In this document: positions 1-64,000 of the stretch, one piece after another | Position numbering within the stretch: position 1 is the stretch's first letter | Layout of the letters: every line of letters starts with the position of its first letter | Translations under genes and position numbers: made by a program | From: Rhodothermales bacterium | GTDB lineage: Bacteria > Bacteroidota > Rhodothermia > Rhodothermales > Bin80 | Length of the DNA: 64,000 nt | Direction: 5' to 3' | Assembly (NCBI GenBank): GCA_958296045.1 | Contig: CATQHT010000003.1 | Span: 569,246-633,245, forward strand | The notes under the pieces: model-generated | The model's input: only the letters and a program-made list of their open reading frames with translations | Database searches by the model: none | Told to the model about the DNA's origin: nothing

Positions 1-2
1 AG

Positions 3-1403
3 CAGGCGGGATGGAAAATCTTCTATACGCCAGATACCTCCATTATCCACTACAAGGGGGAGAGCACCAAAAAGAATCGACTGCGTTACGTCCGCCTGTT
101 CTATGGTGCGATGATCCGGTTTGCTAAAAAGCACCTGAGTCGTCGATATCCGCCACTTTTCTTGTGGCTGCTGCGTATCGCTGTCGTCGTTCGCGGGAGC
201 CTTACCGCGCTGGGCCAGGCTTGCGGCCACCGCGCTACGCATGAGGGCGCCCTCGTGTTAGCCATCATGTTGGCATTAGGAACGGCGCGTTTCCTGCAGC
301 CGGGTGTCGAATTGCCAGCCCTCTTTTTCTGGGTGATAGCGCCGGCTTTTGCCGTGATCACCACCAGCTCCATCGGTATTCTGGGAGGCTATCAGGGAAG
401 AGGGCGGCGCTTGGCCAGTGTGGCCGCGGGCGTTGCGCTGTCGGTCCTACTGCTGAGTGCGGCCTCCTTTTTTATCAAGACCATCGCTTTCTCCCGGGCC
501 GTGGTGCTGGCCAGCCTGCCCGTGTGCTTAGCAGCACTGACGGCGTACAGGCTAGCTCGAACCACGAGGCGTAAAGCACCCCGCCGCACCCTTCTTGTGG
601 GAAGCGCCAGCGAAGCCATACGACTTCAGCGCGCCCAATCCGGCGAAAATGGAAATCCGTTTACCGTGCTGGGATTCGTGCCGGTGGCCTCGAGTGCGAC
701 AGACGGAGCTGAAGCGAAAATGGACGAGGACATTCCGCGCTTTGAGCCCCTGGAGTCGCTGCGGGAGCTGGTGCAGGTCCACGATATTGAGGTGGTAGTT
801 TTTGCTTCGGCGAGCCTTTCCAACAAGTCTATCTTCACGCTTGTGCGGCGTCTGGCCAGGCTGCCGGTGGAGACCTGGATTCTGGCTCAGCATCATGCGC
901 ACGCGATAGGCAAGTCCACTGTAGACCTTCTGCACGGGGCGACCCTGGTGGAAGCCCAGGAAGCACTCGGGTACATGCGCAGCCGTGGTGCACACCGCAT
1001 CTTTGACGCTGCTATGGCCGTGTTGGGTGCGGCTTTGCATCCTCTGGTGTGGCTGGCCGCCCGCTTGGGTCCGGTGCGCCCGTTCTGGGAGGGGTTCAGC
1101 AAGCGCACGCGCCGCTGGCCTGAGGTACTGGTGGGCCGTGCCGCTGTCGTTGGGTATCATACGGACGAGGTCTTCGATCCTCCCGGCGAGTGGCCGCTTA
1201 AGCCGGGAATCTTTGCGGTGACCGAGTCGCTCGGGACGCGCGCTGCTCAGCAAGATTCTGGAGTGGAGCAGGTCTATTGGTCTTATGTTCGGCGCCAGTC
1301 TGCGGCAGTGGACTGGCTGATCGTGCTACGGGCCGTCCGCGCACTCTGGCAACAGACGGGTACCGGCGGAAAGCATGACGCGCGGCGCAATGCCTCTTTA
1401 TGA
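3..1403 (+). CDS. Glycosyltransferase family 2 (C-terminal part) fused to a degenerate polyprenyl-phosphate sugar phosphotransferase-like region (5'-partial)
   Basis: The frame is open from the first bases of the window, so the start lies upstream. The first 40 codons (GWKIFYTPDTSIIHYKGES and on) look like the end of a family 2 glycosyltransferase catalytic domain. Four or so hydrophobic segments follow. Next comes a Rossmann-like stretch starting RRTLLVGSASEA, of the kind found in the middle of WbaP/WcaJ transferases, and a tail with LKPGIFAVTES. The usual catalytic motif around KFRSM is not seen, so the second half probably has no phosphotransferase activity. A true phosphotransferase of the family lies 3.6 kb downstream on the same strand. 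A role in surface polysaccharide or lipid-linked glycan assembly at the inner membrane is inferred. Confidence 0.7.
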   Translation, partial: QAGWKIFYTPDTSIIHYKGESTKKNRLRYVRLFYGAMIRFAKKHLSRRYPPLFLWLLRIAVVVRGSLTALGQACGHRATHEGALVLAIMLALGTARFLQPGVELPALFFWVIAPAFAVITTSSIGILGGYQGRGRRLASVAAGVALSVLLLSAASFFIKTIAFSRAVVLASLPVCLAALTAYRLARTTRRKAPRRTLLVGSASEAIRLQRAQSGENGNPFTVLGFVPVASSATDGAEAKMDEDIPRFEPLESLRELVQVHDIEVVVFASASLSNKSIFTLVRRLARLPVETWILAQHHAHAIGKSTVDLLHGATLVEAQEALGYMRSRGAHRIFDAAMAVLGAALHPLVWLAARLGPVRPFWEGFSKRTRRWPEVLVGRAAVVGYHTDEVFDPPGEWPLKPGIFAVTESLGTRAAQQDSGVEQVYWSYVRRQSAAVDWLIVLRAVRALWQQTGTGGKHDARRNASL

Positions 1404-1844
1404 CCTGGCGCTCAGCGCGCGGTCGAAAGGGTGGCCTCAATAAAGGCCATGGCAGCTCCAATGATCCGAGCATGAATTGGGCAGAGAGACGCTACTCTTC
1501 AATCGCCGCCGCTGGGCTCTAGATGCATTGCAGTGCACAAGAAGCAACTTACAGGTTGTGAGACAAGAAACCGCGACAGCTTCCGGGTCGCCAGGCGGAA
1601 ATCACTGTTGGCATTCCATGGCAATTCGTTGACTTTTCTCAGCTGGGCGATTTGCGGACCCGAGAGCGAGCATGCATTCCGGCGGATAGTCTCCACCGAT
1701 TCCGATGAAATGATTCCAGTGACTCCGACGCACAGCTTCCGTTTTGGAGCCGTTGGGGATGGATACCTGGGTTTTGGGATCTGGGTGCGGGTGCGCATGG
1801 TGCCGGCTGAAACCTAGGCCGCCGGCGCCTGTAGATTCGCTTCG
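1404..1844. other. Intergenic stretch without recognised gene
   Basis: There are 441 bases between the glycosyltransferase fusion and accA. A frame of about 94 codons is open on the plus strand, but it looks like no family I know and its composition is not convincing. A weak hairpin (TGGCCT, loop CAATAA, AGGCCA) near 1430-1450 has no T-tract. The accA promoter must lie here, but I cannot point to a clear -35/-10 pair. Confidence 0.5.
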
Positions 1845-2840
1845 ATGCCCAAAGCCCGGCACAAATATCTTCTTGACTTCGAGCGGCCGTTGGCAGAGCT
1901 GGAAGAGAAGCTCGAAGAGATGCGCAGGTTGGGTTCTGGTGCGGAGGATCTGGCTGACCAGGTGGCGGACCTTGCCGCGCGCGTAGAGGAGCTTCGCGGG
2001 TCAATCTATCAGAATCTGACACGCTGGCAGCGTGTCCAGATTGCCCGGCACCCGCTCCGGCCGTACACGCTGGATTACATTGATGCGCTGACGACCGGCT
2101 TTTTTGAGCTGCGTGGCGACCGTCTATTCGCCGACGACCCAGCCATCGTGAGCGGCTTCGCCACCTTCCGCGGCTCGGTCTCTGGCTACATCAATCGGAC
2201 GGTGCTGGTGGTGGGGCATCAGAAGGGTCGCAACACCAAGGAGCGCCAATATCGGCGCTTCGGGATGCCGAATCCAGAAGGGTACCGCAAAGCCGGTCGG
2301 CTGATGCGCTTAGCGTCCAGGTACGGCAAGCCTATCCTTTGCCTGCTGGATACGCCAGGCGCCTATCCTGGGATGGAAGCGGAATCGCGTGGTCAGGCAG
2401 AAGCCATAGCGCACAACCTGTTGGTGATGTCGCGCCTTAGAGTACCCATCATCGTGGTGATTATCGGAGAAGGCGCCAGTGGCGGCGCGCTAGGTATCGG
2501 CCAGGGAGACCGCATGTTGATGCTCGAGAATGCGTGGTATTCCGTGATCGCACCAGAGAGCTGCTCCTCGATCCTGTGGCGCTCATGGGATTTCAAGGAG
2601 GAGGCTGCGCGCGCATTGCGCCTCACCGCGACCGACCTGCAGGAGGTTGGCATCATTGACACTATCATTCCCGAGCCTGTTGGAGGCGCACATCGCGACC
2701 CTAGAGCAACAATGACCGCCGTGCGCGACGCCGTTGGGGCTGCAATGAAAGAGGTAAGCGCACTGGATATCGATACGCTCCTTCGGGAACGTCAAAGGCG
2801 TTTTGACGCGGTAGGCATCTTTACCGAAGATACCTCTTAA
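1845..2840 (+). CDS. accA: Acetyl-CoA carboxylase carboxyltransferase, alpha subunit
   Basis: The 331-residue product matches the usual bacterial AccA length (about 320). It transfers the carboxyl group from biotin on AccB to acetyl-CoA, giving malonyl-CoA for fatty acid synthesis, in a complex with AccD. Family marks in order: an N-terminal charged helical segment (residues 10-50), the stretch [14 protein letters not shown] (near 138), [18 protein letters not shown], the oxyanion-hole type EGASGGALG (near 207) and [12 protein letters not shown]. The N-terminal Cys4 zinc finger belongs to AccD, so its absence here is expected. nadC starts 22 bases downstream, so the two probably share a transcript. 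birA, which would biotinylate the partner AccB, lies 10 kb away. Confidence 0.95.
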
Positions 2841-2862
2841 CATTACGTGCGACTTCCGATCT

Positions 2863-3771
2863 ATGCCCACCGACCCTGTGCTACCAGCATTTATTGACCC
2901 CGCCAAACTGGATGAGTTTCTTGTGCAGGCTCTGGCCGCGGACGTTGGCTCTGGCGACGTGACGACACTGGCAACGGTCGCATCAGACGCGGTTGTCTGG
3001 GCGACTATTGAGTCCCGCCAGTATGGCATCGCGGCTGGCCTGTATGTGGTACAGCGCGTGTTTGCATTGGCTGACCCTGACTTGGTGGTGGACTGGCAGA
3101 TCAGTGACGGAGGTAAGCTTTGTCCGGGTACGGCTCTTGGCACTATCACCGGCAATGCACGGTCCGTACTTAAGGCCGAGCGTCTGGCGCTCAACCTTCT
3201 GCAGCGTATGTGCGGCATCGCAAGAGAAACGTATCTGCTTTTACTTGCGGCAAGCCCCGCGCGGGTCAGGGGCACGCGCAAGACCGCGCCAGGCCTAAAC
3301 CTCCTAGATAAGTGGGCCATCATGCTAGGTGGCGGAGAGAGCCACCGGCTAGGGTTGTATGACCGGATGCTTATCAAGGACAACCATATTGCCGCTGCGG
3401 GCAGCGTCAGAGCCGCTTTGCAAATGGCCCAGCAATACCGAGACCACAACGCTCCCGGCATGTGTATCGAGGTAGAGGTGTGCAACCATGCGGAGCTGCA
3501 GGAAGCGCTGACCACCGGAGGCTTTGACGAAATCCTGCTGGACAACATGGCCCCCCTGAAAGACAATGGAAGGGTGGATACGACCCATCTGGAGCGTGCG
3601 GTACAGGAGGTCGGTGGTCGTTATGTGACCGAGGCGTCAGGCAACATTGACATTGTTGCGGCCCAGGCCATTTCCAAGACAGGTGTGGACTTCGTGTCCA
3701 GCGGCGCAATAACTCACTCTATCAACGCTTTTGACGTCGCACTAAATATCAGTAATGAGCGTCGCCACTAG
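2863..3771 (+). CDS. nadC: Nicotinate-nucleotide pyrophosphorylase (quinolinate phosphoribosyltransferase, carboxylating)
   Basis: A 302-residue cytosolic enzyme of de novo NAD synthesis. It joins quinolinate and PRPP to nicotinate mononucleotide, releasing CO2 and pyrophosphate. Visible family motifs: GDVTT near the N terminus, GTRKTAPGL (near 136), LYDRMLIKDNHI (near 171), the quinolinate/PRPP-barrel strands EVEVCN, ILLDNM, EASGNI (near 257) and DFVSSGAITHS. The length is normal and no key residue seems missing. Its last 17 bases overlap the start of the next gene, so translation of the two is probably coupled. No nadA or nadB is seen in the window. Confidence 0.95.
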   Translation: MPTDPVLPAFIDPAKLDEFLVQALAADVGSGDVTTLATVASDAVVWATIESRQYGIAAGLYVVQRVFALADPDLVVDWQISDGGKLCPGTALGTITGNARSVLKAERLALNLLQRMCGIARETYLLLLAASPARVRGTRKTAPGLNLLDKWAIMLGGGESHRLGLYDRMLIKDNHIAAAGSVRAALQMAQQYRDHNAPGMCIEVEVCNHAELQEALTTGGFDEILLDNMAPLKDNGRVDTTHLERAVQEVGGRYVTEASGNIDIVAAQAISKTGVDFVSSGAITHSINAFDVALNISNERRH

Positions 3772-4999
3772 GAGTATTGACGATCGCCGCTTGCGGGCCA
3801 CTTTTGAGGCGCTAACCACCGATGGTAAGACAGGCGAGGGCGGTCTGAATCGGCCAGCGCTCAGCTCGGCGCATCTGAAGGCTCGCGCCACCTTCACAGA
3901 GCTTATAGCTAAGGAAGGCTTTGCCAAGCGCACAGATGGCGCTGGCAACCTGTCAGCGCAATGGGAAGCGGCAGGCGCCACGGCTTCGACGCTTCTTCTG
4001 GGTTCACACTTGGATTCCGTACCTAACGGCGGACGCTTTGATGGCGCCTTAGGCGTGGCCGCCGCCTTCGAGGTGATGCAGTCGCTACGGGACACTGGCA
4101 TTGCGCCTCGTGTCAACGTGGAAGTCATTGACTTCACAGATGAGGAAGGCACCTGGGTTTCGCTGATGGGAAGCCGCGCCTTTACCGGACAGCTGAGCGC
4201 GCACGATCTGGACCACCCGCATGGGCCGCCAGGCGCGTTCGACCGTGCATTGACGCGCGCCGCATTGACGCGCGAGGGGATTCTGAGCGCTGTACGCACC
4301 GACACGTCCCTTCGGGCTTTCCTGGAGCTGCACATTGAGCAGGGGCCTCGCCTGGAGACCCGGCAGACGGATATCGGCATCGTCAGCGCCATGGTGGGCA
4401 TCTTCAAGTATGTGGTGACGTTCACAGGCCTCGCCAACCATGCCGGCACCACACCTATGGACCGTCGCCGCGATGCGGCACAGGGGGCGGCTGGGTTTGT
4501 GCTTCAGGTGCGCCAAACGGTAATGAGGGAGTTTCCGAAGTGTGTGGCCAATGTGGGTCACCTGACGTTAGCGCCGGGAGCGTACAACATCGTACCTGAA
4601 ACCGCAGCGTGTGCACTCGAGCTGCGGGCCGCCACGGAGTCGCGTGCGCAGGAGCTAGAAGCCGCCTTGCGCGCGGCCGCAAGCGAAGTGGCAGCCCAGC
4701 ATAATCTCAAGGCCGACTTCACGTTTGTACAGTCGGTATCTCCGCGCGCTATGGACCCTGCTCTCCAGAGCATTTTCAAGTCTGCCGCAGACGGTCTCGG
4801 GCTCACCTCGTGCAGCCTATTGTCTTTGGCGGGTCATGATGCCCAGAATATGGCTGCACGGTGCCCAGCCGGGCTGATCTTTGTCCCTTCGCGCGACGGG
4901 GTCAGCCACTCATCGCGGGAGTTCACTCGCTGGGAGGACTGCGTCAGTGGGTGCCAGACGCTGTTTGAGGCCGCCCGCCGGCTTGTCGCACATCCCTGA
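3755..4999 (+). CDS. M20-family Zn-dependent amidohydrolase (hydantoinase/carbamoylase or allantoate amidohydrolase type)
   Basis: A 414-residue protein of the N-carbamoyl-L-amino-acid hydrolase / allantoate amidohydrolase / ureidoglycine family. The binuclear metal site is visible: GSHLDSV (near 82), GGRFDGALGV, DEEGTW (near 128) and HIEQGP (near 192). The dimerisation insert carries GLANHAGTTPMDRR, and the C-terminal ligand region is GHDAQNMA (near 359) with a following SHSSRE motif. These enzymes hydrolyse C-N bonds of N-carbamoyl compounds in purine or pyrimidine breakdown. The substrate cannot be read from the sequence, and no other purine- or hydantoin-degrading gene is nearby. The start overlaps nadC by 17 bases. 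Confidence 0.85.
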   Translation: MSVATRSIDDRRLRATFEALTTDGKTGEGGLNRPALSSAHLKARATFTELIAKEGFAKRTDGAGNLSAQWEAAGATASTLLLGSHLDSVPNGGRFDGALGVAAAFEVMQSLRDTGIAPRVNVEVIDFTDEEGTWVSLMGSRAFTGQLSAHDLDHPHGPPGAFDRALTRAALTREGILSAVRTDTSLRAFLELHIEQGPRLETRQTDIGIVSAMVGIFKYVVTFTGLANHAGTTPMDRRRDAAQGAAGFVLQVRQTVMREFPKCVANVGHLTLAPGAYNIVPETAACALELRAATESRAQELEAALRAAASEVAAQHNLKADFTFVQSVSPRAMDPALQSIFKSAADGLGLTSCSLLSLAGHDAQNMAARCPAGLIFVPSRDGVSHSSREFTRWEDCVSGCQTLFEAARRLVAHP

Positions 5000-5035
5000 G
5001 AGCGCCTGACTTCTGTTCAACCCCGCTGTCTCGCC

Positions 5036-6433
5036 ATGCTGCAGGAACAGAGTCGTCTATTTCAGCAGCTGCTTTTCGCGGCGGACATGGTGCTGACTGG
5101 TGTCTGCTGGGTAGCGGCGTACTACCTGCGTTTCGAGGTGCTGGCATCGTGGCCGCTGCCGTTGCCTGAATGGCTGCCCGTAGGGCGTTACCTAGCCTTC
5201 TTACCGTGGATACTTATTGTGGCCGCGATCGTGTTCTGGGCCAGCGGCTTATATGTACCTGACCGTGCCCAGCGCCTGACGCGTCTGGTGCTAAGCGTAG
5301 GCAAGGCGGTCGGAATCGCTCTGATCGTGCTGATGGCATTTCTCTCCCTGTACCGGGACTTTTATGTGTCGCGCTTAACGATCATCGTTTTCGCCTGCCT
5401 AACGCCGGTGCTAATGATGGCGCTCCGCATGCTCCTGTACCTCTTTGTGCGCCGGGCGCGGCATCAGGGCAGATATCTACGGCGGGTTCTTATCGTAGGT
5501 GCCGGTGTCACGGGTCGCCGTTTGGAGCAGAGTTTTGCGGCCTATCCCTGGATGGGGATGTCGGTGGTGGGCTTTGTCGATGACCACAAGGTTGGCGAGC
5601 CTGGGGTACTGGGCACCACCGCCGATGTCGTGCGCCTCGTTGATCAAGCCGAAAGGCCCATCGACTACGTCTATATCGCGCTACCGCTCACGGCAGCGCG
5701 CCGCATCGAGGCGCTTCTGGAGGAGCTTTCAACGCGGCTGGTCCATGTCTGCCTAGTGCCGGACTTGTTGCAGCATGACATCATCAACAGCCGCATCAGC
5801 GAGGTCGATGGCATGCCGATCCTGCACCTTATAGATGAGGCGCCCATTGATTTCCGGCGCGTCATGAAGCGGGTGTCTGATGTGGTGTTCTCTCTCTTGG
5901 TGCTTCTGGTGACATCGCCATTGCTGGTGGTCATCGCAGCGGCTGTTCGGTTTACTTCACCGGGCCCGGCGTTATACCGGCAGGAGCGTATGAGCCTAAA
6001 CGGGCACCGCTTCATGATGCTGAAGTTTCGATCGATGCCTGAGGGCATCGAGAAGGGCTCGGGTGCGGTATGGGCTAAGGAGGGGGAGGATCGGGCCACG
6101 CCATTGGGCCGGCTGCTCCGCCGGACATCGCTGGACGAGCTGCCGCAGTTTCTCAATGTGCTCAAAGGAGACATGTCTGTGGTGGGTCCTCGCCCGGAGC
6201 GGCCCGTCTTTATTGATCAGTTTAAGGGGTATGTGCCGCGATACATGCTTCGCCACAAGATGAAGGCTGGCATCACGGGTTGGGCGCAGGTCAATGGTTG
6301 GCGCGGCAACACCTCGCTCAAGAAACGTATTCAGTACGACTTGTACTACATCCAGAACTGGTCGCTGGCGTTGGACCTGAAGATTGTAGTACTGACCATC
6401 TGGAAGGGGTTCGTGCATCGCAACGCGTACTGA
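5036..6433 (+). CDS. Undecaprenyl-phosphate sugar phosphotransferase (WcaJ type)
   Basis: A 465-residue membrane enzyme that starts glycan assembly by moving a sugar-1-phosphate from a UDP-sugar to undecaprenyl phosphate. Four hydrophobic segments occupy residues 10-140. A Rossmann-like domain follows (RRVLIVGAGVTGRR onwards), then another membrane helix (285-310) and the C-terminal catalytic domain with KFRSMPEG (near 330), LDELPQF (near 366), VGPRPERP (near 383) and KAGITGWAQVNGWRGNT. This is the standard WcaJ layout and length; glucose phosphate is the usual substrate. With the fused glycosyltransferase at the window start it suggests that an exopolysaccharide locus begins upstream. A strong hairpin terminator follows. 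Confidence 0.92.
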   Translation: MLQEQSRLFQQLLFAADMVLTGVCWVAAYYLRFEVLASWPLPLPEWLPVGRYLAFLPWILIVAAIVFWASGLYVPDRAQRLTRLVLSVGKAVGIALIVLMAFLSLYRDFYVSRLTIIVFACLTPVLMMALRMLLYLFVRRARHQGRYLRRVLIVGAGVTGRRLEQSFAAYPWMGMSVVGFVDDHKVGEPGVLGTTADVVRLVDQAERPIDYVYIALPLTAARRIEALLEELSTRLVHVCLVPDLLQHDIINSRISEVDGMPILHLIDEAPIDFRRVMKRVSDVVFSLLVLLVTSPLLVVIAAAVRFTSPGPALYRQERMSLNGHRFMMLKFRSMPEGIEKGSGAVWAKEGEDRATPLGRLLRRTSLDELPQFLNVLKGDMSVVGPRPERPVFIDQFKGYVPRYMLRHKMKAGITGWAQVNGWRGNTSLKKRIQYDLYYIQNWSLALDLKIVVLTIWKGFVHRNAY

Positions 6434-6442
6434 GCGGATATG

Positions 6443-6470
6443 GGACGCACCTGGAAGTGCGTCCGTCTTT
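6443..6470 (+). terminator. Rho-independent-type terminator after the sugar phosphotransferase
   Basis: A perfect 8-bp inverted repeat, GGACGCAC and GTGCGTCC, with the 6-base loop CTGGAA, begins 9 bases after the stop codon and is followed by a short GTCTTT run. Position and shape fit an intrinsic terminator, although the T-tract is weak. Confidence 0.65.
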
Positions 6471-7026
6471 CGCTGCGGTGTGCAGCCTCCCCAAGGCGCC
6501 TATGCCACTGGCACGGTTATGGCACCGCATGGTGACGTAAGCAGGCACGCCAGAGCGGTTCCGACTCTGGCCCAGGTCCAGACTTTAGCCGCGCACAAGG
6601 CTCACCGAGAAAACCAGATGCGCGATCCCCTGCACCTCTCCATCATCATGGCTGAAAAAATCACTCTAGAATGGTGGCCCGATTATGGTCGGAGCACGCC
6701 CCTGGCCAGATACCCTGCTTTTGGCGCGAATAGATGCAGCAGGACGTGTTCGGTGCCACGATTTATGACACACCATTTAGCTCCGAAGCGCAACGCCTAC
6801 AGAGCAAGTCTGTGTGCTTGTAGGTGGGCGGAAGATAGTGAGGGACTGCGTCAAGCGCTCTAGGACCGGCCACCGTGGCCAATCTATTCCACCCACTACT
6901 GGACGGAAATAGGTGCCTCTGCCCCTGGAGGGTGGTCGTCGTGTGCTCATATAGCGTCCAGCAGCTGTTGGTCCGTGTATGGCTACGATTATTTCGCCTC
7001 GTACGGCTTCAGCTTTGCGTGTACGT
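6471..7026. other. Intergenic stretch without recognised gene
   Basis: About 550 bases between the terminator and the convergent PIN gene. A plus-strand frame of 127 codons (6480-6863) is open, but I recognise no domain and see no plausible ribosome binding site, so I do not call it. The composition is less even than in flanking genes, which fits old, decayed sequence at the edge of an acquired two-gene module. Confidence 0.4.
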
Positions 7027-7500
7027 CTATGGACGGCTACCCTTTCGACACAAGTCACGCGTCCCAAGCAGTCGTTTACGAGCCTTGTCATCACCTAATC
7101 CAGTGGGATATATTTTGCCGCGCGGGTTATCAACGAGCGCCTTGTTCTTAAAATCCGCATGTAAGTCTCTATCGCTGGAGTACAGAAGGCGGGCGCCACT
7201 TAACTGTGCTAAGGCAATTATGTGCCAGTCGTTTGACCTGCACAAATTCTCGTGTTTTAGTCGTACCGTCCGTTGACTGAGTTGACTCTGATTTTCAGTT
7301 TTTAGCTTACCGGCAAGCCCGGCCTGTTGGGCCCATTGTTGATACTTCTGGGAGCTCTTGGCAAGCTCTTGCGTCAGTTGGCCGCCTGTAACCAAACGCC
7401 CATTTGGCGAGTTTAGCCACTGCAAGAACTGCTTACCTGCCTTTGACTTACCCTCGCCAAACACTTGATCGCGAGCATTGGCGTCAAGAATTGCACACAT
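7027..7500 (-). CDS. PIN-domain ribonuclease-like protein
   Basis: A 157-residue protein with a complete set of PIN acidic residues: Asp6 (AILDAN), Glu45 (TQELAK), Asp91 (SNDWHIIALA) and Asp110/Asp112 (YSSDRDL). PIN proteins are Mg-dependent RNases, commonly toxins of VapBC-type modules. There is no small antitoxin-like gene beside it. Instead the gene starts 3 bases after the stop of an AAA ATPase gene (TGA GCC ATG), so the two are probably translated together. The C-terminal 35 residues are basic. Function in growth arrest or anti-phage defence is inferred from the pairing, not shown. Confidence 0.75.
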   Translation of the reverse strand: MCAILDANARDQVFGEGKSKAGKQFLQWLNSPNGRLVTGGQLTQELAKSSQKYQQWAQQAGLAGKLKTENQSQLSQRTVRLKHENLCRSNDWHIIALAQLSGARLLYSSDRDLHADFKNKALVDNPRGKIYPTGLGDDKARKRLLGTRDLCRKGSRP

Positions 7501-7503
7501 GGC

Positions 7504-8847
7504 TCACAGGTTGAGAGACCTCGTTACCTCCTCCATGAAAAACTTGCGATAGTTATCTGGGGCGCGAACATTTCCCTCCTCGTCCAGACGAATCGCGTGG
7601 ATTTGGACATCAAGCTCGCGTCGATCAAAGAAAAGGATGGAGACATCACTGGGATTCAATGCCGTCTTGCGGTCGCGAACATCCATGCGGATGCGATCTA
7701 GCAGGTGATCACTGTGTGTCTCAATGACTAGCTGACGCTTGCCGCCAGCCAATCTACAAAACAGCGTCCCCAGAGCAGCCTGTGCGCTAGGGTGGAGGTG
7801 CACTTCGGGCTGCTGAAACAGGTACATTCTGGAGAAATTGTGGCGGTACAATTCAACTAACACCGGCAATACCTGACTGACGCCGTATCCCATGTCAATC
7901 AGATTGCGATGGGGGCCCTTCAACTTCTTACCGAACTTTCTGACCTCCACCTGGAATGGACCACTCGTCGCTTCCCCCCACGCCTTTATCGAGACCTCGT
8001 CGAATAGCCCAGAGGCATCCCCAAATGCTTCTAAGTTCTCCTTCAGTTCGGCCCATGCTTCTTTACCTTCTCTGTACATGTGGGCGAGATACAGGGGCAC
8101 ATAGTCCCCTTCAGGGTCAGGTGTGGCGCGACCTGGGTCATAAGTTCGGCGTGGTTTGGAGCGTACGGGCGCGCTTGCGAACGGCCAATACCCTCCTGAG
8201 CGAATGGAATAACGCGACTGCACGAGGTACCAGTGCTCATACCAGTCCTCGAGGCTGTACGCCAATGAGCCTGACACTGGTGCAATATCGGGTCGGCTAC
8301 CTTGATTACTAGATTCATGTGTCCAGTTAAAGAGGAGTTTTCCGACAAGATCAAGAATGGATAATGCCGAGTATGCTGTCAGCCAGGGGTAGTCTTCATA
8401 CTGCGCGTCAATCCTCCATTCTCCCCTGTAACTCCCCAGCTGAATCTCAAAACGCTGACTGTCTCGGACTCTGGCCTCGATCCAGGTGCCCTCCTTCTCC
8501 AGACGAACACGCACCGGAACCGGCGCCGCTCCTTGTCTTCCAAAAGTGACTTCAGCATCAAACTTTTCAGTAAGCCTCATCCCTGCTGTGAAGGTCTCGG
8601 CCCGCCCACCTCTGGCCCCGCGGTAGTGAGCGATCTCGTCAAAGCTGCCCAAGTCGAAGGGCTCCCCCTTAAAGTCAGGCTCAGTGCCTCGGCAGATGAC
8701 ATCCCATAGTGCCCGAATCATCGCTAGGAAGGAGGTCTTGCCAGTACTATTTTCTCCGACGAGCAATGTAAGCGGCGCAAGAGGGACCTTCTGTCGTTGG
8801 TGGAAGCACCGATAGTTCTCCAGTGTTAATTCGCTGAATTGATTCAT
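7504..8847 (-). CDS. AAA/ABC-type ATPase (AAA_21-like, SMC-head fold) paired with a PIN nuclease
   Basis: A 447-residue protein opening with FSELTLENYRCF, the usual first strand of RecF/OLD/AAA_21 ATPases, and the Walker A GENSTGKTS (residues 31-39). The C-terminal half has a GYGVSQVLP signature-like motif, a Walker B region LFQQPEVHLHPSAQ (near 345) and the H-loop region ETHSDHLLDR (near 377). A glutamine pair replaces the more usual acidic residue before PEVHLH. No TOPRIM or nuclease domain is fused. The PIN gene starts 3 bases downstream, so this ATPase probably regulates or loads that RNase, by analogy with other ATPase-nuclease defence pairs. It is flanked by long gene-poor DNA on the PIN side, which fits acquisition by transfer. 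Confidence 0.8.
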   Translation of the reverse strand: MNQFSELTLENYRCFHQRQKVPLAPLTLLVGENSTGKTSFLAMIRALWDVICRGTEPDFKGEPFDLGSFDEIAHYRGARGGRAETFTAGMRLTEKFDAEVTFGRQGAAPVPVRVRLEKEGTWIEARVRDSQRFEIQLGSYRGEWRIDAQYEDYPWLTAYSALSILDLVGKLLFNWTHESSNQGSRPDIAPVSGSLAYSLEDWYEHWYLVQSRYSIRSGGYWPFASAPVRSKPRRTYDPGRATPDPEGDYVPLYLAHMYREGKEAWAELKENLEAFGDASGLFDEVSIKAWGEATSGPFQVEVRKFGKKLKGPHRNLIDMGYGVSQVLPVLVELYRHNFSRMYLFQQPEVHLHPSAQAALGTLFCRLAGGKRQLVIETHSDHLLDRIRMDVRDRKTALNPSDVSILFFDRRELDVQIHAIRLDEEGNVRAPDNYRKFFMEEVTRSLNL

Positions 8848-8952
8848 GTCGTTACCGTTGTGCTACCCAAGATATTCCCAGAGGGGAGTCGCCGTGATGC
8901 CCATGTGCCAGCCCGCGCATGGTCAACCCAATGGACGTGTGTCATTGCGATG

Positions 8953-9576
8953 TCACATGGATCCCAAACCGCTACCCCCCAGCCGGCCCAGCACGAGTTG
9001 ATAGATGTAGTGCTTCCTGCGAAACTCGACACCCTCAAAATGGGGCGAGAATACAGCTTTGAAGGCGCGCCACGACCAGAAATTTACGTGGCCGGGGTCC
9101 TCGCAGTAGCGAAGCGCACGACCGGCATCATTGAGTAGCTTGAAGTGCGGTTCGCGCGGCACCGTCACGATCACATGGTGGCGTGCTACACGCTTCAGCT
9201 CACCCAGCGCCCGCTCCCAGTCCGTTAGATGCTCTAGCACTTCACTGCATACCACCGCATCAAATGAATCGTCATCAAAAGGCAGATCCAGGATGCTTCC
9301 TTGGGAAAAACTGATAGCATGCCCGAAGTGCGTTTGCGCGTAACTCACCGCTTCGCCGCTTAGGTCGATGCCGGTAAGTCGCAATGCAGGGTCACGCGAC
9401 GTCAAGTACGCGGCTACGAACCCCTCCCCGCAACCCGCATCCAACACCGTCTGAGCACCTGACTTGGCCACCATCTCAAAGATGGCCTCATTGAAGCTGT
9501 TCAAGTGCCACCTGGCGATGCGCCCAGTCCTCGTGTGACGCTGCTGGTTGGTGCTCCGGTATGAAGTTGATGTCAT
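8953..9576 (-). CDS. Class I SAM-dependent methyltransferase
   Basis: A 207-residue Rossmann methyltransferase. Motif I is VLDAGCGEG (44-52), followed by LTGIDLSGEAV (acidic end of strand 2), the LPFDDDSFDAVVCSEVLEHL motif of the Methyltransf_11 group, and RHHVIVTVPREPHFKL. The substrate cannot be told; the group includes ubiquinone/menaquinone, sugar and lipid methyltransferases. It lies just upstream, in the transcription sense, of nothing obviously related: the ATPase-PIN pair follows 105 bases later, and the L,D-transpeptidase gene precedes it with a 15-base gap, so those two may share a transcript. Confidence 0.85.
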   Translation of the reverse strand: MTSTSYRSTNQQRHTRTGRIARWHLNSFNEAIFEMVAKSGAQTVLDAGCGEGFVAAYLTSRDPALRLTGIDLSGEAVSYAQTHFGHAISFSQGSILDLPFDDDSFDAVVCSEVLEHLTDWERALGELKRVARHHVIVTVPREPHFKLLNDAGRALRYCEDPGHVNFWSWRAFKAVFSPHFEGVEFRRKHYIYQLVLGRLGGSGLGSM

Positions 9577-9591
9577 TACGATATTCGGAAA

Positions 9592-10350
9592 CTACTTTTC
9601 GATTATCACGGGCGTACCCTCGCTGACCAACGCCCAAATCCGGTCCATGTGTGCGTTTTTAATCGCTACGCATCCCTGTGTCCAATTCGTTGAAAGGCCC
9701 GTGCCATCGCCATGTATCTCAATCATGCCTCCTAACAGCGTATGCATTGGCGGCACCTGGGAAGCCAACTCGGCTTGCATTATCGCGCTATACTCGGCCT
9801 GGTTGATGAGGCCGCTGTTCAAGCCGCGCTCCGCATCCTCTCTGGCTGGGTAGTTCAGCAGCAGCGCCTTGTAATACTTGCTGCGCGGATTCTTGTGCAC
9901 GACATAGAACAAGCCCTCTGGCGTGCGCCAGTGATCTCGCTCTTCTTCGCTGCCGCGCTTCAGCTTGTCCGCCCAGGCATTGAACCCGAAGTCCGCTGGC
10001 AAATCGACCACCATCTTGGTGCCTTCATAAAGATAGAGCCGCTGGCGTAGCTTTGACACGCGAATCCAAACGTTCGAGATAGACTCGTTTCTGATATACC
10101 CGTACGCTCCATCCTGCGTATGCACGCGGCTCCAGCCACCGCTCCTCGAAATCAGGAAAACTGGCTCCCTGAACCCTACGCGGGCATACGGCTTGGTTAA
10201 GTTACGCTCCAGGTACAGGGTCGCGGGTCGATCCACCACATAGTACACCACATCGCCCAGATCGACAGGATCCGAAGGCGCTGACTGAGCCCAGACACTT
10301 GGCGCTGCCACTAACAGTGTTGCCGCTATTACCCAGCCTACTATGCGCAT
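9592..10350 (-). CDS. Secreted L,D-transpeptidase (YkuD domain) with SH3-like domain
   Basis: A 252-residue exported protein. Residues 1-21 form a signal peptide ending AAPSVWAQS. Residues 30-90 (YYVVDRPATLYLERN to YGYIRNES) resemble a bacterial SH3 domain. The YkuD catalytic domain then runs to the end, with the His213 motif HGDG and the catalytic Cys227 in TQGCVAIKN. L,D-transpeptidases make 3-3 peptidoglycan cross-links or anchor proteins to the wall; this one may work in the periplasm. The residue two before the cysteine is Thr rather than the frequent Ser, which is tolerated in the family. The methyltransferase gene follows 15 bases downstream. Confidence 0.87.
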   Translation of the reverse strand: MRIVGWVIAATLLVAAPSVWAQSAPSDPVDLGDVVYYVVDRPATLYLERNLTKPYARVGFREPVFLISRSGGWSRVHTQDGAYGYIRNESISNVWIRVSKLRQRLYLYEGTKMVVDLPADFGFNAWADKLKRGSEEERDHWRTPEGLFYVVHKNPRSKYYKALLLNYPAREDAERGLNSGLINQAEYSAIMQAELASQVPPMHTLLGGMIEIHGDGTGLSTNWTQGCVAIKNAHMDRIWALVSEGTPVIIEK

Positions 10351-10411
10351 CAGTCGCAGACGGGTCGTTACGGACGAACTGGCGCCATCAGCATGCTGCC
10401 CAGTCTACCAC

Positions 10412-11236
10412 TCACGACTTCGTAGAATCCAGCATGCGGACGATCTCGTCGGTGATGCCCATACTGCTGAATCCTCCATCGTGGTACAGCGTCTGCATTG
10501 TCACCATTCGTGTCAGATCACTAAGCAGCGTCACCGTATAGTCGGCGCAGCTGGCCGCGTCTGCGTTGCCAAGCGGAGAAAGGCGGCTGCCATACTCGAA
10601 CATCGCATCAAATCCCGCGATACCTGTCCCCGCCGTGGTGCGCGTCGGGCTCTGCGACACAGCATTGATGCGAATGCCGCGCGCACCCAAGCGTGCACCC
10701 CATGTGCGGACAATGCTTTCTAGGAGGGCTTTCGCATCTCCCATCTCCTGGTACTTGGAGAAAGACCGCTGCGCTCCGATATAGGATAGCGCCACTATTG
10801 AAGCGCCGTCTGCCAGTGCTCCCGTTTCCAGTGCGTGTCGAACAATGCGGTGCAGGCTCAGCGCGGAGATGTCAAGCGTCTTCTTGTACCACTCGTAGTT
10901 GAGCTTCTCATACGGACGTCGTTTCCGCACGTTAACGCCCATGCCGATGGCATGCACAATGAAGTCCAGTGGCCCCAGGAGCCGCAGTGATTCTTCAAAC
11001 GTGCCGCGCACGTCGTCATCTTTGGTCGCATCCGCCCAAATCAAGGGGCTTCCGGTCTCTTCGGCCAGCCGCGAAAGCGCACCCAGACGTCGTGCCACCG
11101 GAGCATTGGAAAGCGCGAAGCGCGCCCCTTCGCGATGAGCGGCTTCCGCGATGGCCCATGCGATGCTTCGGTCATTAAGAGCACCGAAGATGATCCCCCT
11201 TTTTCTGGCCAACAGGCCGTACCCATTCCTGCTCAT
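10412..11236 (-). CDS. fabI: Enoyl-[acyl-carrier-protein] reductase (NADH), FabI type
   Basis: A short-chain dehydrogenase of about 274 residues that reduces enoyl-ACP in the last step of fatty acid elongation. Family features: the modified cofactor loop starting GIIFGALNDRSIAWAIA, a GxGxxG variant typical of FabI; the active-site pair Tyr-x6-Lys in SKYQEMGDAKALLES; and RGIRINAVSQSPTRTTAGTGI. The Tyr-x6-Lys spacing separates FabI from ordinary SDRs. I chose the ATG at 11236 because it puts the cofactor strand at the usual distance; an in-frame start at 11281 would add 15 residues with no counterpart in the family. It follows suhB on the same strand. Confidence 0.9.
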   Translation of the reverse strand: MSRNGYGLLARKRGIIFGALNDRSIAWAIAEAAHREGARFALSNAPVARRLGALSRLAEETGSPLIWADATKDDDVRGTFEESLRLLGPLDFIVHAIGMGVNVRKRRPYEKLNYEWYKKTLDISALSLHRIVRHALETGALADGASIVALSYIGAQRSFSKYQEMGDAKALLESIVRTWGARLGARGIRINAVSQSPTRTTAGTGIAGFDAMFEYGSRLSPLGNADAASCADYTVTLLSDLTRMVTMQTLYHDGGFSSMGITDEIVRMLDSTKS

Positions 11237-11314
11237 CGCATCATTCCGAAGGTTGACCGCAAGGCCAGACAAATCCCGCACCGGTAAACGCCAGAGGCCG
11301 CCAAAACGTTCGAA

Positions 11315-12115
11315 TCACCGCACCCCTCGCAGAGGCGTGACCAGAAGCAGCATTTCTTCGTGCACCCACCCGTTGGTTGCTACGATACTGGTACCGTCCA
11401 CATGTCCGGTCTCGCCACCAAAATCCGACACGCGCCCGCCCGCTTCGGTGATAAGCAACGATCCGGCAGCGATGTCCCAGACCTTGAGGTCGCTTTCGTA
11501 AAAGCCGTCAAAGAGGCCGCAAGCGACGTAAGCCAGATCCAGGCTGGCAGCCCCGAAGCGCCGCACCCCGCGCGTCTCAATAAGGAACCGTTGCAGCACC
11601 TCCATCTGCTCCGACAGCGTGCCAAAGCTCTTGAATGGAAACCCTGTGGCTACAACGGAACTCTTGAGCCTGGGGCGGCTGCTGACGGTGACTGGCGCAC
11701 CATTGCGGAAGGTGCCCTGCCCCCTGATAGCGGTAAAGAGCTCGCCTCTGGCGGCCTCTAGAACGACGCCAACTTGTGTTGCACCCTCATTCTCCAGGGC
11801 AATGCTGACCGCAAATGGCGGCAATCCGTGCGCAAAGTTTACCGTACCGTCTATAGGATCGATGATCCAGCGCGGCTCACCAAACCGTGCCTCGCCTCCT
11901 TGCTCTTCTGCTACAATCCCATAGTCGGGACACGCTTCGTTAAGGATGCGTATGATGATATCCTGCGCGGCTACGTCGGTGCTTGTAACGAGATCCTTGA
12001 ATCCTTTTCTGCTTACCTGGTCGCTTACCAACTGCCCGGCGCTAGCGCGGATCAGGCGGGTCGCTGCTTGGGCTGCCCGCACCGCTGCATTCAGCTCTTT
12101 CGCGTACATCGGCAT
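11315..12115 (-). CDS. suhB: Inositol monophosphatase family protein (SuhB-like)
   Basis: A 266-residue Mg-dependent sugar or inositol phosphatase. The metal site is visible: GIVAEEQGGE (Glu), WIIDPIDGTVNFAHG (the DPIDGT signature) and the second motif LKVWDIAAGSLLITEAGGRVSD. SuhB proteins also bind RNA polymerase in some bacteria, so a regulatory role is possible. The start is set at the ATG of MPMYAKELNAA (12115, with a second ATG at 12109), which matches the family N terminus. The frame stays open 116 codons further, but that part has no family counterpart and overlaps a divergent lipoprotein gene. fabI follows 78 bases downstream. Confidence 0.88.
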   Translation of the reverse strand: MPMYAKELNAAVRAAQAATRLIRASAGQLVSDQVSRKGFKDLVTSTDVAAQDIIIRILNEACPDYGIVAEEQGGEARFGEPRWIIDPIDGTVNFAHGLPPFAVSIALENEGATQVGVVLEAARGELFTAIRGQGTFRNGAPVTVSSRPRLKSSVVATGFPFKSFGTLSEQMEVLQRFLIETRGVRRFGAASLDLAYVACGLFDGFYESDLKVWDIAAGSLLITEAGGRVSDFGGETGHVDGTSIVATNGWVHEEMLLLVTPLRGVR

Positions 12116-12839
12116 TGTTGCGCTACTATTGATGCTGGTGGCCGCCTGCACCTCAGCTCCGGCGCCTCCTGGGCCCGAAGAAGCACATGCGGCCACGCAG
12201 GCTCTCGCGCTCTTGGCAAACGCGGACGATTCGACGCTTATCCATGTATTTGCTGACGCGGCAGCCAAGCCCCATTCGCGTACCTCTCGCATCTCTGAGC
12301 AAACAGGTGTCCGTCCTGCAAACACGGTCACACGCCTTGTACGACAAGATACGTCCGGTGATGCCATCGTGGAGTCTGAGACCACCTTAGGGTCCTTTCC
12401 CTCAGGATTTGGCCGCAGCGTCTCGAACACACTGGAGGTAGCCCACCTAGCAAGACAGATCATCGAGAGCGAGCCTGCCTATCGGAGCACTCGCTTTGCC
12501 GAGGATTTCATTTATCGCGTCGTTCCCGACACGGTGATCTGGAGGCGCCCCATGACGGTGGTTGATATTGAGGCGCGGCCCGAAGCCCGGCAGCCCATCC
12601 GGCGTGCCCGCTACTATTTGGCCCAGGGCATGGTCACAGCCATCGACATGGAGCGGACCCGCCAGACGCTGTTTTTCTCAGAGCACTCCAGCTACGTGCT
12701 GCGGCTGCGCCCGTCAGGGCTGGATGAGTGGGTCCCCTACCATATTTATATGTCTACACGGCTGATGTTCATCCTGCGGTCTAGTCGCTGGATCACGCGT
12801 CGCGAGTCGTTCTTCGGCTACGGTGTCGCAGCGCCGTGA
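12000..12839 (+). CDS. Putative lipoprotein of unknown function
   Basis: The product carries the hydrophobic stretch IVALLLMLVAACTSAPAPP, in which LVAAC is a lipobox, so a lipid-anchored outer-membrane or periplasmic protein is expected. After the cysteine (codon at 12147) come about 230 residues with charged and tyrosine-rich segments (FAEDFIYRVVPDTVIWRRP); I recognise no domain. The start is unclear: the only ATG/TTG close to the lipobox (12129-12134) leaves too short a signal, so translation may begin at a TTG at 12000 or at ATGs at 11946-11955. All of these overlap the 5' end of suhB on the other strand. birA follows 19 bases after the stop. Confidence 0.65.
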   Translation, partial: NPFLLTWSLTNCPALARIRRVAAWAARTAAFSSFAYIGIVALLLMLVAACTSAPAPPGPEEAHAATQALALLANADDSTLIHVFADAAAKPHSRTSRISEQTGVRPANTVTRLVRQDTSGDAIVESETTLGSFPSGFGRSVSNTLEVAHLARQIIESEPAYRSTRFAEDFIYRVVPDTVIWRRPMTVVDIEARPEARQPIRRARYYLAQGMVTAIDMERTRQTLFFSEHSSYVLRLRPSGLDEWVPYHIYMSTRLMFILRSSRWITRRESFFGYGVAAP

Positions 12840-12858
12840 CGCCAGGGGTTATAGAAGG

Positions 12859-13659
12859 ATGAGCAGGCTTTCCGCATCCGACTTGGCGAATGGGGTGCGA
12901 CAGCACCTTAAGACGCGAGTATTTGCGCGCGAGCTGCTGTCGTTTGAATGCGTCGACTCCACCAGCAGCGTGGCTATGCAGTGGGCCCGCGAAGGAGCGC
13001 CAGAAGGGAGCGTGGTGATGGCGCAAGAGCAGTATGCGGGACGCGGGCGCATGGGAAGGCGCTGGCTGGCTGAGGCTGGCAAGAACCTGCTGTTTTCTGT
13101 TGTGCTGCGCCCCGAACCCGCCCACTCCAGCCTGGGGCTTATCACCGTGGCTGCAGGCTTAGCGGTCGCTGACGCTATTGAAGCCATCGTAGCGGCGCCG
13201 CGAGCTTCCTTCAAGTGGCCCAATGATGTGCTGCTTTACGGCCGCAAATGCTGCGGCATCCTCCTGGAGTCTGCCCTCTTAAAGGGTGCGCCCCCAGTAG
13301 CCGTGATAGGCATTGGGCTCAACGTTAACCAAGTGTCCTTCCCGCCGGACCTGACGGATACAGCCACCTCACTCTGTCGGGTCTTGGGTTCTCCCGTAGC
13401 ACGGGCCCCCCTTATGGCCCAGATCCTAGCCTACATGGAAGAGCGTTATCACGAGCTCCATCGCAATCCCACAGCGATTGCTAATGCCTTCGCCAACAGG
13501 ATGGAAGGGATAGGCCGCGTGATTCGCGTGTGGAGTTCGCAGCCAGCCAGTGGTGTTGCACTCGGCATCACCGCCGAAGGTGCGCTGCGACTGCAGACAG
13601 AGGACGGTGAGCGTATCATCCATGCCGGTGACGTCACGTTGCCGCCCCCGTGCGCTTGA
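12859..13659 (+). CDS. birA: Biotin--[acetyl-CoA-carboxylase] ligase, monofunctional
   Basis: A 266-residue enzyme that activates biotin with ATP and attaches it to the AccB lysine. Visible motifs: the biotin-binding loop GRGRMGRRW, KWPNDVL, the stretch VIGIGLNVNQ and a C-terminal small domain. The N-terminal helix-turn-helix of E. coli BirA is missing, so this is the catalytic form without repressor function. The ATG at 12859 directly follows AGAAGG; an earlier in-frame start at 12823 overlaps the lipoprotein gene. coaX begins 1 base after its stop, an arrangement common in many bacteria. Confidence 0.92.
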   Translation: MSRLSASDLANGVRQHLKTRVFARELLSFECVDSTSSVAMQWAREGAPEGSVVMAQEQYAGRGRMGRRWLAEAGKNLLFSVVLRPEPAHSSLGLITVAAGLAVADAIEAIVAAPRASFKWPNDVLLYGRKCCGILLESALLKGAPPVAVIGIGLNVNQVSFPPDLTDTATSLCRVLGSPVARAPLMAQILAYMEERYHELHRNPTAIANAFANRMEGIGRVIRVWSSQPASGVALGITAEGALRLQTEDGERIIHAGDVTLPPPCA

Positions 13660-13660
13660 G

Positions 13661-14401
13661 GTGACTTTTGCAATAGACATTGGTAACAGCAGGCTCAAGA
13701 CTGCCTCTTTCAATCGGAAAACGTTGGTAAGCACTCGCGCGATGCGATGGTCAGAGCCATGGCAAGCGGCGCTAGAAGCGGACCTGACAGCCTGCGGTCC
13801 GCGCAGGACAGGCATATCGAGTGTCGCGCCAGAGCGCCAGGAGGAGGTCCGAGCCCTGCTCGACCGTCTGACAGACGCGCCGATCTTCGATGTGCATCAC
13901 CGCGTGGTGCTGCCTTTTTCTGTCACGTATCGGACCCCACAAACGTTAGGAGCGGACCGTCTTGCCGCTGCTGCCGCGGCGTGGCACCACCTGGGACCAC
14001 ACCAGAGTGTCATCGTGGTTGATGCCGGCACCGCACTGACCATCGATGTGATCACGCAGGGCGCATTCCAGGGAGGAATCATTGGGGCCGGACCAAGTCT
14101 TGAGAGTCGGATGCTGGTACGTGGAACGGCCGCCCTGCCTCCTGTTCACCTCAGCCAGCCACCCGAGCCCGTCGGGAGCTCTACTGAAGAGGCGTTGCAG
14201 GCTGGGATCCTGTACGGCCTGATCGATCGCGTCTGCGGTCATGTGCGCCGCCTTGCCCGTTCATTGGATCAACCCGTCGCGGTAGCTGTCACCGGCGGAT
14301 GGCTACCGATGATCTGCCAGCATCTGGAAGGCACGGTTCACGCGGACCCGCACCTCGTGCTGCGCGGCGTCAGCCTCCTGATGTCGATGAATCCTCCCTG
14401 A
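13661..14401 (+). CDS. coaX: Type III pantothenate kinase
   Basis: A 246-residue ASKHA-fold kinase that phosphorylates pantothenate in the first step of CoA synthesis. Family motifs: FAIDIGNSRLK (phosphate loop), TLGADRLAAAAAAW, VVDAGTALTIDVI and GGIIGAGPSLESRML, then TGGW near the end. The start is put at GTG 13661, one base after the birA stop, which gives the DIGN motif its normal distance from the N terminus. The frame is open upstream into birA, but that part is not conserved sequence. Its 3' end overlaps the convergent YbaK-type gene by 32 bases. Confidence 0.92.
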   Translation: MTFAIDIGNSRLKTASFNRKTLVSTRAMRWSEPWQAALEADLTACGPRRTGISSVAPERQEEVRALLDRLTDAPIFDVHHRVVLPFSVTYRTPQTLGADRLAAAAAAWHHLGPHQSVIVVDAGTALTIDVITQGAFQGGIIGAGPSLESRMLVRGTAALPPVHLSQPPEPVGSSTEEALQAGILYGLIDRVCGHVRRLARSLDQPVAVAVTGGWLPMICQHLEGTVHADPHLVLRGVSLLMSMNPP

Positions 14402-14867
14402 CGTCCGTCACGGTGCCAAGCGTTGCCAGAAACTCTGGTGAACAAGAAAACACCGCGTACGGCGTTCCTGCCGCTGCCCACACCGTGGTAAACTGCAGCA
14501 GCTTCCGATCCACAAAGGTCTTCAGCGGCGCGGAATGACCTACAGGCGCCACGCCACCTATCGCAAATCCGGTATGCTCGCGTACGAAGGCGGCGTTCGC
14601 GCGTCCGATCTTCTCTCCGACCAAGGTGCGGAGCCTACGCACATCCACGCGCGAGTCACCGCTGGCCAGCACCAGTACCGGCCGCGCGGTCTTTCTGGTC
14701 TTAAACACCAGCGACTTCACAATCATCCCGCGCGGACAGCCGATAGCGTCTGCGGCATCCTGCGCCGTTCGGGTGGATGCGGCCAGCTCAACTACTGTGA
14801 GCTTCTGGCCCAACCGCTGAAGCGCTTCCTGCACACGGGTCGCTTGTCGACGCAGTTTCCGGTTCAT
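14370..14867 (-). CDS. YbaK/EbsC-type aminoacyl-tRNA deacylase
   Basis: A 165-residue single-domain protein of the prolyl-tRNA editing (YbaK/ProX) family, which hydrolyses mischarged tRNA in trans. Typical features: a helical N terminus with VQEALQRLGQ; IVKSLVFKTRKTARPVLVLASGDSRVD, which contains the conserved editing-site lysine; and a GGVAPVGH loop followed by DRKLLQF. The ATG at 14867 overlaps the stop of the upstream peptidase gene in an ATGA arrangement, so the two are translationally coupled. The amino-acid specificity cannot be told from sequence. Confidence 0.88.
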   Translation of the reverse strand: MNRKLRRQATRVQEALQRLGQKLTVVELAASTRTAQDAADAIGCPRGMIVKSLVFKTRKTARPVLVLASGDSRVDVRRLRTLVGEKIGRANAAFVREHTGFAIGGVAPVGHSAPLKTFVDRKLLQFTTVWAAAGTPYAVFSCSPEFLATLGTVTDVREDSSTSGG

Positions 14868-17128
14868 TGTCCCGAAACCGCGGCCGTTGCCTGGCTCAGC
14901 TGCCGGGAAACATGATGCAGCACCTCGGCGGCTACCTGGATCTGCTCCTCGGCAGCCATCCACTGGCGCGCCTCGATAGCTTCGCGCACGCCGGGCAGAG
15001 TCTTTACCCCGTAGCCCGTCAAAAGGCCCGGCGCATAGATGTAGTGCCGATACCATGGGCGCTCTGGCAGCCCCTCTGCTCGCGACATGGACCGCTCTAG
15101 GTCGCGCAGAATGGCATTTAGACCATCCCTCACGACAGGTTCCAAGTCCGTGCCTGCGGCTTTCATCGCCTTGTCGAACGCGACCGCTGACTCCTGTAGC
15201 ACGAAAAGACTGTTCTTCAGGGGCGAAAAGTTGAGATGGGGCACGGCGTCTTTCGGATCCGGCGGCACAAATGTGCGGCGTGGATCGCTGGCCAGCGTCC
15301 ATGCGCCGGATGCGAGAAGGCTGTTGTGGCGTTCCGTAGCAGCGCGCATGTCAGACGCCAACTCCTCGACTTCGCGCACATACTTTTCGACATGAAACAG
15401 CCAGTCACCGACCACCATCGGAAGCACCTCAGCGTTGGCCATGCGCAGCGTCAAGCGGCCAGCCACCTGGGCCAGCGCTTCGCCATACAAGAATCCAGGA
15501 TCCTGAAACCGCGTGTAGTGGTCGTACGAATCGAACGCCGAGTGATACGATCCTCCGCCATTCTCGCCGCCAAAGCCGATGTTGAGGGATGCTATGGTCA
15601 GGTGCTGCAGGAAAGGCGAGTAGTCGGAGCCAGAGCCGAGCGGCGAAATACGCAGCAGACCTGTGTCCTGCGGTTCGCGCCGCCCGCTGACTATGCGCTG
15701 CGCGCGCAAGCGTTCTGCCACAGAGACACCCGTCTGAGGGTCTGTCACGGATGCGGCCACCTCGTTGACTAGACGTTCGAGCGTATGTGAGCCTCCCGCG
15801 CGCAGGAAGCCGCGCCCGTTGCCGTCGGAGTTGATGTATATCACGGCCTTGCCCCTGAGTTCGTCGGCATGATGCTCAACCCATTCGGTGGACCCGAGCA
15901 GCCCAGGCTCCTCAGCATCCCAGCCAGCATAGACGATGGTCCGTCGGGGGCGCAAGCCTTTGGCGGCCAAGACACCCACGGCCCGGGCTTCCTCCATCAC
16001 CGCTACCATCCCGCTTATAGGGTCGGCCGCCCCAAACACCCATCCGTCACGGTGATTGCCACGAATCACCCACTCATCTGGAAGCTCGGCGCCTTTCATC
16101 ACCGCAATCACGTTATATGCTGGCACGAGGTCCCAAGAAAAACGGACATGGAGGCGGACGCGGGCAGGTCCGGGACCGATATGGTAGGTCAATGGCAACG
16201 CACCACGCCAAGCGGGAGGAGCCACGGGTCCCTGCAGCGCTTCTAGAAGCGGCGCCGCGTCGGCATAGCCGATAGGCAGGACGGGGATAGGCATAATCCC
16301 TTTGGCTTCTGCTAGCGGCAGCCGCTCGGCGTCTGGCGTAGCGCCATACCCGGGCGTTAGTGGATCGCCGGGGTGCTGTGGCATGTCGAGGACGGAGCCT
16401 CGCTGCGTACCGTAACCCATCCTGTAAGGACCTTCCGGGTACACGTCTCCCTGGAAGTAGCCATCGTCGCGCGGATCCGAATACAGGATGCACCCTACGG
16501 CGCCGTGCTCCGCCGCCAATTTTGGCTTCAGGCCCCGCCAAGAACCACCATAGCGAGCAATGACGATCTTGCCCTGCACATCGATGCCATGCTGCTGAAG
16601 CACCTCATAGTCATGCGGCAGTCCCTGATTGACATACACCAGCTCTGCTGTTACGTCGCCATCAGCGGAGTAGGCGTTGTAGGGCGGCAGGCGGCCTTCT
16701 CGCACCGACGAGGTAGCGTCTGACTCAAGTGCGGGCTCCTCCAGGTGCGCCGTGAATGGGGTCGGCTCTAGCATGTGCAGCTCGCGCTGTTCGGGCATTG
16801 GCACCAGCACATGGTATTCCACCAGGGAGGCTTCATAGCCCCACTCGCGAAAACGATCGACCATGAATTCCGCGTTGGCTTTGCCGTGGGGAGACCCAAC
16901 ATGCTGGGGCTGGGCGGTCATACGCTGCATCCATGACGCGAGGTGTTCTTTATTGAGCAGGCTGTCATATTGCTGCTCCAGCGCGTGCTGAGTCGCAGCC
17001 CCTTGCGCGCTGAACCCAGTCATCCTCGGGGCCCTCTGTTGTGCAGAAGAGGGCAGGCTGGTGCTCAAAATGAGGCAGAGCCCGAAGGAGATCCGCCGCG
17101 GTATTCGCGTCCACATAGTATTGTCCAT
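14864..17128 (-). CDS. Secreted M28 metallopeptidase, glutamate carboxypeptidase II-like
   Basis: A 754-residue exported peptidase with the layout of PSMA/NAALADase and the transferrin-receptor family: signal peptide (to about residue 30, ending SSAQ), a protease-associated domain insert (GKIVIARYGGSWRGLKPKLA), the M28 catalytic domain and a C-terminal four-helix dimerisation domain. Zinc ligands are visible: His and Asp in RGNHRDGWVFGAADP, the catalytic Glu pair in WDAEEPGLLG, Asp in YINSDGNGRG and His in YHSAFDSY. It probably trims C-terminal acidic residues from peptides in the periplasm. The ATG at 17128 is chosen over a GTG two codons upstream. It is coupled to the deacylase gene by an ATGA overlap. 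Confidence 0.93.
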   Translation of the reverse strand: MDNTMWTRIPRRISFGLCLILSTSLPSSAQQRAPRMTGFSAQGAATQHALEQQYDSLLNKEHLASWMQRMTAQPQHVGSPHGKANAEFMVDRFREWGYEASLVEYHVLVPMPEQRELHMLEPTPFTAHLEEPALESDATSSVREGRLPPYNAYSADGDVTAELVYVNQGLPHDYEVLQQHGIDVQGKIVIARYGGSWRGLKPKLAAEHGAVGCILYSDPRDDGYFQGDVYPEGPYRMGYGTQRGSVLDMPQHPGDPLTPGYGATPDAERLPLAEAKGIMPIPVLPIGYADAAPLLEALQGPVAPPAWRGALPLTYHIGPGPARVRLHVRFSWDLVPAYNVIAVMKGAELPDEWVIRGNHRDGWVFGAADPISGMVAVMEEARAVGVLAAKGLRPRRTIVYAGWDAEEPGLLGSTEWVEHHADELRGKAVIYINSDGNGRGFLRAGGSHTLERLVNEVAASVTDPQTGVSVAERLRAQRIVSGRREPQDTGLLRISPLGSGSDYSPFLQHLTIASLNIGFGGENGGGSYHSAFDSYDHYTRFQDPGFLYGEALAQVAGRLTLRMANAEVLPMVVGDWLFHVEKYVREVEELASDMRAATERHNSLLASGAWTLASDPRRTFVPPDPKDAVPHLNFSPLKNSLFVLQESAVAFDKAMKAAGTDLEPVVRDGLNAILRDLERSMSRAEGLPERPWYRHYIYAPGLLTGYGVKTLPGVREAIEARQWMAAEEQIQVAAEVLHHVSRQLSQATAAVSGQ

Positions 17129-17214
17129 GTTCACAGATTCGGTTAATTTACGTGTCGACCAGCTTTGGTTGGCAGGTTGCGTTTTTGGGGCCCGGCCATG
17201 GGCTCCGCTAGTCC

Positions 17215-18216
17215 ATGATTCAGGATCCCGCCGAGGTTATGCATAAACTATCGCTTGGAGACATCGCCCGATCGCTTGATCGGCTGCTTGACGACCAAAT
17301 GACCGGGCAGGCGCGTCTTGCGGCTCACCTGGTGGCCGCGGCGGAAGCCGACGGACGGAGTCCAAAGCAGATCCTTCGCATCCTGGAGCGGGTGGTGGAT
17401 ACCACGATGCTGGATGAGCTGTGGATCACCGATGGGGATGGGAAGGCGTACCTGACCACTGTGCGCGACGCTTCCGGTGCGCTGGTCGAGTTCGCCTTCA
17501 ACCCCGATCCTGGCGCCCAGCCGCAGGCTTCCAAGTTTTATCAGCTGCTCAGCGAGTCTCCCGATAGCAACGCGGTCGTTGTCCAGGAAGCGCAGAACCG
17601 CGAGATAGACTGGGAAATCTTCAAGTACGTAGGCGTTAATGGCATTGATCGGAAACGCATCGTGCAAGTCGGGAACGCGCTGGCGTTTGAAGAACAGGGG
17701 CTTTTTGCTGACACGTATGCGTCGCCCGTAATGACCGCGGTGCTGGCTGCATTCGGCGAATACGATCTCTTGGATGCCGCCAAGACTACCCGCACACACG
17801 AGGTGCAGACGGTCTTTGAGGCGATTTTGGCCAAACAGATGGCCATCAACGCCACGTTAGCTGCCGAATTTGTGCTTATGGCGGACTGGGCTGGCTGGTC
17901 TGCTGCCACTATTGACGGATGCCTGTGCCGTATTGCCGACCACAGCCCGGTGAAGGAGATCGTCGTGGCCTCCCATGACGGTTGTGTGCTGAATTCCAGC
18001 TTGGAGCCGGCACCGTCAGGCCTGGCCCGCCTCGATGACACAGGCCCATTGGAGGTAGGTGAGAACCAGGTTTTCGAACACCGATGGGAAACGGCTGGCG
18101 ACCATGTTACCAAGGCGGTAACAGTCTTTCATCCTGTTTCAAACTGCTTGGCCCAGGTTGTGGGATACTTCGATGACTCGCAGCTGGTATCGCCTCGCTA
18201 CAGGGGTTTACATTAG
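17215..18216 (+). CDS. Soluble protein with two Cache/PAS-like sensor repeats
   Basis: A 333-residue protein with no signal or membrane segment. It is an internal duplication. Repeat 1 (about 20-170) begins LLDDQMTGQARLAAHLV and has ELWITDGDGKAYLTT. Repeat 2 (about 200-330) begins ILAKQMAINATLAAEFV and has EIVVASHDGCVLNSS. Both share a QM-x5-LAA helix, a second helix with a Gly-x-Ser turn, and a beta strand ending Asp-Gly, as in the helix-strand start of Cache/PAS ligand domains. No output domain is attached, so it could be a stand-alone sensor or partner of a kinase encoded elsewhere. Naming the fold is an inference from the pattern. Confidence 0.55.
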   Translation: MIQDPAEVMHKLSLGDIARSLDRLLDDQMTGQARLAAHLVAAAEADGRSPKQILRILERVVDTTMLDELWITDGDGKAYLTTVRDASGALVEFAFNPDPGAQPQASKFYQLLSESPDSNAVVVQEAQNREIDWEIFKYVGVNGIDRKRIVQVGNALAFEEQGLFADTYASPVMTAVLAAFGEYDLLDAAKTTRTHEVQTVFEAILAKQMAINATLAAEFVLMADWAGWSAATIDGCLCRIADHSPVKEIVVASHDGCVLNSSLEPAPSGLARLDDTGPLEVGENQVFEHRWETAGDHVTKAVTVFHPVSNCLAQVVGYFDDSQLVSPRYRGLH

Positions 18217-18535
18217 CGTTGACGTAAAGGTAGGCAAACATTGATGGGCAGGATCGGTCTTCGGGAGTAGCATGCTGGCACTTGTGTGCTGGGGGATCCA
18301 GCCATCGGGGGCTGGGGTCCCGGTGCACCAGGTACAGGCAGCGTGCGCAGACAGATGGCGGTGGGAGATCTATGACGCGTAGCATCACCTGTTTAAGCCT
18401 GCGGGCGCACAAAGCCAGCTCCCGGTGCTGCTGCGCGGGTCGGCAGCGGCACGAAGGATTGCCGCCGAGGCATTGCAATTTAACCACTTAGCTTTTGACT
18501 GCACGGGGGATTCACGGACAGAACGTCACGCAGCG
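18217..18535. other. Intergenic stretch without recognised gene
   Basis: About 320 bases between the sensor-like gene and the OrfA-like gene. The OrfA frame is open back to 18425, but those codons do not resemble the family. No hairpin with a T-tract or clear promoter is seen. Confidence 0.4.
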
Positions 18536-18928
18536 ATGAAGAAAAGGGGACGGCATGCGGGCAAGGAGGGTCCTCAGCGGAGGGATGCGACTCATGACTA
18601 TCTTGACCGGTATTCGCTCATCTATAAGCTTGAGATCCTAGATGCGGCGGAAGACTGTGCCTCCAGGGCTGCCCAAAGGTCACTGCTGCGCAGGGAGGGG
18701 TTGACCTCTGCTCACCTTGCCAAGTGGCGCCAACAAGATGAGGACGGCGACCTGATACCTTCAGCGGATACTAAATTGACCGAGGACGAGCTCGAGGTGA
18801 CGACGTGGTTCATCAATAGAAGCAAGCAGCGGCTCGAGCGCAAACTGCGCAGAACGGAGCTCATCATCAACATACAGCAGCGGATACTGGATAGGTACGG
18901 CGCAGAGACAGGAGACACCGAAGTCTGA
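18536..18928 (+). CDS. IS3-family OrfA-like transposase protein, without OrfB
   Basis: A 130-residue protein matching the helix-turn-helix subunit of IS3-type elements: YKLEILDAAEDCASRAAQ, LLRREGLTSAHLAKWRQQ, then a charged coiled coil with LERKLRRTELIINIQQRI. In intact elements an integrase-type OrfB with a DDE motif follows in the -1 frame. Here only about 190 bases separate it from the next gene and no OrfB is present, so it cannot transpose by itself. It is either a remnant or a domesticated DNA-binding protein; the reading frame is intact, which leaves the second option open. Confidence 0.7.
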   Translation: MKKRGRHAGKEGPQRRDATHDYLDRYSLIYKLEILDAAEDCASRAAQRSLLRREGLTSAHLAKWRQQDEDGDLIPSADTKLTEDELEVTTWFINRSKQRLERKLRRTELIINIQQRILDRYGAETGDTEV

Positions 18929-19122
18929 TGGCGCGGAGCAACGCCTGGTGATCACCGTAGCGTTTGCATCGCCCCTCTGCATGGCTGGGTGCAGCACTGG
19001 CCGCATCCAGCCATTATGGCGCTGGGCCTGACCGTAGCGCGTGCAGCGCGCTGCCATAATTCAAGCCGGTCTGCCTCGATCCCTGGCCAGCTGGAGTAGG
19101 CGCGCGCGCTTCCCAAGGCCGT

Positions 19123-19674
19123 CTAGAGCCCGCGCGACCGCCAGCGTCGCGCCCGGCGGGCACTCAGTATGCCGGTATTCATTCCTGCGAAGTGCATCGT
19201 CCCGTCGTAGCGGCCGTGCTCCATCTTTACGCACCGGTCCATCACCACGTCAAGGCCACCTGCTGCAGCAATCTGCGCCGCCTCCTCGCTCACGATACGC
19301 AGCTGCATCCAGAAGGCTTTGGCGCCCATGCTGACGGCCTGACGGGCATAACGCGGCGCCTCGTGTGCGGGACGGAAGATGGCTACCAGGTCCACTGAGT
19401 CTGGTACCTGTGGCAGCGCAGGATAGGCAGGCTCGCCAAGGATTTCACTGGCTTTGGGATGCACCGGAATTACCCGGTACCCATGTGACTGAAGGTAGGT
19501 GGCCACAAAGTAGCTGGCCTTTTGGCGATGTGTAGATAGCCCGACGATAGCGACCGTACGCGCACTTGCCAGCACGCTGCGGATCCGGCGCTGATCCTGG
19601 TACTGCGCCTTCTGGCGCGGCGTCAGCACCGAATTGAGCGTCAGATCACATGCAAAGCCTGATCCAGATCCCAT
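19123..19674 (-). CDS. CoA-binding domain protein (YccU-like)
   Basis: A 183-residue single-domain Rossmann protein of the CoA_binding_2 family. Motifs: TVAIVGLSTHRQKASYFVATYL (nucleotide loop), YRVIPVHPKASEILGEPAYP, VDLVAIFRPAHE and KAFWMQLRIVSEEA, ending VVMDRCVKMEH. It is thought to bind CoA or a related nucleotide; its cellular role is unknown. The first 34 bases overlap the end of metY, so the two are likely co-transcribed. The first 25 residues are not conserved, so the true start may be a little downstream. Confidence 0.85.
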   Translation of the reverse strand: MGSGSGFACDLTLNSVLTPRQKAQYQDQRRIRSVLASARTVAIVGLSTHRQKASYFVATYLQSHGYRVIPVHPKASEILGEPAYPALPQVPDSVDLVAIFRPAHEAPRYARQAVSMGAKAFWMQLRIVSEEAAQIAAAGGLDVVMDRCVKMEHGRYDGTMHFAGMNTGILSARRARRWRSRGL

Positions 19675-20975
19675 AGCAGGTCATCAAGAGTTTCCAGCCC
19701 CACGGAAAGGCGCACCATCCCGGGCCCGACGCCGCTCTCATTGAGCTCCTCATCGGAGAGCTGCTGGTGCGTCGTAGACGCAGGATGAATTACCAGGCTA
19801 CGCGCATCGCCCACATTAGCAAGGTGCGAAAACAGGCTGAGTGCCTCAATAAACGCTTTACCCAGCGCGCGTGCCTTACCTTGCGGGGCAAACAGCCCGA
19901 AAGAAAATACGCTTCCCGCTCCTTTGGGCAAATACTCTCTGGCAAGCGCATGGTAGGGACTGCCCGCCAGCCCCGGATAAGCAACCCAGTCCACCTTTGG
20001 GTGATTCTGCAGAAAGGAAGCCACCGCCATGGCATTATCTACGTGCCGCTGCATCCTTAGCGCGAGTGTTTCCAGGCCTTGAACAAGTAGGAAGGCATTA
20101 AATGGGGACAGGCATGCCCCGGTGTCGCGCAGCGTCTCCATGCGCGCCTTCATAAGGAAAGCGTGGTGGCCGAAGGTATCGTAGAATCGCAGGTTGTGGT
20201 ATGAGGCGGAAGGCGCAGCTATCGCGCGGTAATGGCTGTAGTCAAATTCTCCCGACTCGACAATCACACCGCCGATGGAGTTGCCATGCCCACCCAGAAA
20301 CTTCGTAGCCGAATGGAGCACCACGTTTGCGCCGAAGGACAGCGGACAGCACAGGTAAGGCGTCGCAAAGGTGTTGTCAACCACAAGCGGCAAGTAGTGG
20401 GCCTTGGCCAGCACAGCCAGCCGGCCCACATCAAGCACACTGCCTTGCGGGTTGCCGATAATTTCGCCGTAGAGCACGCGCGTAGACGGCGTGATGGCCG
20501 CTTCCCAGGCATCGAAATCATCTGGATCCACAAAGTGGGCTTTGATCCCGAGCTTCCGAAAAGTGTGAACAAACTGGGTCCGCGTACCGCCGTAGAGGTG
20601 CTGTGAAGCCACGACTTCGTCGCCCGGTTCCAGAAGGGTCATCATGGCGGTCAGTTGTGCCGCCATCCCGCTTGCGGTGGCTACAGCTCCAGCGCCTCCT
20701 TCCAGCGAAGCCATACGCTCCTCAAAAACCGCCGTGGTGGGATTATTGATGCGCGTATAGATGTTGCCATACTGTTTGAGATCGAAGAGTTGCGCCGCAT
20801 TGTCGGCGCTCTCAAACACATACGATGTCGTCTGATAGATGGGTACCGCCCGGCTTCCTGTGGTCGCATCAGGGATATGCCCCGCATGAAGCATTCTTGT
20901 CTCGAACCCGAAGGAGCGATCCTCGCTGTTATTATCGTGCTGCATCGTCGCGACTGGAACAAGCGGTGAGTCCAT
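19641..20975 (-). CDS. metY: O-acetylhomoserine aminocarboxypropyltransferase (O-acetylhomoserine sulfhydrylase)
   Basis: A 444-residue PLP enzyme of the Cys/Met metabolism class. It makes homocysteine from O-acetylhomoserine and sulfide. Evidence: YQTTSYVFESADNAAQLF, YTRINNPTTAVFEERMASLEGG, the cofactor lysine in LHSATKFLGGHGNSIGG, and SLFSHLANVGDARSLVIHPASTTH near the end, which with the length above 420 separates MetY from MetB/MetC. The ATG at 20975 has GGAGA 7 bases upstream and is preferred over a TTG at 20987. A structured leader that resembles a SAM riboswitch lies upstream. Confidence 0.93.
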   Translation of the reverse strand: MDSPLVPVATMQHDNNSEDRSFGFETRMLHAGHIPDATTGSRAVPIYQTTSYVFESADNAAQLFDLKQYGNIYTRINNPTTAVFEERMASLEGGAGAVATASGMAAQLTAMMTLLEPGDEVVASQHLYGGTRTQFVHTFRKLGIKAHFVDPDDFDAWEAAITPSTRVLYGEIIGNPQGSVLDVGRLAVLAKAHYLPLVVDNTFATPYLCCPLSFGANVVLHSATKFLGGHGNSIGGVIVESGEFDYSHYRAIAAPSASYHNLRFYDTFGHHAFLMKARMETLRDTGACLSPFNAFLLVQGLETLALRMQRHVDNAMAVASFLQNHPKVDWVAYPGLAGSPYHALAREYLPKGAGSVFSFGLFAPQGKARALGKAFIEALSLFSHLANVGDARSLVIHPASTTHQQLSDEELNESGVGPGMVRLSVGLETLDDLLWDLDQALHVI

Positions 20976-22202
20976 GGCACTCTCCAATCAAGCGGGCGGT
21001 CCACACGGAGGTGCACATCACCATGGGTTGGGGCCTATAGTACCATCCAAGATGGCGGCACTGCAAAGATGCTTCCGCACGGCGACCAAGCTTTGCACCG
21101 CCTCGCGTCGTTGCCGCGGCTTGAGCCGACGCCCATCGTCCCGAACGCCGGGCACCTCACTTGGGGCCGATTCCTTGCGAAGCGACGAATAAACCGCCAG
21201 CGCTTATGGCGGATCGTGTACGCGGCGCTGCCAGAAAGGCTCCGTGGAGTGTGCAACCTTCCTAGAGCCTTATCAAGGAAGGGCATGCCATCCGTAAACA
21301 TATTGGTAAGATACCTATCGGTCCGGGGCATGGATTCATTCACGGCCGAGGACGATCATGAGCTGACTGCTGTCGCCACATTGTACGTGGCGCTCTGGGC
21401 GCATTCGCTGCGTCACGATTGGCAGTCGCCAGGGCGATCCTTGTAGTGACGCACGCGGTTGGGCTGGCGCTCGTGCTTGAATATGAGGAGGGCCGCGCTG
21501 GGATCGCGCGCCTGGCATCGGGCAGCGAATCGAGTAAGGCGTGGATCGTGCAAGACACCAAGGCAGCCCGGTCACGGGATACCCTCAGGCAATTGCTGGA
21601 TGGACAGGCAATGCTGCCCCCACGGCACCTATTCTCTGAATTCCCCGATCGATGGAATGAGTGCTATTGGTGAGACTCTACCCTGCGGCGGCTATGGTCC
21701 AGCCAGCGCTCCAGCGTGTCGTTTCAAGACCGCTTTGATGGGCCCTACATTGCTGCAAGGTCTTATTGAGGCCTTAGCCACCGTGTCCGTGCTGCTGGAC
21801 GGCCTTCGGCCTTCGCCGCACGCCAGGTGCTTAGGTGGGGCGACCATTCTTCACCGAGCAATGCAGCTCGCCCAGCGCGGTCATACCCGTACAGTCAAAG
21901 GCCTGATCAAAGATGCGTACCTTGTTGGTAACGCAAACAGTTGGCGTCGTGCATGTGGCGCATCCTCCAAGTCCGACTTTCAATTTGCCAGATGCTACCT
22001 ATTCACAGTGTCGCTTGGTGTTGTAGCGGCGTTGCGCCAATGGCTGGCACAAAGACGCAAGATGCAGCCACAGATGGACGCGAGCGATGCAGAGATCTGT
22101 ACCACGATTGGTACGCCCTAGTAAGCACTTTGCGGCCCAAATGGCCGACTGCCCTGCTGCTGTTCGCTGAACGGCCCTTCACAGTCAGACCACGCACCCA
22201 TC
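20976..22202. other. 1.2-kb gap between metY and ppk2
   Basis: Apart from the metY leader near its left end, I find no gene here. Several frames stay open for 80-220 codons on the plus strand, but their predicted products are rich in Cys, Arg and Trp and resemble no family, as is usual for non-coding GC-rich DNA. The ppk2 promoter must lie close to the right end. No tRNA fold was found. Confidence 0.45.
21035..21200 (-). promoter_or_regulatory. Possible SAM riboswitch (SAM-I/SAM-IV clan) in the metY leader
   Basis: Read on the minus strand, about 60-225 bases before metY, the leader contains AAGCCGCGGCAAC followed after 12 bases by GGTGCAAAGC. The order CC-GGCAAC then GGTGC-AA matches the conserved core of the SAM-I clan. 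A short P3-like pairing (GCGTC with GACGC) brackets the GGCAAC motif. The upstream GGGA-GGGC elements are only a partial match and I could not fold a convincing P1 by eye. The call rests on the motif order and on the gene controlled. Confidence 0.4.
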
Positions 22203-23015
22203 ATGACTGAACTCCACGCCCCTCGAGGCCGCACGCACAAGCGCATCAAAAGAAAGCTGTACGAGGCGGAACTAGCGAAGCTGCAGGTGCGCTTAGCGGC
22301 GCTGCAGCGCACCATCCGCGTGCGTAAGCTGAAGGTGTGCATACTGTTTGAGGGACGGGATGCTGCTGGCAAAGGCGGCACCATCAAACGTATCACACAA
22401 CCCCTTAACCCACGCGTATGCCGTGTGGTCGCGCTCGACAAGCCCAGCCGGCGCGAACAAGCCCAGTGGTATTTCCAGCGGTATGCACAGCACCTACCCG
22501 CGGGCGGAGAGATGGTGCTCTTCGACCGGAGCTGGTACAACCGCGCAGGCGTCGAGCATGTCATGGGATTTTGCACCGAAGAGGAATACCGGGAATTCCT
22601 GCGCACCTGCCCGATATTTGAGCACCTTATCCAGGGTTCAGGCATCCACCTGATAAAGTACTGGTTTTCAGTCAGCGCGCCAGAGCAGGCACGAAGGCTA
22701 CAAAAGCGCATCGATGATCCGACGCGTAGGTGGAAGATCAGCCCCATGGACCTGAAAGCACGGGCCAAGTGGGAAGACTACTCCCAGGCCAAGGATCAGA
22801 TGATGCTGCAGACCGATACGGAGGAGTCGCCCTGGTTTGTGGTCGATGCCAACAATAAGCGCCGGGCACGCCTGAATTGCATCCACCATCTGCTCAGTAA
22901 GATCCCCGTTTCCGACATAGTACCGCCGGACATCGCCTTGCCGCCCCTCCAGAAAGACACGGGCTATGTGCGCACACCCTATGACGCGCAACGCTTCGTA
23001 CCGGAGGTGTACTAG
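22203..23015 (+). CDS. ppk2: Polyphosphate kinase 2 family protein
   Basis: A 270-residue P-loop kinase of the PPK2 family (class I-like, single domain). These enzymes use polyphosphate to phosphorylate nucleoside diphosphates or the reverse. Motifs: Walker A FEGRDAAGKGG (near 51), the lid precursor ALDKPSRREQ, Walker B LFDRSWYNRAGVEHVMGF (near 106), and the lid with RIDDPTRRWKISPMDL, then YSQAKDQMMLQTDT. Length and motifs are complete. With pdxH between them, it lies 0.9 kb from the convergent ppk1 gene, so both routes of polyphosphate metabolism are encoded together. Confidence 0.94.
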   Translation: MTELHAPRGRTHKRIKRKLYEAELAKLQVRLAALQRTIRVRKLKVCILFEGRDAAGKGGTIKRITQPLNPRVCRVVALDKPSRREQAQWYFQRYAQHLPAGGEMVLFDRSWYNRAGVEHVMGFCTEEEYREFLRTCPIFEHLIQGSGIHLIKYWFSVSAPEQARRLQKRIDDPTRRWKISPMDLKARAKWEDYSQAKDQMMLQTDTEESPWFVVDANNKRRARLNCIHHLLSKIPVSDIVPPDIALPPLQKDTGYVRTPYDAQRFVPEVY

Positions 23016-23200
23016 GTGCCCACCGTGCTACGCAGCAGCACACGATATACCGTGGTCAATACCGGCTGGCATGGCCCACGCACTCGGTCTGGGCTGAATC
23101 ACCTCCTGCCCTGTCAGGAGCATCAGCAGAGGCACACCGAACCGGCTGTTAAAGCTCCGGTTCAACAGCGTGGCCAGAATGGATTCCCGGTGCAGCGCTT

Positions 23201-23869
23201 ATGGATTCAGAACCGGTAATCCGCATCAGAAACGACCGCCGTCGCCCGGCGGTAGCCGATGCACTGGCAGCCGCTTTTCCTGAGGATGCCCGGTTCACCG
23301 AACCGATGTCCCTTTTTGCGCAGTGGTACCGCCAAGCGGAAGAAGCAGCCGTGCGCATGCCGGAAGCGATGACGCTTGCTACCTGCACCCCGTCGGGGCG
23401 CCCATCCGCACGCATGGTCCTCTTGAAACAGTTTGATGCACACGGCTTTGTTTTCTTTACCAACCTAGATAGCCGCAAGTCCCAAGAGCTGCGGCGCAAC
23501 CCGCATGCCGCGCTGACCTTGCACTGGAAACCCCTGGAGCGACAGGTCCGGATCGAAGGACATGTAGAGCGGGTGCCTCAGGAAGAAGCGGCGGCGTACT
23601 TCCAGACCCGTCCCCTGGGCAGCCAGATCGGGGCCTGGGCTAGCCACCAGAGCGCGTTACTCCCTTCACGTAACATGCTCCAAGCCCGCATCGACGAGTA
23701 CACGAAGCGGTTCGCCAACCAGGAGACCCCACTGCCGCCCTATTGGGGAGGCTGGCGCGTGATACCTGCCCGAATAGAATTCTGGCAGGGACGGCCAAAT
23801 CGCCTTCATGACCGGCTCGTCTTTGAAAAACACGGAGACGCCTGGCAGACCCGTCGGCTCTATCCGTAG
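23201..23869 (+). CDS. pdxH: Pyridoxamine 5'-phosphate oxidase
   Basis: A 222-residue FMN enzyme that oxidises pyridoxamine or pyridoxine phosphate to PLP. Motifs: PEAMTLATCTPSGRPSARMVLLK (FMN binding), GFVFFTNLDSRKSQEL, EGHVERVPQEEAAAYFQTRP, GAWASHQSALLPSR, and the C-terminal PPYWGGWRVIPARIEFWQGR and RLHDR, where the last arginine-histidine pair binds the substrate. Length is typical. It is separated from ppk2 by 185 bases and converges on ppk1. No obvious functional link to polyphosphate is known. Confidence 0.95.
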   Translation: MDSEPVIRIRNDRRRPAVADALAAAFPEDARFTEPMSLFAQWYRQAEEAAVRMPEAMTLATCTPSGRPSARMVLLKQFDAHGFVFFTNLDSRKSQELRRNPHAALTLHWKPLERQVRIEGHVERVPQEEAAAYFQTRPLGSQIGAWASHQSALLPSRNMLQARIDEYTKRFANQETPLPPYWGGWRVIPARIEFWQGRPNRLHDRLVFEKHGDAWQTRRLYP

Positions 23870-23927
23870 ACGCCGCAGCTCGTTGGCACGCCCGCGTGGT
23901 GCTACCTCGGCGTCACCTGGAGAATTC

Positions 23928-26114
23928 CTACGCGTGCTCCAGGAAGTGCTTGGAATTCTCATCCGCCCACGCGGCGCGTAGGCGCAGCAGACGGTCCTGA
24001 ACATTGATCCGCGCCTCATCCGCCTCCGACCTCATGCGCCGGTATGTACCATCCGACTGCATCCGGCGCGCCTTAGCATTGTCGCGCAGGTAGGTGCTGA
24101 GCATCGAGTCCCGGATGTACCGGATAAAGCGCTCCTCCTGAATCGGGAAAAGTATCTCGACACGGCGGTTCAGATTGCGCGGCATCAGGTCCGCGCTGCC
24201 CAGATACACCCTGTCACGGCCGCCATTTTTGAACCAGTAAACACGGCTGTGTTCGAGAAAGCGGCCGACGATGCTGGTCACCGTGATGTTGTCACTGATT
24301 CCCGGGACTCCAGGCCGAAGGCAGCAGATGCCCCGGACAATCAGGTCAATGCGCACCCCTGCCCTGGAAGCCTCATAGAGCCGCTTGATGATCGGCTTAT
24401 CAACTAGGGCATTGGTTTTGAGAATCATGTGCCCGCCTTTGCCCTGGTGCTGGTGTTCGATTTCCCGGCCGATCAGGGTGTCCAACCGTGCACGCAGGTT
24501 GATGGGGGCGATCAGCATCTTCCGGTAATCTCGTTTGTCCGAATAACCAGTAAGGAAGTTGAACAGGTCGCTCGCATCCGCACCCAGATCCTCGTCCGTG
24601 GTGAAGTAGCCGAGATCTTCGTAAAGGTGGGCGGTAACCGCGTTATAGTTTCCCGTAGACAGGTGCAGGTACCTACGGATGCGGGTACCCTCCTTCCGAA
24701 TGATCAGCGCCACCTTCGAATGCGTTTTAAGGCCGATAAGCCCATAGATGACGTGTACTCCGCGGCGTTCCAAAAGGCGAGCCCATCCGATGTTGCTGCG
24801 CTCATCAAAGCGCGCCTTAAGCTCCAGGATGACCGCCACCTGCTTACCATTTTCGCGGGCCTTAAGCAGGGCGCGCACCACCGGCGAGTTGGATCCCACC
24901 CGGTATAGCGTAATCTTGATAGCCAACACCGACGGGTCATCTGCAGCCATGGTGAGCAGATCCACCACCGGGCTGAAGGAGTCGTATGGGTGATGGACAA
25001 GATCGTTACGGGTCCGGATCGCGGCCAACAGGTCTCCTTCCCGAGTGGCCGACTTGAGCCGCTGCGCCGTAAATGGCAGAAATGGCGCTTCTTTGAGGTC
25101 AAACCGGCCCGAGGCGGTGTACAGCTCCATCAAGCTGCGGAGTCCCAGGTGCCCGTCTACGACGTAGCAGTCGTCTTCCTCTACCTGAAGGTTCTCCAGA
25201 AGGATGTGCCGGATATGCGCTGGCATGTTGCTGTTGACCGTCAGGCGCAACACCGATCCCAGCCGCCGCTGGCGGACGCCCTCCTCCATCGTAGCTAACA
25301 AGTCGTCCGCCTCCAGCACCTGGATAGCCATCTCCGCGCTGCGCGTGACGCGAAACGGGTGCGCTTCCACGATGCGCATCCCCGGAAACAACGCCTTCAG
25401 GTTGGCCGCGATCACCTGCTCGATCCACACATACGTCTCGCTGGCGTGACGCTGCACACCCGAACTCGCCTTGCCAGACGGACCTGGTACCCGCAGCATC
25501 CTGTCGATGGTGCCAGGGACCTTCAGCCGGGCAAACCGCTGGTCACCTTGATCATCCTCGATCAGGATTGCCAGGTTCAGGCTGAGGTTGGAGATGTGCG
25601 GGAACGGATGTGCCGAATCAAATGCCAGCGGCGTCAGCACCGGAAAGATGGAGCGCTGGAAGATCTTTGCGACCTGTTCCCGATTCTCCTCGGATAAATC
25701 CTCAAAGTTGGCAATTTGGATGCCAGCGCGTGCCAGATCGGGGATGAGTGTGCTGACCAGATAGGCGTGAGCTTCCTCCATGAGCTTATGCACACCGTCA
25801 CGCACGGCATCAAGCTGCTCGGCGGGCGATCGGCCATCAGGCGACGGGTCCGTCACACCACCGGCTACCTGCTTCTTCAGTCCGCCGACACGAACCATAC
25901 AGAATTCGTCCAGGTTCGAGCTAACGATCGACAGGAACTTTAGGCGGTCCAAAAGCGGATTGCTCTCGTCCTGCGCCTCCTCTAGCACACGGTATTGAAA
26001 ATCCAACAGGCTAAGCTCCCGGTTCAGGTAAAGCCCGGTATCGTCCATATCCACGGGCGCCGCAGCGCCGTCGTCGTAGCACGAGGAGGAATCCTGAATG
26101 CCTTGGTTGCTCAT
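23928..26114 (-). CDS. ppk1: Polyphosphate kinase 1
   Basis: A 728-residue enzyme that polymerises the ATP gamma-phosphate into polyphosphate, usually membrane-associated. Four-domain layout: N domain YLNRELSLLDFQYRVLEEA and SNLDEFCMVRV; head domain; then two PLD-like catalytic domains. The autophosphorylated histidine is in YLHLSTGNYN (near 483) and the second essential histidine in FLEHSRVYWF (near 617). The C-terminal part has YLGSADLMPRNLNRRVE. All key features are present. It is divergent from the TonB receptor gene, with TTAAC-rich DNA between that could be a shared phosphate-responsive control region. Confidence 0.96.
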   Translation of the reverse strand: MSNQGIQDSSSCYDDGAAAPVDMDDTGLYLNRELSLLDFQYRVLEEAQDESNPLLDRLKFLSIVSSNLDEFCMVRVGGLKKQVAGGVTDPSPDGRSPAEQLDAVRDGVHKLMEEAHAYLVSTLIPDLARAGIQIANFEDLSEENREQVAKIFQRSIFPVLTPLAFDSAHPFPHISNLSLNLAILIEDDQGDQRFARLKVPGTIDRMLRVPGPSGKASSGVQRHASETYVWIEQVIAANLKALFPGMRIVEAHPFRVTRSAEMAIQVLEADDLLATMEEGVRQRRLGSVLRLTVNSNMPAHIRHILLENLQVEEDDCYVVDGHLGLRSLMELYTASGRFDLKEAPFLPFTAQRLKSATREGDLLAAIRTRNDLVHHPYDSFSPVVDLLTMAADDPSVLAIKITLYRVGSNSPVVRALLKARENGKQVAVILELKARFDERSNIGWARLLERRGVHVIYGLIGLKTHSKVALIIRKEGTRIRRYLHLSTGNYNAVTAHLYEDLGYFTTDEDLGADASDLFNFLTGYSDKRDYRKMLIAPINLRARLDTLIGREIEHQHQGKGGHMILKTNALVDKPIIKRLYEASRAGVRIDLIVRGICCLRPGVPGISDNITVTSIVGRFLEHSRVYWFKNGGRDRVYLGSADLMPRNLNRRVEILFPIQEERFIRYIRDSMLSTYLRDNAKARRMQSDGTYRRMRSEADEARINVQDRLLRLRAAWADENSKHFLEHA

Positions 26115-26415
26115 ATCCCTTAGACGCGTAGCAGGACTGACAGATCGCGGTGTCGGTCAGCTCATATTAACGTATTTCGCGCACGCCGGGTCCGGCTGCG
26201 TCCTTACGGGAAGCCGACGCACGCTGCTTACACCCTACATCGCAGCAATGATCAGGCGCAATCTGCCCTGCCGGGCGCTGATTGTTAACCCGCCTTACTT
26301 AACAATGGCGTTATCTGGCGCAAAATGACAAACATCTTTTAACAGTAGCGCGCGACCCAGCGTGCTAGACGGGGCATACAACAGGGCGAATGGCAACTTA
26401 CCCGGTAAGGCACGA
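26115..26415. promoter_or_regulatory. Divergent control region between ppk1 and the TonB receptor gene, with an ATTGTTAA/TTAACAAT palindrome
   Basis: This 301-base spacer is clearly richer in A+T than its surroundings. It contains a perfect inverted repeat, ATTGTTAA (26281-26288) and TTAACAAT (26299-26306), 18 bases apart centre to centre, and a further TTAACA at 26339. The spacing suits a dimeric regulator; TTAAC-type repeats are also used by PhoB/PhoP proteins in some phyla. The link to phosphate control is an inference from the genes on both sides. Confidence 0.45.
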
Positions 26416-29400
26416 ATGATGATGAACGACAGGCTGCACCAGCCATTGCAGTTGCTGCTGCTCTGCATCCTCGCATTTTCAGCGCCGCTTCAGGCGTCCG
26501 CACAAACCCAGGAGATATCGGCTGAAAACCCGGGCACCATCGCTGGCGTCCTGGTAGATGGTACAACCGGCGAAACGCTCATCGGCGCAGCCGTGCGCAT
26601 CGATGGCACCCTGACAGGCACCGCCAGCGATCTGCATGGACGTTATTCCCTTCCTACCGCACCCGGCACATACCGCCTGGAGGCCTCCTACATCGGCTAT
26701 CATCCGTTGGTGATAGAAAATGTGGCCGTCAACACAGGTCAGACTACCAGCCTTGACATCACCCTCTATCCTGAAGCCATCGAGGTGGGCGAGGTTGTGG
26801 TGGAAGCTGCTCTGCTGCTCAACAACGAAGCCAGCATGCTGCGAGCCCGCGCCAGGGCTGATGCGGTCAGCGATGCTATAAGCGCCGAGGCCATCAGCCG
26901 GTCTGGATCTGGTGACGCGGCAGCAGCCATGACCAAGGTGACAGGCGCTTCGGTCGTAGGCGGACGCTACGTATACATCCGCGGACTAGGAGACCGTTAC
27001 GCCAGTACGACCCTTAACGGATCTGCACTGCCGAGTGCGGACCCGGACAGGAAGGCCGTGCAGCTGGACCTCTTTCCGGCAGCGCTGCTGGACAATATCG
27101 TCACACTGAAGACCTTTACACCTGATAAGCCAGGGAACTTCAGCGGTGGGCTGGTCGATGTGACCACAAAGGCCATTCCCGAGCGCTTTACGCTGCAGCT
27201 GTCCGGTTCGATCACGTATGACGACCTTGCCAGTGGCATTGACCGATTCCTATTGTATCCCGGCGGCTCAACGGACTGGCTAGGACGTGATGATGGCACA
27301 CGCGGCCTCCCAGACGTGCTACGAACCAAGGACCCCGATGATGACCTTCCCACTGAGGGAGACCTTCGCGACCTGCGACGTGGCGTCACCAACGAAGACC
27401 GCGCAGCGCGGGCGGATTCGCTGAACCTCTTTGCCAAGGCATTCAACAACGTGATGGCCCCCTTGGAAGGGTCCGCACCGGTGAACTACCGCTTCACCAG
27501 TGCTATTGGGACACGTAGCCAGCTGTTTGGGCTACCCTTGGGCATTACAGGCAGTCTGACCTACGGTCGCAGGTACCAATACTACGAGGATGGCGTATTC
27601 AGCCAATGGCAGCTCACCGGGGGCAGCGTGGCCGGGGTGGACAACCTTACATCCAACACATATTTCGGTGCTAACCCGGACCTTGAGCATATATCACGTG
27701 CAGACTCTTTAGAAGCCGGCTCATTCGCCAACCGGCGAGGCACCGATCAGGTGGACTGGGGGACTTTGGGCGCTGTCGCCTACCAGCTCAGCCAGAACCA
27801 CCAGGTAACGTTTACGGTGCTGCGTACTCAGAGCGGCAAGAGCGAGGCCACTTACCTGGGAGGCTTCAGGGATCAGAACAGCAGCGCCACCTTTGTCACA
27901 CGGTCTCTAGATTATGAACAGCGCTCCTTGCGCAATCTGCAGCTTAGGGGCGAGCATTTCTTGCGGCCGATCCAGGTGGAATGGAAACTGTCTTCGGGCC
28001 GCAACACGCAAGCCGAACCGGACCTCCGCTTCTTTTCGTCGGTGCAGAACATCCAGACCACCGGCGGCTCGCTAGATACCACCTACAGCCTTGGAGGCGG
28101 CAACGCGCCACCGCCACAGCGGTACTTCCGCGACCTGAAGGAAGACGCGACCGGCGCGATGCTCGACATCTCCATCCCGTTTCGCTTCTGGAACGGGCTC
28201 GGCGCAAAATTCAAGCTCGGCGGGGCACTAAATGGGTCAAAGCGCACCTTCAGGCAGCGCCGCTTTGAGTACCACGAAGGACGCGAATCCGACTTTCGGG
28301 ACTACGATGGTGATGTCGACGGGTACTTCGATCCCGACAATTTCGGCGTGCTTGACACGGTGCACGTAGGTGACATCACCGCCTACAATGCGGGCCTGTA
28401 TATCGCAGAGAATTCACCCGACCGAGCCAACTACGATGCTACACGCGACATTCAAGCCACCTATGCGATGGTGACGCTGCCGCTGACGTCTCGGTTAAGG
28501 CTTATCACCGGCGTGCGCAGAGAATCCACCGACATCATAATTGAGAGCTTAGACCAGGGGCTGAGCGAAGACCAGAGGCGTGGTTCCCTTGAGCAGGTTG
28601 ACCTACTTCCCTCGGCCAACTTGGTGGTGTCGCTGACCAACAACATGAACATTCGTGCGGCGGCCACCCGCACACTGGCGCGACCCACCTACAGGGAGTT
28701 GGCACCTTTTCAGAGCTTCAACTTCATTGGAGGAGACATCCAGGAAGGCAATCCACGCCTGAACCGGACGCTCATCACGAACTATGATCTCCGGTGGGAG
28801 TGGTTTGTGAGGCCTGGCGAAATCATCGCGGCCAGCGCGTTTTACAAGACGTTTGATCAACCTATCGAGCGTGTCCTTCGCAACGTTGGAGAAGGACGAT
28901 TTGTCTTCTTCCAGAACGTGGATCATGCACACTTATATGGTGCCGAAGTAGAAGTGCGCGGACGGCTGGATCACTGGTTTCGTGTAACTCCGATCCTCAG
29001 GGACATAACGATTGGCGGTAACCTGTCGTTGGTCCGTTCGCTAGTGGATATCCCCCAGGAGGAGATGACCATTATCCGGGCCTCGGACCCATCGGCATCG
29101 GATACGCGCTCCCTCGAAGGTCAGTCGCCCTTTCTGCTGAACCTCCATGCAGGCTACGCGAGCTATGATGGTAGCACTACGGTAAGCGTGTATTATACGA
29201 TCTTCGGGGACCGGCTTCTTGCCGTGACGGAAGGGGCTACGCCGGATGTCTTTGAAAAGGCGCGTGGCGACTTGAGTGCCACCTTCACCCGAGACCTGCC
29301 CAGGAATCTGCGCCTCAAAGTCACGGCAAAGAACCTACTGGGTGCGGACTTCCGCCAGATCCAGACTTTCAAAGGCCGCGAATACGACTATATCTCCTAT

Positions 29401-29448
29401 TCGCGGGGACGCACGCTTTCCGTGGGTGTGAGCTACCATATTGACTGA
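26416..29448 (+). CDS. TonB-dependent outer-membrane receptor with CarboxypepD_reg-like N-terminal domain
   Basis: A 1010-residue outer-membrane transporter. It has a signal peptide (to ASAQ, near residue 31), a carboxypeptidase-regulatory-like domain (TIAGVLVDGTTGETLIGAAV to about 120), a plug domain (DAISAEAISRSGSGDAAAAM, YVYIRGLGDRYASTTLNGS, DNIVTLKTFTPDKPGNFSGG) and a beta-barrel ending in an aromatic-rich YDYISYSRGRTLSVGVSYH. Three ATGs stand in a row at 26416-26424; upstream codons are not signal-like. The substrate cannot be read directly. The neighbours (ppk1, a T9SS surface protein, Na/Pi symporter, PhoU) suggest a phosphate-containing ligand. A hairpin separates it from the next gene. 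Confidence 0.92.
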   Translation: MMMNDRLHQPLQLLLLCILAFSAPLQASAQTQEISAENPGTIAGVLVDGTTGETLIGAAVRIDGTLTGTASDLHGRYSLPTAPGTYRLEASYIGYHPLVIENVAVNTGQTTSLDITLYPEAIEVGEVVVEAALLLNNEASMLRARARADAVSDAISAEAISRSGSGDAAAAMTKVTGASVVGGRYVYIRGLGDRYASTTLNGSALPSADPDRKAVQLDLFPAALLDNIVTLKTFTPDKPGNFSGGLVDVTTKAIPERFTLQLSGSITYDDLASGIDRFLLYPGGSTDWLGRDDGTRGLPDVLRTKDPDDDLPTEGDLRDLRRGVTNEDRAARADSLNLFAKAFNNVMAPLEGSAPVNYRFTSAIGTRSQLFGLPLGITGSLTYGRRYQYYEDGVFSQWQLTGGSVAGVDNLTSNTYFGANPDLEHISRADSLEAGSFANRRGTDQVDWGTLGAVAYQLSQNHQVTFTVLRTQSGKSEATYLGGFRDQNSSATFVTRSLDYEQRSLRNLQLRGEHFLRPIQVEWKLSSGRNTQAEPDLRFFSSVQNIQTTGGSLDTTYSLGGGNAPPPQRYFRDLKEDATGAMLDISIPFRFWNGLGAKFKLGGALNGSKRTFRQRRFEYHEGRESDFRDYDGDVDGYFDPDNFGVLDTVHVGDITAYNAGLYIAENSPDRANYDATRDIQATYAMVTLPLTSRLRLITGVRRESTDIIIESLDQGLSEDQRRGSLEQVDLLPSANLVVSLTNNMNIRAAATRTLARPTYRELAPFQSFNFIGGDIQEGNPRLNRTLITNYDLRWEWFVRPGEIIAASAFYKTFDQPIERVLRNVGEGRFVFFQNVDHAHLYGAEVEVRGRLDHWFRVTPILRDITIGGNLSLVRSLVDIPQEEMTIIRASDPSASDTRSLEGQSPFLLNLHAGYASYDGSTTVSVYYTIFGDRLLAVTEGATPDVFEKARGDLSATFTRDLPRNLRLKVTAKNLLGADFRQIQTFKGREYDYISYSRGRTLSVGVSYHID

Positions 29449-29491
29449 GGCCGCCCGATGAAGCAACCAACATACACCTTCCCGAACCTCA

Positions 29492-29524
29492 CGAAAGGCA
29501 GCGCAGCTGCCTTTCGCTGTTTTC
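29492..29524 (+). terminator. Hairpin terminator or attenuator between the receptor and the T9SS protein gene
   Basis: A perfect 11-bp inverted repeat, CGAAAGGCAGC and GCTGCCTTTCG, with a 3-base GCA loop is followed by CTGTTTTC. It begins 43 bases after the receptor stop codon. It would end or damp transcription before the next gene, giving more receptor than surface protein mRNA. It also argues that the next gene starts at 29557 and not at the in-frame ATG at 29458, which lies before the hairpin. Confidence 0.75.
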
Positions 29525-29556
29525 AGCCATCGTTAACAAATCGTTATGTAACTGCA

Positions 29557-32500
29557 ATGCACAGCATGTTTCTTTACGCGCTGCGACAGCGTCGTGGTGC
29601 TTCACTCCTTCTGGCTGCCATACTGACCACCTTGCTACCGGCTAGGGCCGATGCTCAGGGCGATGTGGAATCCAGGCCGCAGATTATCGTCACCGATGCC
29701 AGCATCAACGCTGGCGATGTCGTCCGATGGACCGCGGCCAACGTCTACGTCCTTGACGGTGTGGTCATTATTGAAGACGGGGCCGAGCTGTATATTGACG
29801 CGGGCACGGTGGTTAAAGCGGAGACCGGAACCGGAACTAACGCGTCCGCTTTGGTGATCACCCGCGGCGGCAAAATAGTCGCTGACGGTACTGCCGCTCG
29901 CCCGATCATCTTCACTTCGGTTCTGGATCTCATCTCTTCCCCTGATCTTCTCACGTATGAAGATCGCGGTCTGTGGGGAGGCATTGTCATCCTTGGGCAC
30001 GCGGGTACCAACAATCCCGGGGATGCCACCGGCGACTACAAGGAGATCGAGGGCATCAACGAGATCCTTCCCGACGGGGACACGCGCGCAGAATATGGCG
30101 GCAGCGATGACGGCGATAATTCCGGCGTCATGCGCTACGTTTCCATCCGCCATACTGGCATCAACATCGGTGAGTCGGACGGCAACGAGATTCAAGGCCT
30201 GACGCTTGGCGGCGTCGGCAGGGGCACAACACTGGAGTATATCGAAGCCTTTGCCTCGGGCGATGATGGCGTGGAGTTTTTTGGCGGAACCGTGGATCTG
30301 AAATATTTCGTCAGCGCTTTCAACTCCGATGATGCGGTAGACTGGGACCAGGGTTGGCGAGGTCGCGGGCAATTCTGGTTTGTGCTCCAGGGTACCGACA
30401 AGGCCGGTGCGGCGGCGGAGATGGATGGCGCTGGAGGCGACGAGCACTTCGAGCCATATGCTATCCCCACCATCTATAACGTCACGTATGTGGGGGCGGG
30501 CGTAGGCAATCAGCCGGAATCCGACCAGGCACAGATGCTCATCTTCCGCGACAACACCGGCGGCTTTTACCACAACTCCATCTTCACGGATTTCCAGTCT
30601 AGCGAAGGCGGGTACGCCATCAGGATCGAAGATGTAGATAACACCGGAAGCAAGACGGAAGACAGCCGCAAGCGATTTGAGGCTGGTGACCTTGGTCTGA
30701 CGCACAACCTCTTCTGGGCCTTCGGTCAGGGGTCCGACCCTAGGACTTGGATCAATGCGGGCATGGACACCGACTTTCGGGACGACATATTTGATTATCT
30801 GGCGCTAAACGACAACCTCATCGAGGACCCTGCCCTTAGACACATAGAGCGCAGCGTCACGCCTGAGGGTATGCTCGACCCACGGCCCCGGCCTGGGGGC
30901 GTAGCGTACACCATGAAGCGGGCCAGATACCCGGACGGCGACATGTTTTTCACGCACGCCGACTTTGTGGGAGCATTTGGCCGCGCCAACTGGATGGACG
31001 GATGGTCCGCGCTAGACCACCTCGGCTACCTGGATCGCCCCGATGAAGATGTGGAGTCACGCCCGATCGTTGTCATCAATGACAGCTCCATCGGCGTGGA
31101 TGACACGCTACATTGGACTGCAGACAACGTGTATGAGCTGGATGGGCTGGTCATTGTAGAAGAAGGCGCGCAGCTTCATGTTGAGGCGGGCACGGTTGTT
31201 AAGGCGCGCGACGGTGTTGGAACAAGTGCTTCCGCGCTTGTTGTGGCACGCGGCGGCAAACTCTTTGCCGAAGGCACCGCCACGCAGCCGATAATATTCA
31301 CTTCGGTGCAAGACAACATTTCCAGCGTCGACCTGCTCACGTACGAGGATCGGGGGCTCTGGGGAGGCATCGTTCTCTTGGGCTATGCCATCACCAACAA
31401 CCCGGGTGATGGCAGCGGCGACTACAAGGAGATCGAGGGTGTCAACGAGATCCTGCCCGATGGCGACACGCGTGCAGAGTATGGTGGGATGGATGATGAG
31501 GACAGTTCAGGCATCATGCGGTTTGTTTCCATTCGCCACACGGGGATCAACGTGGGCGAGTCGGATGGCAATGAGATTCAAGGGCTGACCTTGGGCGGTG
31601 TCGGACGGGGCACTACGCTGGAGCATATCGAGGCATACGCTTCTGGCGATGACGGGGTGGAATTCTTTGGTGGCTCCGTAGGTCTCAGGTACTTTGTTTC
31701 CGCCTTCAATGCGGACGATGCGATTGACTGGGATCAAGGCTGGCGTGGCACCGGGCAGTTTTGGTTCGTACTTCAGGGCATTGACAAGGCTGGTGCATCG
31801 GCAGAGATGGATGGTGCTGGAGGCGACGAGCACTTCGAGCCGTACGCTATACCGACGATCTTCAATGCCACGTATGTCGGTCCTGGCGTAGGCAATCAGC
31901 CGGAGTCGGATCAGGCTCAGATGCTCATTTTCCGTGACAACACGGGCGGCTTTTATCACAACTCGATCTTTACGGACTTCCAGACGAGCGAAGGTGGCTA
32001 TGCCATCAGGATCGAAGATGTAGACAACACCGGAAGCAAGACAGAAGACAGCCGCAAGCGGTTTGAGGCTGGCGACCTCGGACTGACGCACAACATTTTC
32101 TGGGCCTTTGGCGCGGGCAGCGATCCGGCTGGGTGGATCAATGCTGGAGGTGACGTGGCCTTTCAGGCAGCGATCTTTGACTACATGGTGACCAACCACA
32201 ACGACACTGTAGACCCGATGCTGCGCGGCATAGAGCGTGGCCCGACCGGTGGCGGCATGCTTGATCCTCGTCCAGCGGGCGACTCACCTGCGCTAAGCCA
32301 TCCGACCGCGCCCCTGCCAGGCGACCCGTTCTTCACTCCCGCCCCCTATATTGGCGCCTTTGGTCGTACCAACTGGACTCGCGGATGGACAGCCCTGGAT
32401 AACCTGGGGTACAACGGCGACATCGCGGTCAGCATTGAAAGCGGCCCCCCAGGGCTGCCGCAGGGGATCAGCCTGCAGCAGAACTATCCCAACCCTTTCA

Positions 32501-32724
32501 ATCCGACCACAACCATTACATTCAGTGTTGAGCATGCGCAGCATGTGCATCTGGCGGTCTACGATGTGTTGGGCCGGCAGGTCCGGCTGCTGCATGACGC
32601 TCCGACGCGCGCCGGCACCTTTCAGGTGGTTGTTGACGGACAGGGCCTGGCATCGGGCCTCTACCTCTATCGCCTGAACACCCGTGCTGGCAGCATCACG
32701 CGTCGGATGGCACTGATCAAATGA
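29557..32724 (+). CDS. T9SS-sorted secreted protein with two 462-residue repeats
   Basis: A 1055-residue exported protein: signal peptide ending PARADAQ, two long tandem repeats, and a C-terminal type IX secretion sorting domain (from near 970: LQQNYPNPFNPTTTITFSV, VYDVLGRQVR, GLYLYRLNTRAG). The repeats begin at DVESRPQIIVTDAS (residue 36) and DVESRPIVVINDSS (residue 498), exactly 1386 bases apart. Each contains RWTAANVYVLDGVVIIEDGA-type rungs, GRGTTLEYIEAFASGDDGVE and SIFTDFQSSEGGYAIRIEDV, which look like right-handed beta-helix turns. It is probably displayed on the surface or released. It follows the TonB receptor, and such pairs often work on one substrate; the function is unknown. Confidence 0.85.
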   Translation: MHSMFLYALRQRRGASLLLAAILTTLLPARADAQGDVESRPQIIVTDASINAGDVVRWTAANVYVLDGVVIIEDGAELYIDAGTVVKAETGTGTNASALVITRGGKIVADGTAARPIIFTSVLDLISSPDLLTYEDRGLWGGIVILGHAGTNNPGDATGDYKEIEGINEILPDGDTRAEYGGSDDGDNSGVMRYVSIRHTGINIGESDGNEIQGLTLGGVGRGTTLEYIEAFASGDDGVEFFGGTVDLKYFVSAFNSDDAVDWDQGWRGRGQFWFVLQGTDKAGAAAEMDGAGGDEHFEPYAIPTIYNVTYVGAGVGNQPESDQAQMLIFRDNTGGFYHNSIFTDFQSSEGGYAIRIEDVDNTGSKTEDSRKRFEAGDLGLTHNLFWAFGQGSDPRTWINAGMDTDFRDDIFDYLALNDNLIEDPALRHIERSVTPEGMLDPRPRPGGVAYTMKRARYPDGDMFFTHADFVGAFGRANWMDGWSALDHLGYLDRPDEDVESRPIVVINDSSIGVDDTLHWTADNVYELDGLVIVEEGAQLHVEAGTVVKARDGVGTSASALVVARGGKLFAEGTATQPIIFTSVQDNISSVDLLTYEDRGLWGGIVLLGYAITNNPGDGSGDYKEIEGVNEILPDGDTRAEYGGMDDEDSSGIMRFVSIRHTGINVGESDGNEIQGLTLGGVGRGTTLEHIEAYASGDDGVEFFGGSVGLRYFVSAFNADDAIDWDQGWRGTGQFWFVLQGIDKAGASAEMDGAGGDEHFEPYAIPTIFNATYVGPGVGNQPESDQAQMLIFRDNTGGFYHNSIFTDFQTSEGGYAIRIEDVDNTGSKTEDSRKRFEAGDLGLTHNIFWAFGAGSDPAGWINAGGDVAFQAAIFDYMVTNHNDTVDPMLRGIERGPTGGGMLDPRPAGDSPALSHPTAPLPGDPFFTPAPYIGAFGRTNWTRGWTALDNLGYNGDIAVSIESGPPGLPQGISLQQNYPNPFNPTTTITFSVEHAQHVHLAVYDVLGRQVRLLHDAPTRAGTFQVVVDGQGLASGLYLYRLNTRAGSITRRMALIK

Positions 32725-32862
32725 CAGTCGACCTGTGAGCGGACAGACCGCTTCCATACCGCACCACACCGTCTCCACGGTGGAACCTCAGGGGCTTCGT
32801 CGCCCTGGCCCGGCGGATTGCCTCAGATTACTGGATCTTGAATTCTTGGCTCAGCCTCTATC

Positions 32863-34056
32863 ATGAAGCGTCTAGAAATGCTGTGGCGGGTGGCCGCCCT
32901 AGTTGGCATCCTGTTTCTGTTCTTTGTGAGCTTGGAGCTCATGGGGGATTCGTTCAAGCTGCTCGGTCGCGGATTTGCAGAGAGGTTGTTAACGACTACG
33001 GCCAACCCGTTTGTCGGGCTGTTTATCGGCCTTTTAGCTACGTCGCTGGTGCAGAGTTCATCTACCGTCACATCGCTGACGGTGGGTATTGTCGCAGGGG
33101 GCGGACTGACGGTGGCCGGAGCGATTCCCATCGTGCTAGGAGCCAACGTGGGTACCAGCATCACGAACACTATCGTGTCGCTCGGCCACATCGCGCGCAA
33201 GGATGAGTTTGAGCGCGCCATGGGCGCTGCAACGGTGCATGACTTTTTCAATCTGTTGGCGGTCGCTGTCTTTTTTCCTTTGGAGCTGGCCACGGGTTTT
33301 CTCTCCAGGACCGCCGAAGGGCTGACCAGTGGCCTCGCGAGTCTTGGTGGTGCCAGCCTGCTTAATCCCGTCACGGTACTCACCGACCCCGTGGTGACGG
33401 GAATCATCGGTTTGGTCCAGAGCAACGGAGCGGTGGTGCTGGTGTTGGGTGTTCTGCTGCTTTTCGCATCGCTGCGATACCTCGTAGTTCTGCTGAGGTC
33501 GCTGGTTCTTGGGCGCTCAGAGGCACTGATCAACAAGTATCTATTCGGCCCTGTGCCGGTGGCACTCCTTTTCGGCACGTTGGTTACCGTGATGGTGCAG
33601 AGCTCTTCTATCACCACTTCTATCGCAGTACCCCTGGTGGGGGCAGGTCTGGTCACGGTGACTCAAGTCTTCCCTTTTGTGCTTGGTGCAAACATTGGCA
33701 CCACGGTGACGGCCCTTATGGCCGCTCTTATCTTGGCCAGCGGCGGCGAGCCCACAGGAGCGGCGGCCCTCCAGGTCGCCTTTGCGCATCTTACCTTTAA
33801 TGTGTGCGGCGTCCTTTTGGTGTTGCCGCTTAAGCAGCTGCGCTCCGTCCCGATATGGCTGGCCACTACGCTTGGAAAGCTGGTGGTCAAAAATCGCGCC
33901 TATGCGTTTATCTATGTGGGTCTGGTATTTTTTCTGCTGCCATTGACCATTATTTGGGCTACGCGCAGCTTGAATCATACGGATCAGCCCGCCACCGACC
34001 GCATAGAGGTCATGGTGGAGCCGCCCAGAGCATCATTTGGGCACCCTGATCTCTAA
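32863..34056 (+). CDS. Na/Pi cotransporter family protein
   Basis: A 397-residue inner-membrane symporter of the NptA/PNaS family with about nine hydrophobic segments. The hallmark inverted repeat is visible: the first half has LLATSLVQSSSTVTSLTVG (QSSS near 63) and VLGANVGTSITNTIVSLGH, the second half TVMVQSSSITTSIAVPLVG (QSSS near 246) and VLGANIGTTVTALMAAL. It takes up inorganic phosphate with sodium. The 3' end overlaps the start region of the PhoU-like gene, an arrangement seen in many bacteria, where PhoU restrains the transporter. The start ATG at 32863 leads into MLWRVAALVGILFLFF. Confidence 0.93.
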   Translation: MKRLEMLWRVAALVGILFLFFVSLELMGDSFKLLGRGFAERLLTTTANPFVGLFIGLLATSLVQSSSTVTSLTVGIVAGGGLTVAGAIPIVLGANVGTSITNTIVSLGHIARKDEFERAMGAATVHDFFNLLAVAVFFPLELATGFLSRTAEGLTSGLASLGGASLLNPVTVLTDPVVTGIIGLVQSNGAVVLVLGVLLLFASLRYLVVLLRSLVLGRSEALINKYLFGPVPVALLFGTLVTVMVQSSSITTSIAVPLVGAGLVTVTQVFPFVLGANIGTTVTALMAALILASGGEPTGAAALQVAFAHLTFNVCGVLLVLPLKQLRSVPIWLATTLGKLVVKNRAYAFIYVGLVFFLLPLTIIWATRSLNHTDQPATDRIEVMVEPPRASFGHPDL

Positions 34057-34096
34057 ATGGCCTAGGGACGAACCCGAGCCTAGTTATCCTTACGTG

Positions 34097-34774
34097 ATGA
34101 GCGCAGAAGAGAGCATACGTCAGCTGCATGCGGGGCTAAGCGACATGTTTGACATGGTCGACGAGCAGCTTGCCGACACGGTTAATGCACTGGTTACGGC
34201 TGATCGGTCGCTGGCCGAGGCCGTGCGTGCCCGCGACAAGCAAGTGGACGCCATGGAGCGTGACCACGATGCGCAGTGCTTCAGAATTCTGAACAGCTCC
34301 CAGCCCCAGGACAAGCAATTGCGCATGGTGATCGCTGCGTTACGTATCAGCAGCCACCTTGAGCGAATTGGAGATTTGTGCAAGAATGTCTGCAAGGCCA
34401 CGCCGCGTCTGGACGACCACACAGGCTGGCGCTCAGATACCTACATTATGGACTTAGCCGACGCGGCCCGCAGGATTGTGCGTGCCGCCCGGGACGCGTT
34501 TGCAGGCAGGGATCGGCTAAAGGCCCGCCTCGTGTTGGCCTATGACCGACAGGTGGACCGCGCATATCGGGAGACCCTTGCCACGCTTGAGGCAAAGCGC
34601 CCCGTGGGGGATTCCGGCGCCGGAACGCTGCTGTACCTAGCCACGATCAGCAAGGCGCTAGAACGCATCGCTGATCATGCCAAGAGTATCGCCCGATGCG
34701 TCGTCTACTTTGTGGAGGGCACCGATATCCGCTACGCCCATTCTCAGGGGTCGACCAATTCGGTCAGGTCTTGA
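34097..34774 (+). CDS. PhoU-like phosphate-transport regulator
   Basis: A 225-residue helical protein with two PhoU-type three-helix repeats. Repeat 1 has LSDMFDMVDEQLADTVNAL, ARDKQVDAMERDHD and ALRISSHLERIGDLCKNV. Repeat 2 has AARRIVRAARDAFAGRD, AYDRQVDRAYRETLATLE and ISKALERIADHAKSIARCV. The ERIGD and ERIADHA motifs are the metal-binding signatures of PhoU. It probably tunes the adjacent Na/Pi symporter or phosphate signalling. I prefer the ATG at 34097; an in-frame ATG at 34037, inside the symporter gene, would add 20 Pro-rich residues with no family counterpart. Confidence 0.88.
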   Translation: MSAEESIRQLHAGLSDMFDMVDEQLADTVNALVTADRSLAEAVRARDKQVDAMERDHDAQCFRILNSSQPQDKQLRMVIAALRISSHLERIGDLCKNVCKATPRLDDHTGWRSDTYIMDLADAARRIVRAARDAFAGRDRLKARLVLAYDRQVDRAYRETLATLEAKRPVGDSGAGTLLYLATISKALERIADHAKSIARCVVYFVEGTDIRYAHSQGSTNSVRS

Positions 34775-34844
34775 CGTCAGGGTATCGGACTCTCTTGTGC
34801 GCCTGCGCCCCGCCGCCGTAGCGTAGCTCAAAGAGCCGCTTGGT

Positions 34845-35372
34845 CTACCAGCCATTACGGGTCCGCAATCCGGTGATATGCGCCGCGTGGTGCCTCCCAT
34901 GCCACGCGTATATGCAGAGCAGATCATCTAGCGTCAGCAACCCTTCTTCTGGATGATCCAGCGTCCGGCGGAATGCTGAATCGTCGAGCTCGTTAAGCAG
35001 CGTGACCCACCGTTTGTGGAGCCCTTCCAGGAGTTGGATTGAGGTGTCCACATCGCCTTGTTGGCTGTCCACCAACGCCGCCCACCGATCCTGATCATAC
35101 GGCTTGATGCGCGGACATTCTTCCGTAAGTGCCCATTTGAATCGTGCATACGCATGGATGTGGCTGTCCGAGACATGCAACACCACTTGGCGCACGGTCC
35201 ATCCTCCTAGCCTGTAAGGGGTGTCCAGCTGCTGGGCACGCAGCCCAGCCACTGCTTCGCGCAAGAGGATGGGTGCAGCGGCTATCTGACTGATGAGCTC
35301 CTGGCGCCGCGCAGGCGTCAGCTCCCCCTCTCGAGTAGGATGACCAACGGGAAAACGCAATGCATCACTCAT
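34845..35372 (-). CDS. YfiT/DinB-family putative metal-dependent hydrolase
   Basis: A 175-residue four-helix-bundle protein close to Bacillus YfiT (BstA-type bacillithiol/thiol transferase group). Visible features: FPVGHPTREGELTPARR at the N terminus, GGWTVRQVVLHVSDSHIHAY with the first metal histidine, FKWALTEECPRIKPYDQDRW, and the C-terminal YAWHGRHHAAHITGL, giving the remaining His ligands. The three-His metal site is complete. YfiT-like proteins are thought to conjugate thiols or hydrolyse amides. It stands alone, with the convergent PhoU-like gene on one side and a gene-poor stretch on the other. Confidence 0.88.
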   Translation of the reverse strand: MSDALRFPVGHPTREGELTPARRQELISQIAAAPILLREAVAGLRAQQLDTPYRLGGWTVRQVVLHVSDSHIHAYARFKWALTEECPRIKPYDQDRWAALVDSQQGDVDTSIQLLEGLHKRWVTLLNELDDSAFRRTLDHPEEGLLTLDDLLCIYAWHGRHHAAHITGLRTRNGW

Positions 35373-35922
35373 GATTTCACGCGGAGGGTTGGGTTGCAGA
35401 TCTTTCGCATATGTTGCCTGCTAAGGACATCAGTTACGCAGGTTTGGTGCAACGCACCAGCCGGGTCGGGCACGACGCTACAACAGCTCGGGTCACTCGG
35501 CAATTTCCATGTCGCCCAGCGCGTCAGGCGGCGCGGCCCGCGTAATAGTCCCGGGCGCCGCCGCCCTACCCCTGGCAACGCATTCGCCTGAACGGCAAAC
35601 ACAACCAGCCTCTGGGACCTCTTGCGGATTAACGTAGTCTGCATACCGCGCTGGTGCAGGATTGAGCGGTACTCCCCAACCTGAGTGCACGGCCACCCCA
35701 AGTACCACCACGAACAGGGCCCGATTGCCCTAGTTCATTCAATAGGAATGAATCTGCGGACCCTACGGCGCTCTGCCATCAGGTCTTTGCACGAAACGGA
35801 GTATCAGAGGTTTCGCACATGTGTATTGTAGTTGACCTGGAGGACAGCTTTATCTTTGGACCTTCTAAGGCTACCGTTGTTTGAGTCCGTACCTCTTGGC
35901 CGCTCGTGCATTGCCGAGCATG
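35373..35922. other. Gene-poor stretch, with a possible small secreted ORF and a promoter-like motif
   Basis: The minus strand holds a 72-codon frame (35493-35711, GTG start) whose product begins VVLGVAVHSGWG and has a CVCRSGEC motif. It could be a small exported protein, but I would not rely on it. A 7-bp inverted repeat TTCATTC/GAATGAA lies at 35734-35752. On the plus strand TTGACC, 17 bases, then TATCTTTG (about 35834-35861) resembles a Bacteroidota-type promoter, but no gene follows it in that direction. Confidence 0.3.
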
Positions 35923-36624
35923 CTACAAGTCGCCCGAGCGAGGCCTGAGCAGTATCTCCTCCACCACCGTGCGCGCGCTTAGCCGGCAGATCTCCACCAC
36001 AGCTTGGGCCACATCGGTCGCTGGCATCAACCGCTCTGGAGGTACCCCAGAACCCGCCCAGCTCGGTGTCAGCGTGGCACCTGGCAACAACGTCGTGACA
36101 CGAAGGCCACTATCCAGAGTCTCTTCGCGCACCCCGCGCGCAAGGCCCAGCAACCCATGCTTTGCGGCGCAATACGCCAAAGCACCTCGATACGCCTGTA
36201 CGGACGCTACAGATGCCATGTACAGGATGTGCCCGCTGCCGCGCTGTACCATGGGCGCTAAGAAGGCATTCGTAACAACAAAGGCACTCGTGAGGTTGAT
36301 AGCCACCTGGCGGCGAAATCCCGCCGGCGTCGTGTCCAGCGCCGTGCCGCGCTCAAATGAGCCAGCGTTGTTCATAAGGATGTCGGGTACACCATACTCG
36401 ACCAGAATACGCTGGGCCGTGTCCACGACCGCTTCGTCATCGGTAATATCACATGGGAAAGTCTGTGCTTGGGCTCCAGCTGCGCGCGCGTTTGCCGCTA
36501 CGCGCTCCAGGTTGTCTCGTGAGCGGGCCAAAAGGCACATCTGCACATCCGGCTCCATTGCAAACTTCGCGGCGATCGCCTGTCCTATCCCCTGGCTGGC
36601 CCCTGTAATAACGATCAGACTCAT
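35923..36624 (-). CDS. Short-chain dehydrogenase/reductase
   Basis: A 233-residue classical SDR. The cofactor motif is TGASQGIGQAIA at the N terminus, followed by NNAGSF, a Ser in the ILYMASVASV strand and the catalytic YRGALAYCAAKHGL (Tyr-x3-Lys), then TTLLPGATLT. The Arg after the second strand (LLARSRDNL) points to NADP(H). The substrate is unknown; FabG-like and sepiapterin-reductase-like activities are both possible. The ATG at 36624 gives the normal N terminus; an in-frame start at 36663 adds 13 residues. The divergent phosphoribosyltransferase gene starts 133 bases away. Confidence 0.87.
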   Translation of the reverse strand: MSLIVITGASQGIGQAIAAKFAMEPDVQMCLLARSRDNLERVAANARAAGAQAQTFPCDITDDEAVVDTAQRILVEYGVPDILMNNAGSFERGTALDTTPAGFRRQVAINLTSAFVVTNAFLAPMVQRGSGHILYMASVASVQAYRGALAYCAAKHGLLGLARGVREETLDSGLRVTTLLPGATLTPSWAGSGVPPERLMPATDVAQAVVEICRLSARTVVEEILLRPRSGDL

Positions 36625-36757
36625 GGTATCACTCTTGCGCTGGTTGGATCTCATTGCGCGCATTCAACGCTTAGGGGTGCATTGAGGTCGATCGACGAGA
36701 TGGTACGGATCGCCGCGGGATGGTATTTTCCAGGCACCACAAGTCATCGGTACCCGC

Positions 36758-37189
36758 ATGGAGCAGCACATTCCACACGTATCCTTTGTGGAGGTGGCCA
36801 CTGCCATTCGCCGGGCTCGTTTACCCTCCTGTGACTTCGTGCTGGGTATCGGGCGTGGAGGTACGGTCGCGGCCGCCCTCATCGCATATGAGCTGGGCGT
36901 GCCGCTGCACATGGACTGGTACAATTACCGGGATGTGCACAATCGGCCTGCGCGCGAAGCGCCACGGCTGCTGGGATCCTCTCCCCTTCCGCCAGACGCG
37001 CGGCACGTGCTTTTGGTCGATGATGTGGCCGTATCCGGCAGCACGCTGCGTGCAGCCGCCAAGCGGCTTCAGGGCTTTGAAGTCACGACGGTGGTGTTAA
37101 AAGGACGCGCAGACATCGTGCTGCTGCCTCACCTTACTACCTGTGTCCGGTGGCCGTGGCACCATTATTGCGACCTTGAGAACCCATAA
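36758..37189 (+). CDS. Phosphoribosyltransferase domain protein
   Basis: A 143-residue protein with a type I PRTase fold. The PRPP loop is HVLLVDDVAVSGSTLRAA, preceded by DFVLGIGRGGTVAAALIAY. It resembles small archaeal-type purine or xanthine-guanine PRTases in length. The substrate is not evident, and such proteins can also act in regulation. Its last 47 bases run into the region before the aldo/keto reductase start at 37200, so the two are likely on one transcript. Confidence 0.82.
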   Translation: MEQHIPHVSFVEVATAIRRARLPSCDFVLGIGRGGTVAAALIAYELGVPLHMDWYNYRDVHNRPAREAPRLLGSSPLPPDARHVLLVDDVAVSGSTLRAAAKRLQGFEVTTVVLKGRADIVLLPHLTTCVRWPWHHYCDLENP

Positions 37190-37199
37190 TCGGACAGTG

Positions 37200-38165
37200 A
37201 TGGACCGTCGATCCTTCATGCAGTGGGCGCTGTCAGCGAGCGTGCTCTTGCCTGCCGCCGCAGCCGCCGCGCGCGATCGCCACGGCGATCTGCTGCCCCA
37301 GCGCGTGCTGGGACGCACAGGCGAGTCGGTAACCATGCTCGGACTGGGTGGATGGCATCTGGGTCGCATGAATGAGCGGGATGCGGCGCAGACCATCGAG
37401 GCAGCCATAGCAGGCGGCATCCGCTTTTTTGACTCGGCGGAGTCGTACCAGGCAGGTGGCAGTGAACGCTATCTAGGTCAACTGCTGGTACCCCGGTACC
37501 GAGACGAGGTGTTGCTGATGACAAAGACTACTGCCAACAACGGCAGGGGTGCACGAAAGCACCTTGAAGCTTCTCTGCGCCGGTTGAATACGGAGCGGCT
37601 GGACCTTTGGCAGATGCATGCCATCGGGAGCCCGAAAGACGTGGACCGCAGAATGGCGAATGGAGTCTGGGATGTGATGGAGAGTGCGTTACTCGAAGGT
37701 AAGACGCGGTTTATCGGCTTTACGGGACACAGCAACCCGTCCGCACATCTGCACATGCTGGCCCAAAAGACCGGTGCCCATACATGCCAGATGCCCGTAA
37801 ATGTGGCAGACGCGAGCTACCTTTCGTTTGCGCGCCAAGTACTGCCAGAGGCTCAAAAGCAGGATGTCGGCGTCATTGCGATGAAGACTCTGGCGAATGG
37901 CGGGTTTTTCGGCGGCACCATGCACGGGCACCACGGACCCAACCCGCGCGTAGTGCCCGACAAGTTGTCGATCGAAGAGGCGCTGAATTATGCGTGGTCC
38001 ATGCCGGTGTCCACGGTGATCACCGGTCCCGACAACGTCGCACAGCTGGAGGAGAAGATTACATTGGCGCGCGCCTTTGAAGGACTCGAAGACAGCAGAC
38101 GCGAAGAACTCATTGCTCGCGTAGCGCCTATGGCTGGTCGCACGGTGGAGTTCTACAAATCCTAG
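37200..38165 (+). CDS. Aldo/keto reductase with Tat-like signal
   Basis: A 321-residue NAD(P)H-dependent TIM-barrel oxidoreductase. The N terminus MDRRSFMQWALSASVLLPAA is a twin-arginine-type signal (DRRSFM followed by a hydrophobic stretch), so export folded with cofactor is likely. Catalytic residues are present: FFDSAESYQAGGSE (Asp, Tyr), VLLMTKTT (Lys) and LWQMHAIG (His). It ends with the MPVSTVITGPDNVAQLEE phosphate-binding part. The start at 37200 is chosen because it opens the signal; an earlier start at 37143 lies inside the preceding gene. It is 5 bases upstream of the first of two secreted paralogues. Confidence 0.88.
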   Translation: MDRRSFMQWALSASVLLPAAAAAARDRHGDLLPQRVLGRTGESVTMLGLGGWHLGRMNERDAAQTIEAAIAGGIRFFDSAESYQAGGSERYLGQLLVPRYRDEVLLMTKTTANNGRGARKHLEASLRRLNTERLDLWQMHAIGSPKDVDRRMANGVWDVMESALLEGKTRFIGFTGHSNPSAHLHMLAQKTGAHTCQMPVNVADASYLSFARQVLPEAQKQDVGVIAMKTLANGGFFGGTMHGHHGPNPRVVPDKLSIEEALNYAWSMPVSTVITGPDNVAQLEEKITLARAFEGLEDSRREELIARVAPMAGRTVEFYKS

Positions 38166-38170
38166 CCGGC

Positions 38171-39283
38171 ATGCCGATGTATCGCGCCCTTATCACGCTA
38201 ACGCTGGTGCCGCTGATGGCGCTGGCTCCTTTGGCCAAAGGCCAGACATCGGCTACGCTCACCGGCACAGTGACAGATACTACGGGTTCGCCACTGGCGG
38301 ATGTCGCGGTATTCATCGCGTCGTCTACGATGGGTACGGTCACCGGACCAGATGGCCTGTTTGTACTGACCGGTGTTCCGCTCGGCACGCTGCGCCTCTT
38401 TGCGTCACGTGTGGGCTATGAGCCTGCACATGTGGACATGTTTGTTCGCAGCGCCACGGTCATCGAACACGACTTCGTACTTGCCGAGAAGGTTTACGAG
38501 CTCGGAGAGCTGACAGTTAATGCGGACAATGAGCGCTGGCGAAGGCAGCTTGCAAAGTTTACACGAATCTTTATCGGCGAAAGCCCCAACGCTCGTGAGA
38601 CGACGATTCTAAACCCAGAGGTACTGGACTTTTCGGTACGTAGAGGAGAGTTTCGGGCCCAGGCCAGTGAGCCTCTCATCATCGAGAATCTTGCGCTGGG
38701 GTACCGCATCACCTATTATCTTGCCGAATTCGTAGCCGAGCCGAACAGCTGGCGATGGGATGGCGAACCGTTGTACGAATCGCTGGAACCAGCCAGCCCC
38801 CAAGAGTCTGCGCGCTGGAATGCCAAGCGCGACTCCACCTTCTATGGGTCCTTCAGGCATTTTCTGCTGGCTGCTATCAATGATAAGTTGGAAGTGCATG
38901 GTTTCAAGATCTACCACGCGGGCCGCGGCAGCCGCTTTGCTTCCAGATCGGGATTTCCAGGTGGCACGCGCATGGAACTGAAGGTGGCAGACATTATGCG
39001 TGCGGGTGAGGCACCAGACGAGCGAATCCTTGACTTTGATGGTTTGGTGGAAGTCGTTTACACGCGCGAGGAGGAGTCAGCGGCTTATCTGCGAAGTCAG
39101 TCGCTAAGGAGGCGTGCCCGCTTTCAGACGTCACCCATCAAGCTGGATCGCGGCCCCACCATTGTGGACCTAAAAGGAGACACTTTGGACCCGTACGGCG
39201 TCACCTTTTACGGCGGCTATTTTGCATATGAACGCATTGCCGACGATGTACCCAAGGAGTATCGGCCCGGGGGTCCCAGGTAG
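38171..39283 (+). CDS. Secreted carboxypeptidase-regulatory-like domain protein, paralogue 1
   Basis: A 370-residue exported protein: signal peptide ending LAKGQ, then a CarboxypepD_reg-like beta-sandwich (ATLTGTVTDTTGSPLADVAV to about 115), then a conserved C-terminal region of unknown fold with LAKFTRIFIGESPNARETTI, ILNPEVLDF, and YFAYERIADDVPKEYRPGG at the end. This layout is common in Bacteroidota/Rhodothermota outer-membrane proteins and the function is unknown. The next gene encodes a paralogue with the same order of motifs, so they arose by tandem duplication. Confidence 0.8.
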   Translation: MPMYRALITLTLVPLMALAPLAKGQTSATLTGTVTDTTGSPLADVAVFIASSTMGTVTGPDGLFVLTGVPLGTLRLFASRVGYEPAHVDMFVRSATVIEHDFVLAEKVYELGELTVNADNERWRRQLAKFTRIFIGESPNARETTILNPEVLDFSVRRGEFRAQASEPLIIENLALGYRITYYLAEFVAEPNSWRWDGEPLYESLEPASPQESARWNAKRDSTFYGSFRHFLLAAINDKLEVHGFKIYHAGRGSRFASRSGFPGGTRMELKVADIMRAGEAPDERILDFDGLVEVVYTREEESAAYLRSQSLRRRARFQTSPIKLDRGPTIVDLKGDTLDPYGVTFYGGYFAYERIADDVPKEYRPGGPR

Positions 39284-39284
39284 G

Positions 39285-40403
39285 TTGCCACAGGCGCTCC
39301 GCATGCTGGTGGTGCTGTTGTTGTTTGCGGCAGCCGGGGTGCCACCCGGGCATTCTCAGGACCGGCATGCCCGTATTGCAGGCCAAGTCCTTGCGGCCGA
39401 TGCTGGGCATCCGCTGGGGCAGGCCCATGTCTTTGTAGCCGCCTCCATGATGGGTACGACGACCGATGCTAAGGGCCAATTTGAGTTGGCAGAGGTCCCA
39501 GCAGGTGCACACCGTCTGGTGGTCTCCATGGTGGGGTATACGCCGTTTGAGGCGGACTCCATCTTTCGTGCGGGTATGACATACGAGTTTGAGGTGGCGC
39601 TAGAGCCCACCTCCGTGCCTCTTCAGGAGATTGTTGTCAGCGCCCGCGAGGCACGACGGTTTCAGCGGCGGCTGATCAAGTTCACGCGCCTGTTTCTTAG
39701 CGAAACGCGCAACAGTGAGCTTACCACCATTCTTAATCCAGAGGTGCTGACGTTCACCTCCCGTCTGGGCCGGCTGACGGCCACCGCTTCCGCTCCGCTG
39801 ATCCTTGCGAACCGGGCCCTGGGTTACCGCTTGCAGTACTTTCTAAAAGAGTTTTCCTATGCTGGAGGCACCATCAAGTGGGACGGGGATCCTTTGTTTA
39901 TCCCACTCGAGCCCGCTGATAGCGCCGAGGCCGAGCGTTGGGAAGCTAACCGGCAGGCGGCCTTTTTAGGTTCGAAGCGGCACTTTTTCCTGTCGCTCCT
40001 TAATGACCGTACCGGCGAGGAGCAGTTCACCATCTACCGGCGATACAGGCTTGACGGTTCCAGCTCCGCATTCCTAATCGATCTGGAAACGTTGCTGCGC
40101 CGCGGCCCCACGCCCCTTGAGAAGGAGCTCACATTCAGCGGTTATCTGGAGATTGTTTATGCTGGCGACCGTGAGGATGAGTATTACCGGCGCTGGCAGC
40201 GCGTACCTCCGGGAGGGAGGCGGGATTACCAGCGCTCCTTCATTCGGCTGAACGATGGTCCTACGCTGATCGACCAAACGGGGGAAGTGATTGATCCGTA
40301 CGGCATCACCGAATACGGCTACTTCGCGTTTGAGCGACTGAGCGATCTGATGCCTAAAGAGTACCGGCCACCCGGCTGGGAGCCTTACGAATCCGAGAGA
40401 TAA
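39285..40403 (+). CDS. Secreted carboxypeptidase-regulatory-like domain protein, paralogue 2
   Basis: About 372 residues. Signal peptide QALRMLVVLLLFAAAGVPP, CarboxypepD_reg-like domain (ARIAGQVLAADAGHPLGQAHV), then LIKFTRLFLSETRNSELTTI, ILNPEVLTF and YGYFAFERLSDLMPKEYRPPG, matching paralogue 1 throughout. I place the start at TTG 39285, one base after the stop of paralogue 1, because it gives the signal peptide a positively charged end; an ATG at 39303 and upstream ATGs from 39222 are possible. The 3' end overlaps the convergent oxidoreductase gene by 19 bases. Confidence 0.78.
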   Translation: MPQALRMLVVLLLFAAAGVPPGHSQDRHARIAGQVLAADAGHPLGQAHVFVAASMMGTTTDAKGQFELAEVPAGAHRLVVSMVGYTPFEADSIFRAGMTYEFEVALEPTSVPLQEIVVSAREARRFQRRLIKFTRLFLSETRNSELTTILNPEVLTFTSRLGRLTATASAPLILANRALGYRLQYFLKEFSYAGGTIKWDGDPLFIPLEPADSAEAERWEANRQAAFLGSKRHFFLSLLNDRTGEEQFTIYRRYRLDGSSSAFLIDLETLLRRGPTPLEKELTFSGYLEIVYAGDREDEYYRRWQRVPPGGRRDYQRSFIRLNDGPTLIDQTGEVIDPYGITEYGYFAFERLSDLMPKEYRPPGWEPYESER

Positions 40404-41500
40404 ACGGTGCGCCCTTCGCGTGCCGACTCGAGCGCCGCCTCCAGGATCTCCATGGCCGTCAGGTTGATGGCTACGGAGTACAGTCCCCCAGCGGGATCAA
40501 TGCGGCCGCGCACCACCCCGGCCAGGTAGGAGAACGGGTCCGTGCTTGGTGCCAGGTCTGCCGCCACCAGCGACTGCTCCGCGGCATCACCGCGGAGGCG
40601 CATACGCACATCGGTTGCGTTATCGGCATGAAGGTATCCTTCTGTGCCGTACAATGAAAGGTCTTTGCGGTTGAATGGCCAATTCCAGGACGCCTGGATG
40701 ATACCCTGCACCTCAGGAAACGTCACTACTATCGTAGCCTCATCATCCACATCGGGATAGACGGAGGGCTTGAGGGTTTGTACTACCGCCGTCACCGAGG
40801 TTGGGCGCGCGCCATCCATCAGCCATGTGATGAGGTTGGCCCCGTAACAACCGAAGTCCATGAGTGCCCCTGCCCCGTTTGCCACGGGATCCGTCAACCA
40901 CTTGAGAAACTCCGGCCCCACCCCGATCTCCTGCGGACCTTGATGTCCGTTGCGGACGACGATCTTCCGAAGCGGGCCCAGATCACTTCTGGCTACATGA
41001 GCGAAGTGGACACTTTCATACCACGACGTTTCGTAGTTGATGAGCAGGTGAATGCCAGCGGAGTCGCCTGCCGCTTGCATGCGGCGTGCGTGATCCAAAG
41101 AGACCGCCATCGGCTTTTCGAGCATAACGTGCAGCCCGAGGCGTGCGGCATCCTGAGTGAGCTCCAGATGATCCAGGGTAGACGAAAATACCGCGACCGC
41201 ATCCACCTCCACCTCAGCGTCCATCTCCTCCATGGAGTCGTAGACGATCCCCATGTCAAAGCCATAGCGCTCGGCAAAGCGCTGCGCAAGTGCTGTATCG
41301 TGCTCGATGATGGCTACCATCTCGAGATCCGGGCGCACGGGCCGATTCAGGATCCATCCGACATGGCCGTGCACTAGGCCCGCTACCGCAATCCTGACCG
41401 GTTCCTCCTGTGCCTTTGCGTCTTCGACGCCAGCGAATATCAGTATAAGAGTCAGCAAGGGTTTCAAGGCGTGTACCGGATGATTCCTGGAGATACGCAT
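40385..41500 (-). CDS. Exported Gfo/Idh/MocA-family oxidoreductase
   Basis: A 371-residue NAD(P)-dependent oxidoreductase. The N terminus ALKPLLTLILIFAGVEDAKAQ is a signal peptide. The Rossmann domain follows (RIAVAGLVHGHVGW, IIEHD, VFSSTLDHLELTQDA), with the family motif MLEKPMAVSLDHARR (EKP) and the C-terminal domain MDFGCYGANLITWLMDG. Substrates are usually sugars or inositols. The ATG at 41500 opens the signal peptide; the frame runs further upstream into a transposase remnant, which is not part of this gene. Directly upstream begins the accessory region, so its promoter may be disrupted or replaced. Confidence 0.85.
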   Translation of the reverse strand: MRISRNHPVHALKPLLTLILIFAGVEDAKAQEEPVRIAVAGLVHGHVGWILNRPVRPDLEMVAIIEHDTALAQRFAERYGFDMGIVYDSMEEMDAEVEVDAVAVFSSTLDHLELTQDAARLGLHVMLEKPMAVSLDHARRMQAAGDSAGIHLLINYETSWYESVHFAHVARSDLGPLRKIVVRNGHQGPQEIGVGPEFLKWLTDPVANGAGALMDFGCYGANLITWLMDGARPTSVTAVVQTLKPSVYPDVDDEATIVVTFPEVQGIIQASWNWPFNRKDLSLYGTEGYLHADNATDVRMRLRGDAAEQSLVAADLAPSTDPFSYLAGVVRGRIDPAGGLYSVAINLTAMEILEAALESAREGRTVYLSDS

Positions 41501-41524
41501 TATACGTATCCGTCCGAAAGTCCG

Positions 41525-41971
41525 GTTATTTGAGCGCATTTCAGCTGATTGGTGCCGCAAGCGATTCGTTGCCTGGCACAAGGAGGCCGAGCAAGTAGCA
41601 AGACGCAACCGCGGGTACCGCCACGAGGTAGCTGCCGACGTCGTCAAGCGATCCGCGATTCTATTTGTGGAAGACCTGAAAGTTGGACGCATGACACGCG
41701 CCGGTGGCGGCCACAAGACGGGGCTGAACCGATCGATGCGCGCGCAAGGGCTGTACGAATTGATGCAGCTGTTGAAGTACAAATCCGCTTTGCTTGGCGG
41801 CAAGGTGGAGCTGGTTCCGCCGAACGACACAACGCAAAGATGCAGCGCTTACCATCACAAGCCAGAGGAAAGGCTACGCCTGGCTGACAGGAAGTATCGT
41901 TGTGCCATGTGCGGTAAGACCCAGTGCCGCGACGTTAACGCGGCGCTGAACGTGTTGTATCGGGGCCTTTG
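41525..41971 (+). pseudogene. TnpB (IS605 OrfB-type) remnant, C-terminal part
   Basis: A plus-strand frame without start reads FVAWHKEAEQVARRNRGY, VVKRSAILFVEDLKVGRM, GLYELMQLLKYKSALLGG, then TTQRCSAYHHKPEERLR and YRCAMCGKTQCRDVNAALN. This is the end of an IS605-family TnpB: the RuvC-II Glu (VEDLKV), the zinc-finger cysteines and the RuvC-III Asp (RDVNAALN). One zinc-finger cysteine is replaced (CSAY), and the N-terminal domain and RuvC-I are missing because the frame ends at the neighbouring oxidoreductase gene. It is a decayed fragment, and no TnpA or intact omega-RNA region could be recognised. Confidence 0.75.
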
Positions 41972-42011
41972 CCCTGATGGATGGGCGGCTAGCCCTCCCC
42001 CTTCGCCTATT

Positions 42012-42235
42012 AATCGACTTGACAACACCGTTTGTGTCCGTTACCTTACGGGCATGCAGGGGCCACTTGGGACCTTGGAAACGCTTCGCAGTGCCGTGCC
42101 GGAGGTGTCGGCTACGGTAGCGGCGCACCGTGATAAGAGTCGGCGTGCACTCGCGGGTATAGTGTGCGAGCAATTCCGTTTGGTCGATGCATGTGGCAAG
42201 AAGCGGCTGGTGGGCTGAATGAAGACCCTTAGGGC
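42012..42235 (+). repeat. Tandem duplication, copy 1 (promoter and 5' end of the DUF4338-IS4 transposase gene)
   Basis: This stretch is repeated 239 bases later with about 15 differences. It contains TTGACA (42019-42024), 17 bases, TACCTT (42042-42047) and an ATG at 42054, then 54 codons starting MQGPLGTLETLR. A TGC to TGA change relative to copy 2 ends the frame at 42218. It is fused in frame to the end of the TnpB remnant. Confidence 0.85.
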
Positions 42236-42250
42236 TCCCCTTCGAGTATC

Positions 42251-42474
42251 AATCGACTTGACAACCACGTTTGTGTCCGTTACCTTACGGGCATGCAGGG
42301 GCCTCTCGGGATCTTGGAAACGCTTCGCAGAGCCGTGCCGGAGGTGTCGGCTACGGTAGCGGCGCATCGTGATAAGAGTCGGCGTGCGCTCGCGGGTATG
42401 GTGTGCGAGCAATTCCGCTTGGTCGATGCACGTGGCGAGAAGCGGCTGGCGGGCTGCATGAAGGCCCTTAGGGT
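42251..42474 (+). repeat. Tandem duplication, copy 2
   Basis: Second copy of the duplicated unit, here continuing without a stop into the rest of the transposase gene. TTGACA is at 42258-42263, TACCTT at 42281-42286 and the ATG at 42293. Confidence 0.85.
42258..42292 (+). promoter_or_regulatory. Sigma-70-like promoter giving a leaderless transposase mRNA
   Basis: TTGACA, a 17-base spacer and TACCTT, with the ATG 7 bases after the -10 element. Transcription would begin at or next to the ATG, so the mRNA would have almost no leader. The same layout is present in copy 1 of the duplication (42019-42053), so two identical-strength promoters point in the same direction. Confidence 0.6.
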
Positions 42475-42500
42475 GCTGCATTCTGAAGAGCAGATTGCTT
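42293..42500 (+). pseudogene. 5' part of a DUF4338-IS4 transposase gene, interrupted by IS66
   Basis: Codons from MQGPLGILETLRRAVPEV through FRLVDARGEKRLAGCMKAL to HSEEQIA form the start of a DUF4338 domain (helical part with C-x3-F and D-A-R-G motifs). The gene is cut at 42500 by the left end of the IS66 element. Removing the element and one target copy joins this part in frame to 45536-47622. In its present state the frame runs on into the IS66 end and stops at 42556. Confidence 0.85.
42493..42500. repeat. 8-bp target-site duplication of the IS66 element, left copy (right copy 45528-45535)
   Basis: GATTGCTT directly abuts both GTAA ends of the element. The host gene regains an open frame when one copy and the element are removed, which confirms the boundaries. 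Confidence 0.95.
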
Positions 42501-42791
42501 GTAACCGTCCCGTAGACTACATTGAATGCAGGCCGTGTGGCCATCTTATGTTTTGATGGGGTTCTGCGTGGTTATGCCGTAGCCTCTGCTCCAGGCAGGT
42601 TGGGAGCATCCTCAGTCGTGACCTGACGGCTTGGATTTGCGATACCGAGCAGGTCTCTATGGGATTGCTTCAGGCATGTAGTGGTCGTCACCGGCGGGGA
42701 AGAAGTGTCCCGTAGTGTACATATTACGCTGAGGGGCTTGAGTTGCCGATATTGTTACATCGGTCAGTGAGCAGCTTAACTGGGGGATGCA

Positions 42792-43105
42792 ATGGCATCG
42801 TTACGTCGTAGTTCGGAGGACATGTTTCCGCTGGTGGCGCGTTTTTTGGTGGTGCGCAGAGTCTGAAGGCGTTGTGCCTTGGGCACGGCTTGTCGGAGCG
42901 TGGTTTTTACTACTGGCGCAAGAAGTACGCGGCATCTGTGTCTCGGGCTTCGGGCGCCTTGGTGGAGGTATCGTCACTGGAGGTACATGAGCCGGCGTTG
43001 ATAAAGGTCGAGTTTCCAGGCGGCGCGCGTCTGCGCGGGTACACGCCCGTATTGGCGGACTTTCTCGGATCGGCGTTACAGCGTGAGCGGAGCCAGTCAT
43101 GTTAG
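42792..43105 (+). pseudogene. tnpA: IS66 TnpA, read in two frames (frameshift mutation or programmed -1 shift)
   Basis: The first frame starts at ATG 42792 with MASLRRSSEDMFPLVARF and stops at a TGA after about 25 codons. The -1 frame continues with GGAQSLKALCLGHGLSERGF and YYWRKKYAA, the typical TnpA helix-turn-helix, and ends at 43105, overlapping the tnpB start. The frames meet at T-TTT-TTG, which has the X-XXY-YYZ form of a -1 slippery site in the right register; slipping there gives VARFFGGAQSL. A lost T in a seven-T run would look the same, so either reading is possible. Confidence 0.7.
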
Positions 43106-43437
43106 CATTGGGGCCGTCGCACGTGTTTCATTTTTACCGGGAGCCTACGGACATGCGCAAGGGCTTTGACGGGTTGTGCGGTCTGGTGCGCTCGGGCATG
43201 AAGCGTGATCCTTTCTTGGGCGATGTGTTCGTTTTCATCAACCGCCGTCGGACATATATCACATTTCTGGTTTGGGACCGCAGCGGCTGGGTTTTGTACT
43301 ACAAGCGCCTCGAGTCGCGGACGTTTGAGCTTCTAGAGACCGCGACGCCTTTATGGACGGAGCTCATGATGCCCTTGGACGGGGTGCAGCTTTCGACGGT
43401 ACGCTATCGACGCCGGTTTCGGGGTTCCGATTCATAA
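43099..43437 (+). CDS. tnpB: IS66 accessory protein TnpB (Orf2)
   Basis: A 112-residue protein of the IS66 Orf2 family, required with TnpC for transposition although its biochemical role is not settled. Motifs: HVFHFYREPTDMRKGFDGL, GDVFVFINRRRTYITFLVWD, GWVLYYKRLESRTFEL. The usual length is 110-120. It overlaps the end of tnpA by 7 bases, and tnpC starts 55 bases downstream. It is unrelated to the RNA-guided TnpB remnant at 41.5 kb despite the name. Confidence 0.93.
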   Translation: MLALGPSHVFHFYREPTDMRKGFDGLCGLVRSGMKRDPFLGDVFVFINRRRTYITFLVWDRSGWVLYYKRLESRTFELLETATPLWTELMMPLDGVQLSTVRYRRRFRGSDS

Positions 43438-43492
43438 GTATCTTCACATAAAATTCTCGAAACTACTTGCAAATGCCGTGAGTTAATAGGGC

Positions 43493-45127
43493 GTGCCAAG
43501 TATCCCTGCCCAGGAGCACCCCTGTCCGCGTTGCGCGAGGCTCGAGCCGGACCATTGCGCGGTGGTCGAGCGACTTCGTTCGGAGCGTGACCATTGGCGG
43601 CGCCTGCATAGCGAGGAGCGTACGCAACGGCGGCGGTTGGAGGCAACGCGCGCAGGTCTGGCCGAGGATATGGCCAAGCTCAATGACCAGCTCAGTGAGC
43701 TCTCCCAAAAGCTCTTCGGCAGCACAAGCGAGCGCTTAAAGGCGCCTGTGAGCGACGACATCCGCGCGACAGCGGATCAGAAGCCGCCACCGTCAGCGAC
43801 CGCAGATACGTCGGCCTCGCGTCCGGGTGTACAGGGCACACCGACTAAGGACCATCGCGCGAACGCCAAACCCAAGACGCGGCGCCAAGGGCAGCGTAGC
43901 AAACTGCCAGACGACCTGCCAAGTGAAGAGATCTTTCTTAACCCCGAAGGAGACCTGGAAGGCTGGAAACCGATTCGAATTGAGAGTACCAAGGTGGTAG
44001 CGTGGGTGCCAGGGTACCTGAAGGAGATCCACTATAGGCGCCGCGTATTTGCGCATAGCACCGATCCTTCGAAGGGGCTGCGTATCGCTCCACTCCCTGC
44101 GCGCACTATTCCCAGCGGGCGAGTACATGAATCGTTGCTGGCGCACCTTGTTACGTCCAAAGTCGAGGATGGTCTACCGCTTCACCGCCTAGCCAAGATA
44201 ATAGAGCGCGGCTCGGGCTATAAGATCCCATCGTCCACCATGGGAAACTGGATGGATAAGGTAGGCTTTGACCTGGAACAGCTCGCGCTTGCCGTGGCCG
44301 ATCAGGTACGCAAGAGCGGATACCTGCAGGTGGACGAGACCACGATCCGCGTGCAGGATCGCAAGAAGAAAGGGTCCACTCATCGCGGATACTTCTGGGT
44401 CTACCATTGCCCTAAACAGAAGCTGCTGGTCTACCAATACGCACGCGGACGCGGAAGCAAGGTGCCACGAGGATTCCTGCATGGGTTCCAGGGCGTGCTG
44501 CATACCGACGGATATGTCGCCTACGAGACCTTCATTAAGGATGCCTACATCATACTGGCCAACTGCTGGGCCCATACGCGACGCAAATTTTACCAAGCCC
44601 TCCGTACCGATCCCGACAGAGCTGCCTTCGTGCTGAAGGAAATAGGAAAGCTCTACCGGATAGAAGCGCAGCTGCGCGAGAACCATGCCTCTGCAGAACA
44701 ACGACGCATCGCGCGGCAGCAAAAGGCCAAACCCGTATTGCGCCACCTTAAAACGTGGCTCCAGCAGCAGAATACGCTCCCAAAGGGATTACTGGGCAAG
44801 GCCAAGCACTACACGCTGGCGCGGTGGGACCGGCTGTGCCGATACATCGACGACGGACGCCTGGAAATTGATACCAACGCCGTCGAAAGGGCCATGCGCA
44901 CGGTTGCGATCGGCCGCAAAAACTACCTCTTCTGCGGATCCCACCACGCAGCCAAGCAGATGGCCACCTTCTACACGCTCCTGGCAACGTGCCGGTTGCA
45001 TGGCGTTAATCCCGTAAAATGGCTCGAAGATGTGCTGCCACGCATTGCAGCGGGACATCCAGCCAAAAAGATCCACCTGCTACTACCTCACCAGTGGCAG
45101 CCACTCCATCCCCCGGCACCTCCATAG
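43493..45127 (+). CDS. tnpC: IS66 DDE transposase TnpC
   Basis: A 544-residue transposase starting at GTG. It has an N-terminal coiled coil with leucine heptads (RLRSERDHWRRLHSEERTQR to LSELSQKLFG), then the zinc-binding/IS66 domain and the DDE core: Asp near 280 in YLQVDETTIRVQD, Asp near 338 in VLHTDGYVAYE, and Glu near 464 in TNAVERAMRTVAIGRKN. The C-terminal part has FYTLLATCRLHGVNPVKWLEDVL. The gene is intact and full length, so the element could be active if TnpA is made. Confidence 0.95.
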   Translation: MPSIPAQEHPCPRCARLEPDHCAVVERLRSERDHWRRLHSEERTQRRRLEATRAGLAEDMAKLNDQLSELSQKLFGSTSERLKAPVSDDIRATADQKPPPSATADTSASRPGVQGTPTKDHRANAKPKTRRQGQRSKLPDDLPSEEIFLNPEGDLEGWKPIRIESTKVVAWVPGYLKEIHYRRRVFAHSTDPSKGLRIAPLPARTIPSGRVHESLLAHLVTSKVEDGLPLHRLAKIIERGSGYKIPSSTMGNWMDKVGFDLEQLALAVADQVRKSGYLQVDETTIRVQDRKKKGSTHRGYFWVYHCPKQKLLVYQYARGRGSKVPRGFLHGFQGVLHTDGYVAYETFIKDAYIILANCWAHTRRKFYQALRTDPDRAAFVLKEIGKLYRIEAQLRENHASAEQRRIARQQKAKPVLRHLKTWLQQQNTLPKGLLGKAKHYTLARWDRLCRYIDDGRLEIDTNAVERAMRTVAIGRKNYLFCGSHHAAKQMATFYTLLATCRLHGVNPVKWLEDVLPRIAAGHPAKKIHLLLPHQWQPLHPPAPP

Positions 45128-45480
45128 AAGGATGCGCGGAGCAAGACCATGAACCATACTCTGCTACCTCCATCCGTACGTAATACTGCACCTACGATCC
45201 GCCCTTGCATACGCGGCTATACCTGCGTGACTACGCCGCCTACATGCCAAAACAGCACTTCAATCCCAGTCCGCACTGCAGCCACATAGCCGCTCGATCA
45301 TAGACTAGGTGCGCCCTCAATAGAAGATCACCCGCACCCGCAACCAGACTCCCCAAGAACATCGGCGAATAGCGATACCTGTCAGAGCTACCAGTCATGG
45401 CTGCTCTGCCGAGTTGAGGATACCTCAACCTGCCCGAAGCCGAGGTTACCGCATAGCCATAGAAGACCGCACCCAAATAT
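45128..45480. other. Non-coding right end of the IS66 element
   Basis: About 350 bases between tnpC and the right inverted repeat. No gene is recognised; it is made of short imperfect repeats rich in CCGC and GCC. Confidence 0.5.
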
Positions 45481-45535
45481 ATGCAGGGCAAACCTCCCGG
45501 CTTAAATGCTGTCTACGGGACGGTTACGATTGCTT

Positions 45536-47622
45536 TACCCCCTCCACAGGTGAAGCTTCAAATCGCCAAGCCACGGCTATTGGGTAAACCGGTACCAGAG
45601 GCGGTGGACGTTCCGGCTGATGTGCGCGAGATCGAGGATTTCGAGATCGTCCGAGTAGACAGCGCACAAGATCGCGCCATCTGGAATACGCTTATGGACG
45701 AAGAGCATCCGCGGGGGGTGACCACCTTTGCGGGAGCACAAATGCGCTACCTAATTAAGAGCGCCCACGGTTATCTGGGGGCGGTCGGATTCTCTGCCGC
45801 TGCGCTTTATCTCAGGGCGCGGGACCAGTGGATGGCGTGGAGTCATGAGCAGCGCAGCGGCCATCTTAAGCGCGTAGTGAACCTGAGTCGTTTTCTGATT
45901 CGTCCAAGTGTTCGGTGCAAGAATCTGGCGAGCTTCGTGCTGGGTCGCGTGTTTCGGCGATTGTCCTCCGACTTCATGGCCCGGTATAAGTATGTACCTT
46001 ACGTGGTAGAGACCTTCGTGTGTCCACGTTACGAGGGTACGTGTTTCAAGGCAGCAGGCTTCCAATACTTAGGTCTCACCCAGGGGCGCGGTCGGCATGC
46101 ACCGAGCGGCGTGGGAAAGCGTTCACGGAAGAAGGTATTCGCCTATGAACTGGATCCTGCGTGGCGCGATCGTCTGGGCGTACCGCAGGTGGAATTGCGA
46201 CCCCGGCTGGAGGTGGGCGCTGGGCTGGCGAGCGACTCTTGGGCGGAACAGGAATTCGGCGGTGCAGAGTTGGGCCATATTCGGCGCACCGCCCGTCTGG
46301 TAAAGAGCGCGGCACTAGTAGCAAAGACGATGGGAAAGCCCGTAACCACGGTTCCCAACCGAGACTTAGCTGCTGTAAGGGGATATTGGCGATTCATCGA
46401 GAAGGCCGATAGGTTCGGCATCACACCTGCGAAGATACTGGCGCCGCACCGGCAGCGGACCATTGAGCGGATGCGCACCCAGAAAACGGTGCTGTGCGTG
46501 CAGGATGGTACAGACATTAGTTACAGCACACGTCCGCAGTGCGACGGATTGGAAGTAATCGGTAGTAACCAGACCAAGGCACAGGCGCGCGGCGTACATC
46601 TGCACGCGACCCTGGCGTTGAACGACGAGGGATTGCCCTTGGGAGTATTACGGTGTTCGTACAGAAAAAAGGAAGGGCAAACCACGACGCATCAATGGAT
46701 TGACGGGCTTCGCGACATAGATGAGGCTGCACAGACGCTGCCGCGCAAGACGCGCGTGCTTAGCGTGATGGACCGGGAAGCGGATGCATTCGAGATCTTT
46801 GCGGCGCAGCGCACTTTGAAGCGGACCGATGTGCTGATTCGGGCCAAACACGATCGGAATCTGGGTAAGAACCATGATCGCCTGTTTAAAGCCATGCGCC
46901 GTGGACCTGCTGCCGGTGTGCTGGAGCTCTTGGTAGAGCGTCTGAGTCTTCGGGCGAAGTCTGGTCGGATCACGCACAAGGGCCGTCCGAAGCGTAATGC
47001 ACGCATGGAGGTGCGTTTTCGCCAAGTGAGGCTGCCAGCAACAGGCGGGTTTGCCGAAGATCCCGTGAAGGTCTCCGCGGTCCACGTTCGTGAGATAGCA
47101 CCGCCCAAAGGTGCAGATCGGATTGAGTGGTTTCTGCTAACCACCGTGGAGGTTACCTCACTACAAGAGGCAGAGCAGATACTGGAATACTACACCCTGC
47201 GCTGGCGCGTGGAGGACACCTTTCGGGTACTCAAGACGGGTTGCCGCGTCGAAAAGCTGCGCATGCAGCAGGCAGAGAACCTGCACCGAGCAATAACGCT
47301 GCATATCGTCACGTCCTGGCGGCTCATGCTCATGACGCTGTTGGGGCGTGTGACTGCCAACATGGACGCGGAAGTGATTTTCACGGACGCGGAGATGCAT
47401 ATGTTGCGGGTCTATGCCCGCAATTACGACCTTCCCGAACTCAAGGACCTCGCCTCGGGAATTTTGTTGATGGCGATGATGGGCGGCTACATGAACCGAA
47501 AGCACGACCCGCCGCCTGGGCACGAAATCATGTGGCGTGGGTACGCAAGTCTGCAGATGCGCGCCATAGCCTACGAAGAACTCGGAGCGATTTACGACCT
47601 TGTGGAGCGCCAGCCACCATAG
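45536..47622 (+). pseudogene. 3' part of a DUF4338-IS4 (Tn5-like) transposase gene, interrupted by IS66
   Basis: The continuation of the frame begun at 42293. DUF4338 runs on through ADVREIEDFEIVRVDSAQD, SAHGYLGAVGFSAAALYLRA, NLSRFLIRPSVRCKNLASFVL and VETFVCPRYEGTCFKAAGF. The DDE half then has VQDGTDISY, LSVMDREADAFE and YYTLRWRVEDTFRVLK, which fits the Y-x2-R-x3-E-x6-K signature of IS4/IS50 exactly. The restored protein would have 764 residues. In the present state the frame is open from an ATG at 45481 in the IS66 end, so a product lacking the first 70 residues could still be made. Element ends were not found. Confidence 0.88.
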
Positions 47623-48150
47623 CGCATGGCGTAAGGCTCGGCAATCTCAATGGTTTCGCTCACCGCACGCTCCGCAAGGTGCATGCCCGCAAAGCGAGGG
47701 GAATATACGCGCCCGTCGCGGTCGGCGCATACACCCTTAACTCACGCTCGCTACGCGAATAGCCTTGACCCTTCGCATCTACCACTTAGAATAGCGTAAC
47801 ATTCACCTCCAGCGTGAAGCTCCGGCCTCCCGCTACGAGGGCTATGCTATTCTTGTCGGGTAACCGCGTGGTGAAGGGCCAAACTCTGCCCGCCCTATGC
47901 ACCTTGAGGGCTCGTTGTCAAGCTGCTTGAGTGATTACCGGGTAGGGCTAGCCTATCGTACGCGCAACACGTGTCTGCTCACCCGGACGCTGAGCGGCAT
48001 CCGCTGTTGGATGCTGTGGCGGGTCTGGGGAGCGTACAGAATCGTGCTCGTGAGCTGCATCCGCAGGGGTGTTGCGCACCCGCGAGTTCAGGCGAAATTG
48101 ACCACCGGCCAACCAGGCGGATTTGTTTATTTTTCGCCAGCCCTAGGCGC
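47623..48150. other. Degenerate stretch right of the transposase, with a possible outer-membrane protein scrap
   Basis: No intact gene. On the minus strand, just before a TAA at 47786-47788, codons read ALVAGGRSFTLEVNVTLF, the look of the last strand of an outer-membrane barrel. The same region has an imperfect inverted repeat (GAATAGCGTA and TATGCTATTC, about 60 bases apart). The transposon's right end must be somewhere here, but I could not match it to a left end. Confidence 0.35.
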
Positions 48151-48330
48151 GTAAGACTGGAAGTCTACAACCTGTTGGGCCGCCGCGTAGCCGCGCTGGA
48201 AGACGGCGCCCGTGCCGCGGGTATGCACCAAGTTCATGTGGATGCCCGGGCGTAGGCCAGTGCGGTCTACCTGTACAGGCTATCTACGACCCATGGCACG
48301 TCCACAAGGCGTATATTGTTGGCTTGGTAG
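48151..48330 (+). pseudogene. T9SS C-terminal sorting domain remnant
   Basis: The plus strand reads VRLEVYNLLGRRVAALEDG, HQVHVDARA, stop, ASAVYLYRLSTT and RRILLAW, stop. This is the C-terminal two thirds of a type IX sorting domain with an in-frame TAG at 48253-48255. No body of the parent protein remains upstream. The part after the internal stop is repeated before the second ATPase copy. Confidence 0.75.
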
Positions 48331-49515
48331 CAGTGAAAGTACGATCGCCGCAATCAGCTGAGAATGCCGATGCCCAAAATGCCTGGAGGGTTAGATCGCG
48401 GCCCCGCGAAATACTTTCACGGACGCAAGCGCATACTGGACACTTTTAGGGCACGTTGCGACCGGGCGGTTGACACGAAGATGGGCACCATCTTCATGAT
48501 CCAGGGCGCACCGGGTGCAGGCAAAACGGCTCTGACTTACCAGTGTATGGAGCAAGCCGAAGCGAACGATTGGAAAGTGGCAGACGTTAGCTTCCCAGAC
48601 TTGTACAGCCATCACAACCTGGCCCGCAGATTTCGTATGACTGAGGGCCTGAAGCGCATCGGCAACGAGTCCAAAGTTTACGTTTCCGGGAAGCTGGGCA
48701 GCGATCTCGGGGTGGTACAGGGAGAAGTGACGGTTAAGTCACCGGTGCCCAATCGATTGCAGGACGATGCTGTGCAGTTGCTCAGGCGAGCCGCGAGAAA
48801 GCGAGGGCTACTCCTTGTGTTGGATGAGGCACAGACGATGCGTCATAGCATAGGACAGCCTGGCTCGGATCACCTGACGACCACATTGAACCTGATCCAT
48901 AATGGCAAGATAGGCGCACCCGTGATGCTGTTGGCTGCCGGCCTGAGTACCACGGAGGCTGTTTTCGACATGTTCGGCATATCGCGGTTTGAACGGAATA
49001 GCGTGGTGTATCTGCAGCGGCTTAAACCCGATTCCGCGATGGCTGTGCTGCGCGACTATCTTACCATCAGTGGCGGTGTACGCGGACAGCAGGAAGCATT
49101 GGCCGAATGGGTAAGTAAGCTGGAGCAACGCACCCACGGCTGGCCGGCTCATATTGCGAGCTGGGGGGAGAACGCCGCCGACATTCTCCAGGCCAACGGC
49201 GGTCAGCTAACCTCCGATGCGTGGACATCAGTGGAGCAGGAAGGACGCAAAGCCGATACGCTATACTACAATTCACGTGCGCTACGTATCAAGGCACGCG
49301 ATCTTAGTACGTTGGCCCGACTCCTCATTAAGAGAGGGCTACATGCGGAGCTATTAGAGGAGGAGGTTACTGCAGCCCTTTCGCAAGGCCGGTCGGAAGA
49401 GGATACCGACACGGTGCTCCAGCGCATTCTGGACAAGGGTATTCTGGCCCATTCAGGCTTCGGCGATCTTGCGGTGCCGATACCGTCTATGCACAATTGG
49501 CTGGTAGACCGTTAC
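48256..49515 (+). repeat. Tandem duplication unit A (T9SS tail plus ATPase gene, copy 1)
   Basis: First copy of a unit repeated with a period of 1522 bases. Bases 48364-49207 and 49886-50729 differ at only about six positions. Then roughly 240 bases diverge strongly, and the last 60 or so bases match closely again. Confidence 0.9.
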
Positions 49516-49569
49516 CAGGAGAGGCGCAAAGTGTTGCCCTCCCGAGGGACCGGAAGAACGACGACCTGA
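48364..49569 (+). CDS. STAND-like AAA ATPase, copy 1
   Basis: A 401-residue ATPase of the AAA_16/ORC-like group. It begins KYFHGRKRILDTFRARCDRA and has Walker A GAPGAGKT (48-55), Walker B LLLVLDEAQ (149-157), a sensor-like LLAAGLSTTEAVF and a helical part with EQRTHGWPAHI, similar to the T-x-GWP turn of MalT/STAND proteins. The C-terminal 110 residues look like a winged-helix region, DKGILAHSGFGDLAVPIPSM. No effector domain is recognised. Three ATGs stand in frame at 48364-48379. Compared with copy 2, residues 1-280 are nearly identical, about 281-362 are only distantly similar, and 363-390 match again. The role is unknown. Confidence 0.75.
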   Translation: MPMPKMPGGLDRGPAKYFHGRKRILDTFRARCDRAVDTKMGTIFMIQGAPGAGKTALTYQCMEQAEANDWKVADVSFPDLYSHHNLARRFRMTEGLKRIGNESKVYVSGKLGSDLGVVQGEVTVKSPVPNRLQDDAVQLLRRAARKRGLLLVLDEAQTMRHSIGQPGSDHLTTTLNLIHNGKIGAPVMLLAAGLSTTEAVFDMFGISRFERNSVVYLQRLKPDSAMAVLRDYLTISGGVRGQQEALAEWVSKLEQRTHGWPAHIASWGENAADILQANGGQLTSDAWTSVEQEGRKADTLYYNSRALRIKARDLSTLARLLIKRGLHAELLEEEVTAALSQGRSEEDTDTVLQRILDKGILAHSGFGDLAVPIPSMHNWLVDRYQERRKVLPSRGTGRTTT

Positions 49570-49885
49570 GGATATAGGCTGTGCGAGACAATGCATTACC
49601 TCCTCGGCCGATGACGGACAGGTCCATGCCAAATAGGGCGCTGGCGCGGCTTGGCGGGCAGGCTCCGAACATCCTCCCCAGATGTGGCTGCGCACATCTG
49701 GTCAGCTCTCAGCAGTGCACATGCGCCCAGCACACTGCGCACCTACGCCGCCATATGGACTGGAATTCATGTGGATTGCCAGTGCGGTCTACCTGTACAG
49801 GCTATCTATGCCCCCTGGCACTGCCACAAGGCGAACATTGCTGGCCCGGTAGCAGCGAAAGTACGATCGCCGCAATCAGCTGAGA
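49570..49885. other. Spacer between the ATPase copies, with integrase-like and T9SS scraps
   Basis: From 49672 to about 49763 the plus strand reads IWSALSSAHAPSTLRTYAAI and WTG, which resembles the N-terminal core-binding domain of a tyrosine recombinase (A-x-S-T-x-R-x-Y). A perfect 9-bp hairpin CCAGATGTG/CACATCTGG is at 49678-49701. From 49778 to 49852 the sorting-domain tail ASAVYLYRLS and RRTLLAR is repeated from 48256-48330, marking the left end of the second duplication unit. Confidence 0.4.
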
Positions 49886-51037
49886 ATGCCGATGCCCAAA
49901 ATGCCTGGAGGGTTAGATCGCGGCCCCGCGAAATACTTTCACGGACGCAAGCGCATACTGGACACTTTTAGGGCACGTTGCGACCGGGCGGTTGACACGA
50001 AGATGGGCACCATCTTCATGATCCAGGGCGCACCGGGTGCAGGCAAAACGGCTCTGACTTACCAGTGTATGGAGCAAGCCGAAGCGAACGATTGGAAAGT
50101 GGCAGACATTAGCTTCCCAGACTTGTACAGCCATCACAACCTGGCCCGCAGATTTCGTATGACTGAGGGCCTGAAGCGCATCGGCAACGAGTCCAAAGTT
50201 TACGTTTCCGGGAAGCTGGGCAGCGATCTCGGGGTGGTACAGGGAGAAGTGACGGTTAAGTCACCGGTGCCCAATCGATTGCAGGACGATGCTGTGCAGT
50301 TGCTCAGGCGAGCCGCGAGAAAGCGAGGGCTACTCCTTGTGTTGGATGAGGCACAGACGATGCGTCATAGCATAGGACAGCCTGGCTCGGATCACCTGAC
50401 GACCACATTGAACCTGATCCATAATGGCAAGATAGGCGCACCCGTGATGCTGTTGACTGCCGGCCTGAGTACCACGGAGGCTGTTTTCGACATGTTCGGC
50501 ATATCGCGGTTTGAACGGAATAGCGTGGTGTATCTGCAGCGGCTTAAACCCGATTCCGCGATGGCTGTGCTGCGCGACTATCTCACCATCAGTGGCGGTG
50601 TACGCGGACAGCAGGAAGCATTGGCCGAATGGGTAAGCAAGCTGGAGCAACACACCCACGGCTGGCCGGCTCATATTGCGAGCTGGGGGGAGGACGCCGC
50701 CGACATTCTCCAGGCCAACGGCGGTCAGCTTACCGCAGAAGCATGGGCGTCTTTGAACGAGGCAGGACGCAAAAGCGACGAGTTATACTACAGAGGACGT
50801 TTCAGTGGGATCGAGCCAGAGGACCAGTATGCGCTGGCCCGTTTACTTTCGCGCACGGGAAAGGCCGCTGTGCTGCGTAAACAGGAGGTGACGGCCGCCA
50901 TTGCTGCTGATCGTTCCAGGGAAGAGGTTAAGCAGGCTTTCGAGCAAATACTGAGCAAGGGTGTTCTGGCCTATTCAGGCTTCGGCGATCTTGTTGTGCC
51001 GATACCGTCTATGCACAATTGGCTGGTAGACCATTAC
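49778..51037 (+). repeat. Tandem duplication unit B (T9SS tail plus ATPase gene, copy 2)
   Basis: Second copy of the 1522-base-period unit. Its left part carries more differences (over the T9SS tail) than the first two thirds of the ATPase gene. Confidence 0.9.
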
Positions 51038-51106
51038 CAGGAGCGCTGCCAGACCAGTGCGCGCACAAGACAGCGAATGCAGGCCGACAACCACCCGGCG
51101 TTATAA
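49886..51106 (+). CDS. STAND-like AAA ATPase, copy 2
   Basis: A 406-residue paralogue of the preceding gene. Walker A, Walker B and the HGWP turn are the same; only four amino acids differ in the first 280 (for example Val to Ile in VADISF and Ala to Thr in LLTAGLS). Residues after QLT, from AEAWASLNEAGRKSDELYY to about 362, are clearly different from copy 1, and the close match resumes at SGFGDLVVPIPSMHNWLVD. The ends differ again after YQER. Such a pattern means either gene conversion of the flanks or replacement of an inner segment. No effector domain is visible. Confidence 0.75.
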   Translation: MPMPKMPGGLDRGPAKYFHGRKRILDTFRARCDRAVDTKMGTIFMIQGAPGAGKTALTYQCMEQAEANDWKVADISFPDLYSHHNLARRFRMTEGLKRIGNESKVYVSGKLGSDLGVVQGEVTVKSPVPNRLQDDAVQLLRRAARKRGLLLVLDEAQTMRHSIGQPGSDHLTTTLNLIHNGKIGAPVMLLTAGLSTTEAVFDMFGISRFERNSVVYLQRLKPDSAMAVLRDYLTISGGVRGQQEALAEWVSKLEQHTHGWPAHIASWGEDAADILQANGGQLTAEAWASLNEAGRKSDELYYRGRFSGIEPEDQYALARLLSRTGKAAVLRKQEVTAAIAADRSREEVKQAFEQILSKGVLAYSGFGDLVVPIPSMHNWLVDHYQERCQTSARTRQRMQADNHPAL

Positions 51107-51336
51107 TGCGGAACAGCTCGTCACAGATAATAACGGTGCACGCTTCGCCCGCGGGTGGGAATCTGCCCACAAAATCACCTTTTGCCCACGGCGTCGATTT
51201 CCCCCGAAAAGAGGGCGTTTGGTTCAACTTTTGTTAGTAGCTGCTTTAGGACTCTGCGGGCTGGCAAGTGCGCGGATACTCCCGAGCAGGTGACGAACTC
51301 GATATATGCGAGTGCTACCCTTCGGAATAGTCGGTG

Positions 51337-54300
51337 TCAGTGCGTGGGCAGAATCATATGCGAGGTAAACTGCCCCCAGGTGATCTTGCCGGCGCGTAAC
51401 CAGTGTATGCCGGCACCGACTACGGTCTTGCCCTGGGCGGAAAGCACATGGATATAGGCATCAAGTTGAGCACAATGCTTCCTGAATTCTTGCTCGGGAT
51501 TCAAGGCTTTCTTCGACTTGTACTTGTGGTCCAGAATCCAGACGCCTTCCGCAGTCTCTACGATTACATCTGCGATACCGGACACAATAGTTCCATTGCT
51601 CTTTGAACCAAGGAGAGGCCACTCATGCAGCACACGTACGGGATTAAGCCGCGAAGCTAACCAGCCCTCGAACTGCGTTACTTGCTCCTTGATGGCTGTC
51701 CGCGCAGCCGTACTTGGCAAGTGATTGGACCAAGCCTCAATTGAATCGGCCAGGTCGGGGCATTGTCCAAGCACCTCGAAGCAGCGATGCAAAAACATAC
51801 CCAGCGCGTTCGGTCCCACCTCGTTAAGTGTGGCATGATCACCCCAGGGAAGTCGCAGCTCTTGCCCAAACGAGACGGTGCGAACCGGCAGATCGGCATA
51901 GGCCTTGTCTGCGTCGGTTTGTGCACCGGTGACTTCGTCAAAAGCGGTTTCGGAATCGGTGTCCAAGTCTGACGGGTAGACTGCCTCCGCGATCAAGTCC
52001 TTGGGTGCGATCCCAGGCACGGAGGCACGGCGGCCAACGTCGGGAAGCAGGGGCGTGGGCGCACAATCGCCAGCCAGCTCCTCGTCGGGCAGCGCTGCAC
52101 CGCCCTCAGTGACATGGCATGTGAAGGGCACGCCAGCGATAGTAAATTCCTGTTGTGCGGAATCGAACGAGCACATCCGGTTGCGCAATAGCGACCAGCA
52201 CGTTTGTGTTTTGGCCCGGCTCTTCGCCAAGTAGCCGGGCCACTCAATAATCAGCTTGTTTCGGGGGCGGCTCAGCACTACGTACAGCAGGCGCAGCGTC
52301 GTCTTGTGCTCAGCAGCATCGAGATACGCCTGCGCCTTCTCGTTTTTCGTTCCAGAAGTGTATTTGGGGCTCAACCGAATCTCCGCCGCGCTTAGAATTT
52401 CTGAAAGCTCGTCAAACGAGGCGTACTCGATGCCTAGATCCGGCAATCGTCCGCCTACAGCTTTCTGAAGCCCCGCGGCTACGACGACGGGCCACTCGAG
52501 CCCTTTGGCCTTGTGCCAGGTGGACAACACGATAGCATCTTGCTCAATCACTTTTTTCTCTGGCTGCTGATCCTCCCGCTGCGCGCGTGCACGCAGCCAA
52601 GACACGAAGGTAGAGACGCCGGATCCATGAAGTCCCGCATGCGCCAGCGCCACGGGTTCAGCATTTGCGAAATCGCGAGCGAGCGACAAGAGGTGAACTA
52701 GGTTGGCCCGATGCTGCTCGCTGTCTGGCCACACCATGATCCGATCAAACAGCGCCAATCGCTGCAGCACACGACCAACCAGCGTGTGGACCGATAACGA
52801 CTCAACGGTTGTTCTGGCGCTACCGCCATCACTCCCACGAACTTCTTCGCGCAAGTGGTCGAGGTCCTTCAGAATGGCGTCATTAATGCGGGGCGGACCC
52901 TCGTGGTTCTCGATCAGCTGAACCAGCGCATCAGACAGCGTATTCTCGCCAAGCTCTGTGGCTACCAGATACAACGCTGCATGCCGATCCGCGGGATTGG
53001 CAAGGTAGGTCAGTGCCTGCAGGACGATCTGAACAGGGCGTGATGCAAGCCAGCCGTCTTCCTGGTAATTGACCCGCATTCCAAGCTGTCGGAAGACAGT
53101 GGCATATTCGTTCAATATAGCGTGCGTTGGGCACAGTACCGCGATATCGTTTTTTCGCAGGCCGCGGTCCTTCTCGGTGCTGCGGTCCTCAATGCGAAGC
53201 GTCTTGTCTGAAAGCAGCTCCTTAATACGATTGCCAATCGCCCACGCACGAACGCGGTGCAGGTGTTTCTTGGGGCGGGTAGGGAAGTGAATTATCTCCA
53301 GCGGCGGCAATGAACCGGGTTTCGCCTGGGGGCAAAGCTTATCGTATTCCTTTTCAAAGAGCACGCTCCCAAACGCATTAATGATGGCCATCAGATCGGG
53401 CTGCGACCGCCAGTTTTTGCGGAGCGAGTTCGCGCCATTTTGTGAAGCTAACGCCTGAAAGAGCCGCGGATCAGCCCCCTGAAAGCCCATGATGGCCTGC
53501 TTCAGATCACCGACCACCAGCGTTTTCGGAACACCGGCATCCTTGAGTGCCCACAGCAGTGCGAATTGCAGCGGGTTTGTGTCCTGAAACTCATCCACCA
53601 CCAGGCAATCAATGCGCCAGGCCAGCGTGTTGCGGACGTCTTCTCGCGTGCGCAAAAGGTGCTCTGCCCGCGCGTTCATATCCATGTAATCCACAAGACC
53701 CGCGGAAGCCTTCAGCTCCTCGTAGCCCCCCTTGATGTCGTTTGCTGTGGTTACCAGCGCGCGCCCAAGCGCAATTGACTGTTCCAACGGGCCGGGGTGG
53801 GCGTCCAAGCCGCAGGCCGCACTCTTGACACGGTCAGCCAAGACAATGTACTCTGGTGGTAGCGGCAGCTTTTTCGTACTTGTCGTCCGAAGCTCCTGAA
53901 GCTCCTGCCAAAGCGTCCAGTTACGCTTCAGTGCATCCTTACCAAGTGCTTTCTTGAGATTGCGATAGTCGCGTCTGAATGCCTTGTCTAGACCCTTGCC
54001 GAGACTCTTGGCGTCAAACAAGTCAACGCATGAATGTGGGAACGCATTCAACAACGTGCGAATGCTGCCCTTGAGTGCCCGCTCCAGCGAGGCAGGGTTT
54101 CCCGTGTCCCCGTAGTCTTTGGTTAAGCGCTGTGTCATGGCCACGACCAGTTGCTTCACGCGCTTCTCGTCCGTGACTCCCATCTGCCTGAGCAGCTTAA
54201 GCATGGTCAGCAGGTCGTCCCGGAGTCGCTCGGCCGCTCCACGCCCGCGGCCGCGGCCAGCGATCCAGCGATAGGTGTATCCATAGCCTGCCAGATCGTG

Positions 54301-54681
54301 CACGATGGGATCCACCGCGGTTGACTGCACGAGTGCGCGGCGAATCAGCGCGCTTTCCTCGTCTTGATTGAGCAGGCGCGGATGCGGAGAGTTTTCCGCC
54401 TCGAAGGCAAACTCTGTAAGCAATCGCAGCCCGAAGGCGTGGATTGTAGAGATGTAAGCCTGAGACAAATCCATGGCGTCCTTTAGCCGATAATCCTTCA
54501 GAAGTCTGGCAGTGATTCTTTCGCGCAGCTCCGAAGCGGCCGCTTCCGTGAAGGTGACCGCCAACACGCGGTCTGGACTGACAGAGCCCTCCGCAATCCA
54601 TTCACATAGCGTCTGCTGAATGGTGTAGGTCTTGCCGGACCCGGCACCCGCGCGATATATGGTGTGCGCTCCCTGGTTCAT
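51337..54681 (-). CDS. UvrD/Rep-type helicase with C-terminal PD-(D/E)XK nuclease (AddA/RecB-like)
   Basis: A 1114-residue superfamily 1 helicase. Motif I is YRAGAGSGKTYTIQ (10-23), motif Ia VLAVTFTEAAASELRERI, motif II VVDEFQDTNPLQFALLW, motif III ALVVGDLKQAIMGFQGAD in the form LVVGDLKQA, and motifs V/VI in LSTWHKAKGLEWPVVVAAG and LLYVVLSRPRNKL. The end carries the nuclease core SGIADVIVE and WILDHKYKSK (near 1050) with QLDAY. This is the layout of AddA or RecB. It is coupled to the upstream gene by an ATGA overlap. A house-keeping recombination enzyme and an anti-phage exonuclease are both possible; the adjacent defence-like genes favour neither. Confidence 0.87.
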   Translation of the reverse strand: MNQGAHTIYRAGAGSGKTYTIQQTLCEWIAEGSVSPDRVLAVTFTEAAASELRERITARLLKDYRLKDAMDLSQAYISTIHAFGLRLLTEFAFEAENSPHPRLLNQDEESALIRRALVQSTAVDPIVHDLAGYGYTYRWIAGRGRGRGAAERLRDDLLTMLKLLRQMGVTDEKRVKQLVVAMTQRLTKDYGDTGNPASLERALKGSIRTLLNAFPHSCVDLFDAKSLGKGLDKAFRRDYRNLKKALGKDALKRNWTLWQELQELRTTSTKKLPLPPEYIVLADRVKSAACGLDAHPGPLEQSIALGRALVTTANDIKGGYEELKASAGLVDYMDMNARAEHLLRTREDVRNTLAWRIDCLVVDEFQDTNPLQFALLWALKDAGVPKTLVVGDLKQAIMGFQGADPRLFQALASQNGANSLRKNWRSQPDLMAIINAFGSVLFEKEYDKLCPQAKPGSLPPLEIIHFPTRPKKHLHRVRAWAIGNRIKELLSDKTLRIEDRSTEKDRGLRKNDIAVLCPTHAILNEYATVFRQLGMRVNYQEDGWLASRPVQIVLQALTYLANPADRHAALYLVATELGENTLSDALVQLIENHEGPPRINDAILKDLDHLREEVRGSDGGSARTTVESLSVHTLVGRVLQRLALFDRIMVWPDSEQHRANLVHLLSLARDFANAEPVALAHAGLHGSGVSTFVSWLRARAQREDQQPEKKVIEQDAIVLSTWHKAKGLEWPVVVAAGLQKAVGGRLPDLGIEYASFDELSEILSAAEIRLSPKYTSGTKNEKAQAYLDAAEHKTTLRLLYVVLSRPRNKLIIEWPGYLAKSRAKTQTCWSLLRNRMCSFDSAQQEFTIAGVPFTCHVTEGGAALPDEELAGDCAPTPLLPDVGRRASVPGIAPKDLIAEAVYPSDLDTDSETAFDEVTGAQTDADKAYADLPVRTVSFGQELRLPWGDHATLNEVGPNALGMFLHRCFEVLGQCPDLADSIEAWSNHLPSTAARTAIKEQVTQFEGWLASRLNPVRVLHEWPLLGSKSNGTIVSGIADVIVETAEGVWILDHKYKSKKALNPEQEFRKHCAQLDAYIHVLSAQGKTVVGAGIHWLRAGKITWGQFTSHMILPTH

Positions 54682-57413
54682 CCGTCGCCGTCTGGGTCGG
54701 TAAAGTCGCTGTGTGGGCACGTAAACAACTCGATTAGCGGACTAGCATCCAGCGCGTACAGGCTGACACCGCGCTTCTTGAAGATTTCCCTGTCTGCTTC
54801 AGTATTGAGCGGCACAGTACCGGTACGCAGCTTATCGAGGTGATCGCGCACGCAAGCCGTGGCCTGCGCACTGACATCGTTTTGCAGCGCATACCAGTTC
54901 GGGATGTCCTTGGTGCTGGGCGCATCGGTCAGCAAAACCTGATCTCGCAAGGTGAAATAAGCAATGTGAGTACTCTTGGGCTGGCCCCTAAAATCCAGGC
55001 GGGCCAAGTCGTGATATATACTGGCCTGAAGCTCGAAACCTTGTTTCATCTGATCGATTCGTTTCTTCGAGCTGGACCACTTGTAGTCCACCACGAATCG
55101 CTGATCGTGGCCGACATCAAAATAAACGTCTGCCTTTCCGCGCACGGGAATGTTTTCCCAGTCTGCGCCGGAGGATGAGCCCAGCCATTGCTCTTTCTTG
55201 AAAGCGCGCGCACCGATTGCAATCAGAATGTTTTGCCACTCCCTAACGGCGTCTACCAGTTGCTTTGTCAGATTCATCCGCTCGATGCGCCAGAGCCCCC
55301 CTTGGATGTGCCAGCCGTGCTTAGCCGCTGCTTCCTTCAGGTGCTTAGCCGCACTGGCAGCCAATTCGTCTGGGCTGAATTGCAAAAACTCCTCGTCCAC
55401 CATGTTCTGCAGCACGCTATGGACAAGCGATCCAGCTAGGAGCGGACCCACGGACTCGAGTTCCCATTCCTGCGGCAAGGCGTTAAGCCGGTAAAGGAGC
55501 CATGCGAGGGGCGAAACCAGCATGCGTTCCAGGCTGGAGGGCGATTCAATGCGCAATTCTCCTGGAGTGTCGAACGCATGCAGGAGATTGATACTGCGTC
55601 CCAATTCAATGCGAGGAACTTGGGGGGTTAGTACGCGCGGTGGCGACGCTTTCATGATGCTGGCCGTTGCCAGGTGACGGATGCGGCCACGTGTATCAGC
55701 GTTGTCTAGGTCTACGACGAGCGAAGCTTCTTCTGGATTTACAATGAGGCGTTTCATGAACGCCGTGCTGTCTGATTGACCCGCCAGATCACCATTGGAA
55801 TCTCTGTGCGGAATGAAGAAGGTGACCGCCTTGTGCACAGCGCCAAGTTGCCTGCGGAGCCGCCTACGTGCGCTTACCATGCGTTCCGACGGCGTCGGCA
55901 TCTTCAGCCCGTGCAGCTGCTCTATGGCGAGCAGCTCTTCTTCGAAAAATACAGAGGACCTGCCCGCGGCCTTGGGATAGCGCGACTCGTCAAAGCCCAA
56001 CGCCAAAAGGTGATTCACGTCGCGCCACGGCTCCTGGCGTTCGCGCCAGATGGTGATGCCTTCGATGGTATGCGTTGCGGAACCCAATCGGCCAACAGCA
56101 TCTGCTGAAGGTGCTGCCACTCGCTGTAAGAGGGCCCAGTCCAGTTCAGGCATGGTCTCCAGGACCCGCTTCACCTCCCCGAGCATGAGACGTGCACGGG
56201 TCCTGTGCCTGGGTAGCGCGCTGCTGTTTTTCAGCAACTCGCCAAGCGAGTCCAGGGCGGCCTCTAGCGACGCGCACGCCTCATCTTCACCTTCTACCAG
56301 TGCCGCCAGCTGCTTCACAGCAGGGCCTTTGTCCTCCGCTGCCTTCGTTGCGCGCTCGCCATCCATGACCCGCTGAGCAATGATGGCCCTAGTCTCCATT
56401 GACTCAGGCATCAGGGGCGACGACAGCACGACGGCCTTGGCCATGGCCGGACCATAGGGCTGCCGGCAGTACAGAAAGTGAAAAACCAACTCGGCACCAA
56501 TATCGCGCGGTTGATCTGTGCCTGGCAGCCCGGACAGCGCAAAGCCGGCGCGCCCGAAGGCGTCGCCAACCGCCAGCGCGTATTCAGGGTCATCCGGCAG
56601 GAGCACCCCTAAGTCGGCGGGTATCCAGTCAGGGTGGGCACGGAGAAGCTGCTGTGCCATGCCAGCCGCAATTTCAGCTTCCTGGTAGTAGTCTCGCACG
56701 CGTACCCACTGCGTCGTGGCGTCCGCAGGAACGGTAACCCTGGCATCTTCACAAAAGAGGTGCGTCTGCAGCGCATGGAGTGCGGTTTCTGGACGCGCGC
56801 GCGGCGATGCGCGCAGGCTTGTTTCCAGCTCGCGCAGCAACGCAATGTTATGAGCGTTGCCTGCGTCATTGTTGAGTTTACGTATAAGGGCCCCATACCA
56901 GCGCGAGGTTGATGGTAGACCTTCGATGTGGTATACCAACATCCGCGTCGCCGATGCAGGCGCGCGGGCGTTTAGCAGGCGGCGAACCATATCCAGCTCG
57001 CCCGGGAGTCGTTCGTCCAAGGCATGGTACAGCCGAAGCAGATCTTGCAGGCGCGTTTGGAATCGCCTGGGCCGTGCGCTGCTATGATGCAGGCGAAGGG
57101 GCTTGCGTGGATCTGACGCTGAAACCAGTTTGCAAAGCGCATCCCTGATGGCATCGACGGTTTCGGTGGGCGCTACCTTGAAGCTCTCGCTCCAAAATGC
57201 ATCTTCCAGGTTCCCTACCGCTTCCGCAAATTCATCATAGGAGACGGCACCTGTTCTGGCCACGAAGTACCTGGCCGCGGCGCTTTCCCATAGTTGATCC
57301 CGAATGCCGACGATCACGCCGGAGCGTGCACCCGTCGTAGCCAGATGCCTGCGCACGCGCCGGGCCGCGTCAGCATCTGGCACTAGAAGGAAATGAATGG
57401 GAGGCGATTGCAT
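54678..57413 (-). CDS. AddB-like PD-(D/E)XK nuclease family protein
   Basis: A 911-residue partner of the preceding helicase. The N-terminal two thirds resemble inactivated helicase domains as in AddB (LGVLLPDDPEYALAVGDAF, LLALGFDESRYP, RRLRRQLGAVHKAVTFF). The C-terminal domain starts near ESPSSLERMLVSPLAWLLYR and has the nuclease core RGKADVYFD and VVDYKWSSSK (near 761), then ELQASIYHDL. I do not see the four-cysteine iron-sulfur arrangement of Firmicutes AddB. ATG 57413 is chosen; a TTG at 57425 lies upstream. Together the pair would resect or degrade double-stranded DNA ends. Confidence 0.82.
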   Translation of the reverse strand: MQSPPIHFLLVPDADAARRVRRHLATTGARSGVIVGIRDQLWESAAARYFVARTGAVSYDEFAEAVGNLEDAFWSESFKVAPTETVDAIRDALCKLVSASDPRKPLRLHHSSARPRRFQTRLQDLLRLYHALDERLPGELDMVRRLLNARAPASATRMLVYHIEGLPSTSRWYGALIRKLNNDAGNAHNIALLRELETSLRASPRARPETALHALQTHLFCEDARVTVPADATTQWVRVRDYYQEAEIAAGMAQQLLRAHPDWIPADLGVLLPDDPEYALAVGDAFGRAGFALSGLPGTDQPRDIGAELVFHFLYCRQPYGPAMAKAVVLSSPLMPESMETRAIIAQRVMDGERATKAAEDKGPAVKQLAALVEGEDEACASLEAALDSLGELLKNSSALPRHRTRARLMLGEVKRVLETMPELDWALLQRVAAPSADAVGRLGSATHTIEGITIWRERQEPWRDVNHLLALGFDESRYPKAAGRSSVFFEEELLAIEQLHGLKMPTPSERMVSARRRLRRQLGAVHKAVTFFIPHRDSNGDLAGQSDSTAFMKRLIVNPEEASLVVDLDNADTRGRIRHLATASIMKASPPRVLTPQVPRIELGRSINLLHAFDTPGELRIESPSSLERMLVSPLAWLLYRLNALPQEWELESVGPLLAGSLVHSVLQNMVDEEFLQFSPDELAASAAKHLKEAAAKHGWHIQGGLWRIERMNLTKQLVDAVREWQNILIAIGARAFKKEQWLGSSSGADWENIPVRGKADVYFDVGHDQRFVVDYKWSSSKKRIDQMKQGFELQASIYHDLARLDFRGQPKSTHIAYFTLRDQVLLTDAPSTKDIPNWYALQNDVSAQATACVRDHLDKLRTGTVPLNTEADREIFKKRGVSLYALDASPLIELFTCPHSDFTDPDGDG

Positions 57414-57925
57414 ATGCTGTGTCAAAACAGACGAATCTTTTTTCAGCGCGCGTTACCTGAGCTGTTGAACAGCTTCCCATCATCGTACGTTCGCCGCTTT
57501 TCCGTGCCGCCAGGAAGTATACGAACGGCCTCGGCGCGCATTTCCATATGATGTCATCGATAAGTGCCGCGGTTGCTTTCATGTTACGCCAACAGAGTTC
57601 GTTCCAAGGCGTGCGGACGGGTGATGCGACGCGAAAAGCCGTAGAATTGGTTAACACTGGCCGTAGTCACGCCACCGGGCGCCTCAGTTTCCTCGAAAGC
57701 GAATGGGCAGGGGGCTTCGGCGGCCGCAGCAGTTGAAAGCTCCTGAAGCGAAGTTGACTGCCAGGCACTTGCCGGAGGCCCTGGCATTCGTCACAGGTCG
57801 GAAAGCCCTTGAAATGACGTTGACTGGCTGACACTGATGCACGGCAACACAGGCTTGGTATGGCCCGCTCGGGCCCAGACTCGCACCCAGCGTACACAAT
57901 CTAGAGACGGACACAGCGTCTTCGC
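57414..57925. other. Gene-poor stretch
   Basis: About 510 bases between the AddB-like gene and the AlbA_2 pseudogene. Short open frames on both strands look like no family. It probably contains the AddB-like promoter near 57430-57500, but no clear motif was found. Confidence 0.4.
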
Positions 57926-59166
57926 CTATCGCGGCAGTCTCGCTGCGTGTATCGTGAGCAGAACCTCTGCATCGTCGATTGCCCGGTACTCTGGCCGCAG
58001 ACCGGATAGCTCCCGACTCTTGCGGAAGATGATGGACACGCCGTCACCCCGCTTCTCCATCAAGTACTGCCGAGAGATATCACCTGCTGGATCCTCTACA
58101 CTGCACTTCGCCAACAGCGTAGTCAGCAATTCATTGCGAGTTGATTGGCGGAGCTCAAGCGAGTCTACAGTGACGGAGTTCGGCAGCGGGTCAGGCGAGT
58201 AGGGTTCCAGCCGATCCGCAAAAAGGAATAGGCGGATCTTGGATCCATACACGGCATAATCGCGGTGTGCCACCGCGTTCACGATAGCCTCAAAGACCGC
58301 GCGCAGGCTGAACTGCGGGACATCCACACGACCAGGGGCCTTACGGGCAGCCACTTGCATGTTCCACCGAACGAATACCATCGCCGCCGCGACCTGCTTG
58401 TCCAAAGATCCAGTGATAGCCTGAGCATCGATCTGGTAGTTGGAATCCTGACGGATACCCCGGTAACATACTGCCTGAACAAACGCACCGGGGAGCCACC
58501 GCTCAGGGCTCGACGAGCACATCAGGATTCCAGCGACCGTCGCGCGTGCTTGTCTGGACTCGTCCTCGGTTATGAGCTTCATTTTCTTGTACGTAACAAG
58601 ATCGTCAGCACCGGCTATAGAGAAACGCCGCCGCCGATTCAGCTTAAGATCTGCGAAAGTCGTCTCAGGCACTGCCTGTTCATCAAATGCGTACCGGCGC
58701 CCCTGGCTTCGCGGCTGCCCAAGGCGCAGAAGGTACTCCGTAGACATCTGGCGCACCGAGCTGCCTTGCCTGAAATGGTTCCGCCAGGACTCCTGTGTAA
58801 GAACAGGCCACGCGGGATTTCCACCTTGAGCAGGGCCCGCAGTCCACCGGTTGCGTCGGGCAGCTCCGCGCGGAGCGAAAAGAAAGGCAGCGGTGGCTCT
58901 ATGCTCTCGTTGCAGATTTCGAAGACGTACTGTTCGACCAAGTCGAGTCGCACAATCGGTATCCCTATGATGTTCCGCGTCTTGTCGTCCACGCCAAGTA
59001 CAAGGACACCGCCGCGCGAATTGGCGAAGGCCGCAAGCTCGTTCGCCAGTCTATTGCGGCTTGGCCCGAGCACTTTGCCCCCTTTGAACACTATACTCTT
59101 TAATTCGAGCGAACTATCCTCGTCCAGCTGTATCCTTCGAAGCAATTCTAGTGAGCTGTTAGACAT
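57926..59166 (-). pseudogene. AlbA_2 (Schlafen-type) ATP-binding protein, split by a frameshift
   Basis: The 5' part (from ATG 59166) carries an AlbA_2 domain: DSSLELKSIVFKGGKVLG, ELAAFANSRGGVLVLGVDD and VEIPRGLFLHRSPGG. Just after this the frame changes: codons in the next frame read RQGSSVRQMSTEYLLRLG and go on with a RecG-like ATP-binding part (FEAIVNAVAHRDYAVYGSKI, YLMEKRGDGVSIIF). The change lies near 58770-58785; adding one base restores the normal G-S-S-x-R-x-M motif. The product of the intact gene would have about 412 residues. These proteins occur in defence islands and as regulators. The gene overlaps the end of the TrlF-like remnant by 8 bases. Confidence 0.78.
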
Positions 59167-59671
59167 TTGTCATACCCACAGTGATGCGCTTGTACCGCTC
59201 CTTGAATGCGTCCAGCCCTCCCTCCATGACTTTGCAGATAGTCTCCCGCACCTTCCGGTCCTGGAGACTGCCTTCGCGCTCCTTCTGTGTCATTCCGCTT
59301 TGGGCGGCAAGCGCCACAACGAGTTCGGCATCGCCATTGACCACGATATTTGGGTTGTACGTTACCACAATGATCTGGCGATTCTGCTTCTCTTCGCGAA
59401 TCTGCCTGACGATCATATCGTGAATCAACCGGTTGTCAAGGTCATCCTCCGGCTGATCCAAAACGAGGGGTTCACTTCCATAGGAAAGCAGAAATGCCAA
59501 GAGCGCCGCGGTCTTCTGGCCTGGCGAGCCCGCACTGATAGGTCGAAAGTTCCTGCCACTGCCTTTCGGGCTGTACCGGACATCAAGGGAATCTTTGGGC
59601 CACCAGATATCGAGTCGATGTACAAGTCCGCTGGAGTGTGCGCGGTGCATGAACAGATATAGTTGCCGCAT
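59159..59671 (-). pseudogene. TrlF-like ATPase, C-terminal remnant
   Basis: A 170-residue frame holding the last part of an SMC/ABC-type ATPase: DIWWPKDSLDVRYSPKGSGR, the signature FRPISAGSPGQKTAALLAFL, Walker B LVLDQPEDDLDNRLIHD and the H-loop region IIVVTYNPNIVVNGDAEL. This matches the end of TrlF-family proteins, which normally have an N-terminal PHP-type and Walker A region of several hundred residues. These are missing: the frame ends at a stop just upstream and the DNA changes into an IS110 scrap. It cannot be functional by itself. Confidence 0.75.
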
Positions 59672-59783
59672 GATCCACCTGGCTCAGCGCCTTGACCTCA
59701 ATCTGCGCCCATCTGCGCCTTTTTTGGGTAGCACTGCCGCCGCAGGGGAGCGAGACAGGGGTTCGGAGCCAATTTGGGCTCTA

Positions 59784-59999
59784 TTGGATCATTTTGGCCT
59801 TCTTGAGATTCTTTGGCCGGTACTTTGTGAAGTCATTGCGCCATCGTCCATACCGCGTCGGTCGGGGAACCGTGACAAAACGGATCGGCGGGATGTCCAG
59901 CAGCTGGCCACTCTGTATGCAGCCGGACTGCTTCCGCCGGTTCATGTATCGGACGAAGAGCAGGAATCGGTGCGATTATTGAGGTCCCTACCGCGATAA
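59784..59999 (+). pseudogene. IS110-family transposase remnant
   Basis: The plus strand reads CEVIAPSSIPRRSGNRDKTD followed by RRDVQQLATLYAAGLLPPVH and VSDEEQESVRLLRS. This is the middle of the DEDD domain of IS110-type transposases, where KTDRRDA is the classic motif. Neither the start with the first Asp nor the C-terminal serine domain is present. It abuts the truncated TrlF-like gene, so an element of this type may have caused that deletion. Confidence 0.75.
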
Positions 60000-60153
60000 G
60001 CGTGGGATGACTACGGGGCGGAGTTGGCGGAGCAATGGGCCGCAATACGCATCATTATGCCATCCTCTGCCAAATGCCAACCTCTGCCAAAGTGTGCGCA
60101 CCTCGGGCATGCCCCGCCGGAGTATGTGACCGCTGCTGCCTGCGGGCCGTCCG

Positions 60154-61161
60154 GTGGGGGCACCGGTCCATGCCCAGCATCGTTTATCTGGCATTGCTCC
60201 CACTGATGTTTTGCAAACCCTGCTGACGGACAGTCCAGACGAAGCCGCGGCCCTCTTACGCCGCGGCCACCTCGTGGCCTTCCCCACCGAAACGGTCTAC
60301 GGCCTGGGCGCCGATGCCACGAATCCAGACGCCGTGTCTGCGATCTTTCGTGCCAAAGCGCGTCCCACAGATAATCCGCTTATTGTGCACTTAGCGCACG
60401 CTTCGGAGATTGCTAAAGTCGCATATCATGTCTCTCCATCAGCACGGGCGCTCATCCGCGCATTCTTTCCGGGACCTCTGACAGTGGTATTGCGCAAGCG
60501 TCCGTCGCTGCTTTCTACAGTTACCGCGCACCTGGGAACGGTAGCCGTGCGCGTTCCGGCGCACCCGATGGCCTCCCGGTTTCTGTCCGCCTGTGCCTGC
60601 CCGGTAGCTGCTCCGTCTGCGAATCGGTCTGGGCGCCCCAGTGCTACGACATGGGAAGCCGCGAGGGATGACCTTGATGGGCGGATCGCGGCCATCCTGC
60701 GCTGCGCACCCTCGATGGAAGGCATCGAATCCACCGTTGTTGACTGCTCGAGGCCAGAACCTGAGCTCTTGCGCGCTGGAGCAATCAGCCTGGAGGCAAT
60801 ACGGACCGTCGTGCCCAACATTGCAGTTGCCTCGGTTGCGCCGAATCACGCGGTGCGGAGCCCCGGGATGCGCTATCGGCACTATGCGCCCAGCGCACGG
60901 GTAGCGCTGGTCGACACCGCTAAGGAAGCGGTACCCCACCCGCTGCATGCCTACATCGGCCTAGAAAGGCCATCTTGCACAGATACGTTTGGCCTGTGTC
61001 ATCATGCTCTGGATGCTCCTGGTTACGGTCATGTGCTTTTCAGCTTCTTTCGGCAATGCGAAAAAGCGGGCATCCGAGCGATCTTCTGCCAGGCTGTGCC
61101 TGAGACGGGTATCGGGCGAGCGCTCATGGATCGGCTGCGGCGCGCTGCCGCTCCACAGTGA
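60154..61161 (+). CDS. L-threonylcarbamoyladenylate synthase (Sua5/YrdC family)
   Basis: A 335-residue two-domain Sua5. It makes threonylcarbamoyl-AMP from Thr, bicarbonate and ATP for the t6A37 modification of ANN-decoding tRNAs. YrdC domain motifs: HLVAFPTETVYGLGADATN (45 onwards), FRAKARPTDNPLIVHLAHA, FFPGPLTVVL, VAVRVPAHP and PVAAPSANRSGRPSAT. The linker SPGMRYRHYAPSARVALV is typical of Sua5, and the C-terminal Sua5 domain follows. The GTG at 60154 is the earliest start; a TTG at 60211 is possible. It marks the return to core genes after the accessory region. Confidence 0.93.
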   Translation: MGAPVHAQHRLSGIAPTDVLQTLLTDSPDEAAALLRRGHLVAFPTETVYGLGADATNPDAVSAIFRAKARPTDNPLIVHLAHASEIAKVAYHVSPSARALIRAFFPGPLTVVLRKRPSLLSTVTAHLGTVAVRVPAHPMASRFLSACACPVAAPSANRSGRPSATTWEAARDDLDGRIAAILRCAPSMEGIESTVVDCSRPEPELLRAGAISLEAIRTVVPNIAVASVAPNHAVRSPGMRYRHYAPSARVALVDTAKEAVPHPLHAYIGLERPSCTDTFGLCHHALDAPGYGHVLFSFFRQCEKAGIRAIFCQAVPETGIGRALMDRLRRAAAPQ

Positions 61162-61251
61162 CGCGCAACGTCCAGGAAGCTGTAGTGCGCAGCGTTGCTC
61201 AGATGGCGCCGATGCCGCAGGACGCATGCGGCTGCTCTGGAACTACTAGAC

Positions 61252-62058
61252 CTACGGCGAGGCCAAGGAGATAACCAGCCTTATGCCCATGCCACCGCCT
61301 ACAGTAACCGCCGGACTTAAGGAAACTCGTGGAGCTGCCGCCCGATGGCGTCTGGACAACAGGTAGCCGGTGCCGGCCCCAATAGCTGCGCCAGCCAGTA
61401 CGTCGGTGAACCAATGGTAGTCATCGGCCACTCGCACCAGCGCCGTCCCCAGCCCCAGACTTGCAAGGACCAAGGTCTCTACGCGCGGATAGTACATCAG
61501 CCACGGCACAGTAAGTGCAAACGCAGTAGTCGCATGCCCGGATGGGAAGGAGCGACGCCCAGAAAAAGGCTTGAGGCTGGATGCACCGATCCTCTGGTAC
61601 GGCCACGCGCGACCTACAACAAGCTTAAGGCCATTGGTAGCTAGGTTGGACAACAAGATTGCCTGCAAGGATGTGAACGCCGCGTCTTGAAACCTCTCAC
61701 TGCTACTGGTGAGGGATCCCAGAAACAAGGCAACAGCCATGGGGCACGCCATCTTGACGTTGCCTACCTCGTGGAATACCGAACGCAAACGTTGCGGCAT
61801 ATCCTGCCCCAATGAGCGAGCGCCACGCGACAGCGGTTCGTCAAGCGGTGACAGCAGCAGCAGGACGCCTACGGCGCCGCCAGCCGCGATCAGCGACTGC
61901 ACTCGCGCCGCGCCTCCGACTGCGGCTGTCATATCAGAAACGGCCCACTCTGCGAAGCGGACCGGGTCATCCGAAGCTACTTGGGCCCCACTCGGGGCGC
62001 TGCTGGCAACACACAGCACCACCGCCAGGAAAATTGCGATTACGAACCGTCTCACCAT
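61252..62058 (-). CDS. PAP2-family membrane phosphatase
   Basis: A 268-residue protein with a signal-like N terminus, then several membrane helices and the three PAP2 motifs: KLVVGRAWP (K-x6-RP variant with RAWP), SFPSGHATTAF and RVADDYHWFTDVLAGAAIG. The active-site residues Arg, Ser-Gly-His and Asp-x3-His are readable. Likely substrates are undecaprenyl pyrophosphate or phosphatidic acid/PGP at the periplasmic face. It follows the small lipoprotein gene by 3 bases, so the two form an operon. Confidence 0.87.
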   Translation of the reverse strand: MVRRFVIAIFLAVVLCVASSAPSGAQVASDDPVRFAEWAVSDMTAAVGGAARVQSLIAAGGAVGVLLLLSPLDEPLSRGARSLGQDMPQRLRSVFHEVGNVKMACPMAVALFLGSLTSSSERFQDAAFTSLQAILLSNLATNGLKLVVGRAWPYQRIGASSLKPFSGRRSFPSGHATTAFALTVPWLMYYPRVETLVLASLGLGTALVRVADDYHWFTDVLAGAAIGAGTGYLLSRRHRAAAPRVSLSPAVTVGGGMGIRLVISLASP

Positions 62059-62061
62059 ACA

Positions 62062-62535
62062 CTACTGCCCCAGCTGCAAGTCACCATAGGAAACCAGCTC
62101 GCCTAGTGGATCCACTACAAATACGCGTACAAGACCAGACTGTCCCAGCGCCGGGGGCGAAAACCGAAACACATAAGCCCCCGGATCCCTGGCGGAACGA
62201 ATCGCATCCAGGCGTCGGGCGATGCGGTTAACATCGAAGGTGACCAGATCAAGACCACCATGCACCGCGTTGAATTCCCGCACCCGGACAGGAATCGAGA
62301 CAAGCGCAACATCTCCCGGGGGGTTTGGGAACGCCGGATCAATCTCAATCAGTGACTGGTAAGCCGGCGATGTGCGCCAGTCGTCGACATCAGCGGAAAT
62401 TGTCTCACCCGTGACCGAGGTGTGGGTAAACCCCATCGGCACAGCGAAAGCTTGGGCCTCAAAGTCCCTTTGCAGATCCTGGGTATCACACGATGCCCAA
62501 GCCAGAATCAGCAGAACGATCCCTGCCTGTCTCAT
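62062..62535 (-). CDS. Small lipoprotein of unknown function
   Basis: A 157-residue protein with a lipoprotein signal (MRQAGIVLLILAWASCDTQ, lipobox WASC). The mature part has FAVPMGFTHTSVTGETISA and repeated beta-strand-like segments. I recognise no domain. The ATG at 62535 is chosen over a GTG at 62538. The stop lies 3 bases before the PAP2 gene start. It probably sits in the periplasm or outer membrane and may serve the phosphatase. Confidence 0.75.
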   Translation of the reverse strand: MRQAGIVLLILAWASCDTQDLQRDFEAQAFAVPMGFTHTSVTGETISADVDDWRTSPAYQSLIEIDPAFPNPPGDVALVSIPVRVREFNAVHGGLDLVTFDVNRIARRLDAIRSARDPGAYVFRFSPPALGQSGLVRVFVVDPLGELVSYGDLQLGQ

Positions 62536-62609
62536 CACGACGTTACGTTGGTGCCTGTTAGATTGGGGCTTCGTGCCATAGTAACCTCAAACGGCTTCGC
62601 ATTCTTGCT

Positions 62610-63431
62610 GTGCCCGTAACGATCGATGAATCACCTACGCCGCTTCTAGCTGCCTCCGGGCTTGCAGTGGCGCTCGGGCGGCGGCCAGCACCCATCTTGC
62701 ATGACTTGGGTTTTTCCGTGCAGGCGGGCACGCTCACGGGCCTTTTGGGACCCAATGGAAGCGGCAAGACGACGCTGTTACGAGCGATATGTGGACTCGT
62801 GCCCTATGCAGGATCGCTTCAGCTGCAGGGCACCGAGATCGCTGATTGGCGCGCACGGGCACTGGCGCGCAGCGTAGCGATCGTTCGCCAGGGGGCGCAG
62901 CTGCTTTTCGACTTCAGCGTGCAGGAGATGGCGCTGCTGGGGCTGTCGCCACACAAACGCCTTTTGGAAAGCACGAGCGCCCGTGACCTCGAACGAGCGC
63001 ACCAGGCTCTTGCCCAGGTAGGTCTGGCCAGCTTCTATCGACGGAGCATGTTTTCGTTAAGTGGTGGAGAGCGGCAGCGCGTATATCTGGCGCAGGCGCT
63101 GGTCCAGGATGCCAGCCTTCTGCTGCTTGATGAGCCCACCACGCACCTCGATGTGCATCATCAACATGGATTTCTCCGTACCGTTGTCGATCTGGTAAAA
63201 GCAGGGCGCAGTTCGATGGCGGTGTTTCACGACATTGAGCTGGCAGCCCGGTACTGCAAGTACCTGATGATTTTGGATCGGGGCCGCCTCGCCGCGCATG
63301 GTACGCCCCACGAAGTGGTGACCGAAGCGATGCTGGCTTCTGTGTTCAAGATGCGATCCAGGGTGTCTGCCACGGCAACGGGTGGACTTCGTATCACCTA
63401 TGAGCAACCGATGGCTCAGCCTTTACCGTAG
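62610..63431 (+). CDS. ABC transporter ATP-binding protein (FecE/BtuD/HmuV type)
   Basis: A 273-residue ABC ATPase starting at GTG. Walker A LLGPNGSGKTTLLRA (47 onwards), Q-loop VRQGAQLLFDFSVQEMALLG, signature FSLSGGERQRVYLAQAL (near 150), Walker B LLLLDEPTTHLDVHHQ (near 171) and H-loop AVFHDIELAARYC. The group energises import of iron-siderophores, haem or cobalamin. The permease and binding protein are not in the window. The next gene makes adenosylcobalamin, so a corrinoid (BtuD-like) role is the best guess, but the sequence does not decide it. Confidence 0.88.
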   Translation: MPVTIDESPTPLLAASGLAVALGRRPAPILHDLGFSVQAGTLTGLLGPNGSGKTTLLRAICGLVPYAGSLQLQGTEIADWRARALARSVAIVRQGAQLLFDFSVQEMALLGLSPHKRLLESTSARDLERAHQALAQVGLASFYRRSMFSLSGGERQRVYLAQALVQDASLLLLDEPTTHLDVHHQHGFLRTVVDLVKAGRSSMAVFHDIELAARYCKYLMILDRGRLAAHGTPHEVVTEAMLASVFKMRSRVSATATGGLRITYEQPMAQPLP

Positions 63432-63440
63432 GAGCATGCC

Positions 63441-64000
63441 ATGAAGATTTATACACGAACGGGTGACGACGGCACCACCGGGCTTTTTGGCGCAGGGCGG
63501 GTGCCCAAGGACCATCCCCGGATACAGGCTTGTGGCTTGGTGGACGAGACCAATGCTACGTTGGGGATGGCGCTGGCACGGATGTGGGACGCGGATGCGG
63601 ACGCGGTGGGCAGGCTTCTCTCCTCCATCCAGCATGACCTCTTCGATTTGGGGGCTGACATCGCCACACCCTCTGACACTCGTGCCGCGGTACCCCGGAT
63701 CACCCTGGAGCACGTACGCCGCCTGGAACTGGCAATTGACAGGCACGAAGAGGCCCTGGAGCCGCTTAAGAATTTTATCCTTCCTGGCGGCGTACCAGCT
63801 GCCGCGACACTGCACCTTGTTCGAACCGTGTGTCGCCGTGCGGAGCGTCAATTGGTCGCACTCGCAAGGTCCGAGGGTGTTAATAGCTTGGCCTTGCAGT
63901 ACCTCAACCGTCTTTCAGACCTGCTGTTTGTCTTGGCCCGGCGCGTGAATGCTCTGTCGGGAGCGGGCGACACTCTCTGGATCCATGGAACAGCGCGCGG
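63441..64000 (+). CDS. PduO-type cob(I)alamin adenosyltransferase (3'-partial)
   Basis: The frame from ATG 63441 is open to the end of the window (186 codons seen of about 190). Motifs of the PduO/MMAB family: MKIYTRTGDDGTTGLFGAGR (ATP loop), VDETNATLGMALA, IQHDLFDLGADIATP, FILPGGVPAAATLHLVRTVC, CRRAERQLVALA and the conserved LNRLSDLLFVLARRVNAL. The enzyme transfers the adenosyl group of ATP to cob(I)alamin. The ATG stands 9 bases after the stop of the ABC ATPase gene and follows TAGGAG, so the two are co-transcribed. Confidence 0.93.
   Translation, partial: MKIYTRTGDDGTTGLFGAGRVPKDHPRIQACGLVDETNATLGMALARMWDADADAVGRLLSSIQHDLFDLGADIATPSDTRAAVPRITLEHVRRLELAIDRHEEALEPLKNFILPGGVPAAATLHLVRTVCRRAERQLVALARSEGVNSLALQYLNRLSDLLFVLARRVNALSGAGDTLWIHGTAR

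Follow-up and report, generated by a model that had tools for sequence, protein, structure and literature searches.

What do two closely spaced genes of a Rhodothermales genome, one encoding an SMC/Rad50-head-type ATPase and the other a small PIN-fold protein, do for the cell that carries them? Pairs of an ATPase and a nuclease, such as Septu, PARIS, and Gabija, represent a major layer of bacterial immunity, and an earlier note on the window (herein the whole 64,000-nucleotide stretch of DNA that was analyzed) had taken the two genes for a coupled defense or toxin module. We propose that they form a two-gene anti-phage module of the abortive-infection type, a reading that we consider probable and hold with moderate confidence.

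The two genes are minus-strand open reading frames separated by 3 nt with the PIN gene downstream (Table 1), as the earlier note had described. The ATPase matches the Pfam families AAA_15 (1.1e-20) and AAA_21 (7e-16) and, weakly, DUF3696, and its AlphaFold model (input alignment of 71 rows, pLDDT 90.2) resembles the SMC/Rad50 heads and the PtuA proteins of Septu and retron Ec78 among solved structures, with Z-scores of 18–22 over about 255–303 aligned residues and an rmsd of 3–5. The PIN protein scores 4.8e-4 against PF01850 (PIN), which is sub-threshold by the Pfam cut-off, and 42 of 78 PIN homologues match this family at E ≤ 0.001, the best at 1e-8. Its model (78 rows, pLDDT 92.5), which like that of the ATPase is confident, most resembles VapC toxins (best Z 10.5 over 124 residues, rmsd 3.2), and there are no FEN1/XPG-type chains among the structural matches listed for it. 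The protein hence has the fold together with the conserved acidic cluster of PIN-domain ribonucleases, in which D6, E45, D91, D110, and D116 are kept in 93–98% of copies; the first four had been named previously, while D112, named with them, is not conserved. Also correctly identified were the Walker A, GYGVSQ, and H-loop motifs of the ATPase, which are near invariant among homologues, and the absence of an antitoxin, as the gene upstream of PIN is the ATPase and there is no gene for a VapB-type DNA-binding antitoxin.

Table 1. Coordinates of the ATPase–PIN pair, its conserved residues, and its flanks in the window.
Feature	Position	Strand	Remark
Bacterial sugar transferase, conserved flank, outside the module	5036..6433	plus	Pfam and G002 comparison
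Segment without DNA match in same-family genome G002	6434..8979		Contains the pair and some 590 bp of unassigned DNA (6434-7026)
Putative PIN-fold ribonuclease gene	7027..7500	minus	157 aa; presumed effector
ATPase gene, SMC/Rad50-head-type (OLD/ABC, DUF3696-like)	7504..8847	minus	447 aa; presumed sensor/regulator
SAM-dependent methyltransferase, conserved flank, outside the module	8953..9576	minus	Pfam and G002 comparison
Walker A GENSTGKT, ATPase residues 31-38	8734..8757	minus	G31, G36, K37 invariant
ABC signature-like motif GYGVSQ, ATPase residues 320-325	7873..7890	minus	Alignment
Walker-B position, QQPE not DE, ATPase residues 345-348	7804..7815	minus	Gln in place of both acids throughout the clade
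H-loop His378 (ETHSDH) of the ATPase	7714..7716	minus	Alignment
PIN Asp6	7483..7485	minus	96% conserved
PIN Glu45	7366..7368	minus	96% conserved
PIN Asp91	7228..7230	minus	98% conserved; invariant in two further alignments
PIN Asp110	7171..7173	minus	93% conserved
PIN Asp116	7153..7155	minus	95% conserved

What had been overlooked is the Walker-B position. QQPE is present there in all 95 ATPases in which the motif pattern was found, and almost all copies of the clade have QQ in place of the Walker-B acids; a diverged copy in the same genome (L004) has LLQKPE, and relatives of the HEC-03B type, discussed below, have EQPE or EEPE. In a profile alignment with PDB entries, the second Gln of QQPE aligns with a Gln in the PtuA entries 9nnk and 9nnb, which on our reading are engineered E-to-Q trap mutants, and with a Glu in 9kjx. 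Defense by Septu is lost when the Walker-B Asp is changed (PMC13096335), and hence the Septu ATPase cycle is not simply transferable to a clade that lacks this residue, which may either work differently or represent a binding-only switch. With both acids replaced by Gln, we infer that the switch would be nucleotide binding rather than fast hydrolysis.

The coupling of the two genes, which the earlier note had made dependent on whether homologues of the ATPase usually stand beside a PIN gene, is strongly supported, as a PIN gene is immediately downstream in 94 of 99 homologous loci. These comprise the 80 loci obtained by scanning about 85,000 species genomes with the ATPase, pooled with copies from relatives, and they include some identical sequences found by both searches, so that 99 is not a tally of independent copies. 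The distance from the ATPase stop to the PIN start is mostly −1 to +5 nt, with 3 nt the commonest and a 1-base overlap frequent. Among the five loci that lack PIN, L010 and L066 are contig ends and L014 and L087 have the same sequence, the fifth being L053. A reverse search with PIN gave an ATPase upstream of nearly every match, and the pairing persists to about 30% ATPase identity. The two proteins also diverge together, with a Spearman correlation of 0.535 between their pairwise divergences, whereas none of 2000 permutations exceeded 0.27, and their pairing is far beyond chance. The possibility that PIN is an isolated VapC-type toxin was ruled out on the grounds that its ATPase partner is near-obligate. 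No ATPase–PIN fusions were seen in an unsystematic look, and a single-protein genome scan with PIN gave no matches, probably owing to overly strict patterns.

IMG/VR contains only two relatives, with ATPase identities of 30–32% and both with PIN. One of these distant pairs, on the IMG/VR contig L119 (5935-9873), has a gp3 gene for phage DNA packaging nearby and is probably a prophage-borne copy. No relatives of PIN and no close relatives of the ATPase were found on plasmids or named phages, the ATPase search giving only DUF3696 ATPases that are distant and have different partners. One such ATPase, on a Planktothrix plasmid (L114), adjoins a DNA methylase and two unknown genes, and another, on an Azotobacter plasmid (L115), is near an RNA ligase family gene.

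The best 80 loci span at least 14 phyla and include one Candidatus Synechococcus spongiarum and one Candidatus Entotheonella. The MAG series jk18/p16, SB06xx, CO36xxx, Plut, and OX/OY/CAT may be of sponge origin. A further 18 of the 80 loci have the bin codes APA, CAR, COS, IRC, RHO, and STY, which we infer to be sponge species of PMC8163846, a study reporting lateral transfer in sponge symbionts and an enrichment of their restriction-modification (R-M), CRISPR, and toxin-antitoxin genes. The spread of the pair across phyla is apparently mostly in marine-sponge symbionts, and as the window genome is itself probably from such a symbiont, its nearest relatives may be biased toward that habitat. 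The PIN of the pair was found in 5 of about 890 background genomes from four phyla and the ATPase in 9 of 15 genomes of the same family, the two counts having been obtained with different queries and cut-offs.

That the pair was acquired, as the earlier note had suggested, is supported by comparison with G002, a complete genome of the same family. In G002 the sugar transferase and methyltransferase genes are convergent and about 200 bp apart and the pair is absent, while the DNA similarity between the window and G002 ends at 6433 and restarts at 8980. This empty site fits a gain in the window and a loss in G002 alike, but the two genes have a low GC3 (0.59 and 0.51, versus 0.63–0.73 for their neighbors), which favors gain. 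The unassigned DNA past the PIN stop has no match to any fetched locus or Rfam family and no clear repeat, an Rfam search near the pair gave no retron or other RNA component, terminators and promoters at the pair were not above shuffles, and no repeats or target duplications that would mark a mobile element were found there.

The window genome contains four ATPase–PIN copies, and the other three (two at about 52% identity and the diverged L004) each have PIN directly downstream. Genes found close to copies other than that of the window include IS transposases, the reverse transcriptase of a group II intron, and a serine recombinase. In a quick tree, copy L003 of this genome falls within the Gemmatimonadota, with starred support, and the ATPase tree has 30 changes of phylum, where the minimum possible is 13 and the random mean is 47. 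Genome G013 has copies of the pair that are broken or frameshifted (L026, L027, and L024), as expected for a gene pair with quick turnover. Turnover is supported by these broken copies, the placement of L003, and the four copies in one genome, together with the G002 empty site and the low GC3. In the diverged fourth copy, a ThiF/E1-like gene upstream (L192:6014-7222, G000 C3) abuts the ATPase start, and this locus is possibly a three-gene operon of E1-like protein, ATPase, and PIN.

In about one-fifth of the homologous loci, as judged by inspection and with no background rate for comparison, recognized defense genes are neighbors of the pair. The gene order in L034 is HmaA, HmaB, the pair, and HmaC, with a PDC-S02 gene also upstream, and HmaB- or HmaC-type genes are near the pair in L037, L040, L055, L058, L071, and L077; these assignments are confirmed by HmaB/HmaC profiles in L034, L058, and L071, three neighbors also match HmaB, and the others are by BLAST clustering. 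In two Gammaproteobacteria MAGs (L109 and L111) the pair is located between drmD and drmMI of DISARM, and it adjoins or is near type I R-M genes in L049 and L053, a type IIG gene in L036, a type ISP gene in L090, and Dsr1 in L103. The Hma-type islands of two Rhodothermales MAGs (L037 and L040) each contain two tandem ATPase–PIN pairs, and in L055 (7850-9600) a HEC-01 pair of an ATPase and a DUF4276 protein is situated directly downstream of the ATPase–PIN pair and before HmaC. Counting against a defense reading are the approximately four-fifths of the loci with no defense gene among those recognized, the housekeeping flanks of the window copy, which has no defense neighbors among the genes examined, and the many functions of the superfamily that the ATPase matches in defense libraries. 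Proximity to defense genes, which the earlier note had proposed as a check, is thus seen in a subset of the inspected loci (Hma, DISARM, and R-M), and it is lacking for the window copy.

Of the PADLOC profiles, NsnB is the best match to the ATPase (6.7e-44), with PDC-M55A, HEC-03B (1.6e-28), and AriA (1.5e-22) also among the closest, while none of the PADLOC models matched PIN significantly. HEC-03 (HEC-03A and HEC-03B) has the same layout as the window pair, in that a PIN-like gene directly follows the ATPase. In L147–L157 the HEC-03A proteins, read by motif, carry PIN-like patterns (DTN..E..D..D) and are encoded next to A6-type ATPases, an arrangement that makes HEC-03 a likely sister module. 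While the HEC-03B profile matches the window ATPase, albeit less well than NsnB, HEC-03A fails on the window PIN, with no match at E ≤ 0.5 and matches to 3 of its 78 relatives (best E 0.019). In the literature we found nothing on HEC-03 beyond its status as a computational candidate. A 2026 article that also cites earlier reports (PMC12839542) describes OLD-ABC ATPases with PIN-endoRNases near BREX and regards them as backup effectors, and these pairs have the same two functional parts in defense neighborhoods. They are described in bulk, and the part of that article available to us contains no comparable sequences, sponge clade, embedding in Hma or DISARM, or QQPE motif. The window pair has the adjacency that defines the OLD/ABC-ATPase plus PIN module of the HEC-03 kind, and the version with a PIN effector, which the earlier note had treated as new, is already represented by HEC-03 and by the BREX-linked pairs of PMC12839542. 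The kind is thus known from computation, with the window clade a divergent and unmodeled variant, and we found no literature report of the ATPase–PIN version being tested.

The other related systems differ in the partner. Septu (PtuA–PtuB) and retron Ec78/Eco7 likewise combine an SMC-head ATPase with a small nuclease gene, and PtuA is among the best structural matches of the window ATPase (Z 19–21), but their sequence similarity is limited to the ATP-site motifs and PtuB is an HNH rather than a PIN protein. PARIS (AriA–AriB), in which an OLD/ABC ATPase sensor acts with a separate tRNase effector (PMC12409363), resembles the window pair in this respect and in the AriA profile match, whereas AriB is a TOPRIM protein, and the window pair gives no sign of Ocr-type triggering. 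Menshen supplies the best profile, NsnB, but its components are coupled to DUF262 and OLD/TOPRIM-type proteins (PMC10952713), while the neighbors in the window are PIN, the sugar transferase, and the methyltransferase. VapC shares the PIN fold and catalytic acids, but VapBC has a VapB-type antitoxin where the window PIN has an ATPase. Since the partner types differ, the window pair falls outside Menshen, Septu, PARIS, and VapBC.

In the mechanism that we envisage, the ATP-bound SMC-head ATPase would dimerize or oligomerize and keep the PIN protein restrained until it senses an infection signal, which might be a phage protein, a DNA structure, or an inhibited neighboring restriction system. The triggered ATPase would then activate or free the PIN ribonuclease, and cleavage of host RNA, most likely of specific tRNAs, would halt translation ahead of phage production. 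A two-part system with a nuclease site and a link to defense is supported by the comparisons made here at the level of sequence, while the sensing step, the inhibition and activation of PIN, its RNA target, and the abortive outcome would follow by analogy. The choice of tRNA is a guess from fold and precedent, proposed by analogy with PARIS (PMC12409363) and with Septu, which cleaves tRNA-Tyr (PMC13096335). Support for the module comes from the near-obligate pairing, the folds, the conserved nuclease acids, the correlated divergence, the mobility, and the embedding in defense operons elsewhere.

A toxin-antitoxin (addiction) module without phage sensing, in which PIN is a VapC-like toxin, the ATPase has the antitoxin role, and spread results from the difficulty of losing it, would account for the antitoxin-then-toxin gene order with tiny spacing, the VapC-like fold, and the multiple and broken copies per genome, and toxin-antitoxin genes are enriched in sponge MAGs (PMC8163846). 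We nevertheless consider it unlikely, since no known VapB resembles an SMC-head ATPase of 447 residues whose Walker A, signature, and H-loop motifs are near invariant, the ATPase is kept without PIN in L053 and in the identical L014 and L087, and insertion into both Hma and DISARM operons fits a defense role better. Those same insertions, and the type I R-M genes beside the pair, fit a special form of the anti-phage module, a backup effector of restriction systems following the logic of PrrC and PARIS, in which the ATPase detects anti-restriction proteins or a disabled R-M, Hma, or DISARM neighbor and then fires the PIN RNase. Such a role has been proposed for BREX-linked pairs of an OLD-ABC protein and a nuclease, those with PIN among them (PMC12839542); yet most copies, including that of the window, stand alone and distant from recognized restriction systems, which makes such a dedicated function improbable.

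PIN domains are related to FEN-type nucleases, and the folds closest to that of the ATPase include Rad50 and SMC heads; on these grounds PIN could be a FEN1-like flap or single-strand DNA nuclease loaded by an SMC-like ATPase for the destruction of plasmid or phage DNA or for DNA repair. This seems very unlikely, as the best solved matches of the PIN model are RNA-cutting VapC toxins and the ATPase is without the Walker-B acids of Rad50-like cycling enzymes. An ordinary housekeeping pair for RNA processing, with no role in conflict, would be in keeping with its intact state in diverse genomes and with the housekeeping flanks in the window, but hardly with its rarity in the background and patchiness in its own family, the empty site in a relative, and its cargo-like placement in defense operons, and we give this explanation almost no credence.

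Returning to the anti-phage module, we suggest tentatively, as a doubtful but possible extension, that the clade is a distinct ATPase–PIN immune system in which the QQ-containing ATPase without Walker-B acids would be an ATP-bound latch and not a motor, shared as a community immune gene across at least 14 phyla, chiefly in the marine-sponge holobiont, and also plugged into Hma and DISARM operons, where it would cut RNA as a second line of defense. The most surprising points are the spread over at least 14 phyla, apparently mainly in sponge microbiomes, and the missing Walker-B acids. The latter question the need for ATP hydrolysis in ATPase-plus-nuclease systems, and with its compact size of 1.8 kb and its numerous natural variants, the cassette of this clade lends itself to testing. 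Its distribution over many phyla, apparently within sponge microbiomes, represents a testable case of the exchange of immune genes at the level of a community.
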